Shown here one piece after another: positions 1-45,449 of a stretch of DNA of 45,449 bases (positions within the stretch are counted from its first letter, which is position 1; the number at the start of each line of letters is the position of its first letter). The translations under genes and the position numbers were made by a program. The stretch is taken from contig JAQUUH010000007.1 of NCBI GenBank assembly GCA_028693955.1, positions 1-45,449 of the forward strand. The letters run 5' to 3'. The notes beneath the pieces were generated by a model. It was not told the origin of the DNA. It worked only from the letters and a program-made list of their open reading frames with translations, and made no database searches. Source of the stretch: Bacilli bacterium. Lineage in GTDB: Bacteria > Bacillota_I > Bacilli_A > RFN20 > UBA1709.

Positions 1-1170
1 TTATTTGCAGGTATGGCTCCTAGAAAATCTGGAGATGAAACATATGCATTTACTCCTAATAGAAATTTCTATTATGCAACAGGAATTGATGAGCAAAAAG
101 ATATTCTTTTAATATATAAGATTAATAGTAACAGATTTTTTGAGATGATTTTTGTTAATAGATTTGATGAATTTAAAGCTAAATGGGTTGGGAAATCATT
201 AACAAAAGAGGAAGCAACATCATTAAGTGGAGTAGATACAATAAATTATCTAGATGAGTTTAATGAAGTCTTCTCTAGACTAGCTTCAAGAAGTGAAAGA
301 ATATATCTCGATTTAGAAAGACAAGGGTATGAAGAGGCAAATACAGTTTCTCAAGATTTTGCGATCATGATAAAAGAAAAATATCCTTCTATCAAGATAA
401 AAAATATTTATGAAAATATTGCTAAACTTAGAATGGTAAAAAGTAAAGATGAAATTGTTGAAATTGAAAAAGCAATTTCTGTTACTTCAAAAGGCGTAGA
501 AATGTTAATGGAAAATGCAAAATCCGGAATTCTTGAATCATCACTTGAAGCATATTTTGATTTTGCAATCAAACAAAATGGTGCAAAAGATTTTGCTTTT
601 AAAACTATTGCAGCAAGTGGTAAAAATGCTACAGTATTACATTATTCTAGCAATGATTCAATTATTAAAAAGGGTGATTTAATACTTTTTGATTTAGGAG
701 CAGAATTTAATTACTATAAATCCGATATAACAAGAACATTTCCAGTTGAAGGCAAATTTAGTCCAAGACAAAAAGAAATCTATGAAATTGTATTGAAGGG
801 TCAAGAATTAGTTTTTTCTCTTATTAGACCAGGAACAACTTTGATGATTATTAATGAAGAGTTAACAAAATATTATGCTAAAGAGTTGAAAAGAATTGGA
901 TTAATAAAAAATGATCAAGAAGTTTCTAAATATTATTATCATAGTGTTTCTCACCATTTAGGGCTTGATACTCATGATGCAAGTATAATTGCATTGCCTC
1001 TTGAAGAAGGAAATGTCATAACAGTTGAGCCAGGCTTATATATTGAAGAAGAAAGCATTGGAATTAGAATTGAAGATGATGCTCTTGTAACAAAAGATGG
1101 TTGCAAGAATCTATCATCACAAATCATTAAAAGTGTAGAAGAAATAGAGAGGTTTATGAATAATAAATAA
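1..1170 (+). CDS. pepP: Xaa-Pro aminopeptidase, M24B family (5' end outside window)
   Basis: This is a cytosolic metallopeptidase that removes N-terminal residues preceding proline. The reading frame is open to the first base of the window. The residues before the first ATG (LFAG, then MAPRKSGDETY) match the usual N-terminal region of aminopeptidase P, so the ATG at 13 is internal and the true start lies upstream. Counting from that ATG, the five metal ligands of the pita-bread fold are visible: D227 and D238 (FDLGAE and SDITRTFP), H314 (VSHHLGLD), E339 (VEPGLY) and E354 (RIEDD). The gene ends eight bases before hflX and probably shares its operon. A second M24 peptidase lies 2.6 kb downstream. 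The family assignment is firm; the exact substrate preference is inferred. Confidence 0.9.
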   Translation, partial: LFAGMAPRKSGDETYAFTPNRNFYYATGIDEQKDILLIYKINSNRFFEMIFVNRFDEFKAKWVGKSLTKEEATSLSGVDTINYLDEFNEVFSRLASRSERIYLDLERQGYEEANTVSQDFAIMIKEKYPSIKIKNIYENIAKLRMVKSKDEIVEIEKAISVTSKGVEMLMENAKSGILESSLEAYFDFAIKQNGAKDFAFKTIAASGKNATVLHYSSNDSIIKKGDLILFDLGAEFNYYKSDITRTFPVEGKFSPRQKEIYEIVLKGQELVFSLIRPGTTLMIINEELTKYYAKELKRIGLIKNDQEVSKYYYHSVSHHLGLDTHDASIIALPLEEGNVITVEPGLYIEEESIGIRIEDDALVTKDGCKNLSSQIIKSVEEIERFMNNK

Positions 1171-1178
1171 AATATTAT

Positions 1179-2435
1179 ATGGAAAAAGTAATTGTAATAG
1201 GAGTAAGACTAGAAGATGATGTAAATTTTGATGATTCCATTGATGAATTAAAAAACCTATGCTTAGCTTGTAATTATGATGTTGTAGGAGAGATTTTTCA
1301 AAATCTCAAGAAAATTGTCACTTCTACATTTGTAGGAGAAGGAAAAGTTGAAGAAATTAAAAATCTTGCCAAAGAATTAGAAGTTCAAAAGCTTATTTTT
1401 AATGATGATTTAACCCCTAGTCAAATTAGAAATTTGCAAAAAGCAACCAAATGTCAAATACTAGATAGAAGTGGTCTAATCATTGAAATATTCTCTTCAA
1501 GAGCTAAAACTAAAGAAGCAAAAATTCAAGTAGAAATAGCAACACTAAATTATTTGCTTCCAAAATTAGTTTCAAGTGATGCTAATCTTTCACAACAAAC
1601 TGGTGGAGCAGGTAGTAAAAACAAGGGACTTGGAGAAAAACAAATAGATTTAGATAAAAGAAAAATAAGAAATAGTGTAGCGGTCTTAAAAAAAGAATTA
1701 GAAAAAGTAGTAACTGAAAGAAATAATAGAAGAGTAAAAAGAAATAAAAGTGAAATACCTAGTATTGCCATTGTAGGATATACCAATGCTGGTAAATCAA
1801 CACTTTTAAATTATTTTGTTAATAGATATGGATTTAAACAAGATAAGAATGTTCTTGAAAAAGATATGTTATTTGCAACATTAGATACTTCAATAAGAAA
1901 AATTATTTTTGATGATAATAAAAAAGTTTTAATATCAGATACAGTAGGGTTTGTTTCAAAACTTCCCCATGATTTGATTAATGCTTTTAGGTCAACACTT
2001 GAAGAAGCAAAAGAAGCAGACTTATTATTAAATGTAGTAGATTTATCAAATAAGAATTATCAAATGCAAATTGATGTAACAAATGATACTTTAAAACATA
2101 TTGGAGTAGAAGATGTTCCAATAATTAATGTCTTTAATAAGATTGATAAGATTAGTGGTATTGAGACTAAAAATGATAAAGTAAATGTTTATATTTCAGC
2201 TTATAGTGGAGAAGGTATTGAGGATTTAATTTCTTTAATAAAAGAATATTTATTTAAGAACAATAAAAAATATAAATTATTGATACCATATAGTAGTAGT
2301 AAAGTATTTTCATATTTAAAAGAAGAAGCAAATGTTATTTCTTTTGAAGAAAAAGATAATGGTATCTTAACCGAGATTGACTCTTCAATAGAAATATATG
2401 GTAAAGTAAAACAATTTGATATTAATAAAAATTAA
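1179..2435 (+). CDS. hflX: GTPase HflX
   Basis: HflX is a ribosome-associated GTPase that rescues or splits stalled ribosomes under stress. The 418-residue protein has the expected order: an N-terminal HflX domain, the glycine-rich linker followed by GEKQIDLDKRKI near residues 145-165, and a GTPase domain with G1 GYTNAGKS (200-207), G3 DTVGF (254-258) and G4 NKID (320-323). Length is normal for the family. The start is the only ATG close to the upstream stop, although its ribosome binding site is poor, which suggests translational coupling to the peptidase gene before it. It is followed 14 bases later by an M28 peptidase. Confidence 0.95.
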   Translation: MEKVIVIGVRLEDDVNFDDSIDELKNLCLACNYDVVGEIFQNLKKIVTSTFVGEGKVEEIKNLAKELEVQKLIFNDDLTPSQIRNLQKATKCQILDRSGLIIEIFSSRAKTKEAKIQVEIATLNYLLPKLVSSDANLSQQTGGAGSKNKGLGEKQIDLDKRKIRNSVAVLKKELEKVVTERNNRRVKRNKSEIPSIAIVGYTNAGKSTLLNYFVNRYGFKQDKNVLEKDMLFATLDTSIRKIIFDDNKKVLISDTVGFVSKLPHDLINAFRSTLEEAKEADLLLNVVDLSNKNYQMQIDVTNDTLKHIGVEDVPIINVFNKIDKISGIETKNDKVNVYISAYSGEGIEDLISLIKEYLFKNNKKYKLLIPYSSSKVFSYLKEEANVISFEEKDNGILTEIDSSIEIYGKVKQFDINKN

Positions 2436-2449
2436 ATGGAGGATTTATT

Positions 2450-3709
2450 ATGAATGGGAAAAAAGCATATTCGTTATTAAAAAAGCTTGAGTTTGTGCGC
2501 ACTGGGGGCTCAAAAGAAGAATTAGCAGCAGCAAATATTCTTTTAGATGAGGTAAAATCTATAAAAAAAGAAGCAAAAATAGAAACTTTTGAAGTTCAAG
2601 ATAGCATAATTAAAGATGTAAAGCTAGAAGTTATAAGCCCAAAATCAAAAGCATATCCAGTTACAGGATATTCTTGCTCTGGAAGTACTCCTAAAGAAGG
2701 CTTAGAAGCTCCATTTTATTACTTACAAGCATCTCAAGAAATCGATTTTTTAAAGGCAAAAGATAAAGTAGTACTTGTTAATGGGTATATGAATTATGAC
2801 TTATATGAAAAGTTAGCAAAAGCTCAGGTTAAAGGATTTATTACTTATAGTGGAGACATTATGCGTGATAGTAAATCTTCTTATATTGATGAAAGAGAAT
2901 TGCGTGCTCAATTACATCAAAAGTTTGGTAAGATTTTTGGTTTGCACATGAAAACAAAAGATGCAATGGATTTAGTGAAAAGCAATCCTGATAAAGTTAG
3001 AATTAAACTTTTACAAGATGAGGTTGTTGGTGAGTCAAGAAATGTAGTTGCTGAAATTTTAGGTAGTGAAATTCAAGATGAAGTAATTGTTTTTACAGCT
3101 CATTATGATTCAGTTCCTTTTTCCAAAGGAGTATATGATAATGGTGCTGGTTCAGTTATCTTAATGGAACTTTATCGTCATTTTTCAAATAAAAATCCTA
3201 AAAGAACTTTGCGCTTTATTTGGTGTGGAAGTGAAGAAAGAGGACTTCTTGGAAGTAAAGCATATGTAGCAAAACACATAGAACAATTAGATAAAATTGT
3301 TTTATGTATTAATGTTGATGTTGGTGGTGTAGTACTAGGGAAAGATATAGCAATGGTTACAGCTGATAATAGCTTATTAAACTATGTTGATTATATGGCA
3401 AAAGAAAAAGGGTTTTCTTTAGAAGCAAGACAAGATATCTATTCTAGTGATTGTATGCCTTTTGTGGATGCTGGAATTCCAGCAATAAATTTTGCTCGTT
3501 TTGGTTCCGATGGTGCAGCTCATATTCATGACTCTTATGATAAGATGGGATTTATTTCATCTAGTAGTCTTGAAACTACTGGTAATATAGTTGAAGAGTT
3601 TGCTAAAAGAATGGCAAATGCATATATGATGCCAATCCCAAGGAAAATACCAGAAAATATTGTTGATAAAGTAAATAAATATTTAAAGAAAAATGTTAAA
3701 AAGGATTAA
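2450..3709 (+). CDS. M28 family zinc aminopeptidase
   Basis: This is a predicted zinc-dependent exopeptidase of family M28. The 419-residue protein has the full set of M28 metal ligands and catalytic residues: H218 (TAHYDS), D230 (YDNGAG), the catalytic E262 and ligand E263 (GSEERGLLG), D290 (NVDVGG) and H360 (AHIHDSYD). A PA-like insert probably occupies about residues 80-190. No signal peptide is visible, so it is likely cytosolic, unlike many secreted M28 enzymes. A GGAGG ribosome binding site sits seven bases before the ATG. The stop codon lies in the loop of a terminator hairpin, so this gene ends the operon that begins before the window. The substrate is unknown. Confidence 0.9.
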   Translation: MNGKKAYSLLKKLEFVRTGGSKEELAAANILLDEVKSIKKEAKIETFEVQDSIIKDVKLEVISPKSKAYPVTGYSCSGSTPKEGLEAPFYYLQASQEIDFLKAKDKVVLVNGYMNYDLYEKLAKAQVKGFITYSGDIMRDSKSSYIDERELRAQLHQKFGKIFGLHMKTKDAMDLVKSNPDKVRIKLLQDEVVGESRNVVAEILGSEIQDEVIVFTAHYDSVPFSKGVYDNGAGSVILMELYRHFSNKNPKRTLRFIWCGSEERGLLGSKAYVAKHIEQLDKIVLCINVDVGGVVLGKDIAMVTADNSLLNYVDYMAKEKGFSLEARQDIYSSDCMPFVDAGIPAINFARFGSDGAAHIHDSYDKMGFISSSSLETTGNIVEEFAKRMANAYMMPIPRKIPENIVDKVNKYLKKNVKKD

Positions 3710-3720
3710 AAATCCTTTTT
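3698..3720 (+). terminator. Rho-independent terminator after M28 peptidase gene
   Basis: A 9-bp stem (AAAAAGGAT/ATCCTTTTT) with a 5-base loop overlaps the end of the M28 peptidase gene; the TAA stop is in the loop and the T-run forms the descending arm. Confidence 0.75.
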
Positions 3721-3759
3721 AATTTATGTATAATATTAATTATTAATGAGGAAATAAGA

Positions 3760-4830
3760 ATGAAAAATAGAATTAAGAAACTTCAAGAATTGATGATAAA
3801 AGATGGAATTAAACAAATAGTAGTTTATGATTATATGTCAATATTTTATTTAACGGGCATTAAAACAAAACCAACACTTTTTTTCCAAGCATTATTAGTA
3901 AATTCAAATAAAGATGCTGAACTAGTGTATTATTATATTCAAAGATATAATTTAGTTTATAAAAATATTGAAAATGTCAAAATGGTTACATACAGTCAAT
4001 ATGAAGATGGTGTAGATTTTTTTGCAAAAAGAATTTCTTCTAGTAAAGTTTTATTAGACAAGAAAATTCCTTTAGGATTTGCAAGCGCTATACAAAATAA
4101 AGTTAACCTAACTTTTGAATTAGATTATCTTGTCGATTCTATAAGAGAAATAAAAGATGAACAAGAAATAAATTATATAAAAGAAGCTTCAAAAATTTCT
4201 GATGATACCATATTTTATGCAAAAAGTTTATTAAAACCAGGAATAAGTGAAAAACAACTTCAAGAAGCTATTATAGACTTTATTAAAAAATCCGGTGCTG
4301 ATGGAGTTTCATTTACTCCATTTGTCATGTTTGATATTGATGTGTCATATAATTCAGGGAATACTGATAGAGTGTTTACAAAAAATTCATATGCAATGAT
4401 TGATTTAGGAGCAAGATATAAAGGTTATTGTGGAGACACTACAAGGATGTATTTTCATCGCTCTAATGTTGAAGAGGTAAAATTATATAAGCAAGTTTTA
4501 GAAGCTAATATGGCAGCAATAGCTTCAATAAAAGAAGGTATAAGTTTTGAAGATGTTGATAAAGAAGATAAGAAGGTTTTAAATAAATATGGAATACTTG
4601 ATTACAATTATTTTCCAACCGGTCATAGTGTAGGTCTTAGTATTCATGAATTAGATTATGTAATGCTTAATAATAAAAAATTATTAAAAGAAGGTATGGT
4701 TTTTAGTGTTGAGCCTGGTGTTTATATACAAGGTAAAATAGGAGCTAGAGTGGAAGACTTAGTTCTTGTTAAGAAAAATGGATGTGAGGTTCTTAATCAC
4801 ACATCCAAAGAAGATATTTTTCTAGACTAG
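3760..4830 (+). CDS. M24 family Xaa-Pro peptidase (PepQ/PepP-like)
   Basis: This is a second M24 metallopeptidase of 356 residues, a typical length for short Xaa-Pro dipeptidases of Firmicutes. Metal ligands are D215 (IDLGAR), D226 (CGDTTR), H289 (PTGHSVGL), E318 (VEPGVY) and E332 (ARVEDL). An N-terminal creatinase-like domain covers about residues 1-120. The ATG follows a GAGGAAATA ribosome binding site, and a TATAAT box at 3729-3734 just after the preceding terminator suggests its own promoter. With the aminopeptidase P and M28 genes upstream it forms a small peptide-catabolism cluster. Dipeptidase and aminopeptidase activities cannot be told apart from sequence. Confidence 0.9.
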   Translation: MKNRIKKLQELMIKDGIKQIVVYDYMSIFYLTGIKTKPTLFFQALLVNSNKDAELVYYYIQRYNLVYKNIENVKMVTYSQYEDGVDFFAKRISSSKVLLDKKIPLGFASAIQNKVNLTFELDYLVDSIREIKDEQEINYIKEASKISDDTIFYAKSLLKPGISEKQLQEAIIDFIKKSGADGVSFTPFVMFDIDVSYNSGNTDRVFTKNSYAMIDLGARYKGYCGDTTRMYFHRSNVEEVKLYKQVLEANMAAIASIKEGISFEDVDKEDKKVLNKYGILDYNYFPTGHSVGLSIHELDYVMLNNKKLLKEGMVFSVEPGVYIQGKIGARVEDLVLVKKNGCEVLNHTSKEDIFLD

Positions 4831-4856
4831 TTATTTACTCATAACTAGTTTTTTTC
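4826..4856. terminator. Bidirectional terminator between convergent genes
   Basis: A 9-bp perfect stem (ACTAGTTAT/ATAACTAGT) with a 6-base loop is followed by seven T residues. It overlaps the stop codon of the plus-strand M24 peptidase and the stop codon of the minus-strand DUF368 gene, so it serves both converging genes. Confidence 0.8.
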
Positions 4857-5654
4857 TATTTTACTTATTTTATATGCAAGAAATGTAGTAATAATTAAAA
4901 TAATTATTGAAATTATACCTTGAATATCAAGATTAAATCCTGGATAAATAACAAAAATAGATCCAATGACCAGGCCAAGTATTATAGTATATGTTGGAGT
5001 AGGAAATCTATTTAAAAGGAATTTAATAAATCTTGAACCAAAAACAATACCTACAATAACACCTAATGCAGCAGGAATTAATATAGGAATATTTAAATCA
5101 CTTACTGCATTGATAATTGTTTGATATTGTCCAAGAATTAATAAAACAAAAGAGCCACTTATTCCTGGTATAATCATGGCAAAAGAACCAATTATTGCAC
5201 AAATAAAAAGTATAATAAATAATTTAGGTGTTAAGGAAATCTCAACAATACTAGGCGCTGGATTAATTATTAACATCAAAATCATTGGGAGTAATCCAAT
5301 TAAAATAAAAAGGATATTTTTAGATGATATTTTTTTTATTTTAGTTTGCCTATATACAAAAGGTATACTACCTATTATAAGTCCCATGAAAGCAAATCCC
5401 AAAGGTATAGGATATTTATCAAATAAGACTTCAGAAAGAAGTTTAGAAAACAAAAATAAGCCACCAATCAGTCCTATTCCTATAAAAATAATAAATTTAA
5501 AATTCTTTTTTATTGATTTAATACTTAAAGATAAGACATCAATAAGTTCATTATATATACCTAAAATTACGGCAATAGTTCCACCACTAACACCAGGTAT
5601 TGAATTTGCTATGCCGATTAAAGCTCCTTTTAATAATAATTTTATATTTTTCAT
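4845..5654 (-). CDS. DUF368 membrane protein, probable polyprenyl-phosphate transporter (PopT family)
   Basis: DUF368 (PopT) proteins were recently assigned as undecaprenyl-phosphate carriers that return the lipid carrier of wall synthesis across the membrane. The protein is about 269 residues and almost entirely hydrophobic, with about eight membrane segments. The family signature GIANSIPGVSGGT near the N-terminus and its inverted counterpart MIIPGISGS in the middle are both present, as expected for the inverted-repeat fold. I start it at the ATG at 5654 (MKNIKLLLKG). An in-frame TTG at 5678 would give eight more residues, but it sits inside the terminator hairpin of the upstream degV gene. 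No good ribosome binding site precedes either start. A VTT-domain (DedA superfamily) protein is encoded at 24730-25416. Confidence 0.85.
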   Translation of the reverse strand: MKNIKLLLKGALIGIANSIPGVSGGTIAVILGIYNELIDVLSLSIKSIKKNFKFIIFIGIGLIGGLFLFSKLLSEVLFDKYPIPLGFAFMGLIIGSIPFVYRQTKIKKISSKNILFILIGLLPMILMLIINPAPSIVEISLTPKLFIILFICAIIGSFAMIIPGISGSFVLLILGQYQTIINAVSDLNIPILIPAALGVIVGIVFGSRFIKFLLNRFPTPTYTIILGLVIGSIFVIYPGFNLDIQGIISIIILIITTFLAYKISKIEKN

Positions 5655-5664
5655 ACATTTTATA

Positions 5665-5692
5665 AAAAAGTAGTACAAATGTCCTACTTTTT
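5665..5692 (-). terminator. Terminator after degV-family gene
   Basis: A 9-bp stem (AAAAAGTAG/CTACTTTTT on the minus strand) with a 10-base loop is followed by T residues on the minus strand. It begins at the TAA stop of the DegV gene and would separate it, at least partly, from the downstream DUF368 gene. Confidence 0.65.
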
Positions 5693-6539
5693 ATGGTTTA
5701 AATGTTACTCCAATTCCTATTGTACCAGGACCAGCATGTGCACAGACATTTATTGATAATGGTGTTACATATATAGTAAATTCTGGGAATTCTTTTTTAA
5801 GAATTTCATGCACTATTTCTGAAGTTTTTTGGCAATCTACTTGTACAATATGTATTTCATATTCATCTTTCGAATAATTTTTATTTTTAAAATCTTCAAT
5901 AATTGTAGGTAAAAATTGTCTTACAGCACGAGTTGTGGTTCCTTTTTCTATAGCTCCATCAACAAAGCGTAATACAGGTTTAATACCAAGTAAGTTTCCA
6001 ACAGCAGCAGCGGCTGGAGAAATTCTACCACCACGTTTTAAAAATACTAAGCTTTCAGGTATGAAGTATATATTTTCAAATCCGATATGTTTTTTAACTT
6101 CTAAAACGATTTCTTCTGGAGTTAAATTTTGATTTTTTAATTTAATTGCATGTTTTACAATGCTCCCCATGTAAGAACAAACACTTAAAGAATCAATGAT
6201 GATTACTTTATCACCATATCTTTCTTTACATCCTATAGTAAACATTGAATAGATACTTGATAACTTTGAAGATATAGTAAAATGAATTACTTTATCATAT
6301 CCTTGAGCAAGTATTTTATCAAAAAACTCTTCCATTTCATATGGTGTAGGCGTAGATGTTTTAATTTTACTTCCTCCACGCATCATATGTGCTAATTGAT
6401 CTAATGTTATGTCTACGCCGTCGTGGTATTCTTTTTCATCAACAATGACATTTAAAGGTAACACAAATACCCCAAGTTCAGCGATTTCTTTTTTTGATAA
6501 GGCAGCTGTAGTATCACACGATATTGCTATTTTTAACAT
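5691..6539 (-). CDS. DegV family fatty-acid-binding protein
   Basis: DegV/FakB proteins bind a fatty acid and present it to the FakA kinase for acyl-phosphate formation. The 282-residue protein is the usual length. It shows the N-terminal SCDTTA motif, the KTSTPTP loop, the phosphate-site FLKRGGRIS motif and the final HAGPGTIGIG segment. The ATG is preceded by a GGGGGT ribosome binding site. A -35/-10 promoter lies just upstream on the minus strand and a terminator hairpin follows, so it may be a single-gene unit. FakA is not in the window. The specific fatty acid cannot be predicted. Confidence 0.9.
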   Translation of the reverse strand: MLKIAISCDTTAALSKKEIAELGVFVLPLNVIVDEKEYHDGVDITLDQLAHMMRGGSKIKTSTPTPYEMEEFFDKILAQGYDKVIHFTISSKLSSIYSMFTIGCKERYGDKVIIIDSLSVCSYMGSIVKHAIKLKNQNLTPEEIVLEVKKHIGFENIYFIPESLVFLKRGGRISPAAAAVGNLLGIKPVLRFVDGAIEKGTTTRAVRQFLPTIIEDFKNKNYSKDEYEIHIVQVDCQKTSEIVHEILKKEFPEFTIYVTPLSINVCAHAGPGTIGIGVTFKP

Positions 6540-6563
6540 AATGACCCCCTAATAGATAAATCT

Positions 6564-6593
6564 AGTATAGCATTTAGTCCTAAAGTTTGGCAA
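6564..6593 (-). promoter_or_regulatory. Promoter for degV-family gene
   Basis: On the minus strand, TTGCCA and TATACT are separated by 18 bases. The -10 box ends 24 bases before the ATG. Confidence 0.6.
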
Positions 6594-6627
6594 ATGGTTA
6601 ATTTGCTTGTCAATAGTTACTAATAAT

Positions 6628-8022
6628 TTATTGCTTATTATTTAATCTTCTTTTTTCAATTTCTAATTTAATTTCATTGAAACGCTTTCTATTTATGTTA
6701 GCTTTTACTCCAAAAAATATAGAAATAACAAAGATTAATCCTGGTAGAATACCAAGAATAATTCTTATTGCCATTAGTGCTTGATTTGGTTGAACAATAA
6801 TTTCGTTTCCTATTGCTTCTTTATATCCAAAAAGTCCTAGTATGAAAGAAACGATCCCAATGCTTAATCCTGAAGCTAGTTTATACATGAATTGAACAAT
6901 TCCATAATAAGCTCCTTCTCTTCTAACATTATTATGATATTCATCAATTTCAATTACATCAGGAATACTAGCAAAGGGCAATATTTGTATAGCTGACATT
7001 CCAATTCCTACAAGAACAGTTAAAATTATTAATTCAGTATAGTTATGTTCTTTTACAAAAATAGCAAAAAACAAAACTATTGCTAAATATATTGCTGCTC
7101 CAGCATAGACTTTGTATTTTTCAAAAATACTTGATAATTTTACCCAAAGTGGGGCAGTAATTATTGCACTTACTAAAGGAATAGCAACAAAAAGCATAGC
7201 TTCACTACCACCAGCAAACTTTAAAGCATCATTTACATAAAAAATGAAAATAGACATTATTATATCAAATCCTATCATTGATAATAGGTAATAAATTGAA
7301 GTATAGCGAAATTCTTTTAGTTTAAAAAATTGTTTCAAAGTTTTAAATAAACCATAATTATTTGATTCAGAGTTATCAACTCTTTCTTTAACATTTAATG
7401 CACTTATTAGCATTATTATAAAGGAAAAAATACCAAATATAGCACTGGCAATTAAATAACTAGTTTTTTCTGAATTAAACAGTCCATATAGAATACTTTC
7501 ATTTCCATCTGCTAGTAAAGCAAATACTGCAGCACCAAGCAATATTCCGATGTTTGCCATTATTATCCTAATACCATTTAGTGATGTTCTTTCATCATAA
7601 TCAGATGTCATATTAGCAGTTAGGGAGTTATAAGGAACATATACTACTGTCCAAACTGTATTAAATAAAAGATAAGCAAAACAATAATATAAGAATTTAT
7701 AAAATTGTGCAGTTTCTGGTCCAAAAGGGACTAGCCATAATAAAATAAAAATTAAACCATATGGTAAACTACCAAAAATCATATAAACTCTTCTTTTACC
7801 ATATTTTGATTTTGTTTTATCAGAAATTATTCCCATTAAGTAATCACTAATTGCATCCCACAACCTAGCAACTATGAAAACTATTCCTGCCCAAGTTGTA
7901 TTAAGTCCAGCCACTTTTACTAGAAAATATAGTAAGTAAAAACTGATTGCTGAAAAAACTATATTACTGGATAAATCTCCTAATCCATAACAAAATTTTT
8001 CTTTTCTAGAAATTTTTCCCAT
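6628..8022 (-). CDS. GPH-family sugar:cation symporter (MelB-like)
   Basis: The glycoside-pentoside-hexuronide family imports sugars or sugar derivatives with sodium or protons. The 464-residue protein has about twelve membrane segments and the family's N-terminal hallmark: KFCYGLGDLSSN, then ARLWDAISDYLMGIISDKT and KYGKRRVYM between residues 8 and 80. The second half has the DVIEIDEYHNNVRREGA segment that matches the central family motif. The ribosome binding site AAGGAAGGTG is strong. No sugar-metabolism gene is adjacent, so the substrate is unknown. It is divergent from the flavoprotein gene at 8149. Confidence 0.88.
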   Translation of the reverse strand: MGKISRKEKFCYGLGDLSSNIVFSAISFYLLYFLVKVAGLNTTWAGIVFIVARLWDAISDYLMGIISDKTKSKYGKRRVYMIFGSLPYGLIFILLWLVPFGPETAQFYKFLYYCFAYLLFNTVWTVVYVPYNSLTANMTSDYDERTSLNGIRIIMANIGILLGAAVFALLADGNESILYGLFNSEKTSYLIASAIFGIFSFIIMLISALNVKERVDNSESNNYGLFKTLKQFFKLKEFRYTSIYYLLSMIGFDIIMSIFIFYVNDALKFAGGSEAMLFVAIPLVSAIITAPLWVKLSSIFEKYKVYAGAAIYLAIVLFFAIFVKEHNYTELIILTVLVGIGMSAIQILPFASIPDVIEIDEYHNNVRREGAYYGIVQFMYKLASGLSIGIVSFILGLFGYKEAIGNEIIVQPNQALMAIRIILGILPGLIFVISIFFGVKANINRKRFNEIKLEIEKRRLNNKQ

Positions 8023-8101
8023 TATATTGCACCTTCCTTTGTGCTAAACAATGACTTAATATTAGCATATAATTTTGTCCATAGCCACAAAAAACACGAT
8101 G

Positions 8102-8130
8102 TTGAATAGGTTGATAATTAAAGATATAAT
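8102..8130 (+). promoter_or_regulatory. Promoter for BaiN-like flavoprotein gene
   Basis: TTGAAT and TATAAT are separated by 17 bases. The -10 box ends 18 bases before the ATG, and a GAGGTG ribosome binding site lies between. Confidence 0.6.
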
Positions 8131-8148
8131 CATATATGAGGTGTAGTT

Positions 8149-9387
8149 ATGAAGAAAATTGCAATTATTGGTGGAGGAGCTTCAGGCTTAATGGTAGCTT
8201 TGACACTAAAAAAAGAACTAGATGGTAATGTTGATGTAGAAATTTATGAAAGAAACAATAAAATAGGTAGAAAAATCTTGATGAGTGGGAATGGGAAAGG
8301 TAATATATCCAATTTTTTTGTTTCAGAAAAAAATTATAATAATCCTACTTTTGTTAAACCAATAATTGATAATTTTAAGGTAGATTCTCTTATAAAAGAA
8401 TTTTTTAGTTATGGATTATCTTTAGTAAAAGATGATAGTGGCAGAATGTATCCTCAAAGCGATTCTTCAAACTCAATACTAGATATTTTAAGAATACAGT
8501 TAGATAATTATAAAGTTAAGATAAATAATGATATATATATTGATAGTTTTGAATTCAAAGACAAATTTTTTTGGATTGATAATAAAAAATATGATTATTT
8601 AGTAATAGCTGCAGGATCAATTGCTTCTAATAAAGAAGTTAAAAATAAAATTCAAGATAGCGTTGAAAAATTAGGACACTCATTTACAAAACTTTATCCT
8701 TCTTTATCGCAGATTTTAACCAATTATGATTACATAAAGAGTTTAAGTGGTGTTAGAGTAAAGGCACTAGCAAAGATTGCGATTAATGGGGAGATTATTA
8801 AAAAAGAGTATGGGGAAGTTTTATTTAAGGATAAAGCTTTATCGGGAATTGTTATTTTAAACTTATCTGCTGCTCTTGCAAGAAAAACCCAAGATATGAA
8901 AATAAATAGTGCTGAAGTTATCTTAGATTTATTACCTAATTTATCTACACAAGAAGTTTTCGATATCTTATTATATAATATTAAAAATAATCCTTGGAAA
9001 ACTATCGATCAGTTACTGCTTGGCCAATTTAATAAAATGATTTCTTTATCAATATTAAAAGATAGTGGCATAATTGATTTTAAAAAAAGAGTAGATTCAT
9101 TAAGTGCCAATGATATTAAAAAGATTGTAGATGTAATTAAAAACTGGGAATTTAGAGTATCTATCAGTAAAGATTTAAATAATTGTCAAGTAATTTGTGG
9201 GGGAGTGGATTTAAAAGATGTAGAAAGTCCTTCTCTTGAATCAAAAAAAGTAAGCAATCTCTATTTTTGCGGAGAATTTTTGAATATTGATGGAGAATGT
9301 GGTGGTTTTAATTTACATTTTGCCTTTGCTAGTGGCTATAATGTAGCTTCATCAATTATTAAAAAAATAAATAGTGATGAAAAATAG
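8149..9387 (+). CDS. NAD(P)/FAD-dependent oxidoreductase, HI0933/YhiN/BaiN family
   Basis: This is a flavoprotein of 412 residues, normal for the family. It starts with the dinucleotide-binding GGGASG motif (about residues 8-13), then the family signatures GRKILMSGNGKGN (about 42-54) and DDSGRMYPQS (about 98-107). The C-terminal FAD segment reads NLYFCGEFLNIDGECGGFN. Members of the family include BaiN, implicated in bile-acid 7-dehydroxylation in clostridia, but most have no known substrate, so BaiN function should not be assumed here. It is followed 45 bases later by an MFS transporter, possibly cotranscribed. Confidence 0.85.
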   Translation: MKKIAIIGGGASGLMVALTLKKELDGNVDVEIYERNNKIGRKILMSGNGKGNISNFFVSEKNYNNPTFVKPIIDNFKVDSLIKEFFSYGLSLVKDDSGRMYPQSDSSNSILDILRIQLDNYKVKINNDIYIDSFEFKDKFFWIDNKKYDYLVIAAGSIASNKEVKNKIQDSVEKLGHSFTKLYPSLSQILTNYDYIKSLSGVRVKALAKIAINGEIIKKEYGEVLFKDKALSGIVILNLSAALARKTQDMKINSAEVILDLLPNLSTQEVFDILLYNIKNNPWKTIDQLLLGQFNKMISLSILKDSGIIDFKKRVDSLSANDIKKIVDVIKNWEFRVSISKDLNNCQVICGGVDLKDVESPSLESKKVSNLYFCGEFLNIDGECGGFNLHFAFASGYNVASSIIKKINSDEK

Positions 9388-9432
9388 AATAATAAAGTAT
9401 ATAATTTATTAGTGTGAAAAGAGGATGTATCA

Positions 9433-10764
9433 ATGGTTTTAGCAAGTTTTATCAATGTTTTTTCAAATCCTAAAATAATTATTTCAATAGTTGTTGCACT
9501 AATATCAATTGTGTTAACTATTTTTCTAGCAAGAAAATATAAATTAACAAAATACCAAATATTAGTTTTTATTTTATTGATGCTTTTTTGGTTTTCAATA
9601 ATTGTTGCAAGAGATTATCGTAAAACTTTTGCAGCAGCAAGTCTTGATGTTGGAGGTTTAGGTCTTGGAGAAGCCATGGCTGCTACTGTTGCAGCTGCTT
9701 ATGGATTAATATCAATTTTTGCTAGATTACCATTTTTTGTTTTGAGTGATTTTTTCAAAAGCAGGAAGTTTTTTATTGCTTTATCATTAGTATTTACAGC
9801 AGTATCTTCATTACTTGTAGTATTTAATCCTAGTTATATCAATTTATTGATATCATCACTTGCTTTTGGGCTAGGAGCCTCATTACTTGCAATGTTTAAT
9901 GTTATATTTGCTGAGACTTTTTCTCCTTCAAAGGCAATGGTCTCGGTATCAATATTATCAATTTCACCACTGCTTGGTGAGTTCTTGGTAGCGCCATTTC
10001 AATATTACGCTACACTAGATACACCTAGAAATTATTCGTTTATGTGGATAATGTCAGCCATTATGGCAATAGTATGTTTAATATTTTTATTTTTTGTGAA
10101 AGACAATAAGGCAAAAACAAGAAATTTCACATTAGCAAAATTCAAATCAGCAGTAACAAATTATAAGTTTATTACTATATGTGTTGTAGCAATATTTGTT
10201 TCTTTTATTAAATTTTCAACAAGTGGTTCTAATATGACAAATTTTGCTAACATCTTAAATATGGATCCATTGCTGGTGGCTTATTTAGGTGTTGTTTTTT
10301 CAGTTACTCAACTATTTTCTGGTGTGTTAATGGGCACTGTTTTAACTAAAAAAATAGGTGTTAAAAGTACATTAATACTTGGTATAGCCTTAAGTTTTAT
10401 TTTTTCATTAGTAGGAAGTTTTGTTACAAATCCTATTATTCTTTTTGTAAGTTATGCAATAAATGGAATAGGATATGGCTTGACATATAATGTTTTAATT
10501 GGTATTGCTATGCAGTCATTTGCAAAAGATATGCGTGAAGTAACAATGGGAATTTTCCAAACATTTTTCGCTGTTGGTATCTACTTAGGTGATAAAATAT
10601 ACAAAGTAGTAATCGGACTATTAAAGAATAATTTCACTGGTATTCAGTTATATCAACAAACATTTCTTTTAACAGCGATAGTTTGTGTTATTACAATAGT
10701 TATTTGTCTTGTTGTCTTTAATAAGAAAAACAAAGAATTTCTTGATAAAGATATTAGAAACTGA
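9433..10764 (+). CDS. MFS transporter, substrate unknown
   Basis: This 443-residue protein has about twelve predicted membrane segments. The first segment is separated from the rest by a charged loop (ARKYKLTKYQ). The loop between segments 2 and 3 holds a degenerate MFS motif (LSDFFKSRKFF). A cytoplasmic loop around residues 220-240 (KDNKAKTRNF) divides the two halves. It lies between a flavoprotein and a thioredoxin-like lipoprotein, which does not define its cargo. The ribosome binding site is AAGAGG. The gene stops with TGA, evidence for the standard code. Confidence 0.75.
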   Translation: MVLASFINVFSNPKIIISIVVALISIVLTIFLARKYKLTKYQILVFILLMLFWFSIIVARDYRKTFAAASLDVGGLGLGEAMAATVAAAYGLISIFARLPFFVLSDFFKSRKFFIALSLVFTAVSSLLVVFNPSYINLLISSLAFGLGASLLAMFNVIFAETFSPSKAMVSVSILSISPLLGEFLVAPFQYYATLDTPRNYSFMWIMSAIMAIVCLIFLFFVKDNKAKTRNFTLAKFKSAVTNYKFITICVVAIFVSFIKFSTSGSNMTNFANILNMDPLLVAYLGVVFSVTQLFSGVLMGTVLTKKIGVKSTLILGIALSFIFSLVGSFVTNPIILFVSYAINGIGYGLTYNVLIGIAMQSFAKDMREVTMGIFQTFFAVGIYLGDKIYKVVIGLLKNNFTGIQLYQQTFLLTAIVCVITIVICLVVFNKKNKEFLDKDIRN

Positions 10765-10802
10765 TATTATTTGTTTTATAATTTTTAAGAAAGGTGGATA
10801 TT

Positions 10803-11237
10803 ATGAAAAAAATATTTGCAACATTTATAAGTTTATTAATGCTTTTTTCCATAAGTTCATGTGGAAACAAGGTTGAAAAATTTGAAATAGAAACTTCTGA
10901 AGGCATAACTGCAACAGTTGAATTAACAAAAGATGAGTTAATTGAGAAAATAAATAATCAAGATGATTTTGTTTTATTTTTATCACAACCAACTTGTGCT
11001 GCTTGTGCTAATTTTAAACCCATAGTAAATGAGTATATTAGTCAAAATGAAGTTGTGATATATAAAATAGAGACAATAGTTAGCGATTTAGTGGATTATA
11101 AATATACACCAACTTTAGCAATTTTTAAAGATGGTGTAGTTGTAGAAAGTAAAGATCCAATGACAAAAGAATCAATATTTAATAGTGTTAATAATCTTGG
11201 AGATTTTATTGAACAATGGTGTATTATACCAGATTAA
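10803..11237 (+). CDS. Thioredoxin-like lipoprotein with CAAC active site
   Basis: This is a predicted surface-anchored thioredoxin-fold protein of 144 residues. It has an N-terminal hydrophobic signal of about 17 residues ending in a lipobox (ISSC), so the cysteine near residue 21 would be lipidated. The active-site motif is TCAACANF near residue 68, and the conserved cis-proline loop is YTPTLAIF. I start at the ATG at 10803, which has AAAGGTGG six bases upstream; a GTG at 10794 lies inside that ribosome binding site. A second membrane-anchored protein with a similar motif (SCSACESF) is at 22035-22610. The role is probably extracytoplasmic thiol redox; partners are not visible. Confidence 0.78.
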   Translation: MKKIFATFISLLMLFSISSCGNKVEKFEIETSEGITATVELTKDELIEKINNQDDFVLFLSQPTCAACANFKPIVNEYISQNEVVIYKIETIVSDLVDYKYTPTLAIFKDGVVVESKDPMTKESIFNSVNNLGDFIEQWCIIPD

Positions 11238-11255
11238 GATATTTTAAATTAAAAG

Positions 11256-11284
11256 CTTATACTTGTTAAAGTATAAGTTTTTTT
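11256..11284 (+). terminator. Terminator before glpK
   Basis: A 7-bp stem (CTTATAC/GTATAAG) with an 8-base loop is followed by seven T residues. It ends the MFS/lipoprotein unit. Confidence 0.8.
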
Positions 11285-11291
11285 ATTGATA

Positions 11292-12817
<1,526 letters not shown>

Positions 12818-12836
12818 AGTAGGGAGAAGAATATAT

Positions 12837-14291
12837 ATGTTTGATGTAATTATTATTGGTGCTGGTGTAGTTGGATGTGCTATTGCTAGAGAGTTAACTA
12901 AATATAATTTAAAAATAGCAGTTCTAGAAAAAGAAATGGATGTATGTGAAGCAACTAGTATGGCAAATAGTGCAATTGTTCACTCTGGCTATGATCCCAA
13001 TCCTCAAACTTTAAAAGCAAAGTTAAATGTTATTGGAAATAAAATGTTTGATTCTATTTGTAAGGAGTTAGATGTCGAATTTAAAAGACATGGTTCTATT
13101 ACTGTGGCTTTTAATGATGAAGAACTACAAACATTAAAAAAATTGCAAGAAAATGGTCTTGAAAATGGTGTTGAAACAAGATTATTATCGCCAAAAGAAG
13201 TACTAGAGTTAGAACCAAGAATTTCTTTGCAATTAAAAGGAGGACTTTTAGCTCCAACATGTGGAATAGTTAATCCATTTGAATTAACAGTGGCCTTGAT
13301 GGAGAATGCTATGGATAATGGGACTAAATTATTTTTAGATACAGAAGTTTTAAACATTAAAAAAGAAGATAATAAATATATTATTATTACAAATAAAAAG
13401 AATTATGAAGGTAAAATTATAATAAATTGTGCAGGACTATTTTCAGGTAAAATAGCTGAAATGATTGGGAATAAGCAAATAATAATTAAACCAAGAAAAG
13501 GTCAATATTATGTACTTGATCATTTTAAAGAACCATTTGTCAGCCATACTCTTTTCCCATGTCCAACAAATAAAGGCAAAGGAGTATTAATAACGCCAAC
13601 AACACATGGTAATTATTTAATTGGTCCTTCAAGTGAGTTCACTCAAGAGTCTTATGATGTTTCTACAGACGCTGAAGATTTAGCCTATGTAAAAGAAAGG
13701 GCAAAAATATTAATTCCAGATATTCCTTATAATCATATGATTAGAACATTTGCAGGTAATAGAGCTGTGTCTCAAACTAATGATTTTATAATAGAAGAGG
13801 ATTCTAAAGCTAAAAATTTTTATCATGTTGCAGGTATACAATCACCAGGTCTTGCCTCAGCACTTGCAATAGCTGAATATGTAGTTGAGATGATCGATAA
13901 AAATGAGAAATTAATTAAAAATAAAAATTTTAATCCTATAAGAAAACCTTTTATTCGCTTAAATAAATTAAGTAACAAAGAAAAAGAAGAACTCATTAAA
14001 AAAGACTCAAGATTTGGTAGAATTGTATGTAGATGTGAAATTGTAAGTGAAGGAGAAATTGTTGATGCTATTTCTAGAAACTGTGGAGCAAGAACAATAA
14101 AAGGAGTTAAAAAAAGATTGCGTGCAGGATTTGGTAAGTGTCAAGGAGGTTTTTGTGAACCATTGGTAATAAAAATATTAGCAAGAGAATTAAATATTGA
14201 TCCAATGTCAATAAAATATGGTAATAATGAATCGTATATTTTATTGCATAAAACCAAAAATGATGGAGGCGATGATAATGAAAATCTATGA
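12837..14291 (+). CDS. FAD-dependent glycerol-3-phosphate dehydrogenase with C-terminal BFD-like Fe-S domain
   Basis: This predicted flavoprotein oxidises glycerol-3-phosphate to dihydroxyacetone phosphate. The 484-residue protein starts with the FAD motif GAGVVG. The DAO/LhgO-like domain covers roughly residues 1-370. The C-terminal 90 residues form a Fer2_BFD domain with four cysteines (CRC, then CQGGFC), expected to hold a [2Fe-2S] cluster. This is the GlpA-type layout seen in anaerobes, in contrast to the H2O2-forming GlpO oxidases, which lack the Fe-S domain. It overlaps the following flavoprotein gene by 14 bases, arguing for a complex. The substrate assignment rests on the glpK neighbour. 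Confidence 0.85.
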   Translation: MFDVIIIGAGVVGCAIARELTKYNLKIAVLEKEMDVCEATSMANSAIVHSGYDPNPQTLKAKLNVIGNKMFDSICKELDVEFKRHGSITVAFNDEELQTLKKLQENGLENGVETRLLSPKEVLELEPRISLQLKGGLLAPTCGIVNPFELTVALMENAMDNGTKLFLDTEVLNIKKEDNKYIIITNKKNYEGKIIINCAGLFSGKIAEMIGNKQIIIKPRKGQYYVLDHFKEPFVSHTLFPCPTNKGKGVLITPTTHGNYLIGPSSEFTQESYDVSTDAEDLAYVKERAKILIPDIPYNHMIRTFAGNRAVSQTNDFIIEEDSKAKNFYHVAGIQSPGLASALAIAEYVVEMIDKNEKLIKNKNFNPIRKPFIRLNKLSNKEKEELIKKDSRFGRIVCRCEIVSEGEIVDAISRNCGARTIKGVKKRLRAGFGKCQGGFCEPLVIKILARELNIDPMSIKYGNNESYILLHKTKNDGGDDNENL

Positions 14292-15534
14292 TATCGTCAT
14301 AATTGGTGGAGGAAGTGCTGGGCTTGCTGCAGCAGTTTCTGCATATGATAATGGGGTAAAAAATATATTATTAATTGAAAAAGAAGAATATTTAGGTGGC
14401 ATATTAAATCAATGTATTCATAGTGGATTTGGTGTTCATGAATTTAAAAAATTAATGAGTGGTCCAGAATATGCTGAAAGATTTATTAATGAATTAAAAT
14501 CTAGAAATATTGAGTATAAATTAGAAACTGTTGTTTTAAGTATTGATAAAAAGAAAAATATTTATTACTCAAATGAAAAAGAAGGATTTCAAACAATTGT
14601 AGCAAAAGCTATAATTCTTGCTGCTGGTTGTATGGAAAGAAATAGAGGAGCTATTGCTATACCTGGAGATCGTCCTAGTGGAGTAATGACTGCTGGTATT
14701 GCTCAAAGATACTTAAATATTGATGGATATATGGTTGGCAAGAGAGTTTTTATTTTAGGCAGTGGAGATATTGGTTTAATTATGGCAAGAAGAATGACCC
14801 TTGAAGGGGCAAAAGTTTTGGGAGTTGCCGAATTGATGCCATATTCAAATGGATTATCTAGAAACATTGTTCAATGTTTGAATGATTTTGATATACCATT
14901 ATATTTGAGTCATACAGTTACTAATATAGTAGGTAATGGTAGATTAGAAAAAATAGAAATATCAAAAGTTGATGATAAATTTAATCCAATCAAGGGCAGT
15001 GAAAAAGAATTTGAAGTAGATACATTACTACTATCTGTTGGTCTTATACCATATAATGATCTATTAGATGATTTAAATATTCCTAATAATCCTAAAACAA
15101 AAGGATCATTAGTAAATGAATCCATGGAAACATCCTTTCCTGGTATATTTTCTTGTGGTAATGTACTACATGTTCATGATTTAGTAGATTTTGTTACAAA
15201 AGAAGGTAGAAAAGCTGGAAAAAGTGCTGCAAAATATATTCAAGGAACATTAAGTGAAAATAAAAAGAGTATAGAAGTAAATTATGGCAATGGATTAGGA
15301 TATATTGTTCCAAATAAAATTAATGTTGATAATGTTGAAGATAGTGTCTCGCTAAATTTTAGAGTTAAAAAGCCATATGAAAATAAAAGAGTAATAGTAA
15401 AATTAAATGAAGAGGTTATCTACAATATTTTTAGACCACATATGTTACCAGCAGAAATGGAAATAGTAGAATTAAAAAAGAATTTGCTTAATAACAAATC
15501 CGGTAAATTATTGGTAGAAATAGAGGGTGAATAG
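14278..15534 (+). CDS. FAD/NAD(P)-binding oxidoreductase, partner of the glycerol-3-phosphate dehydrogenase
   Basis: This 418-residue pyridine nucleotide-disulfide-type flavoprotein has two dinucleotide-binding folds: GGGSAG near residue 10 for FAD and LGSGDIG near residue 160 for NAD(P). ILAAGCMERNRGA and the C-terminal GIFSCGNVLHVHD are typical of the family paired with BFD-domain dehydrogenases and DUF1667 proteins. I chose the ATG at 14278, which has GGAGG eight bases upstream; an ATG at 14272 is too close to it. The next gene follows immediately. The likely role is to pass electrons from glycerol-3-phosphate to NAD or another acceptor; this is inferred from context. Confidence 0.85.
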   Translation: MKIYDIVIIGGGSAGLAAAVSAYDNGVKNILLIEKEEYLGGILNQCIHSGFGVHEFKKLMSGPEYAERFINELKSRNIEYKLETVVLSIDKKKNIYYSNEKEGFQTIVAKAIILAAGCMERNRGAIAIPGDRPSGVMTAGIAQRYLNIDGYMVGKRVFILGSGDIGLIMARRMTLEGAKVLGVAELMPYSNGLSRNIVQCLNDFDIPLYLSHTVTNIVGNGRLEKIEISKVDDKFNPIKGSEKEFEVDTLLLSVGLIPYNDLLDDLNIPNNPKTKGSLVNESMETSFPGIFSCGNVLHVHDLVDFVTKEGRKAGKSAAKYIQGTLSENKKSIEVNYGNGLGYIVPNKINVDNVEDSVSLNFRVKKPYENKRVIVKLNEEVIYNIFRPHMLPAEMEIVELKKNLLNNKSGKLLVEIEGE

Positions 15535-15535
15535 T

Positions 15536-15880
15536 GTGAAAGAAATGATATGTATAGTATGTCCTAAAGGGTGTCATATTAAAGTCGATGAAAATGGAGT
15601 TATTTCTGGTTATACTTGTAAAAGAGGATTAGAATATGCTCAAAATGAATTAACCTGTCCTAAAAGAAATATTTCTACTACAGTAAAATTGATATCTAAA
15701 AAATTAACGAGATTACCAGTAACAACTAATGGGGATGTTCCTAAAGAAAAAATATTTGAAATAATGGAACTTTTGAATAATGTTGTTGTTAAAGCACCAG
15801 TTAATTTGTATGATATTATTGTCAAGAATGTTTTAGGAACTAACATTGATATTATTGCAACTAGAACAATTAAAGAATAA
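15536..15880 (+). CDS. DUF1667 cysteine-rich protein
   Basis: This small protein of 114 residues belongs to DUF1667, which recurrently accompanies the GlpA-like dehydrogenase and flavoprotein pair. It has an N-terminal cysteine group (CIVCPKGC, then TCKRG and TCPKR) that could hold a metal or Fe-S cluster, and a C-terminal helical domain. I place the start at the GTG at 15536, five bases after AGAGGGTGA; an upstream GTG at 15527 lies inside that ribosome binding site. It overlaps nothing but abuts the flavoprotein stop. Its biochemical role is unknown; an electron-transfer or cluster-bearing subunit is plausible. Confidence 0.82.
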   Translation: MKEMICIVCPKGCHIKVDENGVISGYTCKRGLEYAQNELTCPKRNISTTVKLISKKLTRLPVTTNGDVPKEKIFEIMELLNNVVVKAPVNLYDIIVKNVLGTNIDIIATRTIKE

Positions 15881-15893
15881 GGGGGAATATTGA

Positions 15894-16532
15894 ATGAAGT
15901 TTTTTATTGATACAGCGATTATTGATGAAATAAAAGAAGTAAGCGAATGGGGAATCATTGATGGAGTTACAACTAATCCATCTCTTATTGCTAAAAACGG
16001 AGGAACACTTTTAGAGGTTATTCAAGAAATTACTAAATTAATTGATGGACCAATAAGTGCCGAAGTTAAAGAAGGGTTAGCAAAAGATATGATTAATGAG
16101 GCTAAAATATACGCTAAATTACATAAAAACATAGTAGTTAAGATTCCAATGACATTAGAAGGAATAAAAGCTGTTAAAGTATTATCGAAAGAAGGTATAA
16201 AAACCAATGTTACATTAGTTTTTAATACAACTCAAGCACTAGCAGCAGCAAAAGCAGGAGCAACTTATGTTTCGCCATTTATGGGAAGATTAGATGATAT
16301 CACTCCTGGAACTGGAGTTTTCCTTGTTGAAGATATAGTTACTTTATTTTCAATGTATGGATTTGATACAAAAGTTATTGCGGCTTCAATAAGAAATGTT
16401 GAGCATGTTCACCAAGCAGCAATGGCCGGAAGTGACATTGCTACTATACCATTTAAAGTTTTAAAAGAGATGTTAACTCATCCTTTAACAACAAAAGGAT
16501 TACAAATATTTGCAGATGCAGCAAAAAAATAA
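15894..16532 (+). CDS. fsa: Fructose-6-phosphate aldolase / transaldolase-like protein
   Basis: This 212-residue TIM-barrel protein belongs to the small transaldolase family (FSA/TalC). Such enzymes reversibly form fructose-6-phosphate from dihydroxyacetone and glyceraldehyde-3-phosphate, or act as transaldolases. The Schiff-base lysine is K83 in VVKIPMT. Other family motifs are FIDTA at the N-terminus, [20 protein letters not shown] and IAASIRN. It is the last gene of the glycerol operon, 13 bases after the DUF1667 gene, with a GGGGG ribosome binding site. The location with three-carbon metabolism fits an aldolase role, but a transaldolase in the pentose phosphate pathway is equally possible. 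Confidence 0.9.
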
Positions 16533-16552
16533 GTCCAAATGGACTTTTTTTT
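16531..16552. terminator. Bidirectional terminator after fsa
   Basis: A 6-bp stem (AAGTCC/GGACTT) with a 4-base loop has a T-run after it on both strands. It ends the glycerol operon and the converging choline-kinase-like gene. Confidence 0.7.
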
Positions 16553-17399
16553 ATTTTTTAAACCATAAATTATATAAGTAATTTGCACGATTAATTTTTT
16601 GAAAATATATTTTATTGAATATTTCTTTATCTTCGTTTTCTAACATATATTTTGCCCAGTAAGTCCAAAGAATATCATTAAAGATGTACCAAATTTTTAA
16701 ATCTTCAAAAATCTTATTGTCATATTTATCAAGATAGTAAGATTTCAAAAATTCTATCATAGTTTTTTCATCATTTATGTCATTTTCACTAAGAAAAGAT
16801 GCAAGATCAAACATGATATTATTCATTCCTGAATATTCATAATCAATTATGTAAAGATTTTCTTTATTAAAAAGTAAATTTCCATTTACTAAATCGTTAT
16901 GACATAAAACAAGTTTATTTTTTAAATATTGATTTTCTATGTTTTTTATAATAATTTCTTCAAAAGAGAACAAATTTGATGATTTGTTTTTAAAAACACT
17001 AAGTTTTTCTAGTGGATTAAAACTTAAAGAATCCACTTTTAGTGAGTGTATTTTTCTAAGTTTTTTTGCAACTAGTAATATCTTTTTTTTAATAGAAAGA
17101 GAAGATTTATCAAAAACTTCACTATTTTCAATATACTTTGTGATTTTTATCCCATTTTCGCTGTTATAATAAAGAGTAGGGACATCAATATCTTTATTTT
17201 TAAGAGCAAATATTATTAATTCTTCGTTCTTATATTTAAATATTTTTTCGTTTCCTTTTTTAGGTATCCTTATAATATATTTATTGTTATTTTTAGTAAC
17301 TACTTTGTAATTATTATTTGTCAATCCAAGAGGTATGTATTCTATATCTTTAACATCTTCATTAAAGATATTTTTTATAATATTTTTAATTATTTCCAT
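16551..17399 (-). CDS. Choline/ethanolamine kinase-like phosphotransferase
   Basis: This protein-kinase-like phosphotransferase has 282 residues. The catalytic Brenner motif is HNDLVNGNLLF and the metal-binding segment is IDYEYSG, a pattern typical of choline kinases and LicA rather than antibiotic kinases. The N-terminal half shows the glycine-rich loop region LGLTNNNYKV and a probable ATP-binding lysine in YIIRIPKKG. The start at 17399 has GGAGG seven bases upstream; more upstream in-frame starts would add an unrelated hydrophobic leader. LicA phosphorylates choline for surface decoration, but no licB, licC or licD homologue is present here, so the substrate stays open. Confidence 0.78.
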   Translation of the reverse strand: MEIIKNIIKNIFNEDVKDIEYIPLGLTNNNYKVVTKNNNKYIIRIPKKGNEKIFKYKNEELIIFALKNKDIDVPTLYYNSENGIKITKYIENSEVFDKSSLSIKKKILLVAKKLRKIHSLKVDSLSFNPLEKLSVFKNKSSNLFSFEEIIIKNIENQYLKNKLVLCHNDLVNGNLLFNKENLYIIDYEYSGMNNIMFDLASFLSENDINDEKTMIEFLKSYYLDKYDNKIFEDLKIWYIFNDILWTYWAKYMLENEDKEIFNKIYFQKINRANYLYNLWFKK

Positions 17400-17467
17400 T
17401 ATTTTTACCTCCAGTCCTTTCTTAATTATAAAACTATGATAAAATAAAATAAATAGGAGAATATCTA

Positions 17468-19093
17468 ATGAAAGTAAGTTATATAGCAATTAATGCTAAG
17501 TATATACATACAAATAGTGCTGTAAGAATTTTGCATCAACTTTCTTGTAGAAGTTATGATTCAATTTTTTTTGAATTTACAATAAAAGATAATATTAACT
17601 ATATAATTCAAAAAATTCTGGATAACAATCCCGATATTGTTGGATTTTCTTGCTATTTATGGAATATTGAAATAGTAGTAAAAATATGCAAGTTAATTAA
17701 AACTATTAAACCGGACATAAAAATAATACTTGGAGGGCCAGAAGTTAGTTATGATACAAGAAATTTCATAAAGTTTGATTTTATTGATTATGTAATTTCT
17801 GGAGATGGTGAGGTAACAATATTGGAATTATTATCGTGTATCAAAGATAATAAAATAGTAAATATATCCTCAGTTGCAACTAAAAATAATCTTAGTGCAA
17901 AGCCAAAATATATTGAATCGTTCATGGAGGTTCCATCAATAATTGATTTATATTCTGAAGATGATATTAAAAACAAAATTATTTATCTTGAAACATCAAG
18001 AGGATGCCCATTTAATTGTAGTTATTGCCTTTCAAGTGTAGAAAGCAACAAACTTAGATACTTGCCATTAGAAGAGGTTTTTTCACAAATAGATTATTTT
18101 ATTAATAAAAATGCCAGAAATATTAAATTTTTGGATAGAACTTCGAATTCTAATGAAGAAAGATTTCTAAAAATAATACAATATATTGAGAGGAAGAATT
18201 GTAATCAAGTTTTTCAGTTTGAAGTAGCTGCTGATATCTTATCAAATAAGATGGTTGATTATTTAAGTAATATAGTGAAAAAAGGCATAATTCGTTTAGA
18301 AATAGGAATTCAATCTACAAATGATTTAAGCAATAAAAGTGTTAATAGGATTTCTAATATTCCTAAATTATTTGATAAGATAAGAACAATTCAAAGAGGT
18401 AATAGAGTTACAATACATGTCGATTTAATTGCAGGATTACCTCATGAAGACATAAATAGTTTTATTAAATCATTTAATGAAACTTTCTATTTATATTGTG
18501 CTGAATTTCAATTGGGATTTTTAAAATTATTACGAGGAACACCAATAAAATTAGAAGCTTATGTCCATGAATATGAGTTTAGTTTCTCTCCTCCTTATGA
18601 AATAATATCCAATAAATATCTTACAAAAAATGATTTGCTTAGAATAAAGCATTGTGAAGAAGCGCTAGAAAAATTTTGGAATTCTTTTAGAGCTCAAAAA
18701 ACATTAAGAAAAGTAATTGAAAGTAAAAAAATTAATCCTTTTATATTTTTTGAAAAATTAGGAGAAAAGATATTGAAAGATGCAAGATATCAAGAAAACG
18801 ATTTTTATGTAATTTTAAATGATTATTTATTGAGTTTAAAAATAAATGAGGTTGATCTTTTAAAAGAAGAATATTTAAAAAGATATAAAATAAGACCTAT
18901 AAGATTTTGGGGAACAGAAATAATTAAACCCTCAATTTTAAAAAAGGAAATTCAAAAAATGAATTTAATTCCTAATAAATATTTACAAAATGCTTTTGTT
19001 ACTTCAATAAAAAGAGGATACTTAATTATAACTTATATTAACAATAATCCAGAATTATTGAAATTGGTTGATAACAAATTTATAAATATATAA
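17468..19093 (+). CDS. B12-binding-domain radical SAM protein, DUF4080 family
   Basis: This is a 541-residue radical SAM protein with an N-terminal B12-binding fold (about residues 1-125, including GFSCYLWN and IILGGPEVS). The radical SAM core follows, with the cluster motif C180-x3-C184-x2-C187 (RGCPFNCSYC). The C-terminal about 200 residues fit DUF4080. The classical DxHxxG cobalamin motif is not seen, so whether cobalamin binds is uncertain; other family members also lack it. The start has a TAGGAG ribosome binding site. The gene lies just upstream of a cobalamin riboswitch that controls a separate operon. Its substrate is unknown. Confidence 0.85.
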   Translation: MKVSYIAINAKYIHTNSAVRILHQLSCRSYDSIFFEFTIKDNINYIIQKILDNNPDIVGFSCYLWNIEIVVKICKLIKTIKPDIKIILGGPEVSYDTRNFIKFDFIDYVISGDGEVTILELLSCIKDNKIVNISSVATKNNLSAKPKYIESFMEVPSIIDLYSEDDIKNKIIYLETSRGCPFNCSYCLSSVESNKLRYLPLEEVFSQIDYFINKNARNIKFLDRTSNSNEERFLKIIQYIERKNCNQVFQFEVAADILSNKMVDYLSNIVKKGIIRLEIGIQSTNDLSNKSVNRISNIPKLFDKIRTIQRGNRVTIHVDLIAGLPHEDINSFIKSFNETFYLYCAEFQLGFLKLLRGTPIKLEAYVHEYEFSFSPPYEIISNKYLTKNDLLRIKHCEEALEKFWNSFRAQKTLRKVIESKKINPFIFFEKLGEKILKDARYQENDFYVILNDYLLSLKINEVDLLKEEYLKRYKIRPIRFWGTEIIKPSILKKEIQKMNLIPNKYLQNAFVTSIKRGYLIITYINNNPELLKLVDNKFINI

Positions 19094-19103
19094 TTCATCT
19101 ATG

Positions 19104-19132
19104 TTGCTGAAAACTAGAAATTGAATTATAAT
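19104..19132 (+). promoter_or_regulatory. Promoter of the B12 acquisition operon
   Basis: TTGCTG and TATAAT are separated by 17 bases. The -10 box ends 14 bases before the first riboswitch stem, so the RNA would begin with the aptamer. Confidence 0.65.
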
Positions 19133-19146
19133 TTTAGTGATAAATT

Positions 19147-19289
19147 AAATAGGTGCATTATTGCATAAAAGGGAATAAAGTAAAAATCTTTAGCTGTCCC
19201 AGCAACTGTGATGCTGACGAAAAACAAAACCACTGATATTCGGGAAGGTGTTGAGTAGGAAGAAGCTAAGCCAGGAGACCTACCTATTT
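19147..19289 (+). ncRNA. Cobalamin riboswitch aptamer, upstream of B12 uptake genes
   Basis: This segment has the conserved cobalamin riboswitch elements in order: a closing P1 stem (AAATAGGT at 19147-19154 with ACCTATTT at 19282-19289), the AAAGGGAA segment, GCTGTCCCAGCAACTGTGAT, CCACTG, GGGAAGG, and the 3' box with AGCTAAGCCAGGAGACCTACC. The RNA senses cobalamin and would reduce expression of the downstream operon when the vitamin is plentiful. The expression platform (19290-19383) contains a possible terminator: AATCTTT at 19326-19332 pairs with AAAGATT at 19346-19352, followed by T residues. A competing pairing is GTATnnCCTGG with CCAGGTATAC. Confidence 0.93.
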
Positions 19290-19325
19290 TTTATCCATAA
19301 AGTATCTCCTGGGAATGGGACATTG

Positions 19326-19356
19326 AATCTTTATTTTAGACTCAAAAAGATTTTTT
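19326..19356 (+). terminator. Possible riboswitch-controlled terminator
   Basis: AATCTTT and AAAGATT form a 7-bp AT-rich stem followed by TTTT. It overlaps a longer alternative hairpin between about 19312 and 19370, so the two may be exclusive conformations. It is weak, and control at the ribosome binding site (GGGAGG at about 19380) is an alternative. Confidence 0.4.
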
Positions 19357-19393
19357 CCTTCCAGGTATACAGTTCACTAGGGAGGAATTTTTT

Positions 19394-19882
19394 ATGAAAA
19401 AGTGGATTAAGAGTTATTTAGTTTATGTTATTTTAGCCGTGTCAATTATTTTTAATGCAGTTCAATTTAGTAATTATAATTCATTAAAAAAGAATGCAGA
19501 TTTATTACGTGAAAAATTGGAAGCCCAAGAGGTTAGTGTTATGGTTTATAATAATGAAGATGAGTTATTAAAAACCAGCAAAGAAGAAATACAAAAGGCA
19601 GGAATAAGTTTAGAAGAGTTGTTAATATCATTAGATAATGAAGAAAAAATAATTGTTTCAATTCAGCAATCTGCTTTTGGAGCATGGTTAGAATCTGTTG
19701 AAAATGTTGAAAGTATTCCAGACCACTATTGGGCAATATTTTCAGAGACAAACGCTGCTTGTATGCTTCCTGTTGGAGATCCTAACAATTATACTGCATA
19801 TCCAGGTTATTGCCAAAAAGGTATAAGTGAAATTATTGTCGAATATGGTGATGTTTTTGTTCTTAGATATTTAGGTTATTAA
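19394..19882 (+). CDS. DUF4430 membrane-anchored protein, candidate extracellular B12-binding factor
   Basis: This 162-residue protein has one N-terminal membrane anchor (about residues 8-25) and a short coiled-coil-like linker. The extracellular domain resembles DUF4430, the module that also forms the C-terminal domain of animal transcobalamin and intrinsic factor. Visible family features are the FGAWLESVENV and HYWAIFSE segments and the final GISEIIVEYGDVFVLRY. The gene is the first one under a cobalamin riboswitch and lies two bases from an ECF S-component. The ribosome binding site is GGGAGG. A role in capturing B12 at the surface for the transporter is inferred from family and context; it has not been shown by sequence alone. 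Confidence 0.75.
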   Translation: MKKWIKSYLVYVILAVSIIFNAVQFSNYNSLKKNADLLREKLEAQEVSVMVYNNEDELLKTSKEEIQKAGISLEELLISLDNEEKIIVSIQQSAFGAWLESVENVESIPDHYWAIFSETNAACMLPVGDPNNYTAYPGYCQKGISEIIVEYGDVFVLRYLGY

Positions 19883-19883
19883 T

Positions 19884-20402
19884 ATGAAGTCAATAAGGTC
19901 TATTTCTTTTGTTGCAATATATTCAGCAATAATTTTTGGAGCACAAGTGGCATTAGCATCCATACCAAATGTTGAAATAGTTACAGTGTTATTTTTTGTT
20001 ATAGCAATGGCACTTCCATTAAGAAAGACCTTGTTGGTTTCGTTATGTTTTACGTTTATTGAAGGATTATACTGGGGATTTAGTGATTGGACAATTGCAT
20101 ATATGTATACTTGGCCAATCTTCATAATTACGATTACTTTATTAAAAGACAGAATTAAAGGTCCATTATTGCCAGCACTAATAAGTGGGATTTTTGGTCT
20201 TGCTTTTGGAACGTTTTGTTCACTTACAGTATTTTTTACATTAGGATTTCAAGCAGGTATATCATATATTGTGGCTGGACTAATGTTTGATTTGATACAT
20301 GGGGCTAGTAATTTTATTTTAATGCTAATATTGTACCAACCATTACAAAGGGTTATACTTTTAGTGAAAAAAGAAGGGGAGTATCTTAATGAAGAGTGGT
20401 AG
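19884..20402 (+). CDS. ECF transporter S-component, probable cobalamin-specific (CbrT-like)
   Basis: This is a 172-residue membrane protein with about six helices, the size of ECF-type substrate-binding S-components. The first helix region (IYSAIIFGAQVALASIPNVE) matches the start of CbrT-like proteins that bring in cobalamin. Control by a cobalamin riboswitch and the PduO-type adenosyltransferase overlapping its end support cobalamin as cargo. The energising EcfA, EcfA' and EcfT subunits are not in the window and would be shared from elsewhere. Its ribosome binding site is weak, consistent with coupling to the DUF4430 gene just before it. Confidence 0.82.
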   Translation: MKSIRSISFVAIYSAIIFGAQVALASIPNVEIVTVLFFVIAMALPLRKTLLVSLCFTFIEGLYWGFSDWTIAYMYTWPIFIITITLLKDRIKGPLLPALISGIFGLAFGTFCSLTVFFTLGFQAGISYIVAGLMFDLIHGASNFILMLILYQPLQRVILLVKKEGEYLNEEW

Positions 20403-20904
20403 AGGTAAAGGCGATAAAGGTCAGGTAAAATATTGCTTTGGTGATGAATACAAAGGTAGTAATTTTGTTAATTTAATTGGTAGCATAGATGGATTAATGT
20501 CTCACATAGCTTTTTTATGTTCGCTACTAGAAGATGATTTTTATATTTATAAATCTCACTTGCTAAATATTTCTCGAAATTTAAGTGTTCTAGCGGGTGA
20601 ACTTGCAACTAAAAATATTGCTTTTGATGAAGAAAATATTACAACAATTGAGCATTATACAGATGAATTAGAAAGTAATTTACCAAGAATAAAAAAATTT
20701 GTTTCACTTGTTGGAACTAAAAGTTCAAGTTATGCTCATGTTGTAAGATCACAAGTAAGAAAAACAGAAAGAGACTATTTCATTGTTATGCAAGAAAGAG
20801 ATATAAATCCTTTAGGAGCTGTATATTTAAATAGGTTAAGCGATTATTTTTTTGCTCTAGCAAGAACAATAACTAATTATTACAAAGTTGAGGAATATTT
20901 ATAA
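20389..20904 (+). CDS. PduO-type ATP:cob(I)alamin adenosyltransferase
   Basis: This enzyme transfers the adenosyl group of ATP to cob(I)alamin, making adenosylcobalamin. The 171-residue protein shows the N-terminal phosphate-binding GKGDKGQ (a variant of the usual RTGDxG), the LAGELAT segment, VRSQVRKTERDYF and the family-defining LNRLSDYFFALAR near the C-terminus. The start has AAGGGGAG upstream and overlaps the S-component gene by 14 bases. It completes an uptake-plus-activation module under one riboswitch. The variant N-terminal loop is a small departure from the family and could affect activity. Confidence 0.85.
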   Translation: MKSGRGKGDKGQVKYCFGDEYKGSNFVNLIGSIDGLMSHIAFLCSLLEDDFYIYKSHLLNISRNLSVLAGELATKNIAFDEENITTIEHYTDELESNLPRIKKFVSLVGTKSSSYAHVVRSQVRKTERDYFIVMQERDINPLGAVYLNRLSDYFFALARTITNYYKVEEYL

Positions 20905-21498
20905 ATGAATACCATACTTTTAGCTACTAAAAATAATAGCAAAATCAAAGAATTTAAAGATATATTAAAGCCTTTTAACATAAAAATAATTACTTTAAAT
21001 GACTTAAATGAAAATTTTGAAGTTATAGAAAATGGAAATAGTTTTGAAGAGAATGCCATTATTAAAGCAAAATATATTGCAAAAGAAACGAGTATGTTAA
21101 CAATCGCAGATGATTCTGGTATAGAGATCGAAGTTTTAGATGGTTTTCCGGGCATTTATTCTGCAAGATTTGCCGGTGAAAAAACGAGTTATGATTTTAA
21201 AAATAAATTAATTTTATCAATGATGAGAAATAAGGATAATAGAAAAGCAAGATTTGTTTGTGCAATGGCAATAGCTCTTCCATCAGGTGAAGTAGAAGTT
21301 GTCAAAGAGTATATTGAAGGTGAAATTAATACTTCAATAAAGGGTGAAAATGGATTTGGATATGATCCAATTTTTTACTTAAAAGAATATGATTCTACAT
21401 TTGCTCAAATTTCTGCGAATATAAAAAATAAAATTTCTCATAGATATAAGGCAAGTCAAGCAGTTATAAATATACTTAAGGAGTTGGATTTAATATGA
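20905..21498 (+). CDS. rdgB: XTP/dITP diphosphatase (RdgB/HAM1 family)
   Basis: This house-cleaning pyrophosphatase hydrolyses non-canonical purine triphosphates such as dITP and XTP. The 197-residue protein has the family motifs in order: ATKNNSKIKEF, SFEENAIIKAKY, ADDSGIEIEVLDGFPGIYSARFAG, and GFGYDPIF near residue 150. It starts directly after the stop of the adenosyltransferase, whose last codons carry a GAGG ribosome binding site. It overlaps trmL by four bases, so it is probably transcribed with the B12 operon, although function is unrelated. Confidence 0.95.
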   Translation: MNTILLATKNNSKIKEFKDILKPFNIKIITLNDLNENFEVIENGNSFEENAIIKAKYIAKETSMLTIADDSGIEIEVLDGFPGIYSARFAGEKTSYDFKNKLILSMMRNKDNRKARFVCAMAIALPSGEVEVVKEYIEGEINTSIKGENGFGYDPIFYLKEYDSTFAQISANIKNKISHRYKASQAVINILKELDLI

Positions 21499-22001
21499 TA
21501 AATGTTATTTTATATCAACCAGAAATTGCTCAAAATACTGGAAATATTATGAGAACTTGTGCTGCTTTTGGGGCAAAACTTCATATTATAGGACCAATTC
21601 CTTTTTCTATAGATAATGAGAAACTACATCGCTCAGGAATGGATTATATTAATAATGTGGATTACCATATGTATGATGATTATGATGATTTTTGCAAAAA
21701 GAATAAAGATAATAATATTTTTTATGTTACAAGATATGGTAAAAAATCTCCTGATAAATTTGATTTTAATAATATTAGTGAGGATTACTATATAATGTTT
21801 GGTAAAGAATCAACAGGAATTCCAAAGGAAATATTAAGTAGAAATTATGATAATTGCATTAGAATACCAATGAAACCTTTTGCTAGAAGTTTAAACTTAG
21901 CAAATAGTGTTGCTATAGTTATATATGAAGTAATAAAACAGCAGAATTACTTTGATTTAGCAACGGAAGATAATTTAAAAGATAAACATTATATAAAATA
22001 A
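21495..22001 (+). CDS. trmL: tRNA (cytidine(34)-2'-O)-methyltransferase, SPOUT family
   Basis: This SPOUT methyltransferase modifies the wobble nucleotide of certain leucine tRNAs. The 168-residue protein begins with NVILYQPEIAQNTGNIMRTC and contains the knot-forming segments MFGKESTGIP and IPMKPFARSLNLANSVAI, all diagnostic of TrmL/CspR. Its ATG overlaps the rdgB stop in an ATGA arrangement. A strong terminator follows directly. It closes the long operon started at the cobalamin riboswitch. Confidence 0.95.
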   Translation: MINVILYQPEIAQNTGNIMRTCAAFGAKLHIIGPIPFSIDNEKLHRSGMDYINNVDYHMYDDYDDFCKKNKDNNIFYVTRYGKKSPDKFDFNNISEDYYIMFGKESTGIPKEILSRNYDNCIRIPMKPFARSLNLANSVAIVIYEVIKQQNYFDLATEDNLKDKHYIK

Positions 22002-22025
22002 AAAAGTGGACTAAGTCCACTTTTT
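22001..22025. terminator. Bidirectional terminator after trmL
   Basis: AAAAAGTGGAC and GTCCACTTTTT form an 11-bp perfect stem with a 3-base loop. It is symmetric and serves the convergent minus-strand gene as well. Confidence 0.88.
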
Positions 22026-22034
22026 AAATATCAA

Positions 22035-22610
22035 CTATTGATCTGCTTCCATAAATTCTACTAATTCAATATAAGTAGAACTACCAACTAAAGCTTCAAG
22101 AGCTTTTCCATCATTAAATTTAACAAGTGTTGGTGTGCTTATTGCATAAGTATCAGATGAACTATTATAAATTGAAGAATAACCTGAAGTAGTTATTGCA
22201 ACATTTATTAAAGCTCCAAATTCATATATTTTAGCATCACTTAAAGTAGAATCATTGTAAGCATCATCACTATATTCAACATCAATAACATATATTTTGT
22301 AATCAGGATAAGTTGCTAAAAACTTATTAACTACTGGATAAAATGATTCACATGCTGAACAACTAGTTTGTGTTACAAGAACATAGGTATCATCGCTGCC
22401 TTCTGTTGCAGTAATTGCACTATCATATGTTGCGGTTGTACAACTTTTACATCCAGAAGTAGGGTTGAACCATCCTTTTACTGTCTCTACAAGAGATGGA
22501 ACTCCTTGAAGTGAGAATACTAATACAAATACTAACAAAACAAGTAATAATGGTTGTAGCCAATAATTGTTTTTAATTGTTTTTTTGATTTTTCCGAAAA
22601 ATTCTTTCAT
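22035..22610 (-). CDS. Membrane-anchored thioredoxin-like protein
   Basis: This 191-residue protein has one N-terminal membrane helix (about residues 19-37), placing the rest outside the cell. The thioredoxin-like domain has the active-site SCSACESF near residue 85 and the cis-proline loop ISTPTLVKF near residue 160. An extra CKSC pair lies near residue 54, just outside the membrane, and could serve as a second redox centre. Serine, threonine and tyrosine are rich between these. A GGAGG ribosome binding site is ten bases upstream. It resembles the lipoprotein at 10803-11237 in the active-site region. Role: probable extracytoplasmic disulfide handling; substrate unknown. Confidence 0.75.
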   Translation of the reverse strand: MKEFFGKIKKTIKNNYWLQPLLLVLLVFVLVFSLQGVPSLVETVKGWFNPTSGCKSCTTATYDSAITATEGSDDTYVLVTQTSCSACESFYPVVNKFLATYPDYKIYVIDVEYSDDAYNDSTLSDAKIYEFGALINVAITTSGYSSIYNSSSDTYAISTPTLVKFNDGKALEALVGSSTYIELVEFMEADQ

Positions 22611-22650
22611 TTGAGCTTGGCCTCCTAATTTTTACTAACATAGCGATATA

Positions 22651-22679
22651 ATAATATCATTATTATTATTCAATTTCAA
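22651..22679 (-). promoter_or_regulatory. Promoter for thioredoxin-like membrane protein
   Basis: On the minus strand, TTGAAA and TATTAT are separated by 17 bases, ahead of a GGAGG ribosome binding site. Confidence 0.45.
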
Positions 22680-22721
22680 CAATAATAATGTATAATATAG
22701 AAGCAAGAAAGAGGTTTTTTT

Positions 22722-23297
22722 ATGGTAAGAGAGATATTTAATAAAAGTAGAATTAGATATTTATTTTGTCTAGTTTTGGGAGCTATTCTTTTGTGGTATG
22801 GCATATCAAATATAATTACTGGATATGATATGTTAAAAGCAAATGAATTACAAAATTTGAACATAATTATTACGACCCATAAATATTTACCGTTTTCTAA
22901 CTTGGTTAGATCTCTTTTGAATGTTCAACGCTTTAATCAGGTTGGATTCAAAGAAGTATTGACTACAATACTGCTTTTTATTAAAGGTCTAACTATTATA
23001 GAAATGATTTTCTTACTATCTTTTATTGTTCTTTTATACATTTTTCTTTTTAAAAATAATATTAAGACCAGTATTTCTTTTTTTATTATAGTTTCTTTCA
23101 TTATAGTATATCTAATTCAATTAATAATTGTGGGAATTGTAGCATTTAATAGTTTTTATTTAAGTAATATAGATGCATTTCAGGTTTTAACTAAAGTAGC
23201 AAACATGTATATAATATCTGGAATTATATGTTCTTGCTTGTTATTTATTTATATTGTTTCTATTACAATTATTGAAGTAAAGCATATTATTATATAG
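22722..23297 (+). CDS. Small integral membrane protein of unknown function
   Basis: This 191-residue protein is not recognised. Four hydrophobic segments are visible (about residues 12-33, 81-110, 113-140 and 160-187). A polar, probably extracellular loop between the first two (about residues 35-75) contains few charges. No catalytic motif is seen. The start has AAAGAGG upstream and a TATAAT box at 22691-22696. It stands alone between a thioredoxin-like gene and a CNNM-type gene that has its own promoter. Confidence 0.7.
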   Translation: MVREIFNKSRIRYLFCLVLGAILLWYGISNIITGYDMLKANELQNLNIIITTHKYLPFSNLVRSLLNVQRFNQVGFKEVLTTILLFIKGLTIIEMIFLLSFIVLLYIFLFKNNIKTSISFFIIVSFIIVYLIQLIIVGIVAFNSFYLSNIDAFQVLTKVANMYIISGIICSCLLFIYIVSITIIEVKHIII

Positions 23298-23305
23298 TTA
23301 AATAT

Positions 23306-23333
23306 TTGCTATTTTTTTAGATTTTGTTATAAT
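23306..23333 (+). promoter_or_regulatory. Promoter for CNNM/HlyC-family gene
   Basis: TTGCTA and an extended -10 TGTTATAAT (TATAAT at 23328-23333) are separated by 16 bases, 24 bases before the GTG start. Confidence 0.5.
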
Positions 23334-23357
23334 CTATAATTGAAGAGGTGGTTTTTC

Positions 23358-24719
23358 GTGTCAGGCGATCCCTATATATCGTGTCTTTATAATTTAATTT
23401 ATGCTATCAATTTTGATGGTGAATCAATATTTACAGGAGTATTACTAGTTATTCTTCTTTTTTTATCCGCAGTTTTTTCAGCGACAGAAACTTCATATTC
23501 TTCGCTAAATATAATTAGAATTAAAAATTTGGCAAAAACAAATAGAAAAGGTGCAAAAAAAGCCAAAAGAGTATACGCTTTAAATAAAAAGTATTCTCAG
23601 GTAATTGCAACTATTTTAATTTTGAACAATTTAGTTAATCTAGCAGCATCGGCTGTAGTAACATATTTATTTTCTGTTAAGTTGGGACTAGGTCCAAATG
23701 GTGTTTTATTAGCAACAGTATTAATTTCAATTTTAGTTATAACTTTTGGAGAAATCATTCCAAAAAACTTTGCAAAATTATATCCTGAAAAGATGGCTTA
23801 TTGGATGGCAATACCTTTAAAAATAATGACTATTGTTTTCTATCCTATAACAATTTTATTTGCAAAAGTAAGTGATAGAATGGAAGAAAAAGTGGAAAAT
23901 GAAGATGAAAGAGTGACAGCGACTGAAGATGAACTAATAGAAATAGTAGATACTATTGAAAAAGAAGGAGTTCTTGAACAAACAGAAAGTGAAATAATAA
24001 AAAGTGCTATTAATTTTGATGATAAAACGATAAGTAGTTGTATGATTGATAAATCAAAAGTATTATATGTTGATGATAGCATTGATTTTGAATCTTTAAT
24101 AAAGGTTATTAGAGAATCACCATTTTCTAGAATCCCAGTTTTATCAAAAGTTAAAAATCAAGTTATAGGTATTGTAAGGCAAAGAGATGTTTTTGATGTC
24201 CTTGCTAGAAATGATGAAAATTACAAGTACAATCTTTCAAAATTAATGAGAGCTGCTAATGTAGTTTCTTATAGGCGAGTTTTACCATATGCTCTTGAAA
24301 AAATGCAACGTCAAAAAGCTCATATGCTAATTGTTGTTGATAATATAAGAGATAAAGATTTTATGGGAATATTAACACTTGAAGATGTTTTGGAAGAAAT
24401 TGTTGGAGAAATATATGATGAAGGAGATAAACTTCCTAAGGGAGTAGTTGAAATAGGACATCATATATTTGAGGTTAGTGGAGATGTCTTGCTTGAAGAT
24501 TTCTTTGATGATTATTTAGATGATACAGATTATCCAAGAACTAAATTTAAAACAGTTGGTGAATGGACAAGACGACTTGCAAGAAACATTATTAAAATAG
24601 GTAAAGTAGTAAAGTATGATAACATTACTATAAAAATAACAAAAATAGAAGAGGGATTAATAAAGGCTGTAGAGGTTGAACAATTCACAAAGCAAGATGA
24701 AGATGATGAAGATGAATAA
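23358..24719 (+). CDS. CNNM/HlyC-CorC family membrane protein with CBS domains
   Basis: Members of this family are linked to magnesium/cobalt efflux or haemolysin-like activity. The 453-residue protein has the standard order: an N-terminal DUF21 membrane domain (about residues 15-180, with SATETSYSSLN and the GEIIPKNFAK motif), a CBS pair (about 200-325, with SRIPVL and LLEDVLEEIVGEI-like ends), and a C-terminal CorC_HlyC domain with GDVLLEDF. I start at the GTG at 23358, about six bases after GAGGTGG; a TTG at 23340 is upstream of that site. The direction and identity of the ion cannot be read from sequence. Confidence 0.88.
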   Translation: MSGDPYISCLYNLIYAINFDGESIFTGVLLVILLFLSAVFSATETSYSSLNIIRIKNLAKTNRKGAKKAKRVYALNKKYSQVIATILILNNLVNLAASAVVTYLFSVKLGLGPNGVLLATVLISILVITFGEIIPKNFAKLYPEKMAYWMAIPLKIMTIVFYPITILFAKVSDRMEEKVENEDERVTATEDELIEIVDTIEKEGVLEQTESEIIKSAINFDDKTISSCMIDKSKVLYVDDSIDFESLIKVIRESPFSRIPVLSKVKNQVIGIVRQRDVFDVLARNDENYKYNLSKLMRAANVVSYRRVLPYALEKMQRQKAHMLIVVDNIRDKDFMGILTLEDVLEEIVGEIYDEGDKLPKGVVEIGHHIFEVSGDVLLEDFFDDYLDDTDYPRTKFKTVGEWTRRLARNIIKIGKVVKYDNITIKITKIEEGLIKAVEVEQFTKQDEDDEDE

Positions 24720-24743
24720 AAAAGTGCATTTAAGCACTTTTTT
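24718..24743. terminator. Bidirectional terminator after CNNM gene
   Basis: AAAAAAGTGC and GCACTTTTTT form a 10-bp stem with a 6-base loop, overlapping the plus-strand stop and reaching into the last codons of the converging gene. Confidence 0.82.
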
Positions 24744-25416
24744 CTTTATTCTTTTTTTCAATAAATTTATTATTCAGTATTATTCCTAATATTCCAATTA
24801 TGCCAGTTATTAAAAATATAATAATTGCAGTGGCAAAATTTCCTTGGGAAATCTTATTTCCAAGAAGAGTAGAAGTAACAATTGAAGGAATTCTAGCAAT
24901 TGTTGATATTATAAGGAATTTATGTAGTTTTATTCCTGTAAAAGGAGAAAAATATGTAAGTATATCTTTTGGTGTTCCAGGTATAAAAAACATTAAAAAA
25001 ATCAAACTATCTCTTCTAGTAGGGTCTTTAAGAAATTTAATATTTTCAAATTTTTCTGAATTAACAAAACGATCAACAAATTTCTTGCCAAATTTTCTAA
25101 CTAAAACAAATATTAAAGTCGAACCTATAGCAACACCTAAAAGGCATAAAAATAAACCCCACCAAGTGCCATACATTATTCCAATCAATATTTCTATTGG
25201 TTCTCCAGGAATAACAGCAACAATAATTTGTAATATTTGAATAAGAACGACTACTATTGGTCCATATATCCCTAATGAATCAATAAAGCTTCTGAACTTT
25301 TCTTGATTTACTTCATCTTTTAATGACAAAACAAAAGGTGTAACAGCAATGGCTATACTAACCATGATAATGATTGCCAATACAATAAGAATTATTTTCC
25401 ATTTTTTACTTTTCAT
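24730..25416 (-). CDS. TVP38/TMEM64-type VTT-domain membrane protein (DedA superfamily)
   Basis: This is a 228-residue membrane protein with about five helices. The VTT domain is recognised by VIPGEPIEILIGIMYG, then GLFLCLLGVAIGS near the middle, and FFIPGTPKDILTYFSP followed by ISTIARIPS. Members of the wider DedA/VTT superfamily transport or scramble lipids, including undecaprenyl phosphate. I use the ATG at 25416, which has GGGGTG upstream; earlier in-frame starts would add a spurious hydrophobic leader. With the DUF368 protein at 4845-5654, the window encodes members of two superfamilies connected to lipid-carrier recycling. The TVP38 subgroup itself is poorly characterised. Confidence 0.83.
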   Translation of the reverse strand: MKSKKWKIILIVLAIIIMVSIAIAVTPFVLSLKDEVNQEKFRSFIDSLGIYGPIVVVLIQILQIIVAVIPGEPIEILIGIMYGTWWGLFLCLLGVAIGSTLIFVLVRKFGKKFVDRFVNSEKFENIKFLKDPTRRDSLIFLMFFIPGTPKDILTYFSPFTGIKLHKFLIISTIARIPSIVTSTLLGNKISQGNFATAIIIFLITGIIGILGIILNNKFIEKKNKEKSA

Positions 25417-25480
25417 TATTACACCCCATTTAATAATTATTATAATTAAAATAAAGATTACAGTAAACAAAGATAATAAA

Positions 25481-25515
25481 AATGTTCACTTATAAGTTTT
25501 TTATAAATGAACATT
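25481..25515 (-). terminator. Terminator of the MerR-controlled operon
   Basis: AATGTTCA-TTATAA pairs with TTATAA-TGAACATT through a 14-bp stem with one internal mismatch and a 5-base loop. On the minus strand it is followed by TTTTATTATC. Confidence 0.72.
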
Positions 25516-25523
25516 GTTTTCAA

Positions 25524-25958
25524 TTATTTTGTCAAGAATTTGTGAAACATTTTAGGAATATCAGTTTTAGGCAATTTTTCAACATTGTCTAATGATCCCA
25601 ATTGTTTAGCTTTAGTATAATACCATTTTTTATATTCAAGCATATTTAAGTTTTTTTGCAAGTTTTCCATTTGCAATTGCACCAATTTTTCCTGGTTTTC
25701 GATTATATTCATTCTTTTATTAAAATCATCATCACCAGATTCGTAATAATTGACAAAAGTTTTGATGTCTTTAATTGACATTCCAGTTTGTTTTAAGCAT
25801 CCAATAATGTTAAGCATTCCCATATCTTGATCTTTAAACATTCGAATACCTCCATTTGATCTTTTAACAAATGGCAATAAACCTTCTTTATCATAATATC
25901 TTATTGTAGATGCATTAACTTCCATCTTTTTTGCTATTTCACCAACTGTGTAATACAT
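25524..25958 (-). CDS. MerR family transcriptional regulator
   Basis: This 144-residue regulator has the MerR winged helix-turn-helix at the N-terminus (YTVGEIAKKMEVNASTIRYYDKEGL, read in parts) and a long C-terminal dimerisation helix (about residues 80-125). No cysteine cluster for metal sensing is present. It is the last gene of an operon with an aldo/keto reductase, cupin protein, flavodoxin and iron-dependent alcohol dehydrogenase, the same partners as the AdhR-type carbonyl-stress regulators of Bacilli. A 19-bp-spaced promoter with a perfect palindrome drives the operon, so autoregulation is likely. The start has TAGGAGG upstream. Confidence 0.92.
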   Translation of the reverse strand: MYYTVGEIAKKMEVNASTIRYYDKEGLLPFVKRSNGGIRMFKDQDMGMLNIIGCLKQTGMSIKDIKTFVNYYESGDDDFNKRMNIIENQEKLVQLQMENLQKNLNMLEYKKWYYTKAKQLGSLDNVEKLPKTDIPKMFHKFLTK

Positions 25959-25989
25959 GATAGACCTCCTATTTAAGTTAATTAGGCTC

Positions 25990-27162
25990 TTATAGACACA
26001 TCTTTAAAATATTTTCAATGTCAATAGCATTAATTGGTTTAAAGGCGTATTTTGTATTTCCTAAAATTTCTGCTTTTTCTGACATAACTTTGAAATTGGT
26101 TTTGTCGATATTAATTTTTGTAAGAGTACTTTGAAGTTCCAAAGTTTCAAAGAAAAAATCTTTTAATTTTTCAATACTTTTTTTGGCAACTTCCATTTCA
26201 GGCAAAGACTTATCAATATCAAAAACATTAATACCAAATTGATAGAATCTTTTGACTGTGTTTTCATCTAGAACATACTCCATCCATCTTGGAGTTAATA
26301 TAGCTAACCCTAAACCATGGGTTATATCATAATATGCCGATAACTCGTGTTCAATACAATGGACAGACCATGCTTGTCTTTTGCCACCATTAACAAAGCC
26401 ATTAATTGCCCAAGATGATGTCCACATTAGATTAGCTCTTGCTTCATAGTTGTTCGGTTCTTTTATTGCAATAGGTGCATACTTAATAACTGTTTTCATT
26501 AAGCCTTCCATGACTTTATCTAACATATATAAGTCCGTATTCAAGTTGAAATAAACTTCTATAATATGACTTAAAATATCAGCAGAGCCACAAGCAGTTT
26601 GATATTTACTTACACTATAAGTGTTGGTTGGGTCTAAAAACGATACTTTTGGTCGCATCACTGGGAATGAAATTCCTCGCTTATCTTTAGTTTTGGGATT
26701 ACTTATTACACCCCCAGTATCCATTTCTGATCCTGTTGCTGCTAAGGTTAAAACTGTAATAATTGGTAAACACTTTTCTACTGGGACTTTTCCTAAAGAT
26801 ATATCCCAAGCATCTCCATTATAATATGTAGCAGCTCCAATAAATTTTGTGCAATCTATGACTGAACCACCACCTACAGCAAGCAAGACATCAATATTTT
26901 CTTTTTTACAAATATTTGCTCCTTCATTAACAGAGGAGACTCTTGGATTAGGCTCAATTCCGGAAAGTTCAAATAATTCTAGATTTGCATTTTTTATTTC
27001 TTCTACAACTTTATCATATAGTCCATTTTTTTTAATAGATCCACCACCATATGTTAAAAGTACTCTTTTTCCATATTTACTTAATTCTTTTCCTAAATTT
27101 TTTAATTGATTTTCTCCAAAATATATTTTGGTTGGGATATCATAAACAAATTTTGAATTCAT
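25990..27162 (-). CDS. Iron-containing alcohol dehydrogenase (butanol dehydrogenase-like)
   Basis: This 390-residue group III alcohol dehydrogenase resembles NAD(P)H-dependent butanol dehydrogenase BdhA/YqhD. The nucleotide-binding GGGSVIDCTKFIG lies near residue 95. The metal ligands appear as an aspartate and histidine in GSADILSHIIE and two histidines in CIEHELSAYYDITHGLGL. It would reduce aldehydes to alcohols. The start has AAGGAG upstream and lies three bases from the flavodoxin stop. In this operon it likely detoxifies reactive aldehydes; fermentation is an alternative role. Confidence 0.93.
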   Translation of the reverse strand: MNSKFVYDIPTKIYFGENQLKNLGKELSKYGKRVLLTYGGGSIKKNGLYDKVVEEIKNANLELFELSGIEPNPRVSSVNEGANICKKENIDVLLAVGGGSVIDCTKFIGAATYYNGDAWDISLGKVPVEKCLPIITVLTLAATGSEMDTGGVISNPKTKDKRGISFPVMRPKVSFLDPTNTYSVSKYQTACGSADILSHIIEVYFNLNTDLYMLDKVMEGLMKTVIKYAPIAIKEPNNYEARANLMWTSSWAINGFVNGGKRQAWSVHCIEHELSAYYDITHGLGLAILTPRWMEYVLDENTVKRFYQFGINVFDIDKSLPEMEVAKKSIEKLKDFFFETLELQSTLTKINIDKTNFKVMSEKAEILGNTKYAFKPINAIDIENILKMCL

Positions 27163-27165
27163 ATA

Positions 27166-27690
27166 TTATTCTCCTTTTTTTATCCAGGCTTTTACTTGAT
27201 CTTTAGAAGTTTTAACATGGCTTCCAAAAATGGCAAGCCCTTTTTTAACATCTGCTCCCACACAAATTTTTTGCAAATCATTTTCACTATTTCCCATTTT
27301 ACTTCCTTCATGCGTACAAAATGGCATAATTTTTTTGCCTTTAAAATTTAATTTTTCTAGTTGAGAGAACATTGGCATTGGCATTGTTCCCCACCAATTA
27401 GGGTAGCCTACATAAATTGTATCATATTCATCAATGCTTGAAATCTCGTTTTTTAACTTTGGACGAGTGTTTTTACTTTTTTCTATATTTGCTATATTAG
27501 TTGTTTCATAATATCCATAAGGATAGTCTTCTTTTTTTTCAACTTCAAACATATCAGCATCAATTAAATCCTTTATCATATTAGCAATTACTTTTGTATT
27601 ACCGATTTCTAAATTAACAAAACCATCATTAATATAATTTTCACCTTTTCTTGAAAAATATATAATTAAACTTTTTTTAATATTAATCAA
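27166..27690 (-). CDS. Flavodoxin
   Basis: This is an FMN-binding flavodoxin of 174 residues, recognisable by the N-terminal SLIIYFSRKGENY phosphate loop, then DTIYVGYPNWWGTMPMPM and the PFCTHEGSKMGNS segment. Its start is unusual. The in-frame TTG at 27690 directly abuts the AAGGAG ribosome binding site, which is too close, while ATT at 27681 is nine bases from it, giving IKKSLIIYF. No ATG or GTG is available before the conserved N-terminus. It probably supplies electrons to, or acts beside, the reductases of the same operon. Confidence 0.88.
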   Translation of the reverse strand: MINIKKSLIIYFSRKGENYINDGFVNLEIGNTKVIANMIKDLIDADMFEVEKKEDYPYGYYETTNIANIEKSKNTRPKLKNEISSIDEYDTIYVGYPNWWGTMPMPMFSQLEKLNFKGKKIMPFCTHEGSKMGNSENDLQKICVGADVKKGLAIFGSHVKTSKDQVKAWIKKGE

Positions 27691-27701
27691 CTCCTTCTTA
27701 T

Positions 27702-28139
27702 TTAATCTAAACTATTGTATTCTTTATCGCTTACTTCTTCGCACCAAGTTACACTTGTTTTTTCTCCAGGAACTTCAATTGCAATATGACTAAACCAACT
27801 ATCTTTTTTGGCTCCGTGCCAATGTTTGACCCCAGCAGGAACAAAAATAACCATTCCAGGTTCTAACAAAATGGCCGCTTTGTCTTTTTCTTGATACCAA
27901 CCTTCTCCTGCAATACAAATAAGAAATTGTCCGCCTCCAGTAAGTGCATTATGGATATGCCAGTTATTTCTACACCCTGGTTCAAAAGTAATATTAGCGA
28001 TAAATAAAGGATCTATTCCTAAATTTGTCAATGGATTAATGTAGGAGTTTCCAACAAAATATTTAGAAAATTTATCATTATAAATACCTTTTTTAAACAA
28101 GTTTAATTTATTAAATTCTTCTTCATTATTAAATTTCAT
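27702..28139 (-). CDS. Cupin domain protein
   Basis: This 145-residue protein has a single cupin barrel. Metal-binding motif 1 is WHIHNALTGGGQFLICIAG and motif 2 contains PAGVKHWHGA. It resembles the cupins fused to or encoded with carboxymuconolactone decarboxylase-like proteins in stress operons, which often contain the GGGQ and EGWYQ segments. The start at 28139 has GGAGGGA upstream. It lies between aldo/keto reductase and flavodoxin genes. Catalytic role unknown; detoxification or binding of a small carbonyl compound is plausible. Confidence 0.87.
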   Translation of the reverse strand: MKFNNEEEFNKLNLFKKGIYNDKFSKYFVGNSYINPLTNLGIDPLFIANITFEPGCRNNWHIHNALTGGGQFLICIAGEGWYQEKDKAAILLEPGMVIFVPAGVKHWHGAKKDSWFSHIAIEVPGEKTSVTWCEEVSDKEYNSLD

Positions 28140-28149
28140 ACTATCCCTC

Positions 28150-29010
28150 CTATTTTTTGCTGAAAACTGGGAAATAACTAAATTCATCATAGCTATTTAT
28201 TGTTTCCATATTCAATAATGTTTGCATATCTTTATCACTAATATCAAAATCAACTAATGTATTATTTTTCATGTGCTCTATATTAGTCGTTTTTGGTAGT
28301 GGTAAACAATTCAACTTGAGTATATATTTAATGCATAATTGAGCAATTGATACATTATATTTTTTTGCTATTTCAGCAATTTTTTCGTTTCTTAGGACAA
28401 CCCCATGAGCAATAGGTGAATATGCTTCAACCAAAATATCATTATTTTTACAAAAATCAATAAGTGATTTTGGGGTATTGCTAATATGAATTAGAATTTG
28501 GTTCACCATAGGCTTGATTTCTGAGTTTTTTAATAAATTTTCTAAATTATCTTGTAAGAAGTTAGAAACTCCAATAGCTTTTACTAGACCATTTTTATAT
28601 GCTTCTTCTAATGCTCTCCAAACCTCTTTATTTTCTTCAAAATAACGTTCATTACTCCGCCACTTATCCCATGGTTGAGGAGCATGAATTAGCATTAAAT
28701 CAATATATTCTACATCTAAATCTTTAAGAGACTTATTTATTGATTCTTTTGTTTCAAGATATGTTTTGAATCCAGCATGAATTTTGCTAGTTATGAATAA
28801 TTCGTTTCTTGAAATGCCACTTTCTTTTATGCCTTTTCCAATACCTATTTCATTTTCATAAGCTTGAGCAGTATCAATATGTCTATAGCCTATTTCTATT
28901 GCACTTTTAACAATATCAACAACTTTTTGATTATCAACTAACCAAGTACCTAGACCTAATTTAGGAATTTCAATTCCATTACTTAAATTAAATTTTTCAT
29001 TTAAAATCAT
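28150..29010 (-). CDS. Aldo/keto reductase
   Basis: This NADPH-dependent carbonyl reductase has 286 residues and a TIM barrel. The catalytic tetrad is present: D46 and Y51 (HIDTAQAYENE), K76 (ITSKIH) and H109 (LIHAPQPW). Further family motifs are GVSNFLQDNL and the SIAQLCIKYIL segment. It is the first gene of the MerR-controlled operon. Unusually, no Shine-Dalgarno sequence precedes the ATG; the leader contains a large hairpin instead. A general role in aldehyde or methylglyoxal removal fits the operon, but the substrate is not defined. Confidence 0.93.
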   Translation of the reverse strand: MILNEKFNLSNGIEIPKLGLGTWLVDNQKVVDIVKSAIEIGYRHIDTAQAYENEIGIGKGIKESGISRNELFITSKIHAGFKTYLETKESINKSLKDLDVEYIDLMLIHAPQPWDKWRSNERYFEENKEVWRALEEAYKNGLVKAIGVSNFLQDNLENLLKNSEIKPMVNQILIHISNTPKSLIDFCKNNDILVEAYSPIAHGVVLRNEKIAEIAKKYNVSIAQLCIKYILKLNCLPLPKTTNIEHMKNNTLVDFDISDKDMQTLLNMETINSYDEFSYFPVFSKK

Positions 29011-29022
29011 ATTTCAATTTTC

Positions 29023-29057
29023 ATGTTCAGTGCTTATTTTTTTAAAAAACTGAACAT
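29023..29057. repeat. Inverted repeat in the leader of the MerR operon
   Basis: ATGTTCAGT (29023-29031) and ACTGAACAT (29049-29057) form a 9-bp perfect inverted repeat around 17 AT-rich bases that can pair further (T-run against A-run). It lies between the predicted transcription start and the ATG of the aldo/keto reductase gene. No T-run follows on the minus strand, so it is not an ordinary terminator. An mRNA-stabilising stem or a second protein-binding site is possible. Confidence 0.65.
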
Positions 29058-29086
29058 TTTTCCTCGCTTTCTTTTTATTTAATACC

Positions 29087-29117
29087 ACTATACAACTTAA
29101 AGTTAACTTTAAGTCAA
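29087..29117 (-). promoter_or_regulatory. MerR-type promoter with operator palindrome
   Basis: On the minus strand, TTGACT and TATAGT are separated by 19 bases, longer than the optimal 17. A perfect 20-bp palindrome (ACTTAAAGTT and its complement, 29095-29114) fills the spacer. This is the classical MerR arrangement, in which the regulator untwists the DNA to align the boxes. The cognate regulator is most likely the MerR protein at 25524-25958, the last gene of the operon. Confidence 0.85.
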
Positions 29118-29160
29118 GAACAAAGTTTAATAAAAATATGTTTGAGACTTATTTAAATAT

Positions 29161-29192
29161 AAAAAAGATGATTTTTTTGTTTATTCCATCTT
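29161..29192 (-). terminator. Probable terminator after tRNA-Ser
   Basis: On the minus strand AAGATG and CATCTT form a 6-bp stem with a 16-base loop, followed by TTTT. It lies 14 bases past the CCA end of the tRNA. Confidence 0.5.
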
Positions 29193-29205
29193 GAAGTTAT
29201 GGTTA

Positions 29206-29294
29206 TGGCGGAGAAAGGGGGATTTGAACCCCCGCATCGATTAAGACCTATTAGTTTTCGAAACTAACCCCTTCAACCACTTGGGTATTTCTCC
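29206..29294 (-). tRNA. tRNA-Ser (anticodon CGA)
   Basis: The minus strand folds as a class II tRNA. It has a GGAGAAA/TTTCTCC acceptor stem with encoded G-CCA end, and a D-arm with CCCAAGTGGTTGAAGGG. The anticodon stem TTAGT/ACTAA has loop TTCGAAA, giving anticodon CGA. A long variable arm and a GGGGG/CCCCC T-stem follow. It reads UCG codons. Confidence 0.93.
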
Positions 29295-29373
29295 ATGACA
29301 TGATTATACAATATAAATATTCTAAAATTAAGATTAATTTACTTTTATCTTGCTTTATAGTTGAAATAATACA

Positions 29374-29382
29374 TGATATAAT
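29374..29382 (+). promoter_or_regulatory. Extended -10 promoter for the GGDEF-EAL-like gene
   Basis: TGATATAAT is an extended -10 element. No convincing -35 box is at the right distance. It lies just upstream of an AGGCGGTGAT ribosome binding site. Confidence 0.45.
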
Positions 29383-29405
29383 CATAATTGTAGGCGGTGA
29401 TTGAT

Positions 29406-31127
29406 TTGTTGCTAGGCTATGTTGGAATATTTATTGGGTATATGTTACTTGTTTTTATTCCTTTAATTATATACATTATTTATCGTTTTTATTCTGAAAG
29501 GAAAAATAGTTTATCTAATAAAGTAATACTTGAAAGTAAGAGTAAAGAGATAAAAAATTTTAATGTTAGATTGGATTATAAAAATAAAAAAATTACTTAT
29601 TTTTGTCATAATTGTGAAATAGAACATGCAGATTATACTTTTAATGAACTTATGTCAATGATAAAAGATAAAAATAAAATAAAAGATTGGAATGAATGGA
29701 TTGATTCAATAGTAAATAATGATAAATTTGATATTGATTTTTTCTTGACCTTAAAAAAAGATATAGGATTTGCTCCAGTACTTTCAAAATTAACATATAA
29801 TTCGCTTGATAAAGATAAAGGAATTATATATTTAAAAGGATTCAATATTAAACAAGGCGACTTGATAAAAAGTAGAATAACCACAATAAATAGTTCTCCT
29901 GCATTTTCTTTTAGGTCTAGAATAAAAGGGCAAATAGAAAAGAATGCAAAAAATGATGGAATAATTATGATAATAAATTTTAATCTATATGATCTTATAA
30001 AAAGAAGATATTCTCAAAGTGAAGTCAAAACTTATTTAGCAACTTTGTGGGGGTTTTTTGAAAATTATGATGGGAAGAGTGATGTTGTTACTGGTATATA
30101 TAGATATGATAATGTTGTGGTTTACAATCCACATCTACATCATAAAAAAGAAATCGCTGAATATGTTGAATCTTTGCTTGATTCAATAGGTGATACAATA
30201 GCGTTTGATAATTTTCATTTTGAAATTAAGCCATGTGTAGGTTTTACAAAATTAGGCGAATTTACTGATAACATTGAGATTGCCCTAAAGCAAGCTTATA
30301 AAGTAGCATTAATTGCAAGAGAGCAAAATTTAAGAATTTTTGCCTATGATATAGAATTAGATAATAATGAAAAAGATAATTTAAAACTTATAGCAAAACT
30401 TAAAGACATGCTAGATAATAATTTACTAATTAATAAATATACCCCGGTCATTTCTCTTAGCAATGGAAATGAAATTGGATATTTTGCTGAGATTGATTTT
30501 AAAGAAACCAAGATTAAATCATTTTCTAATGCTTTAAAAATAGCTCAAGAAAATGGTTTTGAAAATGAATTTTTTGATGTTGCACTAGATAGTTGGTTTA
30601 GTAATTTTGTTTTTAAGCAAGATTATTCAAACAATAGACTATTTGTTTTTTGTGATTCAGATTTATTGAATGAATTTACAAGTGTTTATTTATCAAAAGA
30701 GGAATATAAAAAAGTTTCTTTAATTTTAGTAATAACAGATTATGAAGAATTAATATATGATCACGAAAGTATTGAAACAATTGAAAAAATAAGTAACAGT
30801 GGGATTCGTCTTGGTATAACAGCCTCACAAATAATGCAAACTACAGTTCATCAAATATTGAGAAAAATAGATTATTTAGTATGGCCAGTTAAGTTGACAA
30901 AAAATATTTTGAAAGATGAAAAAAATAAATTAATTGTTAATAATATCATTGAATCTTTAAATAATTATAATCTTATTTCAGTAGCATGGAATATAGCAAA
31001 TTATCAGCAAGCAGAGTACTTAAAAAATATTGGAATTATGAATATGTCAGGTTTGCTTTTTGAAAAAGGGAATAGTGTTGCAAGTGAAATATATTCTATT
31101 CGAAGATTAAATAAATTAATTGGGTGA
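29406..31127 (+). CDS. Membrane protein with degenerate GGDEF and EAL domains
   Basis: This 573-residue protein has one N-terminal membrane helix (about residues 3-28). A cytoplasmic PAS-like region follows (about 45-150, with KKITYFCHNCEIE). A GGDEF-like domain covers about 165-320: the signature position reads YRYDNVVVY instead of GGDEF, although the late GFTKLGEF and final AYD segments are recognisable. The remainder is EAL-like. There the EAL motif reads YFAEID, the DDFG stretch reads GITASQ, the KID position reads VKLTKN and the AEGVE position reads VAWNIA. All catalytic residues for making or cleaving cyclic di-GMP therefore appear lost. The start is TTG, eight bases after a near-perfect ribosome binding site; a GTG at 29397 lies within that site. 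A ProRS-like gene follows four bases later. Sensor or scaffold role inferred. Confidence 0.72.
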   Translation: MLLGYVGIFIGYMLLVFIPLIIYIIYRFYSERKNSLSNKVILESKSKEIKNFNVRLDYKNKKITYFCHNCEIEHADYTFNELMSMIKDKNKIKDWNEWIDSIVNNDKFDIDFFLTLKKDIGFAPVLSKLTYNSLDKDKGIIYLKGFNIKQGDLIKSRITTINSSPAFSFRSRIKGQIEKNAKNDGIIMIINFNLYDLIKRRYSQSEVKTYLATLWGFFENYDGKSDVVTGIYRYDNVVVYNPHLHHKKEIAEYVESLLDSIGDTIAFDNFHFEIKPCVGFTKLGEFTDNIEIALKQAYKVALIAREQNLRIFAYDIELDNNEKDNLKLIAKLKDMLDNNLLINKYTPVISLSNGNEIGYFAEIDFKETKIKSFSNALKIAQENGFENEFFDVALDSWFSNFVFKQDYSNNRLFVFCDSDLLNEFTSVYLSKEEYKKVSLILVITDYEELIYDHESIETIEKISNSGIRLGITASQIMQTTVHQILRKIDYLVWPVKLTKNILKDEKNKLIVNNIIESLNNYNLISVAWNIANYQQAEYLKNIGIMNMSGLLFEKGNSVASEIYSIRRLNKLIG

Positions 31128-31131
31128 AAAC

Positions 31132-32259
31132 ATGAATAGTTTAAATAAAATGTTGTGCGAAATATCTTTTGCTACCAGATTAAATGGTGAAGTTTTACTT
31201 CTAGATTATGGCAGTAGTGTTTTTGATAATATATTGAGTATGATAGATGAAAAATTAATTTTAACTAATCATAAAAAAATTAAAACTTCAAAAGGTGACT
31301 GTCAAATTGCTAGTAAAAATGGCGCGCCTAAATCTTTGTTTTTTGACTATATAAGAAAAGTTGGATCCACAAAATATTTTTCAAGAGAAGTTGAGGCATA
31401 TTTTAAAGAAATTCAACCAGCAAGACATGAACAATTACAAAATGTTGAATTGTTTTCTAGGGTTATTAAAGAAATAATCAATCTTCCTATTATTAGTGGC
31501 AAACTTTTAATTAACAAGGATGAAACTTATTATATTGGGGTCATAACTTCTAAAGGAATAATTGAGATAGCAAGATCAATTTTAAAAAAGGATGAAAATG
31601 GCTATTATGTTAGGAGTTATTTTTTAAGTAAAATATTAGATGCCATTGCAATTTATAGTAATGATGAAGAAGGAGTAATTTTATCTCCAGCAATAGCTCC
31701 ATATCTTGCGGTTATAATACCTATCAATATCGCTCAAAAAGGTGTTAATAAAAAGTGTAAAGAACTTTTAGATAAACTAGAAAAAAAAGGATTAAAAGTT
31801 CTTTATGATGAAACCAGTGAAACCCATACAAAAAAGCATGAATATTATCTAAAAATTGGGGTGCCACTTATAATTGAAATAGGTATAAAAGATGTTGAAG
31901 GGAATTCTCTTAATTTATTTGTTAGGTTTAATAAAGAATTTATAAGAATTGATACAAAATTATTTGTTGATGATATAGAATTATATTTAACTAAAATGCA
32001 GAATGATTTATATAAAAAAGCACTTACTTTTACTGTTAATTCAATTAGAAATTCTTCTGATTTTACAAACGATAAATGTGTTAATGTAATCACAAAAATT
32101 CAATGTTGTGATAAAGAAAAGTGCTTAGAAAAACTTAAAAAAATGAAAGATAGAGTAATATTAGTTCCATTTAATCAAAACTCTAACAGCAATTGTTATT
32201 TTTGTAATTCTAGTGAGTGTGATAGTTATTATTTAATTAAGAAATATAAAAGTGTATAA
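31132..32259 (+). CDS. Degenerate prolyl-tRNA synthetase-like protein
   Basis: This 375-residue protein resembles archaeal-type (type 3) prolyl-tRNA synthetase but is about 100 residues shorter. The segment EGVILSPAIAPYLAVIIPI near residue 185 matches the junction into the anticodon-binding domain. It is followed by the KGLKVLYDETSETHTKKH, GVPLIIEIGIKDVEGN and C-terminal zinc-domain features (CCDKEKC, then CYFC, ending LIKKYKSV). The N-terminal part keeps the motif-1-like LLLDYGSSVFDNI, but the region of class II motif 2, the proline pocket and motif 3 is shrunk or replaced. Aminoacylation is therefore unlikely. It follows the degenerate GGDEF-EAL gene by four bases. Function unknown; tRNA binding or regulation is inferred. 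Confidence 0.7.
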   Translation: MNSLNKMLCEISFATRLNGEVLLLDYGSSVFDNILSMIDEKLILTNHKKIKTSKGDCQIASKNGAPKSLFFDYIRKVGSTKYFSREVEAYFKEIQPARHEQLQNVELFSRVIKEIINLPIISGKLLINKDETYYIGVITSKGIIEIARSILKKDENGYYVRSYFLSKILDAIAIYSNDEEGVILSPAIAPYLAVIIPINIAQKGVNKKCKELLDKLEKKGLKVLYDETSETHTKKHEYYLKIGVPLIIEIGIKDVEGNSLNLFVRFNKEFIRIDTKLFVDDIELYLTKMQNDLYKKALTFTVNSIRNSSDFTNDKCVNVITKIQCCDKEKCLEKLKKMKDRVILVPFNQNSNSNCYFCNSSECDSYYLIKKYKSV

Positions 32260-32317
32260 TATTGATTTATTCTTTCTTATAATGTAAAATAAAAGCGTTT
32301 ATCTAAGGGGTGTTTTC

Positions 32318-33517
32318 ATGGTTCCACATTTTAGACATAAAGCCTTCAACAAGATACTTAAACCCTTTATACGGGCTTTCCTTTTTTGCTTTTATGGATA
32401 TAAAGCAAAAGTCTATAAAAATTTGAAGGAAAACTATTTAATTATATCTAACCATGTGACCCAAATTGATCCAATAATGTTATCACTTTCTTTTAAAAAG
32501 CCAATTTATTTTGTTGCAAGTGATGACATTTTTTCTATAAAAATAATTAGTTCTTTATTAGAATATTTTATGTCACCGATTTCTAAAACTAAAAATGAAA
32601 TTGATATTTCAACTACAAAAAACATTATTTCTATGATGAAAAATGGTGGATCTGTAGGTATATTTATTTCTGGTAATGCTACATATTCCGGAGTTGAAGA
32701 ATATATACCAAGTCCAATAGCAAGATTAGTAAAAAAAATTGGTAAGCCATTAATTTTGTATAACATAATCGGTTGTTATGGAGTTGCACCACGGTGGGGT
32801 GAAAAATTAAGAAAAGGAAAGTGTTCTGGGCAAATAAAAAGGATAATTTTACCTAGTGAATATAACAATATGACAGATGAAGAATTAGATGAAATAATTA
32901 AAAATGAAATTAATGTTGATGCTTTAAAAAATGATAATAGATATTATAATTGTAAAAATAGAGCTCATTTTTTAGAAAGAGCATTATTTGTTTGTCCAGA
33001 TTGTGGAAGTATTGGAAGCCTGAAAAGTGAAAAAAATAGTATAAGGTGTGAAAAATGTGGTTATGAAGCTGAATATCAAGAAGATTTAACGTTCAAATTA
33101 ATAAAAGGGAAAATTCATTTTCATAGTGTCAAACAATGGTATGATTATCAAAAAGGTTATTTATATGATTTTGATTATGATAAATACGAAGATGAAGATC
33201 CAATAAAAATTGATAATGATATTTATTTTATTTTAAATCATAGATTAAAACATAAAGAGACTTTGATTTTTAAAGGACAATCTCGTTTATATAAAAATAG
33301 AATTGAGATTGAAAAAAATGATGCTAAAATAACTTTGAACTTTACTGATATAAAATCAATGAGTGTTCAAGGTAAAAATAAATTATTATTACATGTCGAT
33401 GATAAATATTATCAGATACGCGGAAATAAAAGAAGAAGTGGAGTATTATATATGTTTATTTATTACTCACTAAAAAACAAGAAAGAGGGTAAATGCAATG
33501 GTTTTTTGGGAATATGA
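32318..33517 (+). CDS. PlsC-like acyltransferase with C-terminal zinc ribbon, motif III degenerate
   Basis: This 399-residue protein starts with a lysophospholipid acyltransferase domain (about residues 1-190) carrying the catalytic NHVTQID motif (H46 and D51). The usual FPEG substrate-binding motif reads FISG (116-119), so the conserved glutamate is missing. A four-cysteine zinc ribbon follows (C226, C229, C244, C247), then a WYDYQ segment and a C-terminal domain of about 90 residues with alternating strands that looks PH/GRAM-like. A paralogue with intact motifs (YPEG) is at 44512. The gene overlaps the following GltS gene by 20 bases. Acyl transfer may be impaired or altered. Confidence 0.8.
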   Translation: MVPHFRHKAFNKILKPFIRAFLFCFYGYKAKVYKNLKENYLIISNHVTQIDPIMLSLSFKKPIYFVASDDIFSIKIISSLLEYFMSPISKTKNEIDISTTKNIISMMKNGGSVGIFISGNATYSGVEEYIPSPIARLVKKIGKPLILYNIIGCYGVAPRWGEKLRKGKCSGQIKRIILPSEYNNMTDEELDEIIKNEINVDALKNDNRYYNCKNRAHFLERALFVCPDCGSIGSLKSEKNSIRCEKCGYEAEYQEDLTFKLIKGKIHFHSVKQWYDYQKGYLYDFDYDKYEDEDPIKIDNDIYFILNHRLKHKETLIFKGQSRLYKNRIEIEKNDAKITLNFTDIKSMSVQGKNKLLLHVDDKYYQIRGNKRRSGVLYMFIYYSLKNKKEGKCNGFLGI

Positions 33518-34910
33518 TATGTGGAGTTCAATGATTCAAATAGGGATTTTATGTTTAATACTTTTATTATCAAACATTTTAAGAAGAAAAGTTCCTTTTT
33601 TAAGGAAATCACTTTTGCCAACTGCAGTTATTGGGGGTTTTGTTACCTTGATTTTGAAAAGCATTGGTTTGTTAGATAATATTCTAATAACAGACTTTTT
33701 AGATAAAATAACATACCATGCTTTATGTATAGGATTTATTGCATTAGGACTAAAGACAGCTTATGGTCAAGGAGAATTACAAAATAAAAAAGTTTTAAAA
33801 GATGGAATTAATAGTGGATTGATTATTGTTGGAACATATTTAATACAAGCCGTTATTGGATTGGGAATAACTATAGTGTTAGCGTATACTATATTCCCTG
33901 ACTTATTTGCTGCAAGTGGGATATTGTTGCCATTAGGATTTGGTCAAGGACCAGGTCAGGCAAATAACTTTGGAACTAATTTTGAATTGCAATATGGTTT
34001 TATAGGTGGTAAATCATTTGGTCTTTCTATAGCAAGTTTAGGCTTTATTTGGGCTTGTGCTTTAGGAGTAATTTATATGAATTACTTAATTCGCAAAGGA
34101 AAATTAACTAGGAATGATAATAAAAAAACGGGTGAAACAAATATAGGTGAACTTGTTTCTCAAGAAGATGAAATTCCTCTTGCAGAAGCTATTGACAAAT
34201 TTACTGTTCAAATATGTTTAGTAATGTTAGTTTTTATGACTAGCTTTGGTTTTATGTGGGGGTTTGATAAATTATTTATTGAAACTGGAATTTTTGGTAA
34301 TTTTGGAGTGAATACATTACGTCCACTTATTTGGGGATTTAATTTTATCTTTGGAACATTATTTGCTTTACTATATAAAAAGATATTTAGAGGTTTAAAA
34401 AGTGTTCATTTAATGAATAGAGTATATACTAATAATTTTATGTTAAATAGAATTGCCGGAGTCGTTTTTGATTTTATGATAATTGCTGCAATTTCTGCAA
34501 TTAATATTGAAGTTATGTCTGATTTATGGGTGCCATTCTTTATTATTACTACATTTGGTGGTGTTATTACTTTCTTGTATGTAAAATATTTATCAAAAAT
34601 TTTCTACAAAGATTATAAAATACCGGGATTTCTTGCAATGTATGGAATGTTAACAGGAACTGCAAGTACTGGTGTGGCATTATTAAGAGAGGTTGACCCA
34701 GATTTTAAAACTCCAGCATCAAATAATCTTGTTACTGGAAGTACTGCAGCAATAGTTTTTGGATTTCCTCTTATGTTGATAATAGGACTTGCACCAAATA
34801 TGCCAGGACTTGCTTGGATAATTTTGCTTTTCTTCTTTTTGGTAATAAACATCTTATTATTTAGAGCACAATTAAAAAGGAAATTTCAGAAAAAATCTCA
34901 AAATCAGTAG
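33498..34910 (+). CDS. gltS: Sodium/glutamate symporter, GltS family
   Basis: This 470-residue membrane protein has about ten to twelve helices. It shows the GltS pattern of two inverted halves with glycine-rich re-entrant segments: LPLGFGQGPGQANNFG in the first half and GMLTGTASTGVALLREVDP in the second. The N-terminal RRKVPFLRKSLLPTAVIGGF segment is also typical. It imports glutamate with sodium ions. The start follows GAGGG by about nine bases and overlaps the end of the acyltransferase gene, arguing for cotranscription. The link to acyltransferase function is unclear. Confidence 0.87.
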   Translation: MVFWEYDMWSSMIQIGILCLILLLSNILRRKVPFLRKSLLPTAVIGGFVTLILKSIGLLDNILITDFLDKITYHALCIGFIALGLKTAYGQGELQNKKVLKDGINSGLIIVGTYLIQAVIGLGITIVLAYTIFPDLFAASGILLPLGFGQGPGQANNFGTNFELQYGFIGGKSFGLSIASLGFIWACALGVIYMNYLIRKGKLTRNDNKKTGETNIGELVSQEDEIPLAEAIDKFTVQICLVMLVFMTSFGFMWGFDKLFIETGIFGNFGVNTLRPLIWGFNFIFGTLFALLYKKIFRGLKSVHLMNRVYTNNFMLNRIAGVVFDFMIIAAISAINIEVMSDLWVPFFIITTFGGVITFLYVKYLSKIFYKDYKIPGFLAMYGMLTGTASTGVALLREVDPDFKTPASNNLVTGSTAAIVFGFPLMLIIGLAPNMPGLAWIILLFFFLVINILLFRAQLKRKFQKKSQNQ

Positions 34911-34931
34911 TAAATTAAGTTTTTATTAGAT

Positions 34932-34959
34932 TTGACTATATATGTATTAATGCTATAAT
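34932..34959 (+). promoter_or_regulatory. Promoter for desulfoferrodoxin gene
   Basis: TTGACT and an extended -10 TGCTATAAT are separated by 16 bases. A strong AAGGAGG ribosome binding site follows. Confidence 0.68.
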
Positions 34960-34996
34960 TAAAGTACATGATTCACTTGATTAAGGAGGTAATTTT

Positions 34997-35374
34997 ATGA
35001 AGGTGAAATTTTATAGATGTAATATGTGTGGTAATCTTATCGATATGGTAGTAGATAGTACAGTTGTACCAGTTTGCTGTGGAAAACCAATGCAAGAGTT
35101 AGTTGCTAATACTTCAGATGGAGCAACAGAAAAACATGTTCCTATGGTAAAAGTAGATAATGATGTTGTACATGTTCAAGTTGGGAGTACTGTTCATCCA
35201 AGCACAGAAGCTCATCATATAGTTTTTGTGGTTCTAGTTACAGATAAAGGTGTACATCGCAAATATCTAGAAGTAGGTAAAGATCCAATTGTTGAATTTG
35301 CAGTTCATCAAGAAAAACCATTAGAGGTTTATGAATATTGTAATCTTCATGGTCTTTGGAAGACTAAACTATAA
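34997..35374 (+). CDS. dfx: Desulfoferrodoxin (superoxide reductase)
   Basis: Desulfoferrodoxin reduces superoxide to hydrogen peroxide without releasing oxygen, an anaerobe's defence. The 125-residue protein has both iron sites. The N-terminal desulforedoxin centre has CNMC (C9 and C12) and CC (C28 and C29). The catalytic centre has histidines in EKHVP, VHPSTEAHHI and the final CNLHGLW motif, where the cysteine and histidine bind iron. The length is standard for class I (2Fe) proteins. It stands alone between its own promoter and terminator, a reasonable arrangement for a stress gene. Confidence 0.96.
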   Translation: MKVKFYRCNMCGNLIDMVVDSTVVPVCCGKPMQELVANTSDGATEKHVPMVKVDNDVVHVQVGSTVHPSTEAHHIVFVVLVTDKGVHRKYLEVGKDPIVEFAVHQEKPLEVYEYCNLHGLWKTKL

Positions 35375-35379
35375 TAAAT

Positions 35380-35405
35380 AACGTGGACTGAGTCCACGTT
35401 TTTAT
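35380..35405 (+). terminator. Terminator after desulfoferrodoxin gene
   Basis: AACGTGGAC and GTCCACGTT form a 9-bp stem with a 3-base loop, followed by TTTTT. Confidence 0.85.
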
Positions 35406-35657
35406 ATATTTTACTTGTAATTTCAAATAATTTATGCAAGAATGATGACGAGCATTTTATTTATACACAAAATTTATGGGGATTATAATAATTTTCTAAA
35501 TAGTTTTGTTTCCGAGTGTTTTTTGGTTTTTTTGTGACCATTAGAAGTTAAACATTTTTTTATGTAGATAAAATGTAAATTTACAGTATAATTTTTACAA
35601 TGTTTCTTGATAAATATTGATTAATTATACATAATAATATTTGAAAGGAGGAAAAAT
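35406..35657. other. AT-rich intergenic region before HAD gene
   Basis: No gene or clear RNA structure is seen here. A TATAAT box at 35587-35592 could serve the HAD gene, but no good -35 partner accompanies it. The end holds the GAAAGGAGG ribosome binding site. Confidence 0.5.
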
Positions 35658-36296
35658 ATGGAAAATAAATTAGTGGTTTTTGATATGGATGGGACACTTA
35701 TTGATTCAATGTCAGTTTGGAAAAATGAAGGTTTGAAATTACTTCAAAATTATAACATCACAAATTATGATATGATAATGAAGAAATTTGAAATAATGTC
35801 TGCTTCTCAAATAGCAAAGTATCTTACAGAAAATAAGGTTATCCCAGCTACTTATGAAGAATTAACAAAGCTATGGTGTTCTAAAATGTTATATAGATAC
35901 CAAAATGATATAAAGTTAAAACCTTATGTAATTGAAGTATTAGAGAAATATAAAAATGAAGGTTATACAATTTGTATTGCTACAGGAACTCCAAAAGATT
36001 TAGCAACTGAAGTTCTAAAACGTCTTAAAGTAAATAAATATTTTAAAGAAATATTTGATGAAACTATTGTAGGAAAGCATAAAGCTGATAATGATTTCTT
36101 TGCAAAAGTCATTGAAAAGATGGGATTTAAACCAGAAGATACAATTGTTATCGAAGATGCCATTTTTGCTGTTAAGAGTGCTCATGAAATTGGTGCTTAT
36201 ACAATAGCTGTTTATGATGAGGTATCAAAAGATTTAGAAGAAGAAATATCCAATTTTGCAGATCAGTATATTCATTCTTTTAAAGAGTTACTTTAA
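35658..36296 (+). CDS. HAD family hydrolase (beta-phosphoglucomutase/phosphatase-like)
   Basis: This 212-residue haloacid dehalogenase-type enzyme is probably a phosphatase or phosphomutase for a small phosphate ester. It has motif I FDMDGTLIDS with the nucleophilic aspartate (D9) and acid/base aspartate (D11), motif II in CIATGTPK, motif III lysine in GKHKADNDFF and motif IV IEDAIFAV. The helical cap lies between motifs I and II, as in subfamily IA phosphatases of the GPH/beta-PGM kind. The ribosome binding site is AAAGGAGG. Neighbours give no hint of the substrate. Confidence 0.92.
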   Translation: MENKLVVFDMDGTLIDSMSVWKNEGLKLLQNYNITNYDMIMKKFEIMSASQIAKYLTENKVIPATYEELTKLWCSKMLYRYQNDIKLKPYVIEVLEKYKNEGYTICIATGTPKDLATEVLKRLKVNKYFKEIFDETIVGKHKADNDFFAKVIEKMGFKPEDTIVIEDAIFAVKSAHEIGAYTIAVYDEVSKDLEEEISNFADQYIHSFKELL

Positions 36297-36333
36297 AAAG
36301 ATATTAACATCCAAATGTTAATATCTTTTTTTT
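36295..36333. terminator. Strong bidirectional terminator between HAD and asnA
   Basis: A 16-bp perfect stem (from AAAAAGATATTAACAT at 36295-36310) with the loop CCAA is followed by T residues. It separates converging genes. Confidence 0.9.
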
Positions 36334-36343
36334 ATATCTATAT

Positions 36344-37351
36344 TTATAATAGTGCTATTTTTCTTTTTTTAGAAGTTTCAAGTGTTTCTTTATCCCAAAT
36401 AGAAGTTTGCACTTCACCTATATGGACTTTATTTAATAAAACTAAGCACAATCTAGATTGTCCAATTCCTCCACCTATTGTGTAGGGAAGTTCACCATTA
36501 AGTAGTAATTTATGAAAAGGCATATCTATTCTAGATTCACATTTTGTAATTTTTAATTGTTTTTTAAGTGCTTTTTCATCTACTCTTATACCCATTGATG
36601 ATATCTCTACTGCGCATTCTAATGGAGGATAGTAAACCAAAATATCGCCATTAAGTTTCCAATCATCATAATCTGGGGCTCTTAAATCATGAGGAGGGTT
36701 TCCGCTTTTAAGTTTGCCTCCAATTTTATAAATAAAAACACTGCCATATTCTCTACAAATTAAATTTTCTCTTTCTTTAGCATCATATTCTTTATATAGT
36801 TCCTCAAGTTTACTAGAGTCGATAAAATATAGGTCTTTTTCAAAATACGCAGTCAATTCAGGGAATTCTTTTGTGATTTTGTTTTGAGTTTTTAAAATAG
36901 ATTTATAAACCTTTTTTGCTATTTTTTTAAGTGTTGAAAGTTTTCTTTCGCTTTTATCAATCACATATTCCCAATCCCATTGATCAACATAAACTGAGTG
37001 TAGATTATCTAAATCTTCATCTCTTCTTATAGCATTCATATCGGTATATATACCATGATTTTTAGCTATTGAATAACGTTTTAAGGCAACTCTTTTCCAT
37101 TTTGCAAGAGATTGAACAACACTAACATCATAATCAATATTTTTAATATCAAAAGTCACAGGTCTTTCAATTCCATTTAAATCATCATTTATACCTGAAT
37201 CATTTCTGACAAATAAAGGTGCAGATACTCTTAATAAATCAAGAGATTTAGAAATATTAATTTCAAAATTATCTTTTATTTTCTTGATTGCAATTTCTGT
37301 TTGTATGAGATCTAATTTTGATTTATAGTTTAGGGGTGTTTTATATTCCAT
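36344..37351 (-). CDS. asnA: Aspartate-ammonia ligase (asparagine synthetase A)
   Basis: AsnA makes asparagine from aspartate, ammonia and ATP. The 335-residue protein matches AsnA throughout: SLAKWKR, the LHSVYVDQWDWE motif, GGKL, LRAPDYDDW, LNGDILVYYPPLE, SSMGIRV and GGGIGQSRL. The fold derives from class II aspartyl/asparaginyl-tRNA synthetases. The ribosome binding site is AAGGAG. A promoter is visible just upstream, and the short leader leaves no room for a T-box, which controls asparagine genes in some other Firmicutes. Confidence 0.97.
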   Translation of the reverse strand: MEYKTPLNYKSKLDLIQTEIAIKKIKDNFEINISKSLDLLRVSAPLFVRNDSGINDDLNGIERPVTFDIKNIDYDVSVVQSLAKWKRVALKRYSIAKNHGIYTDMNAIRRDEDLDNLHSVYVDQWDWEYVIDKSERKLSTLKKIAKKVYKSILKTQNKITKEFPELTAYFEKDLYFIDSSKLEELYKEYDAKERENLICREYGSVFIYKIGGKLKSGNPPHDLRAPDYDDWKLNGDILVYYPPLECAVEISSMGIRVDEKALKKQLKITKCESRIDMPFHKLLLNGELPYTIGGGIGQSRLCLVLLNKVHIGEVQTSIWDKETLETSKKRKIALL

Positions 37352-37375
37352 AGTGATTTCTCCTTAATTTTTAAC

Positions 37376-37404
37376 AATATATCACTTATTAATAAGATTA
37401 TCAA
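37376..37404 (-). promoter_or_regulatory. Promoter for asnA
   Basis: On the minus strand, TTGATA and TATATT are separated by 17 bases. The -10 box ends 24 bases before the ATG. Confidence 0.6.
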
Positions 37405-37460
37405 TAAAATTATGATTATCTTGAAAGGATAAGTTAATTATGGTAAATTAAATGTGCTGT

Positions 37461-37536
37461 GCGACCATAGCTCAGTGGATAGAGCGAGCGCCTCCTAAGC
37501 GCTAGGTCGGAGGTTCGACTCCTCTTGGTCGCGCCA
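37461..37536 (+). tRNA. tRNA-Arg (anticodon CCT)
   Basis: The 76-base sequence has acceptor GCGACCA/TGGTCGC with encoded G-CCA, D-arm GCTC/GAGC, anticodon stem AGCGC/GCGCT with loop CTCCTAA (anticodon CCT), and a GGAGG/CCTCT T-stem. It reads AGG codons. Confidence 0.95.
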
Positions 37537-37542
37537 TAAGAT

Positions 37543-37573
37543 AAAAAACCCTTATTTTGTAAGAGTTTTTTAT
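37543..37573 (+). terminator. Terminator after tRNA-Arg
   Basis: AAAAAACCCTTA pairs with TAAGAGTTTTTT with one C-A mismatch and a 5-base loop; the T-run lies in the descending arm and after it. Confidence 0.65.
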
Positions 37574-37816
37574 TTTAAACCAGTAAAATGAAACATTTTT
37601 GAAACATTAAATATTAAATTGCAAGAAAAGTATATATATATTCAATTATTAAAATGTTAAAATGATTTTGCTGGGAATCTATAAAAAAGCGATTTATCGT
37701 GATATATTCATTTTTATTTTTTGAAATGAAAAAATTTATTTTTTTAAACAAATTAAAATGTTCTTAATATAAAAAGATTATTTTGTTTTTTTAAAAAAAG
37801 TACACTTATTAGTTGA
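37574..37816. other. AT-rich intergenic region, no gene recognised
   Basis: This stretch is very AT-rich and holds no supported reading frame. It has a short direct repeat of GAAACATT at its start, and a weak TTCATTTT/GAAATGAA hairpin near 37708-37730. No function is proposed. Confidence 0.5.
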
Positions 37817-37845
37817 TTGACTGAAAAAAACTTGTGTGCTAAAAT
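37817..37845 (+). promoter_or_regulatory. Promoter for riboswitch-nrdDG transcript
   Basis: TTGACT and TAAAAT are separated by 17 bases, with a TG one base before the -10 box (extended -10). The riboswitch aptamer begins 19 bases downstream. Confidence 0.68.
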
Positions 37846-37864
37846 CAATGGCACATATGTGATG

Positions 37865-38013
37865 GTATGAGTGTAAAACTTAAAAGGGAAACAGGTTGAA
37901 TTCCTGTGCGGTCCCGCCGCCGTAATGATGAGAGTGTATGTATAACTCACTGGTACTTAGTATTGGGAAGAGACATATACTTGTTGAATCTAAGCCGGAA
38001 GACCTGCTTATAC
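37865..38013 (+). ncRNA. Cobalamin riboswitch aptamer, upstream of nrdDG
   Basis: Conserved cobalamin riboswitch elements appear in order: closing stem GTATGAG (37865-37871) with CTTATAC (38007-38013), AAAAGGGAA, the ACAGG...CCTGT stem, GCGGTCCCGCCGCCGTAAT, CACTGG, TTGGGAAG, and the 3' box CTAAGCCGGAAGACCTGC. The expression platform (38014-38132) includes a CTCCACGGAG hairpin, a GC-rich hairpin with T-run and a CTCCATGGAG palindrome near the ribosome binding site. It is expected to lower nrdDG expression when adenosylcobalamin is plentiful. Confidence 0.94.
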
Positions 38014-38063
38014 TTATCTCGCCTCCACGGAGTATGGTTGTAGCGGGTATGCGGTTTTTTTGC

Positions 38064-38090
38064 ACCCCCCAAGTTAGGGGTTTTTATTTT
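38064..38090 (+). terminator. Riboswitch-controlled terminator before nrdD
   Basis: ACCCC and GGGGT form a short GC-rich stem with an 8-base loop, followed by TTTTATTTT. The C-run could instead pair with the upstream GCGGGTATGC segment (about 38044-38052), giving an antiterminator. Direct evidence is only the sequence symmetry. Confidence 0.6.
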
Positions 38091-38132
38091 AATCGCACTC
38101 CATGGAGCTTGTTCACAAGAAATGGAGGAATT

Positions 38133-40223
38133 ATGAAGCAGGTTAGAAAAAGAAATGGTGATGTCGTTCAGTTTTATCAAGAGAAAATAACTTGGGCAAT
38201 CTTCAAAGCGGCAAACGCAGTTGGAGGTAATGATTGGAGTAAGTCTCAAAAATTATGTACTCAAGTTGTTGAAATTGTAGATAAAAGACATCCTGAAGGA
38301 ATCGCAGATGTTGAAGAAATTCAAGATATAATAGAAAAAGTATTGATAGAAAATGGGCATGCTCAGACTGCAAAAGCCTTTATTTTATATCGAGAAAAAA
38401 GGGCTGAAGCTAGAAATGCTAATGCATTAATAGGCGCTACAATTGAAATGTTCACCAATTATATGAGTGATAAAGATTGGCAAGTAAAAGAAAATGCCAA
38501 TACTCAAAAAAGTATAAATGGTTTAAATAATTACATAAGAGAAATTTTTACCAAGCAATATTGGTTATATGAAGTATATCCTGAAGAAATAAGAAATGCC
38601 CATTTAAGTGGTGATTTTCATATGCATGATTTAGGGTTTTTTGGAGCATATTGTGCTGGTTGGGATTTAAAATTATTACTTGTTAATGGATTTGGTGGAG
38701 TTTCTGGAAAGGTTGAATCAAAACCTGCAAAACATTTAAGGTCTTTTTTGGGGCAAATAGTTAATTCTACATTTACAACTCAAGGAGAAACAGCAGGTGC
38801 TCAAGCATGGTCTTCTTTTGATACATATTGTGCTCCATTTGTTCGCTATGACAATTTGGATTACAAAGCAGTTAAACAAGCATTGCAAGAATTTGTTTTT
38901 AATTTAAATGTTCCTACAAGAGTAGGATTTCAATGTCCTTTTTCAAATTTAACATTTGATATTGTTGTTCCAAAAACTTTAAAAGATCAAAATGTTATTG
39001 TCGGCGGGGAAATTAAACAAGAAAAATATGGGGATTTTCAACAAGAAATGGACATGATAAACAAGGCTTTTTGTGAGGTAATGATGGAAGGCGATAAGCT
39101 TGGCAGAGTATTTACTTTTCCAATTCCTACTATAAATGTCACAAAAGAATTTTCTTGGGATAGTGATGTAGTTAATAAATTTATGGAAATTTCATGTAAA
39201 TATGGAATACCATATTTTTCCAATTATGTTAATTCTGACCTTTCTCCAGAAGATGCATTATCAATGTGTTGTAGATTGCGTCTTGATACTAAAGAGTTAC
39301 GTAAAAGAGGAGGAGGACTTTTTGGATCTAATCCTTTAACAGGATCAATAGGTGTTGTTACCATTAATCTTCCACGAATTGGATATATAGCAAAAGATAT
39401 TAATGAATTTAAAGGAAGACTTTGGAAAGTTATTCATCTTGCCAAGAATTCTTTGGAAATTAAAAGAAAAATAATAGAACAGCAGACAGAAAATGGAATG
39501 TATCCATATTGTGCAAGTTATCTAAAAGATGTGAAAAATAGGTTTGGATCTTATTGGTATAATCATTTTAGTACAATAGGATTAATAGGAATGAATGAAG
39601 CTTGTGAAAACTTTATGGGCAAGGATATAACAACAAAAGAAGGTCAAGAGTTTGCACTTGATATTCTAAAATATATGCGTGAAGAAATAATTAAAATACA
39701 AGAAGAAACAAAGCATTACTATAATCTTGAGGCCACTCCTGCTGAAGGAACAAGTTATAGATTAGCAAAATTAGATAAAGAAAAATATAAAGATATAATT
39801 TGTCGTGGTGAAGAAACACCTTATTACACAAATTCTTCACAATTACCAGTAAGTTTTACTGATGATATTTTTGAAACTCTAGATTTACAAGATGATTTGC
39901 AATGCCAATATACGGGTGGGACAGTTTTACACCTATATTTAGGAGAGCAAATTGATGATGTTAGTGTTGCAAAAAGATTGATTCAAAAAATATTTAATAA
40001 ATATAAAATGCCTTACATATCATTAACTCCAACATTTTCTATATGTCAAAATCATGGTTATATAAAAGGAGAACATTTCACTTGTCCAATATGCAAAGAA
40101 AAGACCGAGGTCTGGAGTCGAGTGGTTGGTTATTTACGCCCTGTTGAAAATTTTCATGTTGGCAAAAAAGAAGAATATAAAGAGCGTTTAAAATACACTC
40201 TTAAAAAGGAAGAGTTAAAATAA
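38133..40223 (+). CDS. nrdD: Anaerobic (class III) ribonucleoside-triphosphate reductase
   Basis: NrdD reduces ribonucleotides to deoxyribonucleotides using a glycyl radical, and works only without oxygen. The 696-residue protein has an N-terminal ATP-cone (about residues 1-95, RKRNGDVVQFYQEKITWAI), the catalytic barrel, a C-terminal zinc site (ICQNHGY, then TCPIC) and the glycyl radical loop RVVGYLRP with G666. The ATG at 38133 follows TGGAGGAATT; the frame stays open far upstream only by chance, through the riboswitch. It overlaps nrdG by one base. A cobalamin riboswitch precedes it although the enzyme itself needs no B12. Confidence 0.96.
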   Translation: MKQVRKRNGDVVQFYQEKITWAIFKAANAVGGNDWSKSQKLCTQVVEIVDKRHPEGIADVEEIQDIIEKVLIENGHAQTAKAFILYREKRAEARNANALIGATIEMFTNYMSDKDWQVKENANTQKSINGLNNYIREIFTKQYWLYEVYPEEIRNAHLSGDFHMHDLGFFGAYCAGWDLKLLLVNGFGGVSGKVESKPAKHLRSFLGQIVNSTFTTQGETAGAQAWSSFDTYCAPFVRYDNLDYKAVKQALQEFVFNLNVPTRVGFQCPFSNLTFDIVVPKTLKDQNVIVGGEIKQEKYGDFQQEMDMINKAFCEVMMEGDKLGRVFTFPIPTINVTKEFSWDSDVVNKFMEISCKYGIPYFSNYVNSDLSPEDALSMCCRLRLDTKELRKRGGGLFGSNPLTGSIGVVTINLPRIGYIAKDINEFKGRLWKVIHLAKNSLEIKRKIIEQQTENGMYPYCASYLKDVKNRFGSYWYNHFSTIGLIGMNEACENFMGKDITTKEGQEFALDILKYMREEIIKIQEETKHYYNLEATPAEGTSYRLAKLDKEKYKDIICRGEETPYYTNSSQLPVSFTDDIFETLDLQDDLQCQYTGGTVLHLYLGEQIDDVSVAKRLIQKIFNKYKMPYISLTPTFSICQNHGYIKGEHFTCPICKEKTEVWSRVVGYLRPVENFHVGKKEEYKERLKYTLKKEELK

Positions 40224-40912
40224 TGAAAATAGGTGGGCTTCAAAAATTGTCAACGATTGATTTTCCAAAATACATATCGTGTGTGGTCTTTTGCTTAGGG
40301 TGTAATATGGATTGTTTTTATTGCCATAATAGAAAATTGATTAGTTTTGATTCAGATGAAGTAATCTCTGAAGAAGAAATTTTTAGATTTTTAAAAGCTA
40401 GAAATGAAATCTTAGAAGGTGTGGTAATTAGTGGTGGAGAACCAACACTACAACAAGATCTTCTGGATTTTATTAAAAAGATAAAACTTCTTGGCTATAA
40501 AGTAAAATTGGATAGTAATGGGTTAAAGCCACAAATAATTGAAAAGATATTACCATATCTTGACTATTTAGCAATTGATATTAAAGCAACATCTGATGAT
40601 TATAGTAAAGTGTGCCATTCTTCAAAAGATTCTTTCAAATATGTGGCAGAAACAATTAATATTTTGTTAAAAAGTAAAATAAATTTTGAAGGTAGAACAA
40701 CTATGTACCCTAAAATGACGATTAATGATTTGATTAATATTTTAAAATCTATTCCTCCGCTTCCAAGATATAGATTAAATTTTTATAAAAAACCAATTTT
40801 TTATAAAGAAAAAGATGAAGACCTAATTAATGAAGTTTTTATAACTAAAGATGAGATTTCTATTAATATAGAAAAACTTTTGCAATATCAGCCAAATTTA
40901 ATTGTTGTATAA
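40223..40912 (+). CDS. nrdG: Anaerobic ribonucleotide reductase activating protein
   Basis: NrdG is the radical SAM activase that abstracts hydrogen from the NrdD glycine. The 229-residue protein begins with GLQKLSTIDFPKYISCVVF and carries the [4Fe-4S] motif C27-x3-C31-x2-C34 (CNMDCFYC). The SAM-binding segment is GVVISGGEPTLQ. Its ATG overlaps the nrdD stop by one base. The length fits the longer NrdG subgroup of Firmicutes. No terminator was recognised after it. Confidence 0.94.
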   Translation: MKIGGLQKLSTIDFPKYISCVVFCLGCNMDCFYCHNRKLISFDSDEVISEEEIFRFLKARNEILEGVVISGGEPTLQQDLLDFIKKIKLLGYKVKLDSNGLKPQIIEKILPYLDYLAIDIKATSDDYSKVCHSSKDSFKYVAETINILLKSKINFEGRTTMYPKMTINDLINILKSIPPLPRYRLNFYKKPIFYKEKDEDLINEVFITKDEISINIEKLLQYQPNLIVV

Positions 40913-40938
40913 ATAAAAATTATATTAAAGACTCAAAA

Positions 40939-40966
40939 TTGCATTTTTATCTATATGTGTTAGAAT
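40939..40966 (+). promoter_or_regulatory. Promoter for TetR regulator gene
   Basis: TTGCAT and TAGAAT are separated by 16 bases. The regulator's ribosome binding site lies 28 bases downstream. Confidence 0.45.
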
Positions 40967-41007
40967 GTAGTAAAAGAAGTAATGTTTTGTTAATGGAGGT
41001 GAGTCAG

Positions 41008-41568
41008 GTGCCAGATGCCATTATTACAAAAAGAGCACTTGCAGAGACATTAAAAAAATTACTAGAAACCAAATCATTTGAGAAAATAGCAGTTGTTGAT
41101 ATTTGTTCCAGTTTGGGGATTAATAGAAAAAGTTTTTACTATCATTTTAAAGATAAATATGATTTAGTTAACTGGATTTTTGATTATGAATTTTTGAGTG
41201 GAGTTCGTGAAAAAGAAACAAAAAATGGAACATATGATTGCTGGGTATTTATAAAAGATATTTGCAAGTATTTCTATGATAACAAAAATTACTATAATAT
41301 TATTTTTAAAGTTAGATGTCAGAATTGTTTTCTTGATTATTTTATGGAAGTTTTTAATCCTTATGTTGAAAAGTATCTTAAGTATCAATTTGAAGAGGAT
41401 GTTAATCATCAAGAGTTCTATGCAACATTTTTTACAGATGCATTTTTGCTAGCTATGATTAGGTGGCTAAAAAATAGGCCAGAGATTACACCAGAACAAT
41501 TTGTTGAATTATTTAAAAGAGCTGTAGTTCAAGTCTCAAAAAAATATTATCAAGAGTTAAAACCATAA
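41008..41568 (+). CDS. TetR/AcrR family regulator (DhaS-like)
   Basis: This 186-residue regulator has the N-terminal TetR helix-turn-helix (ITKRALAETLKKLL, then IAVVDICSSLGINRKSFYYHFKDKYDLVNWIF, read in parts). The C-terminal ligand/dimer domain resembles the TetR_C subgroup of DhaS-like proteins. I place the start at the GTG at 41008, eight bases after GGAGG; upstream in-frame residues precede the ribosome binding site. The next gene, a radical SAM protein in the same direction behind its own regulatory space, is the likeliest target. The inducer is unknown. Confidence 0.87.
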   Translation: MPDAIITKRALAETLKKLLETKSFEKIAVVDICSSLGINRKSFYYHFKDKYDLVNWIFDYEFLSGVREKETKNGTYDCWVFIKDICKYFYDNKNYYNIIFKVRCQNCFLDYFMEVFNPYVEKYLKYQFEEDVNHQEFYATFFTDAFLLAMIRWLKNRPEITPEQFVELFKRAVVQVSKKYYQELKP

Positions 41569-41576
41569 AAAGAGAT

Positions 41577-41616
41577 AAAAAGTGTCCATTTGCTTTAAAA
41601 GTGATGGACACTTTTT
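41577..41616 (+). terminator. Terminator after TetR gene
   Basis: AAAAAGTGTCCAT and ATGGACACTTTTT form a 13-bp perfect stem with a 14-base loop. Confidence 0.85.
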
Positions 41617-41633
41617 GATTTTTGTCCTAAAAG

Positions 41634-41647
41634 TAAACATTTGTTTA
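41634..41647. promoter_or_regulatory. Candidate operator palindrome upstream of radical SAM gene
   Basis: TAAACA and TGTTTA form a perfect inverted repeat with two bases between. It lies between the TetR terminator and the radical SAM start, a reasonable place for a TetR-type operator. It is short and AT-rich, so chance is possible. Confidence 0.35.
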
Positions 41648-41716
41648 ATAGTGGGCAATAAAAAAATGAATGAAATATCATAAAATTAAGTAACAAGGTA
41701 GAAAGAAGGAAAAGAT

Positions 41717-43093
41717 ATGGCAAAAACAGTTAAGGAAGTTGTAACTTCCATTGGAATGAAACGTGTCATTTCCTACATTGATAAGGATCCCGACACAAAT
41801 ATTCCAAAAATACTAGATTGGCTAGAAAATCATGATTTGGGGGGAGGGGTAATTAAACAGGTTAAGTCAATAAAAGAGACAATCAAAAATAAAGATAATA
41901 ATTGGTATCGTCTAATAAAAAGTTTATGGACAGATGTTGATGATGGAGTTAGAAGAAAGTTATTTGAAAATTTTGTCATTAATGCATCTATGATTGGAAC
42001 ACCAAAACAAAATAAAATGAAGTCTAAATACAGTTGTAATGTTCCATGGGCTATACTTTTTGATCCAACCTCGGCATGTAATCTTCATTGTATTGGTTGC
42101 TGGGCTGCAGAGTATGGCAATAAGTTGAATCTTACTTATGATGAAATAAATGATATCGTAATTCAAGGTAAGAAATTGGGGACATATTTTTATATTTTTT
42201 CTGGCGGTGAACCATTAGTTAGAAAAGATGACATAATTAAATTGTGTAAACAACATAATGATTGTGCTTTTCTTTCTTTTACAAATGGGACATTAATTGA
42301 TGAGAAGTTTGCAGATGAGATGCTTAAAGTAAAAAACTTTATTCCTGCAATTAGTATAGAAGGGTTTGAAGAAGATACCGATTTTAGAAGAGGTAAAGGG
42401 ACATTTAAAAAAGTAGTAAGAGCTACTGAAATATTGAAAGCAAAGAAACTGCCATTTGGTTTTTCGTGTTGCTATACAAGCAAAAATGTAGGAACAATAG
42501 GTAGTGAAGATTATTTTAATTTCATGGTAAATATTGGCGCAAAATTTGCTTGGTTTTTTACTTATATACCAGTTGGGAAGGACGCTGTCACAGATTTGAT
42601 GGTTACTCCTGAGCAAAGAAAGAAAATGTATCATGTGATTCGTGATTTTAGAAAGACAAAACCTCTGTTTACTTTAGATTTTTGGAATGATGGAGAATTT
42701 GTTAATGGTTGTATTGCGGGTGGTAGAAGTTATTTACATATTAATGCTAATGGTGATATAGAACCATGTGCTTTCATTCATTATGCTGACAAAAATATTC
42801 ACAATGATACTATTTTAGAAGCTCTACAAGGACCATTATTTACTCAATATAGGCAAGGACAGCCATTTAATAGTAATTTATTAAGACCATGTCCATTGCT
42901 TGATAATCCAGAGAAGTTAGAGGGTATGGTTGATAGATCAAAAGCAAAATCAACAGATTTAGAATCTCCAGAGAATGTTCATGTATTATGTGGTAAATGC
43001 AAGCAAGCTGCTAGTAAATGGGCACCTGTTGCTGATATTTTATGGGCCAACACTATAAAAAAGAAAATTGCAGAAGAAAATCAAAAAAGCTAA
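41717..43093 (+). CDS. Radical SAM protein with SPASM-like C-terminal region
   Basis: This 458-residue radical SAM enzyme has the [4Fe-4S] motif C121-x3-C125-x2-C128 (CNLHCIGC), the SAM-binding FSGGEP and a SPASM-like C-terminal region with further cysteines (NGCIAGG, EPCAFIHY, RPCPLLDNP, CGKC), which may hold extra clusters. About 110 residues precede the radical SAM core, with helical character. The ribosome binding site is AGAAGGA. A TetR regulator is encoded just upstream. SPASM enzymes modify peptides or proteins, but no small peptide substrate gene was found nearby, so the substrate is unknown. Confidence 0.87.
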   Translation: MAKTVKEVVTSIGMKRVISYIDKDPDTNIPKILDWLENHDLGGGVIKQVKSIKETIKNKDNNWYRLIKSLWTDVDDGVRRKLFENFVINASMIGTPKQNKMKSKYSCNVPWAILFDPTSACNLHCIGCWAAEYGNKLNLTYDEINDIVIQGKKLGTYFYIFSGGEPLVRKDDIIKLCKQHNDCAFLSFTNGTLIDEKFADEMLKVKNFIPAISIEGFEEDTDFRRGKGTFKKVVRATEILKAKKLPFGFSCCYTSKNVGTIGSEDYFNFMVNIGAKFAWFFTYIPVGKDAVTDLMVTPEQRKKMYHVIRDFRKTKPLFTLDFWNDGEFVNGCIAGGRSYLHINANGDIEPCAFIHYADKNIHNDTILEALQGPLFTQYRQGQPFNSNLLRPCPLLDNPEKLEGMVDRSKAKSTDLESPENVHVLCGKCKQAASKWAPVADILWANTIKKKIAEENQKS

Positions 43094-43128
43094 AATTTTA
43101 GGCTTATAAATAATAGAAAGATTACTCT

Positions 43129-43165
43129 AAAAGTGCTATACTAAAATTGTTTTAATAGCACTTTT
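43129..43165 (+). terminator. Terminator between radical SAM gene and tRNA-Arg
   Basis: AAAAGTGCTAT and ATAGCACTTTT form an 11-bp stem; the inner TAAAA and TTTTA extend it beyond a small bulge. It ends four bases before the tRNA, so a tRNA promoter must lie within or over it. Confidence 0.8.
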
Positions 43166-43168
43166 ATT

Positions 43169-43245
43169 GCGCCTGTAGCTCAGTGGATTAGAGCATTACT
43201 CTCCGAAGGTAAGGGTCGCACGTTCAATTCGTGCCAGGCGTACCA
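43169..43245 (+). tRNA. tRNA-Arg (anticodon CCG)
   Basis: The 77-base sequence has acceptor GCGCCTG/CAGGCGT with encoded A-CCA, D-arm GCTC/GAGC, anticodon stem TTACT/GGTAA with loop CTCCGAA (anticodon CCG), and a GCACG/CGTGC T-stem. It reads CGG codons. Confidence 0.95.
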
Positions 43246-43269
43246 TTAATTTTAGAAATTAACTTTTGC

Positions 43270-43299
43270 TTGACTATGTTTAAGTAAAATTTTTATACT
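43270..43299 (+). promoter_or_regulatory. Promoter for glycosyltransferase gene
   Basis: TTGACT and TATACT are separated by 18 bases; the -10 box ends 36 bases before the GTG start. Confidence 0.55.
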
Positions 43300-43335
43300 A
43301 TATAATGTGAAATGTTTAGAGGGTGAGGGGAAAAT

Positions 43336-44508
43336 GTGAAGGAAAAATTAAATGTGATTTTTTTCATTGATAATTTTTCTCCGGCAATAGATGGAGTAGT
43401 AAGAACTGTAGAAAATTACGCTTCAATATTATCAAAAAAGAATAAAGTATCTGTAGTGGCACCTAAATATTATAAATATAAAGATGATTTTGAATATGAA
43501 GTAATGAGAACGATCTCTATCAGCAAAAGCAAAAAGAATTTTGCTGTGGCTTTGCATAGCAAAAACACGAAAGTAGCAAAAAAAATTAGGATGCAAAAGG
43601 CTCAAATTTATCATGCACATTCACCATTTACTGTGGGACATTTTGCTCTAAAAGAAGCGAAGAAAAATAATGTTCCAATTATAGCAACTTTTCATTCTAA
43701 ATATAAGGATGATATCTACCAGGTTACCCATAGTAAATTAATAACATATTTTATAATGAAATATATTATTAGGTTCTATAATAGGTGTAATTATGTGTGG
43801 GCTTGTAGCAATGCTACGGCAAATACTTTGCGTGAATACGGTTATAAAAAAGAAATAACTGTTATGGAGAATGGGACTGATTTTACTTTTACAAATAATA
43901 GCGAAGAACTTGTAAGTATGGTTAGAAAAAGATATAAAATTAATGAAAATAATAAAAATTTGTTGTTTGTGGGACAAATAAATTGGAAGAAAAACATCAA
44001 ATTAGTAATAGATACTTTAAAAAGTTTGCTAGAAATTGATAAATCATATCATTTATATTTTGTGGGATCTGGTAGCAATGAAGCAATAATAAAAGAATAT
44101 GTTTTAGACAACAAATTAACTAATAATATTGAGTTTCTAGGCTCAATAAAAGATAAAGATATTTTAAAAGGGATTTATATTGCTTCTGATTTACTGTTTT
44201 TCCCATCTGTTTATGATAATGCTCCATTAGTATTAAGAGAAGCCTCAGCAATGAAAACACCATCTCTTCTTGTAAAAGACTCAAGTGCTGCTGAGGTTGT
44301 TAAAGATAATATTAATGGATATGTGGCAATAGAAAATGTTGAAAGTATGAAAACAAGAATTATTGAAATTTTCAGTAATAAAAAGAAAATGGAAGAAATT
44401 GGTTTAAAAGCAAGTGATACAATTCCAGAATCATGGGATAAAGTTTTAGATAGAGTTAAAAATGAGTATTTTAAAATTATTGCAGATTATAATTATGAAA
44501 AGGAGTAA
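43336..44508 (+). CDS. Glycosyltransferase family 4, probably lipid glycosyltransferase
   Basis: This 390-residue retaining glycosyltransferase has a GT-B fold. The N-terminal half opens with FFIDNFSPAIDGVVRTVENYA and includes YHAHSPFTVGHFAL and FHSKYKDD. The C-terminal half has VGQINWKKNI, the nucleotide-sugar region and FFPSVYDNAPLVLREASAM. In the usual E-x7-E motif the first acidic residue is here an aspartate. The start is a GTG after GGGGAAAAT. It is followed four bases later by a lipid acyltransferase gene, suggesting glycolipid synthesis. Acceptor and sugar are not defined. Confidence 0.85.
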   Translation: MKEKLNVIFFIDNFSPAIDGVVRTVENYASILSKKNKVSVVAPKYYKYKDDFEYEVMRTISISKSKKNFAVALHSKNTKVAKKIRMQKAQIYHAHSPFTVGHFALKEAKKNNVPIIATFHSKYKDDIYQVTHSKLITYFIMKYIIRFYNRCNYVWACSNATANTLREYGYKKEITVMENGTDFTFTNNSEELVSMVRKRYKINENNKNLLFVGQINWKKNIKLVIDTLKSLLEIDKSYHLYFVGSGSNEAIIKEYVLDNKLTNNIEFLGSIKDKDILKGIYIASDLLFFPSVYDNAPLVLREASAMKTPSLLVKDSSAAEVVKDNINGYVAIENVESMKTRIIEIFSNKKKMEEIGLKASDTIPESWDKVLDRVKNEYFKIIADYNYEKE

Positions 44509-44511
44509 AAT

Positions 44512-45449
44512 ATGAAAAGGTTTTTACAGGGTATATGTTATTTTTTGTTTAAATGCATAATGGGATTATATGTCATAATCTTTCAACATGTAAGATTTAA
44601 TAAAAATAAGATTAAATTACCAAGAAATCAACCAGTTCTATTTTTGTCTAATCACCATACTAATTGGGATCCTGTTTACTTGAATGTCATGTTTTTCTCG
44701 AGAAATATACATTTTATTGCAAATGAAGAGTTATTTGAAAATAAATTCTTTTACTTTATTTTCAAAACTTGTCTAGGAAATATAAAAAGAAGTAGTAATA
44801 AGTCAGATGTTAGCGATGTTATTGAAATTTTGCGCTTAAAAAAAGAAGGTCATAATATTGGGATTTATCCTGAAGGCGATATAGATATGTTTGGAAGGAT
44901 AATTAATCGCAATGTTGCAATAAGTAAGTTAGCAAAAAAATTAGCTATGCCTATTGTTTTATTAAGTTTAAAAGGAGCTCACTTAAGAGCTCCAAGGTGG
45001 TCAAAACTTCCACATCATAGTAAAATAAATTATAGTTTAAACCGCCTTATTTCTCTTGAAGAAATAAAATCAATGTCTATTGAAGAACTTGATAAAGCAA
45101 TTTGGGAAGGTATAAATGTTGATGAGATGAAAACCCAAAAAGAAAATAGGATAAGACAGTTTGGACCAAGTAGAGCAAAATGGTTAGAACTAGGGTTGTT
45201 CTTATGTCCAAAATGTGGTAAATACGAAACAATGCATAGTAAAAGAAATGTATTATACTGTAGTAAATGTGGATTTAAAGTTAAATTAAATAAGTATAGT
45301 TTTTTTGAATTTCTAAAATCTAAAGATAAACCTCCTTTTATTACAACAGCGGAGTGGAACGATTATCAAATCAATGATTTAGAAAAAAAGATTGAAAAAG
45401 TTAGTGAAAATCCAATTCTTGAAAAAGAAGGATTAAAATTATTTGCTGC
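44512..45449 (+). CDS. PlsC-like acyltransferase with zinc ribbon (3' end outside window)
   Basis: The frame is open to the last base of the window (at least 312 residues). The N-terminal acyltransferase domain has the catalytic NHHTNWD (H48 and D53) and an intact substrate motif YPEG (119-122). A four-cysteine zinc ribbon follows (C232, C235, C250, C253), then a segment with WNDYQ. This is the same domain order as the protein at 32318-33517, which has lost the glutamate. The start follows AAGGAG and lies four bases after the glycosyltransferase stop. The two genes probably work together in membrane lipid synthesis. Confidence 0.85.
   Translation, partial: MKRFLQGICYFLFKCIMGLYVIIFQHVRFNKNKIKLPRNQPVLFLSNHHTNWDPVYLNVMFFSRNIHFIANEELFENKFFYFIFKTCLGNIKRSSNKSDVSDVIEILRLKKEGHNIGIYPEGDIDMFGRIINRNVAISKLAKKLAMPIVLLSLKGAHLRAPRWSKLPHHSKINYSLNRLISLEEIKSMSIEELDKAIWEGINVDEMKTQKENRIRQFGPSRAKWLELGLFLCPKCGKYETMHSKRNVLYCSKCGFKVKLNKYSFFEFLKSKDKPPFITTAEWNDYQINDLEKKIEKVSENPILEKEGLKLFA

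Follow-up and report, generated by a model that had tools for sequence, protein, structure and literature searches.

Two genes lie in tandem on the forward strand of the window, by which is meant the whole 45,449-nucleotide stretch of DNA analysed here. The first, ORF1 (29397/29406-31127), encodes a membrane PAS-GGDEF-EAL-like pseudoenzyme, here called EALp, which was delineated over 29406-31127 by Pfam, profile, structure-model and alignment evidence. The second, ORF2 (31132-32259), encodes a shortened derivative of an E-type ProRS, 375 aa in length and here called pseudo-ProRS, which was recognised from family models, alignment and a structure match. A gap of 4 bases separates the stop codon of ORF1 from the ATG of ORF2. 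By direct reading of the sequence, ORF1 most likely starts at the TTG at 29406, which stands behind AGGCGGTG, with the GTG at 29397 as a possible alternative. The codon-position composition is of the coding type in both ORF1 and ORF2, and the longest stop-free run across 30 Markov windows reached 164 codons. Hence, neither is a chance ORF.

The first-pass annotation described these genes as two apparent pseudoenzymes lying side by side and sharing one visible promoter. The former description is borne out, as both proteins lack catalytic residues in the window, and the latter stands in part. An extended -10 promoter-like site (TTTATA-17-TATAAT; 29354-29382, forward strand), identified by consensus match only, is the sole good candidate upstream of the unit, and a scan of 28900-32700 found nothing terminator-like. 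Such matches occur often in this AT-rich DNA, with 37 found against 29 expected, so that the promoter can be called plausible at most. Barring a divergent tRNA-Ser upstream, no Rfam elements were found at or between the two genes. Downstream of the unit, 32318-33517 encodes a PlsC-like acyltransferase and then a zinc-ribbon stretch, and overlaps a gene for a divergent relative of sodium/glutamate symporters (33498-34910). The window also contains two cobalamin riboswitches (19134-19301 and 37852-38025), within a genome of 0.9 Mb.

Domains and lost active sites of EALp and pseudo-ProRS

EALp begins with a hydrophobic helix (29409-29489) that probably spans the membrane once and has basic residues after it; in the structure model it appears as one long helix. 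The span was judged from the sequence and this model helix. The AlphaFold2 model, computed for a single chain (mean pLDDT 74), continues with three domains, namely PAS-like, GGDEF-fold and EAL-fold, and a structure search found it to resemble 5m3c, DosP, LapD and YkuI. The PAS-like domain (residues about 54-150; 29556-29846) was assigned from the order of strands and helices in the model; PAS-GGDEF-EAL chains match EALp in Foldseek, and the confidence of the PAS-like part is 50-79. The degenerate GGDEF-fold domain (residues about 163-316; 29883-30344) rests on profile and structure matches. The degenerate EAL-fold domain (residues about 330-557; 30384-31067) is supported by Pfam, alignment and a structure match, with a divergent EAL domain scoring over the cut-off (Pfam EAL, E=1.4e-12) and a fold that aligns at VIA-align Z 19-20 and an rmsd of about 3 Å across about 225 residues. 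A profile built from 25 EALp relatives also matched PDB GGDEF-EAL structures by sequence.

When compared to three class-mate proteins that retain EAL and DDFG, the window EALp lacks the EAL Glu, DDFG, the Glu of AEG[VI]E and the Gln of QG[YF]. Among 25 members of the family, DDFG and the AEG[VI]E Glu are found in none, and the EAL Glu and QG[YF] Gln in one each. Judged by these signature positions, the EALp family as a whole is catalytically dead. The family is incompletely recognised by annotation, with Pfam matching EAL in 13/25 members and GGDEF in 3/25 (E<=0.01 for GGDEF). The sequence of the window EALp also has no GG[DE]EF motif. The only GGDEF gene of the window genome (locus L178; contig C31, 1240-2345, reverse strand, motif RYGGDEF) is split across two overlapping frames of 242 and 127 aa, an apparent frameshift or assembly error.

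Pseudo-ProRS corresponds to the second half of the family-I, or E-type, ProRS (TIGR00408, E=8e-23), which is the eukaryote/archaeon-like form, and is about 100 residues below E-type length. Foldseek pairs its model with ProRS structures (E about 4e-16), and the model is confident over the anticodon-binding domain only (pLDDT about 80-90), with low confidence for the remnant of the catalytic core. In this class II core remnant (31132-31611) the proline pocket and motif 2 are deleted and the motif 3 Arg is changed. The other five aligned pseudo-ProRS have likewise lost or altered RPTSE, motif 2 and the motif 3 Arg. The anticodon-binding domain (residues 193-280; 31708-31971) scores over the Pfam cut-off (HGTP_anticodon, E=2.8e-13). 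It is followed by a C-terminal domain (32089-32256) with a predicted zinc site formed by Cys 326, 331, 355 and 358, and with PFNQ but without the terminal Tyr. The C-terminal AKAY end is missing from 6/6 aligned copies; most E-type ProRS use the C-terminal Tyr to stabilise their active site (PMC12152171).

This loss is uneven along the protein. Of the conserved positions defined against 16 full-length relatives, the window pseudo-ProRS keeps 18/145 in the core, where 54 are deleted, 19/32 in the anticodon domain and 4/14 in the C-terminal part. All four zinc-site Cys residues are present in the window copy, and the tetrad is found in 9 of 10 pseudo-ProRS copies. As read from these alignments, retention is selective, the anticodon domain and zinc part being preferentially kept relative to the core. 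Key residues of the anticodon domain, in the YEMKGVP motif, are also altered, and given these changes tRNA binding may have been lost. All ten copies are open frames of 329-375 aa with about 22-28% identity to the window copy, and with branch lengths of 2-9 their divergence precludes a reliable tree.

Conservation of the pair across the order

EALp is order-specific, near-universal and single-copy. It was found in 138 of the 147 genomes sampled from the order, nearly throughout as a single copy, and the matches in two genomes (G001 and G009) appear to be other GGDEF proteins. Outside the order, no full-length EALp was found among 296 genomes sampled class-wide, where matches are partial and mostly cover the GGDEF part. 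A contig scan with the window protein as the query matched no relative.

Among the 127 genomes with both genes, EALp stands directly 5' of an E-type ProRS or pseudo-ProRS on the same strand in 110, and such adjacent pairs occur in four families (f1, f4, f5 and f6). The two are apart in 17 genomes, mainly from families f2 and f3; at least two cases, from f4/f5, look like contig-end cuts. In f2 and f3 generally, as at loci L081 and L098, the E-type ProRS lies away from EALp and the unit was either broken or never formed. An independent scan of named genomes, mostly MAGs from gut and rumen that were deposited under Bacilli, Erysipelotrichaceae or Bacillales bacterium, found the pair in 45/45 uncut loci with gaps of -53 to +37 bp. 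The flanking genes are far less constant: the commonest neighbour is shared by 24/62 loci upstream and 10/61 downstream, and the neighbours of the window unit recur at none of the other loci compared. The pair is conserved while its surroundings are not. Chance, which the first-pass annotation would have accepted had homologues been mostly separate, does not account for the pairing.

EALp followed by an E-type ProRS is a widespread two-gene unit, and probably the ancestral one, in this order, whose members are uncultured Bacilli. The usual partner of EALp is an intact ProRS, and two adjacent pseudoenzymes are a derived state. The picture drawn from the window alone is thus reversed: in the normal state a live ProRS accompanies a dead GGDEF-EAL protein, and the dead pair remains where another ProRS does the charging. 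The genomic association supports a link to ProRS, but the partner is normally a working enzyme and the dead form accompanies a P-type ProRS.

Several candidate variants of the unit were rejected. An apparent EALp-ProRS fusion in G042, a 940-aa open frame, is merely an overlapping open frame, and an apparently truncated ProRS in G001 is a full-length ProRS cut by the contig end. Joint loss of EALp and ProRS in G031, G115, G120 and G127 was left uncounted, as these assemblies lack any ProRS and the locus is most likely missing from them. A possible connection to the unknown genes in minimal genomes of mycoplasmas was also dropped, since no paper was found by locus name and no full-length EALp occurs outside the order.

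Replacement of the E-type ProRS and conversion of its gene

P-type ProRS, recognised by NF006625, is encoded by 25 genomes, of which 10 have pseudo-ProRS, 13 have no E-type remnant that was found, and 2 have an intact E-type enzyme. Every genome with pseudo-ProRS carries a P-type ProRS (10/10) compared to 2 of about 119 genomes with an intact E-type; in the window genome it is a 571-aa protein encoded on contig C18. The P-type enzyme presumably arrived before the E-type lost catalysis. G079 and G094, the only 2 of 147 genomes with both an intact E-type and a P-type ProRS, could be intermediates of this replacement.

The dead genes occupy the positions of live ones. Pseudo-ProRS stands directly behind EALp in the window genome and in G008. 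In family f2, it is found in all eight genomes of genus g24 and adjoins a divergent NAD synthase gene in six of them; the same NAD synthase gene adjoins the intact E-type ProRS of G056, from the sister genus g19. As intact and dead forms share their neighbours, EALp in one setting and NAD synthase in the other, the E-type gene was converted in place at least twice. Because all pseudo-ProRS branches are very long, the question of a single origin was approached by synteny in place of a tree. That 8/8 sampled species of g24 keep the dead ProRS indicates retention, not decay.

Eleven P-type genomes encode EALp with no remnant of ProRS-I found, which speaks against an obligate partnership. When scored against an f4/f5 profile, EALp of family f2 reaches 221-317 bits in genomes with a remaining E-type or pseudo-ProRS and 114-244 bits in those without, a contrast that lends the partnership weak support and is confounded by phylogeny.

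Possible roles of the unit and comparison with known systems

A GGDEF domain is lacking in 93 of the 147 genomes, and 88 of these 93 have EALp, which is therefore independent of c-di-GMP. Its presence in 88 genomes without any GGDEF gene argues for a protein-binding role. The link to nucleotide signalling suggested by the first-pass annotation finds no support, as regards c-di-GMP, in these genomes or in the active site, which is kept by no aligned member. Degenerate GGDEF-EAL proteins can act as c-di-GMP receptors (PMC3032553), and the GGDEF-EAL fold of EALp (Z 21.9 to LapD 6pwk) would suit a receptor of the LapD kind that couples ProRS to c-di-GMP. This role is nevertheless highly unlikely given the 88 genomes without a GGDEF domain, the apparent frameshift in the sole GGDEF gene of the window genome and the loss of signature EAL positions throughout the 25 members.

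The explanation preferred here, at a probability of roughly 0.45, is that the E-type ProRS has a second, non-catalytic job, most likely the binding of EALp, which pseudo-ProRS preserves. This job would be carried by the anticodon-binding and zinc C-terminal parts of the enzyme, and pseudo-ProRS would keep it once catalysis had become redundant. As in CsrD and LapD, though here without c-di-GMP, the dead GGDEF-EAL module may serve as a membrane-anchored module for docking and switching, and the PAS-like domain may be its input. ProRS, or its dead remnant, would be the docked partner and might relay the status of proline or tRNA-Pro. Direct contact between EALp and ProRS is inferred, yet such contact cannot be obligatory, as 11 genomes with EALp yielded no ProRS-I remnant and in 17 the two lie apart. 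The extreme divergence of pseudo-ProRS also counts against this explanation, being what is expected if constraint is weak, as do the altered residues of its anticodon domain. A broader and rather speculative version, which is unlikely to hold in full, places the E-type ProRS permanently in a membrane complex that also contains a GGDEF-EAL-fold protein, one that has persisted beyond c-di-GMP. This complex would sense the state of proline or tRNA-Pro, a role of enough importance for ProRS to have been kept repeatedly as a pseudoenzyme once another ProRS had taken over catalysis.

It may instead be that EALp and ProRS are co-transcribed for shared regulation or dosage without any contact, with pseudo-ProRS recruited to an unrelated job, such as RNA or protein binding, and placed beside EALp by history. 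The short spacing and single promoter-like site are compatible with such a plain operon, as are the separation of EALp and ProRS in f2 and f3 and the retention of g24 pseudo-ProRS beside NAD synthase and not EALp. Against it, the pair has survived extensive reshuffling of both flanks and has stayed together in the window genome and G008 even after catalysis was lost, and this account is a real, if doubtful, possibility. Simple decay is harder to sustain. Pseudo-ProRS could be functionless and redundant since the P-type takeover, its open frame being transient, which would explain its invariable company of a P-type ProRS, its fast and irregular divergence (branch lengths 2-9) and the 13 P-type genomes with no detected remnant. 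Against this, all ten copies have uninterrupted frames of 329-375 aa although they share only about 22-28% identity with the window copy, all eight g24 species retain the gene, codon-position composition is normal and the zinc Cys tetrad persists in 9/10 copies, making decay improbable.

The strict co-occurrence with P-type ProRS and the retained anticodon-binding fold also raise the idea that pseudo-ProRS works in trans with the P-type enzyme, for example as a tRNA-Pro binding or assembly factor, its site behind EALp being incidental. As 13 P-type genomes manage without it, residues of its anticodon domain are changed, and E- and P-type ProRS reportedly do not cross-acylate each other's tRNA-Pro (PMC12152171), there is very little to recommend a role of this kind.

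These genomes present a natural experiment in which a second, different ProRS makes the old catalysis redundant and what selection keeps points to the non-catalytic function. The retention of a ProRS without an active site in several lineages makes a hidden, non-translational role of ProRS directly testable. Beyond this, the analysis exposes a near-universal, order-specific family with the GGDEF-EAL fold that exists without c-di-GMP.

By sequence, the E-type ProRS, as represented by that of Thermus thermophilus (1h4q/1h4s), is the direct ancestor of pseudo-ProRS. The two have the anticodon-binding domain, the C-terminal zinc domain and the class II core or its remnant in common, but pseudo-ProRS is without the proline pocket, motif 2, motif 3 Arg and C-terminal Tyr. 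EALp differs from CsrD of E. coli in scoring 19.6 bits on the CsrD family HMM (cut-off 663), in having a PAS-like domain in place of HAMP, and in its link to ProRS and not to RNase E/CsrB. It resembles LapD (Z 21.9) as a membrane protein with a dual degenerate GGDEF-EAL module; however, LapD binds c-di-GMP as a receptor and has a periplasmic output, and the majority of EALp-bearing genomes lack a GGDEF domain. GdpP, with its TM-PAS-degenerate GGDEF-DHH arrangement, shares with EALp the TM, PAS and degenerate GGDEF parts and an occurrence in low-GC Gram-positives, but ends in a catalytic DHH/DHHA1 region where EALp ends in a dead EAL domain.

HisZ and other non-synthetases derived from aaRS provide a precedent for pseudo-ProRS, HisZ being a class II paralogue without aminoacylation that is kept for regulation (PMC9437257). 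Like HisZ, pseudo-ProRS is a class II synthetase relative predicted to have no aminoacylation activity. Descent from HisRS is not supported, as the best-matching families are ProRS. HisZ derives from HisRS and regulates HisG, whereas pseudo-ProRS derives from ProRS and has EALp as its neighbour, and its conversion follows displacement of the enzyme, not duplication alone. ProRSx of Streptomyces is also a second ProRS-derived gene, but it is active and charges a variant tRNA (PMC9437257), in contrast to pseudo-ProRS with its missing active site. The open-access literature searched yielded no description of an EAL/ProRS pair. The parts are of known kinds, an aaRS-derived pseudoenzyme and a degenerate GGDEF-EAL protein, while their combination and the repeated conversion of the ProRS appear to be new.

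Follow-up and report, generated by a model that had tools for sequence, protein, structure and literature searches.

A degenerate prolyl-tRNA synthetase gene

The window, a stretch of 45,449 nucleotides forming contig JAQUUH010000007.1 of the Bacilli bacterium assembly GCA_028693955.1 (hereafter, G000), contains an open reading frame (ORF) related to prolyl-tRNA synthetase (ProRS) that lies directly downstream of a gene for an EAL-like protein. We refer to archaeal/eukaryal-type ProRS as E-type, to bacterial-type ProRS as P-type, and to the degenerate protein described here and its relatives as pseudo-ProRS. The features of the locus are as follows.

29397–31127, forward strand: EAL-like gene, 576 aa, with an N-terminal hydrophobic segment and a degenerate EAL domain
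31132–32259, forward strand: pseudo-ProRS ORF, ATG at 31132, stop codon TAA at 32257–32259, 375 aa plus stop
31132–31701, forward strand: reduced class II core, residues 1–190, from the conserved-residue alignment and the structural model
31702–32007, forward strand: anticodon-binding domain, residues about 191–292, fold retained, no Glu340, Ile in place of Arg347 (Thermus thermophilus numbering)
32008–32256, forward strand: C-terminal ProRS domain, with Cys 326, 331, 355 and 358 and a PFNQ motif, lacking the C-terminal Tyr of active enzymes

The ORF was confirmed as genuine and coding-like. A stop-free frame of 375 codons has a chance probability of about 4 × 10−16 at the base composition of the window, and the GC contents at the three codon positions (0.35/0.27/0.14) agree with those of adjacent genes; a TTG start option 12 bases upstream of the ATG would yield a protein of 379 aa. 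An artefact or a split gene was rejected as an explanation because the frame is uninterrupted and other genomes show the same architecture.

The sequence-only reading had described a degenerate E-type ProRS with a catalytic half compressed by about 100 residues, and both statements were borne out: the ORF is confirmed as a relative of E-type ProRS with a degenerate catalytic half. The motifs quoted in that reading are present. Motif 2, the proline pocket and motif 3 have been lost, and the intact enzyme of the same family, at 478 aa, exceeds the protein by 103 residues. Pfam searches matched HGTP_anticodon (E = 2.8 × 10−13) and no class II core domain, while the intact enzyme of a relative matched all three ProRS domains. 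The E-type profile TIGR00408 aligned window residues 161–370 with profile positions 252–473 (E = 8 × 10−23) at 81 bits, far below the curated cut-off of 437 bits and thus not a full-length match. Among NCBIfam matches ProRS came first, followed by GlyRS and ThrRS, with no match to HisZ or HisRS, and all PDB sequence matches were to ProRS or related class IIa enzymes. PADLOC found no match.

Other features of the window include a protein that combines an acyltransferase domain with a following zinc-ribbon-like CxxC pair (32318–33517), an unusual combination, and two cobalamin riboswitches (19134–19301 and 37852–38025). The second overlaps the listed start (37938) of an anaerobic ribonucleotide reductase ORF, so that the true reductase start is probably an ATG near 38134.

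Retained fold and lost active site

We compared the window protein with the residues shared by at least 95% of a set of 20 intact relatives, using region boundaries assigned in this analysis. Only 4 of 23 such residues were kept in motif 2, 4 of 29 in the proline-pocket region and 3 of 22 in motif 3, compared with 16 of 30 in the anticodon-binding domain and 12 of 34 in the C-terminal domain. The latter include all four zinc cysteines, and by sequence this is a predicted zinc domain; eight of the ten pseudo-ProRS that we identified (see below) retain these four cysteines, with a CxxC variant in G040 and none of the four in G042. The motif 3 Arg is replaced by Lys in the window protein and by Asp, Asn or Lys in the others. 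In ProRS a C-terminal Tyr stabilises the active site (PMC12152171); an aligner can place a Tyr in the window C-terminus, KKYKSV, yet three residues come after it, and the C-terminal Tyr is absent from the other nine proteins.

An AlphaFold model of the window protein (pLDDT 81.5, pTM 0.77) retains the motif 1 helix and the antiparallel sheet of the class II core, with the motif 2 loop and the proline-pocket loops deleted. Residues 54–81, the site of the lost motif 2 and its preceding loop, are predicted to be disordered, and the anticodon-binding domain is modeled with pLDDT above 90. Foldseek returned ProRS as the best matches of this model, with TM-scores of 0.75–0.81. The most reduced family member (G038, 329 aa) gave a model of pLDDT 89.6 and pTM 0.84 in which the elements follow one another as in the window protein, and which also matched ProRS structures. 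The ProRS fold is thus matched by prediction and a complete class II active site is not seen in Pfam searches, the conserved-residue alignment or the model, in keeping with the earlier prediction that the protein should not aminoacylate; we consider catalysis by pseudo-ProRS very unlikely.

Replacement by a P-type ProRS

The sequence-only reading had also anticipated a separate intact proS in the same genome. Contig 18 of G000 (910 kb, 95% complete) encodes one, a P-type ProRS of 567 aa (TIGR00409, 616 bits) that has the canonical motifs 2 and 3 as well as domains for the class II core, editing and anticodon binding; a search for an intact E-type ProRS in G000 found none. Across 279 genomes of the order, 239 have an E-type ProRS, 26 a P-type ProRS and three both. 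All ten genomes with a pseudo-ProRS fall within the 23 that have the P-type enzyme alone, and all ten lack an intact E-type ProRS.

In the P-type ProRS tree, G000 and G001 (family f1) group with families f17 and f25, and the enzymes of f3 and f7 make up a second clade; each grouping has 100/100 support. The P-type enzymes of the two clades are 43–48% identical to each other. Intact E-type enzymes from f1 (G003) and f3 (G032), by comparison, are 68% identical, indicating separate acquisitions of the P-type genes. Genomes with an intact E-type ProRS also occur in both f1 and f3.

The three genomes in which both types score above the cut-off (G084, G155 and G262, all of family f5) likely represent an intermediate state. 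One genome of family f17 (G454, locus L101) has E-type and P-type proS genes separated by about 2 kb and may show a displacement in progress.

Distribution and divergence of pseudo-ProRS

Profile searches identified nine further pseudo-ProRS in the order. Eight come from genus g13 (family f3; 329–368 aa), where every sampled genome has one, and the ninth comes from G277 (family f7; 370 aa) and was matched over its whole length (E = 1.9 × 10−43) by a profile built without it. No pseudo-ProRS was found in the other 13 P-type-only genomes (in G001 the contig breaks off within the EAL-like gene), indicating that the protein is dispensable. Sampling at the levels of class and phylum, which covered a total of about 700 distinct genomes, yielded no further case, within the reach of searches that could miss very divergent members. 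In a scan of a contig collection, the window protein had no match and the G039 protein matched only its own record.

Several candidates were rejected as family members. A 362-aa ORF in G002 belongs to an otherwise intact ProRS that a frameshift or stop has interrupted; the E-type proS of this 66% complete assembly is split into two ORFs (L004, 85–1521), probably through sequencing or assembly error. A short match in G098 is cut by a contig end, and frames of 315–330 aa in families f11 and f22 are ordinary enzymes interrupted by TGA codons.

Pseudo-ProRS evolve rapidly. Within g13, pairs of pseudo-ProRS are 17–32% identical, a divergence that is saturated in a sample without close strains, compared with 51–73% for nadE and 73–83% for P-type ProRS. 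The reading frame is open in all ten genomes (329–375 codons), and a pseudogene with a disrupted frame was rejected. Fast change in a protein that has yet kept its frame and fold suggests a retained function.

Probable retirement in place

The neighbors of pseudo-ProRS genes are those of intact E-type proS genes. In the window, the EAL-like gene stops 4 bases before the pseudo-ProRS start; in G003, of the same family, an EAL-like homologue ends five bases before an intact E-type proS, and such a homologue also precedes intact proS in several genomes of family f5. In G277 the EAL-like gene and the pseudo-ProRS share an overlap of 17 bases. Six of the eight g13 genomes have their pseudo-ProRS gene in divergent orientation to nadE, the same position that an intact proS occupies in G032, a member of the sister genus g11. 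These shared neighbors, the EAL-like gene or nadE, place each pseudo-ProRS at the proS locus of its lineage. The gene had been called a paralogue; derivation from ProRS stands, and origin as a duplicate was rejected because the gene occupies the ancestral proS locus and an intact E-type copy is absent. Pseudo-ProRS is better read as the displaced original E-type proS.

Other neighbors were also noted. The NAD synthetase beside proS or pseudo-proS (L041, 8222–10345, in G032; L121, 2–2131) carries an N-terminal Phd/YefM antitoxin-like domain (Pfam E = 6.5 × 10−10 in G032). Spore-coat genes (CotJB and Mn-catalase/CotJC-like; L134, 6299–7263; L122, 10069–11073) lie beside the pseudo-proS in G277 and near it in g13.

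Because the replacing P-type enzymes belong to two distant clades, the data support at least two independent retirements. A single origin of the family followed by spread would account for the loss of the same parts in all members and for the grouping of all pseudo-ProRS in the full tree, but the tree program flags that grouping as long branches meeting. We regard a single origin as unlikely, given that every copy is found at the proS locus of its own lineage, that the replacements come from far-apart clades and that f1 and f3 both retain genomes with the intact E-type enzyme. Trees of pseudo-ProRS are dominated by long branches, which makes placement uninformative, and an approximately unbiased (AU) test with a single pseudo-ProRS added rejected none of the placements tried.

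Proposed function

We propose, with a probability of about 55%, that pseudo-ProRS is a displaced E-type proS product kept as a folded, non-catalytic binding protein, with the EAL-like protein as a candidate partner. Under this account the ORF would be the E-type proS that the lineage had originally; a P-type ProRS gained by horizontal transfer would have taken over tRNA-Pro charging, after which the old gene could lose its catalytic loops and main anticodon-reading residues. The compact, folded protein that was retained may serve a binding or scaffold role through the half that comprises the anticodon-binding fold and the zinc domain. A folded pseudo-core, a hydrophobic substitution at a former RNA contact and a zinc domain together fit a protein-binding role.

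The putative partner is encoded by a fast-evolving gene that immediately precedes proS or pseudo-proS in families f1, f5 and f7 and specifies a membrane-anchored degenerate GGDEF/EAL protein (29397–31127 in the window; L037, 1671–3374; L134, 8440–10191; L118–L120). The pairing is conserved whether proS is intact or retired, with an adjacency older than the retirement, and the genes are translationally coupled; for these reasons the EAL-like protein is the best candidate partner. The case is weaker for g13, where the two genes lie apart and a search with one divergent query located the EAL-like gene elsewhere in three of eight genomes.

The main alternative is that the protein binds tRNA-Pro or another RNA, acting as a charging sensor or protecting tRNA in the manner of the HisRS-like domain of GCN2, and the sequence-only reading had raised tRNA-Pro binding or sensing of its charging as a possibility. 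The anticodon-binding fold is retained, and the window protein is basic, with a pI of 8.9 compared with 5.8–6.3 in intact relatives, although pI varies from 5.6 to 9.2 across the pseudo-ProRS family and charge is therefore not conserved. Anticodon recognition in T. thermophilus ProRS involves Glu340, Arg347, Glu349, Asp354 and Lys370 (PMC12037408). At the alignment-mapped positions, Glu349 is kept in eight of the ten pseudo-ProRS and Asp354 is Asp or Asn in nine, but Glu340 is lost in all ten, Arg347 is lost in nine, being replaced by Ile or Val, and the GWKF stretch is degraded. In addition, tRNA-Pro is served in these genomes by a P-type enzyme of separate descent. To judge from these residues, reading of the tRNA-Pro anticodon by pseudo-ProRS is unlikely, contrary to the earlier suggestion, and we consider an RNA-binding role in general improbable.

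Slightly less probable still is that pseudo-ProRS is a weakly selected relic without a specific function that is heading for loss. Its very fast sequence change, the loss of all four zinc cysteines in G042 and the 13 P-type genomes without such a gene are what would be expected of a relic, but ten genomes keep intact frames of 329–375 codons despite about 50% nadE divergence, the zinc cysteines and fold persist in most copies, and every sampled g13 genome retains the gene. A further reading, by analogy with HisZ, is that pseudo-ProRS regulates an enzyme of amino-acid biosynthesis, here of proline synthesis, as one of its subunits. HisZ is a class II synthetase relative that has lost aminoacylation and works as a non-catalytic subunit (PMC9437257). 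We consider such a role highly implausible for pseudo-ProRS: a search that found proB in 12 of 14 known genomes used as a control did not find it in the window genome or in seven of the eight g13 genomes (eight of nine checked, G277 being outside the set).

Returning to the displaced, non-catalytic binding protein, a broader extension is that replacement of E-type by P-type ProRS repeatedly left pseudo-synthetases that partner a membrane-anchored GGDEF/EAL-like regulator, and that the ancestral E-type ProRS already had a second, non-catalytic function. We offer this as a speculation that is more doubtful than the core proposal. If the retained part is functional, it would point to a moonlighting role already carried by intact E-type ProRS in these bacteria.

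Comparison with known systems

A 2022 review of duplicated synthetases has ProRSx of Streptomyces as its only ProRS entry (PMC9437257). Like pseudo-ProRS, ProRSx is a second ProRS gene besides the housekeeping one; unlike it, ProRSx is an active duplicate of the bacterial enzyme that charges a variant tRNA. Synthetase-derived non-enzymes as such are known, including HisZ and SLIMP (PMC9437257). HisZ differs from pseudo-ProRS in its descent from HisRS and its tie to HisG, whereas the parent of the window protein is ProRS and the matching partner, ProB, is absent. A SerRS-derived insect protein resembles pseudo-ProRS in being synthetase-derived and has a non-translational regulatory role (PMC9437257), but it originated in insects and is of unrelated origin. 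The literature that we searched contained no report of this form of pseudo-ProRS, and as far as it shows, a repeatedly arising, displacement-born E-type ProRS pseudoenzyme is new.

Two further groups differ in domain content. Unlike GCN2-type charging sensors, the 375-aa window protein has no kinase match in Pfam, and unlike the YbaK/ProXp trans-editing proteins it has no match to PF04073 (INS), which the P-type ProRS of G000 does have. POLG2, the accessory subunit of mitochondrial DNA polymerase gamma, is a class IIa synthetase-like pseudoenzyme with a core fold and an anticodon-binding domain that acts as a protein-binding subunit; it is alike by shared fold class alone and differs in parent lineage, in its eukaryotic organelle setting and in its role in DNA replication.

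The closest known system is the direct ancestor, E-type ProRS (TIGR00408), with which pseudo-ProRS shares a collinear anticodon-binding domain, the C-terminal zinc domain, the overall fold and the genomic locus, and from which it differs in lacking the active site, the proline pocket, the main anticodon contacts and the C-terminal Tyr. Annotation pipelines would label such proteins proline-tRNA ligase fragments, which would be misleading for surveys of essentiality and drug targets. Gene duplication is the usual explanation for synthetase-derived regulators. The route here appears to be different: an essential enzyme was displaced by a foreign counterpart, and the original, once freed, was kept without its active site, at least two times and independently.
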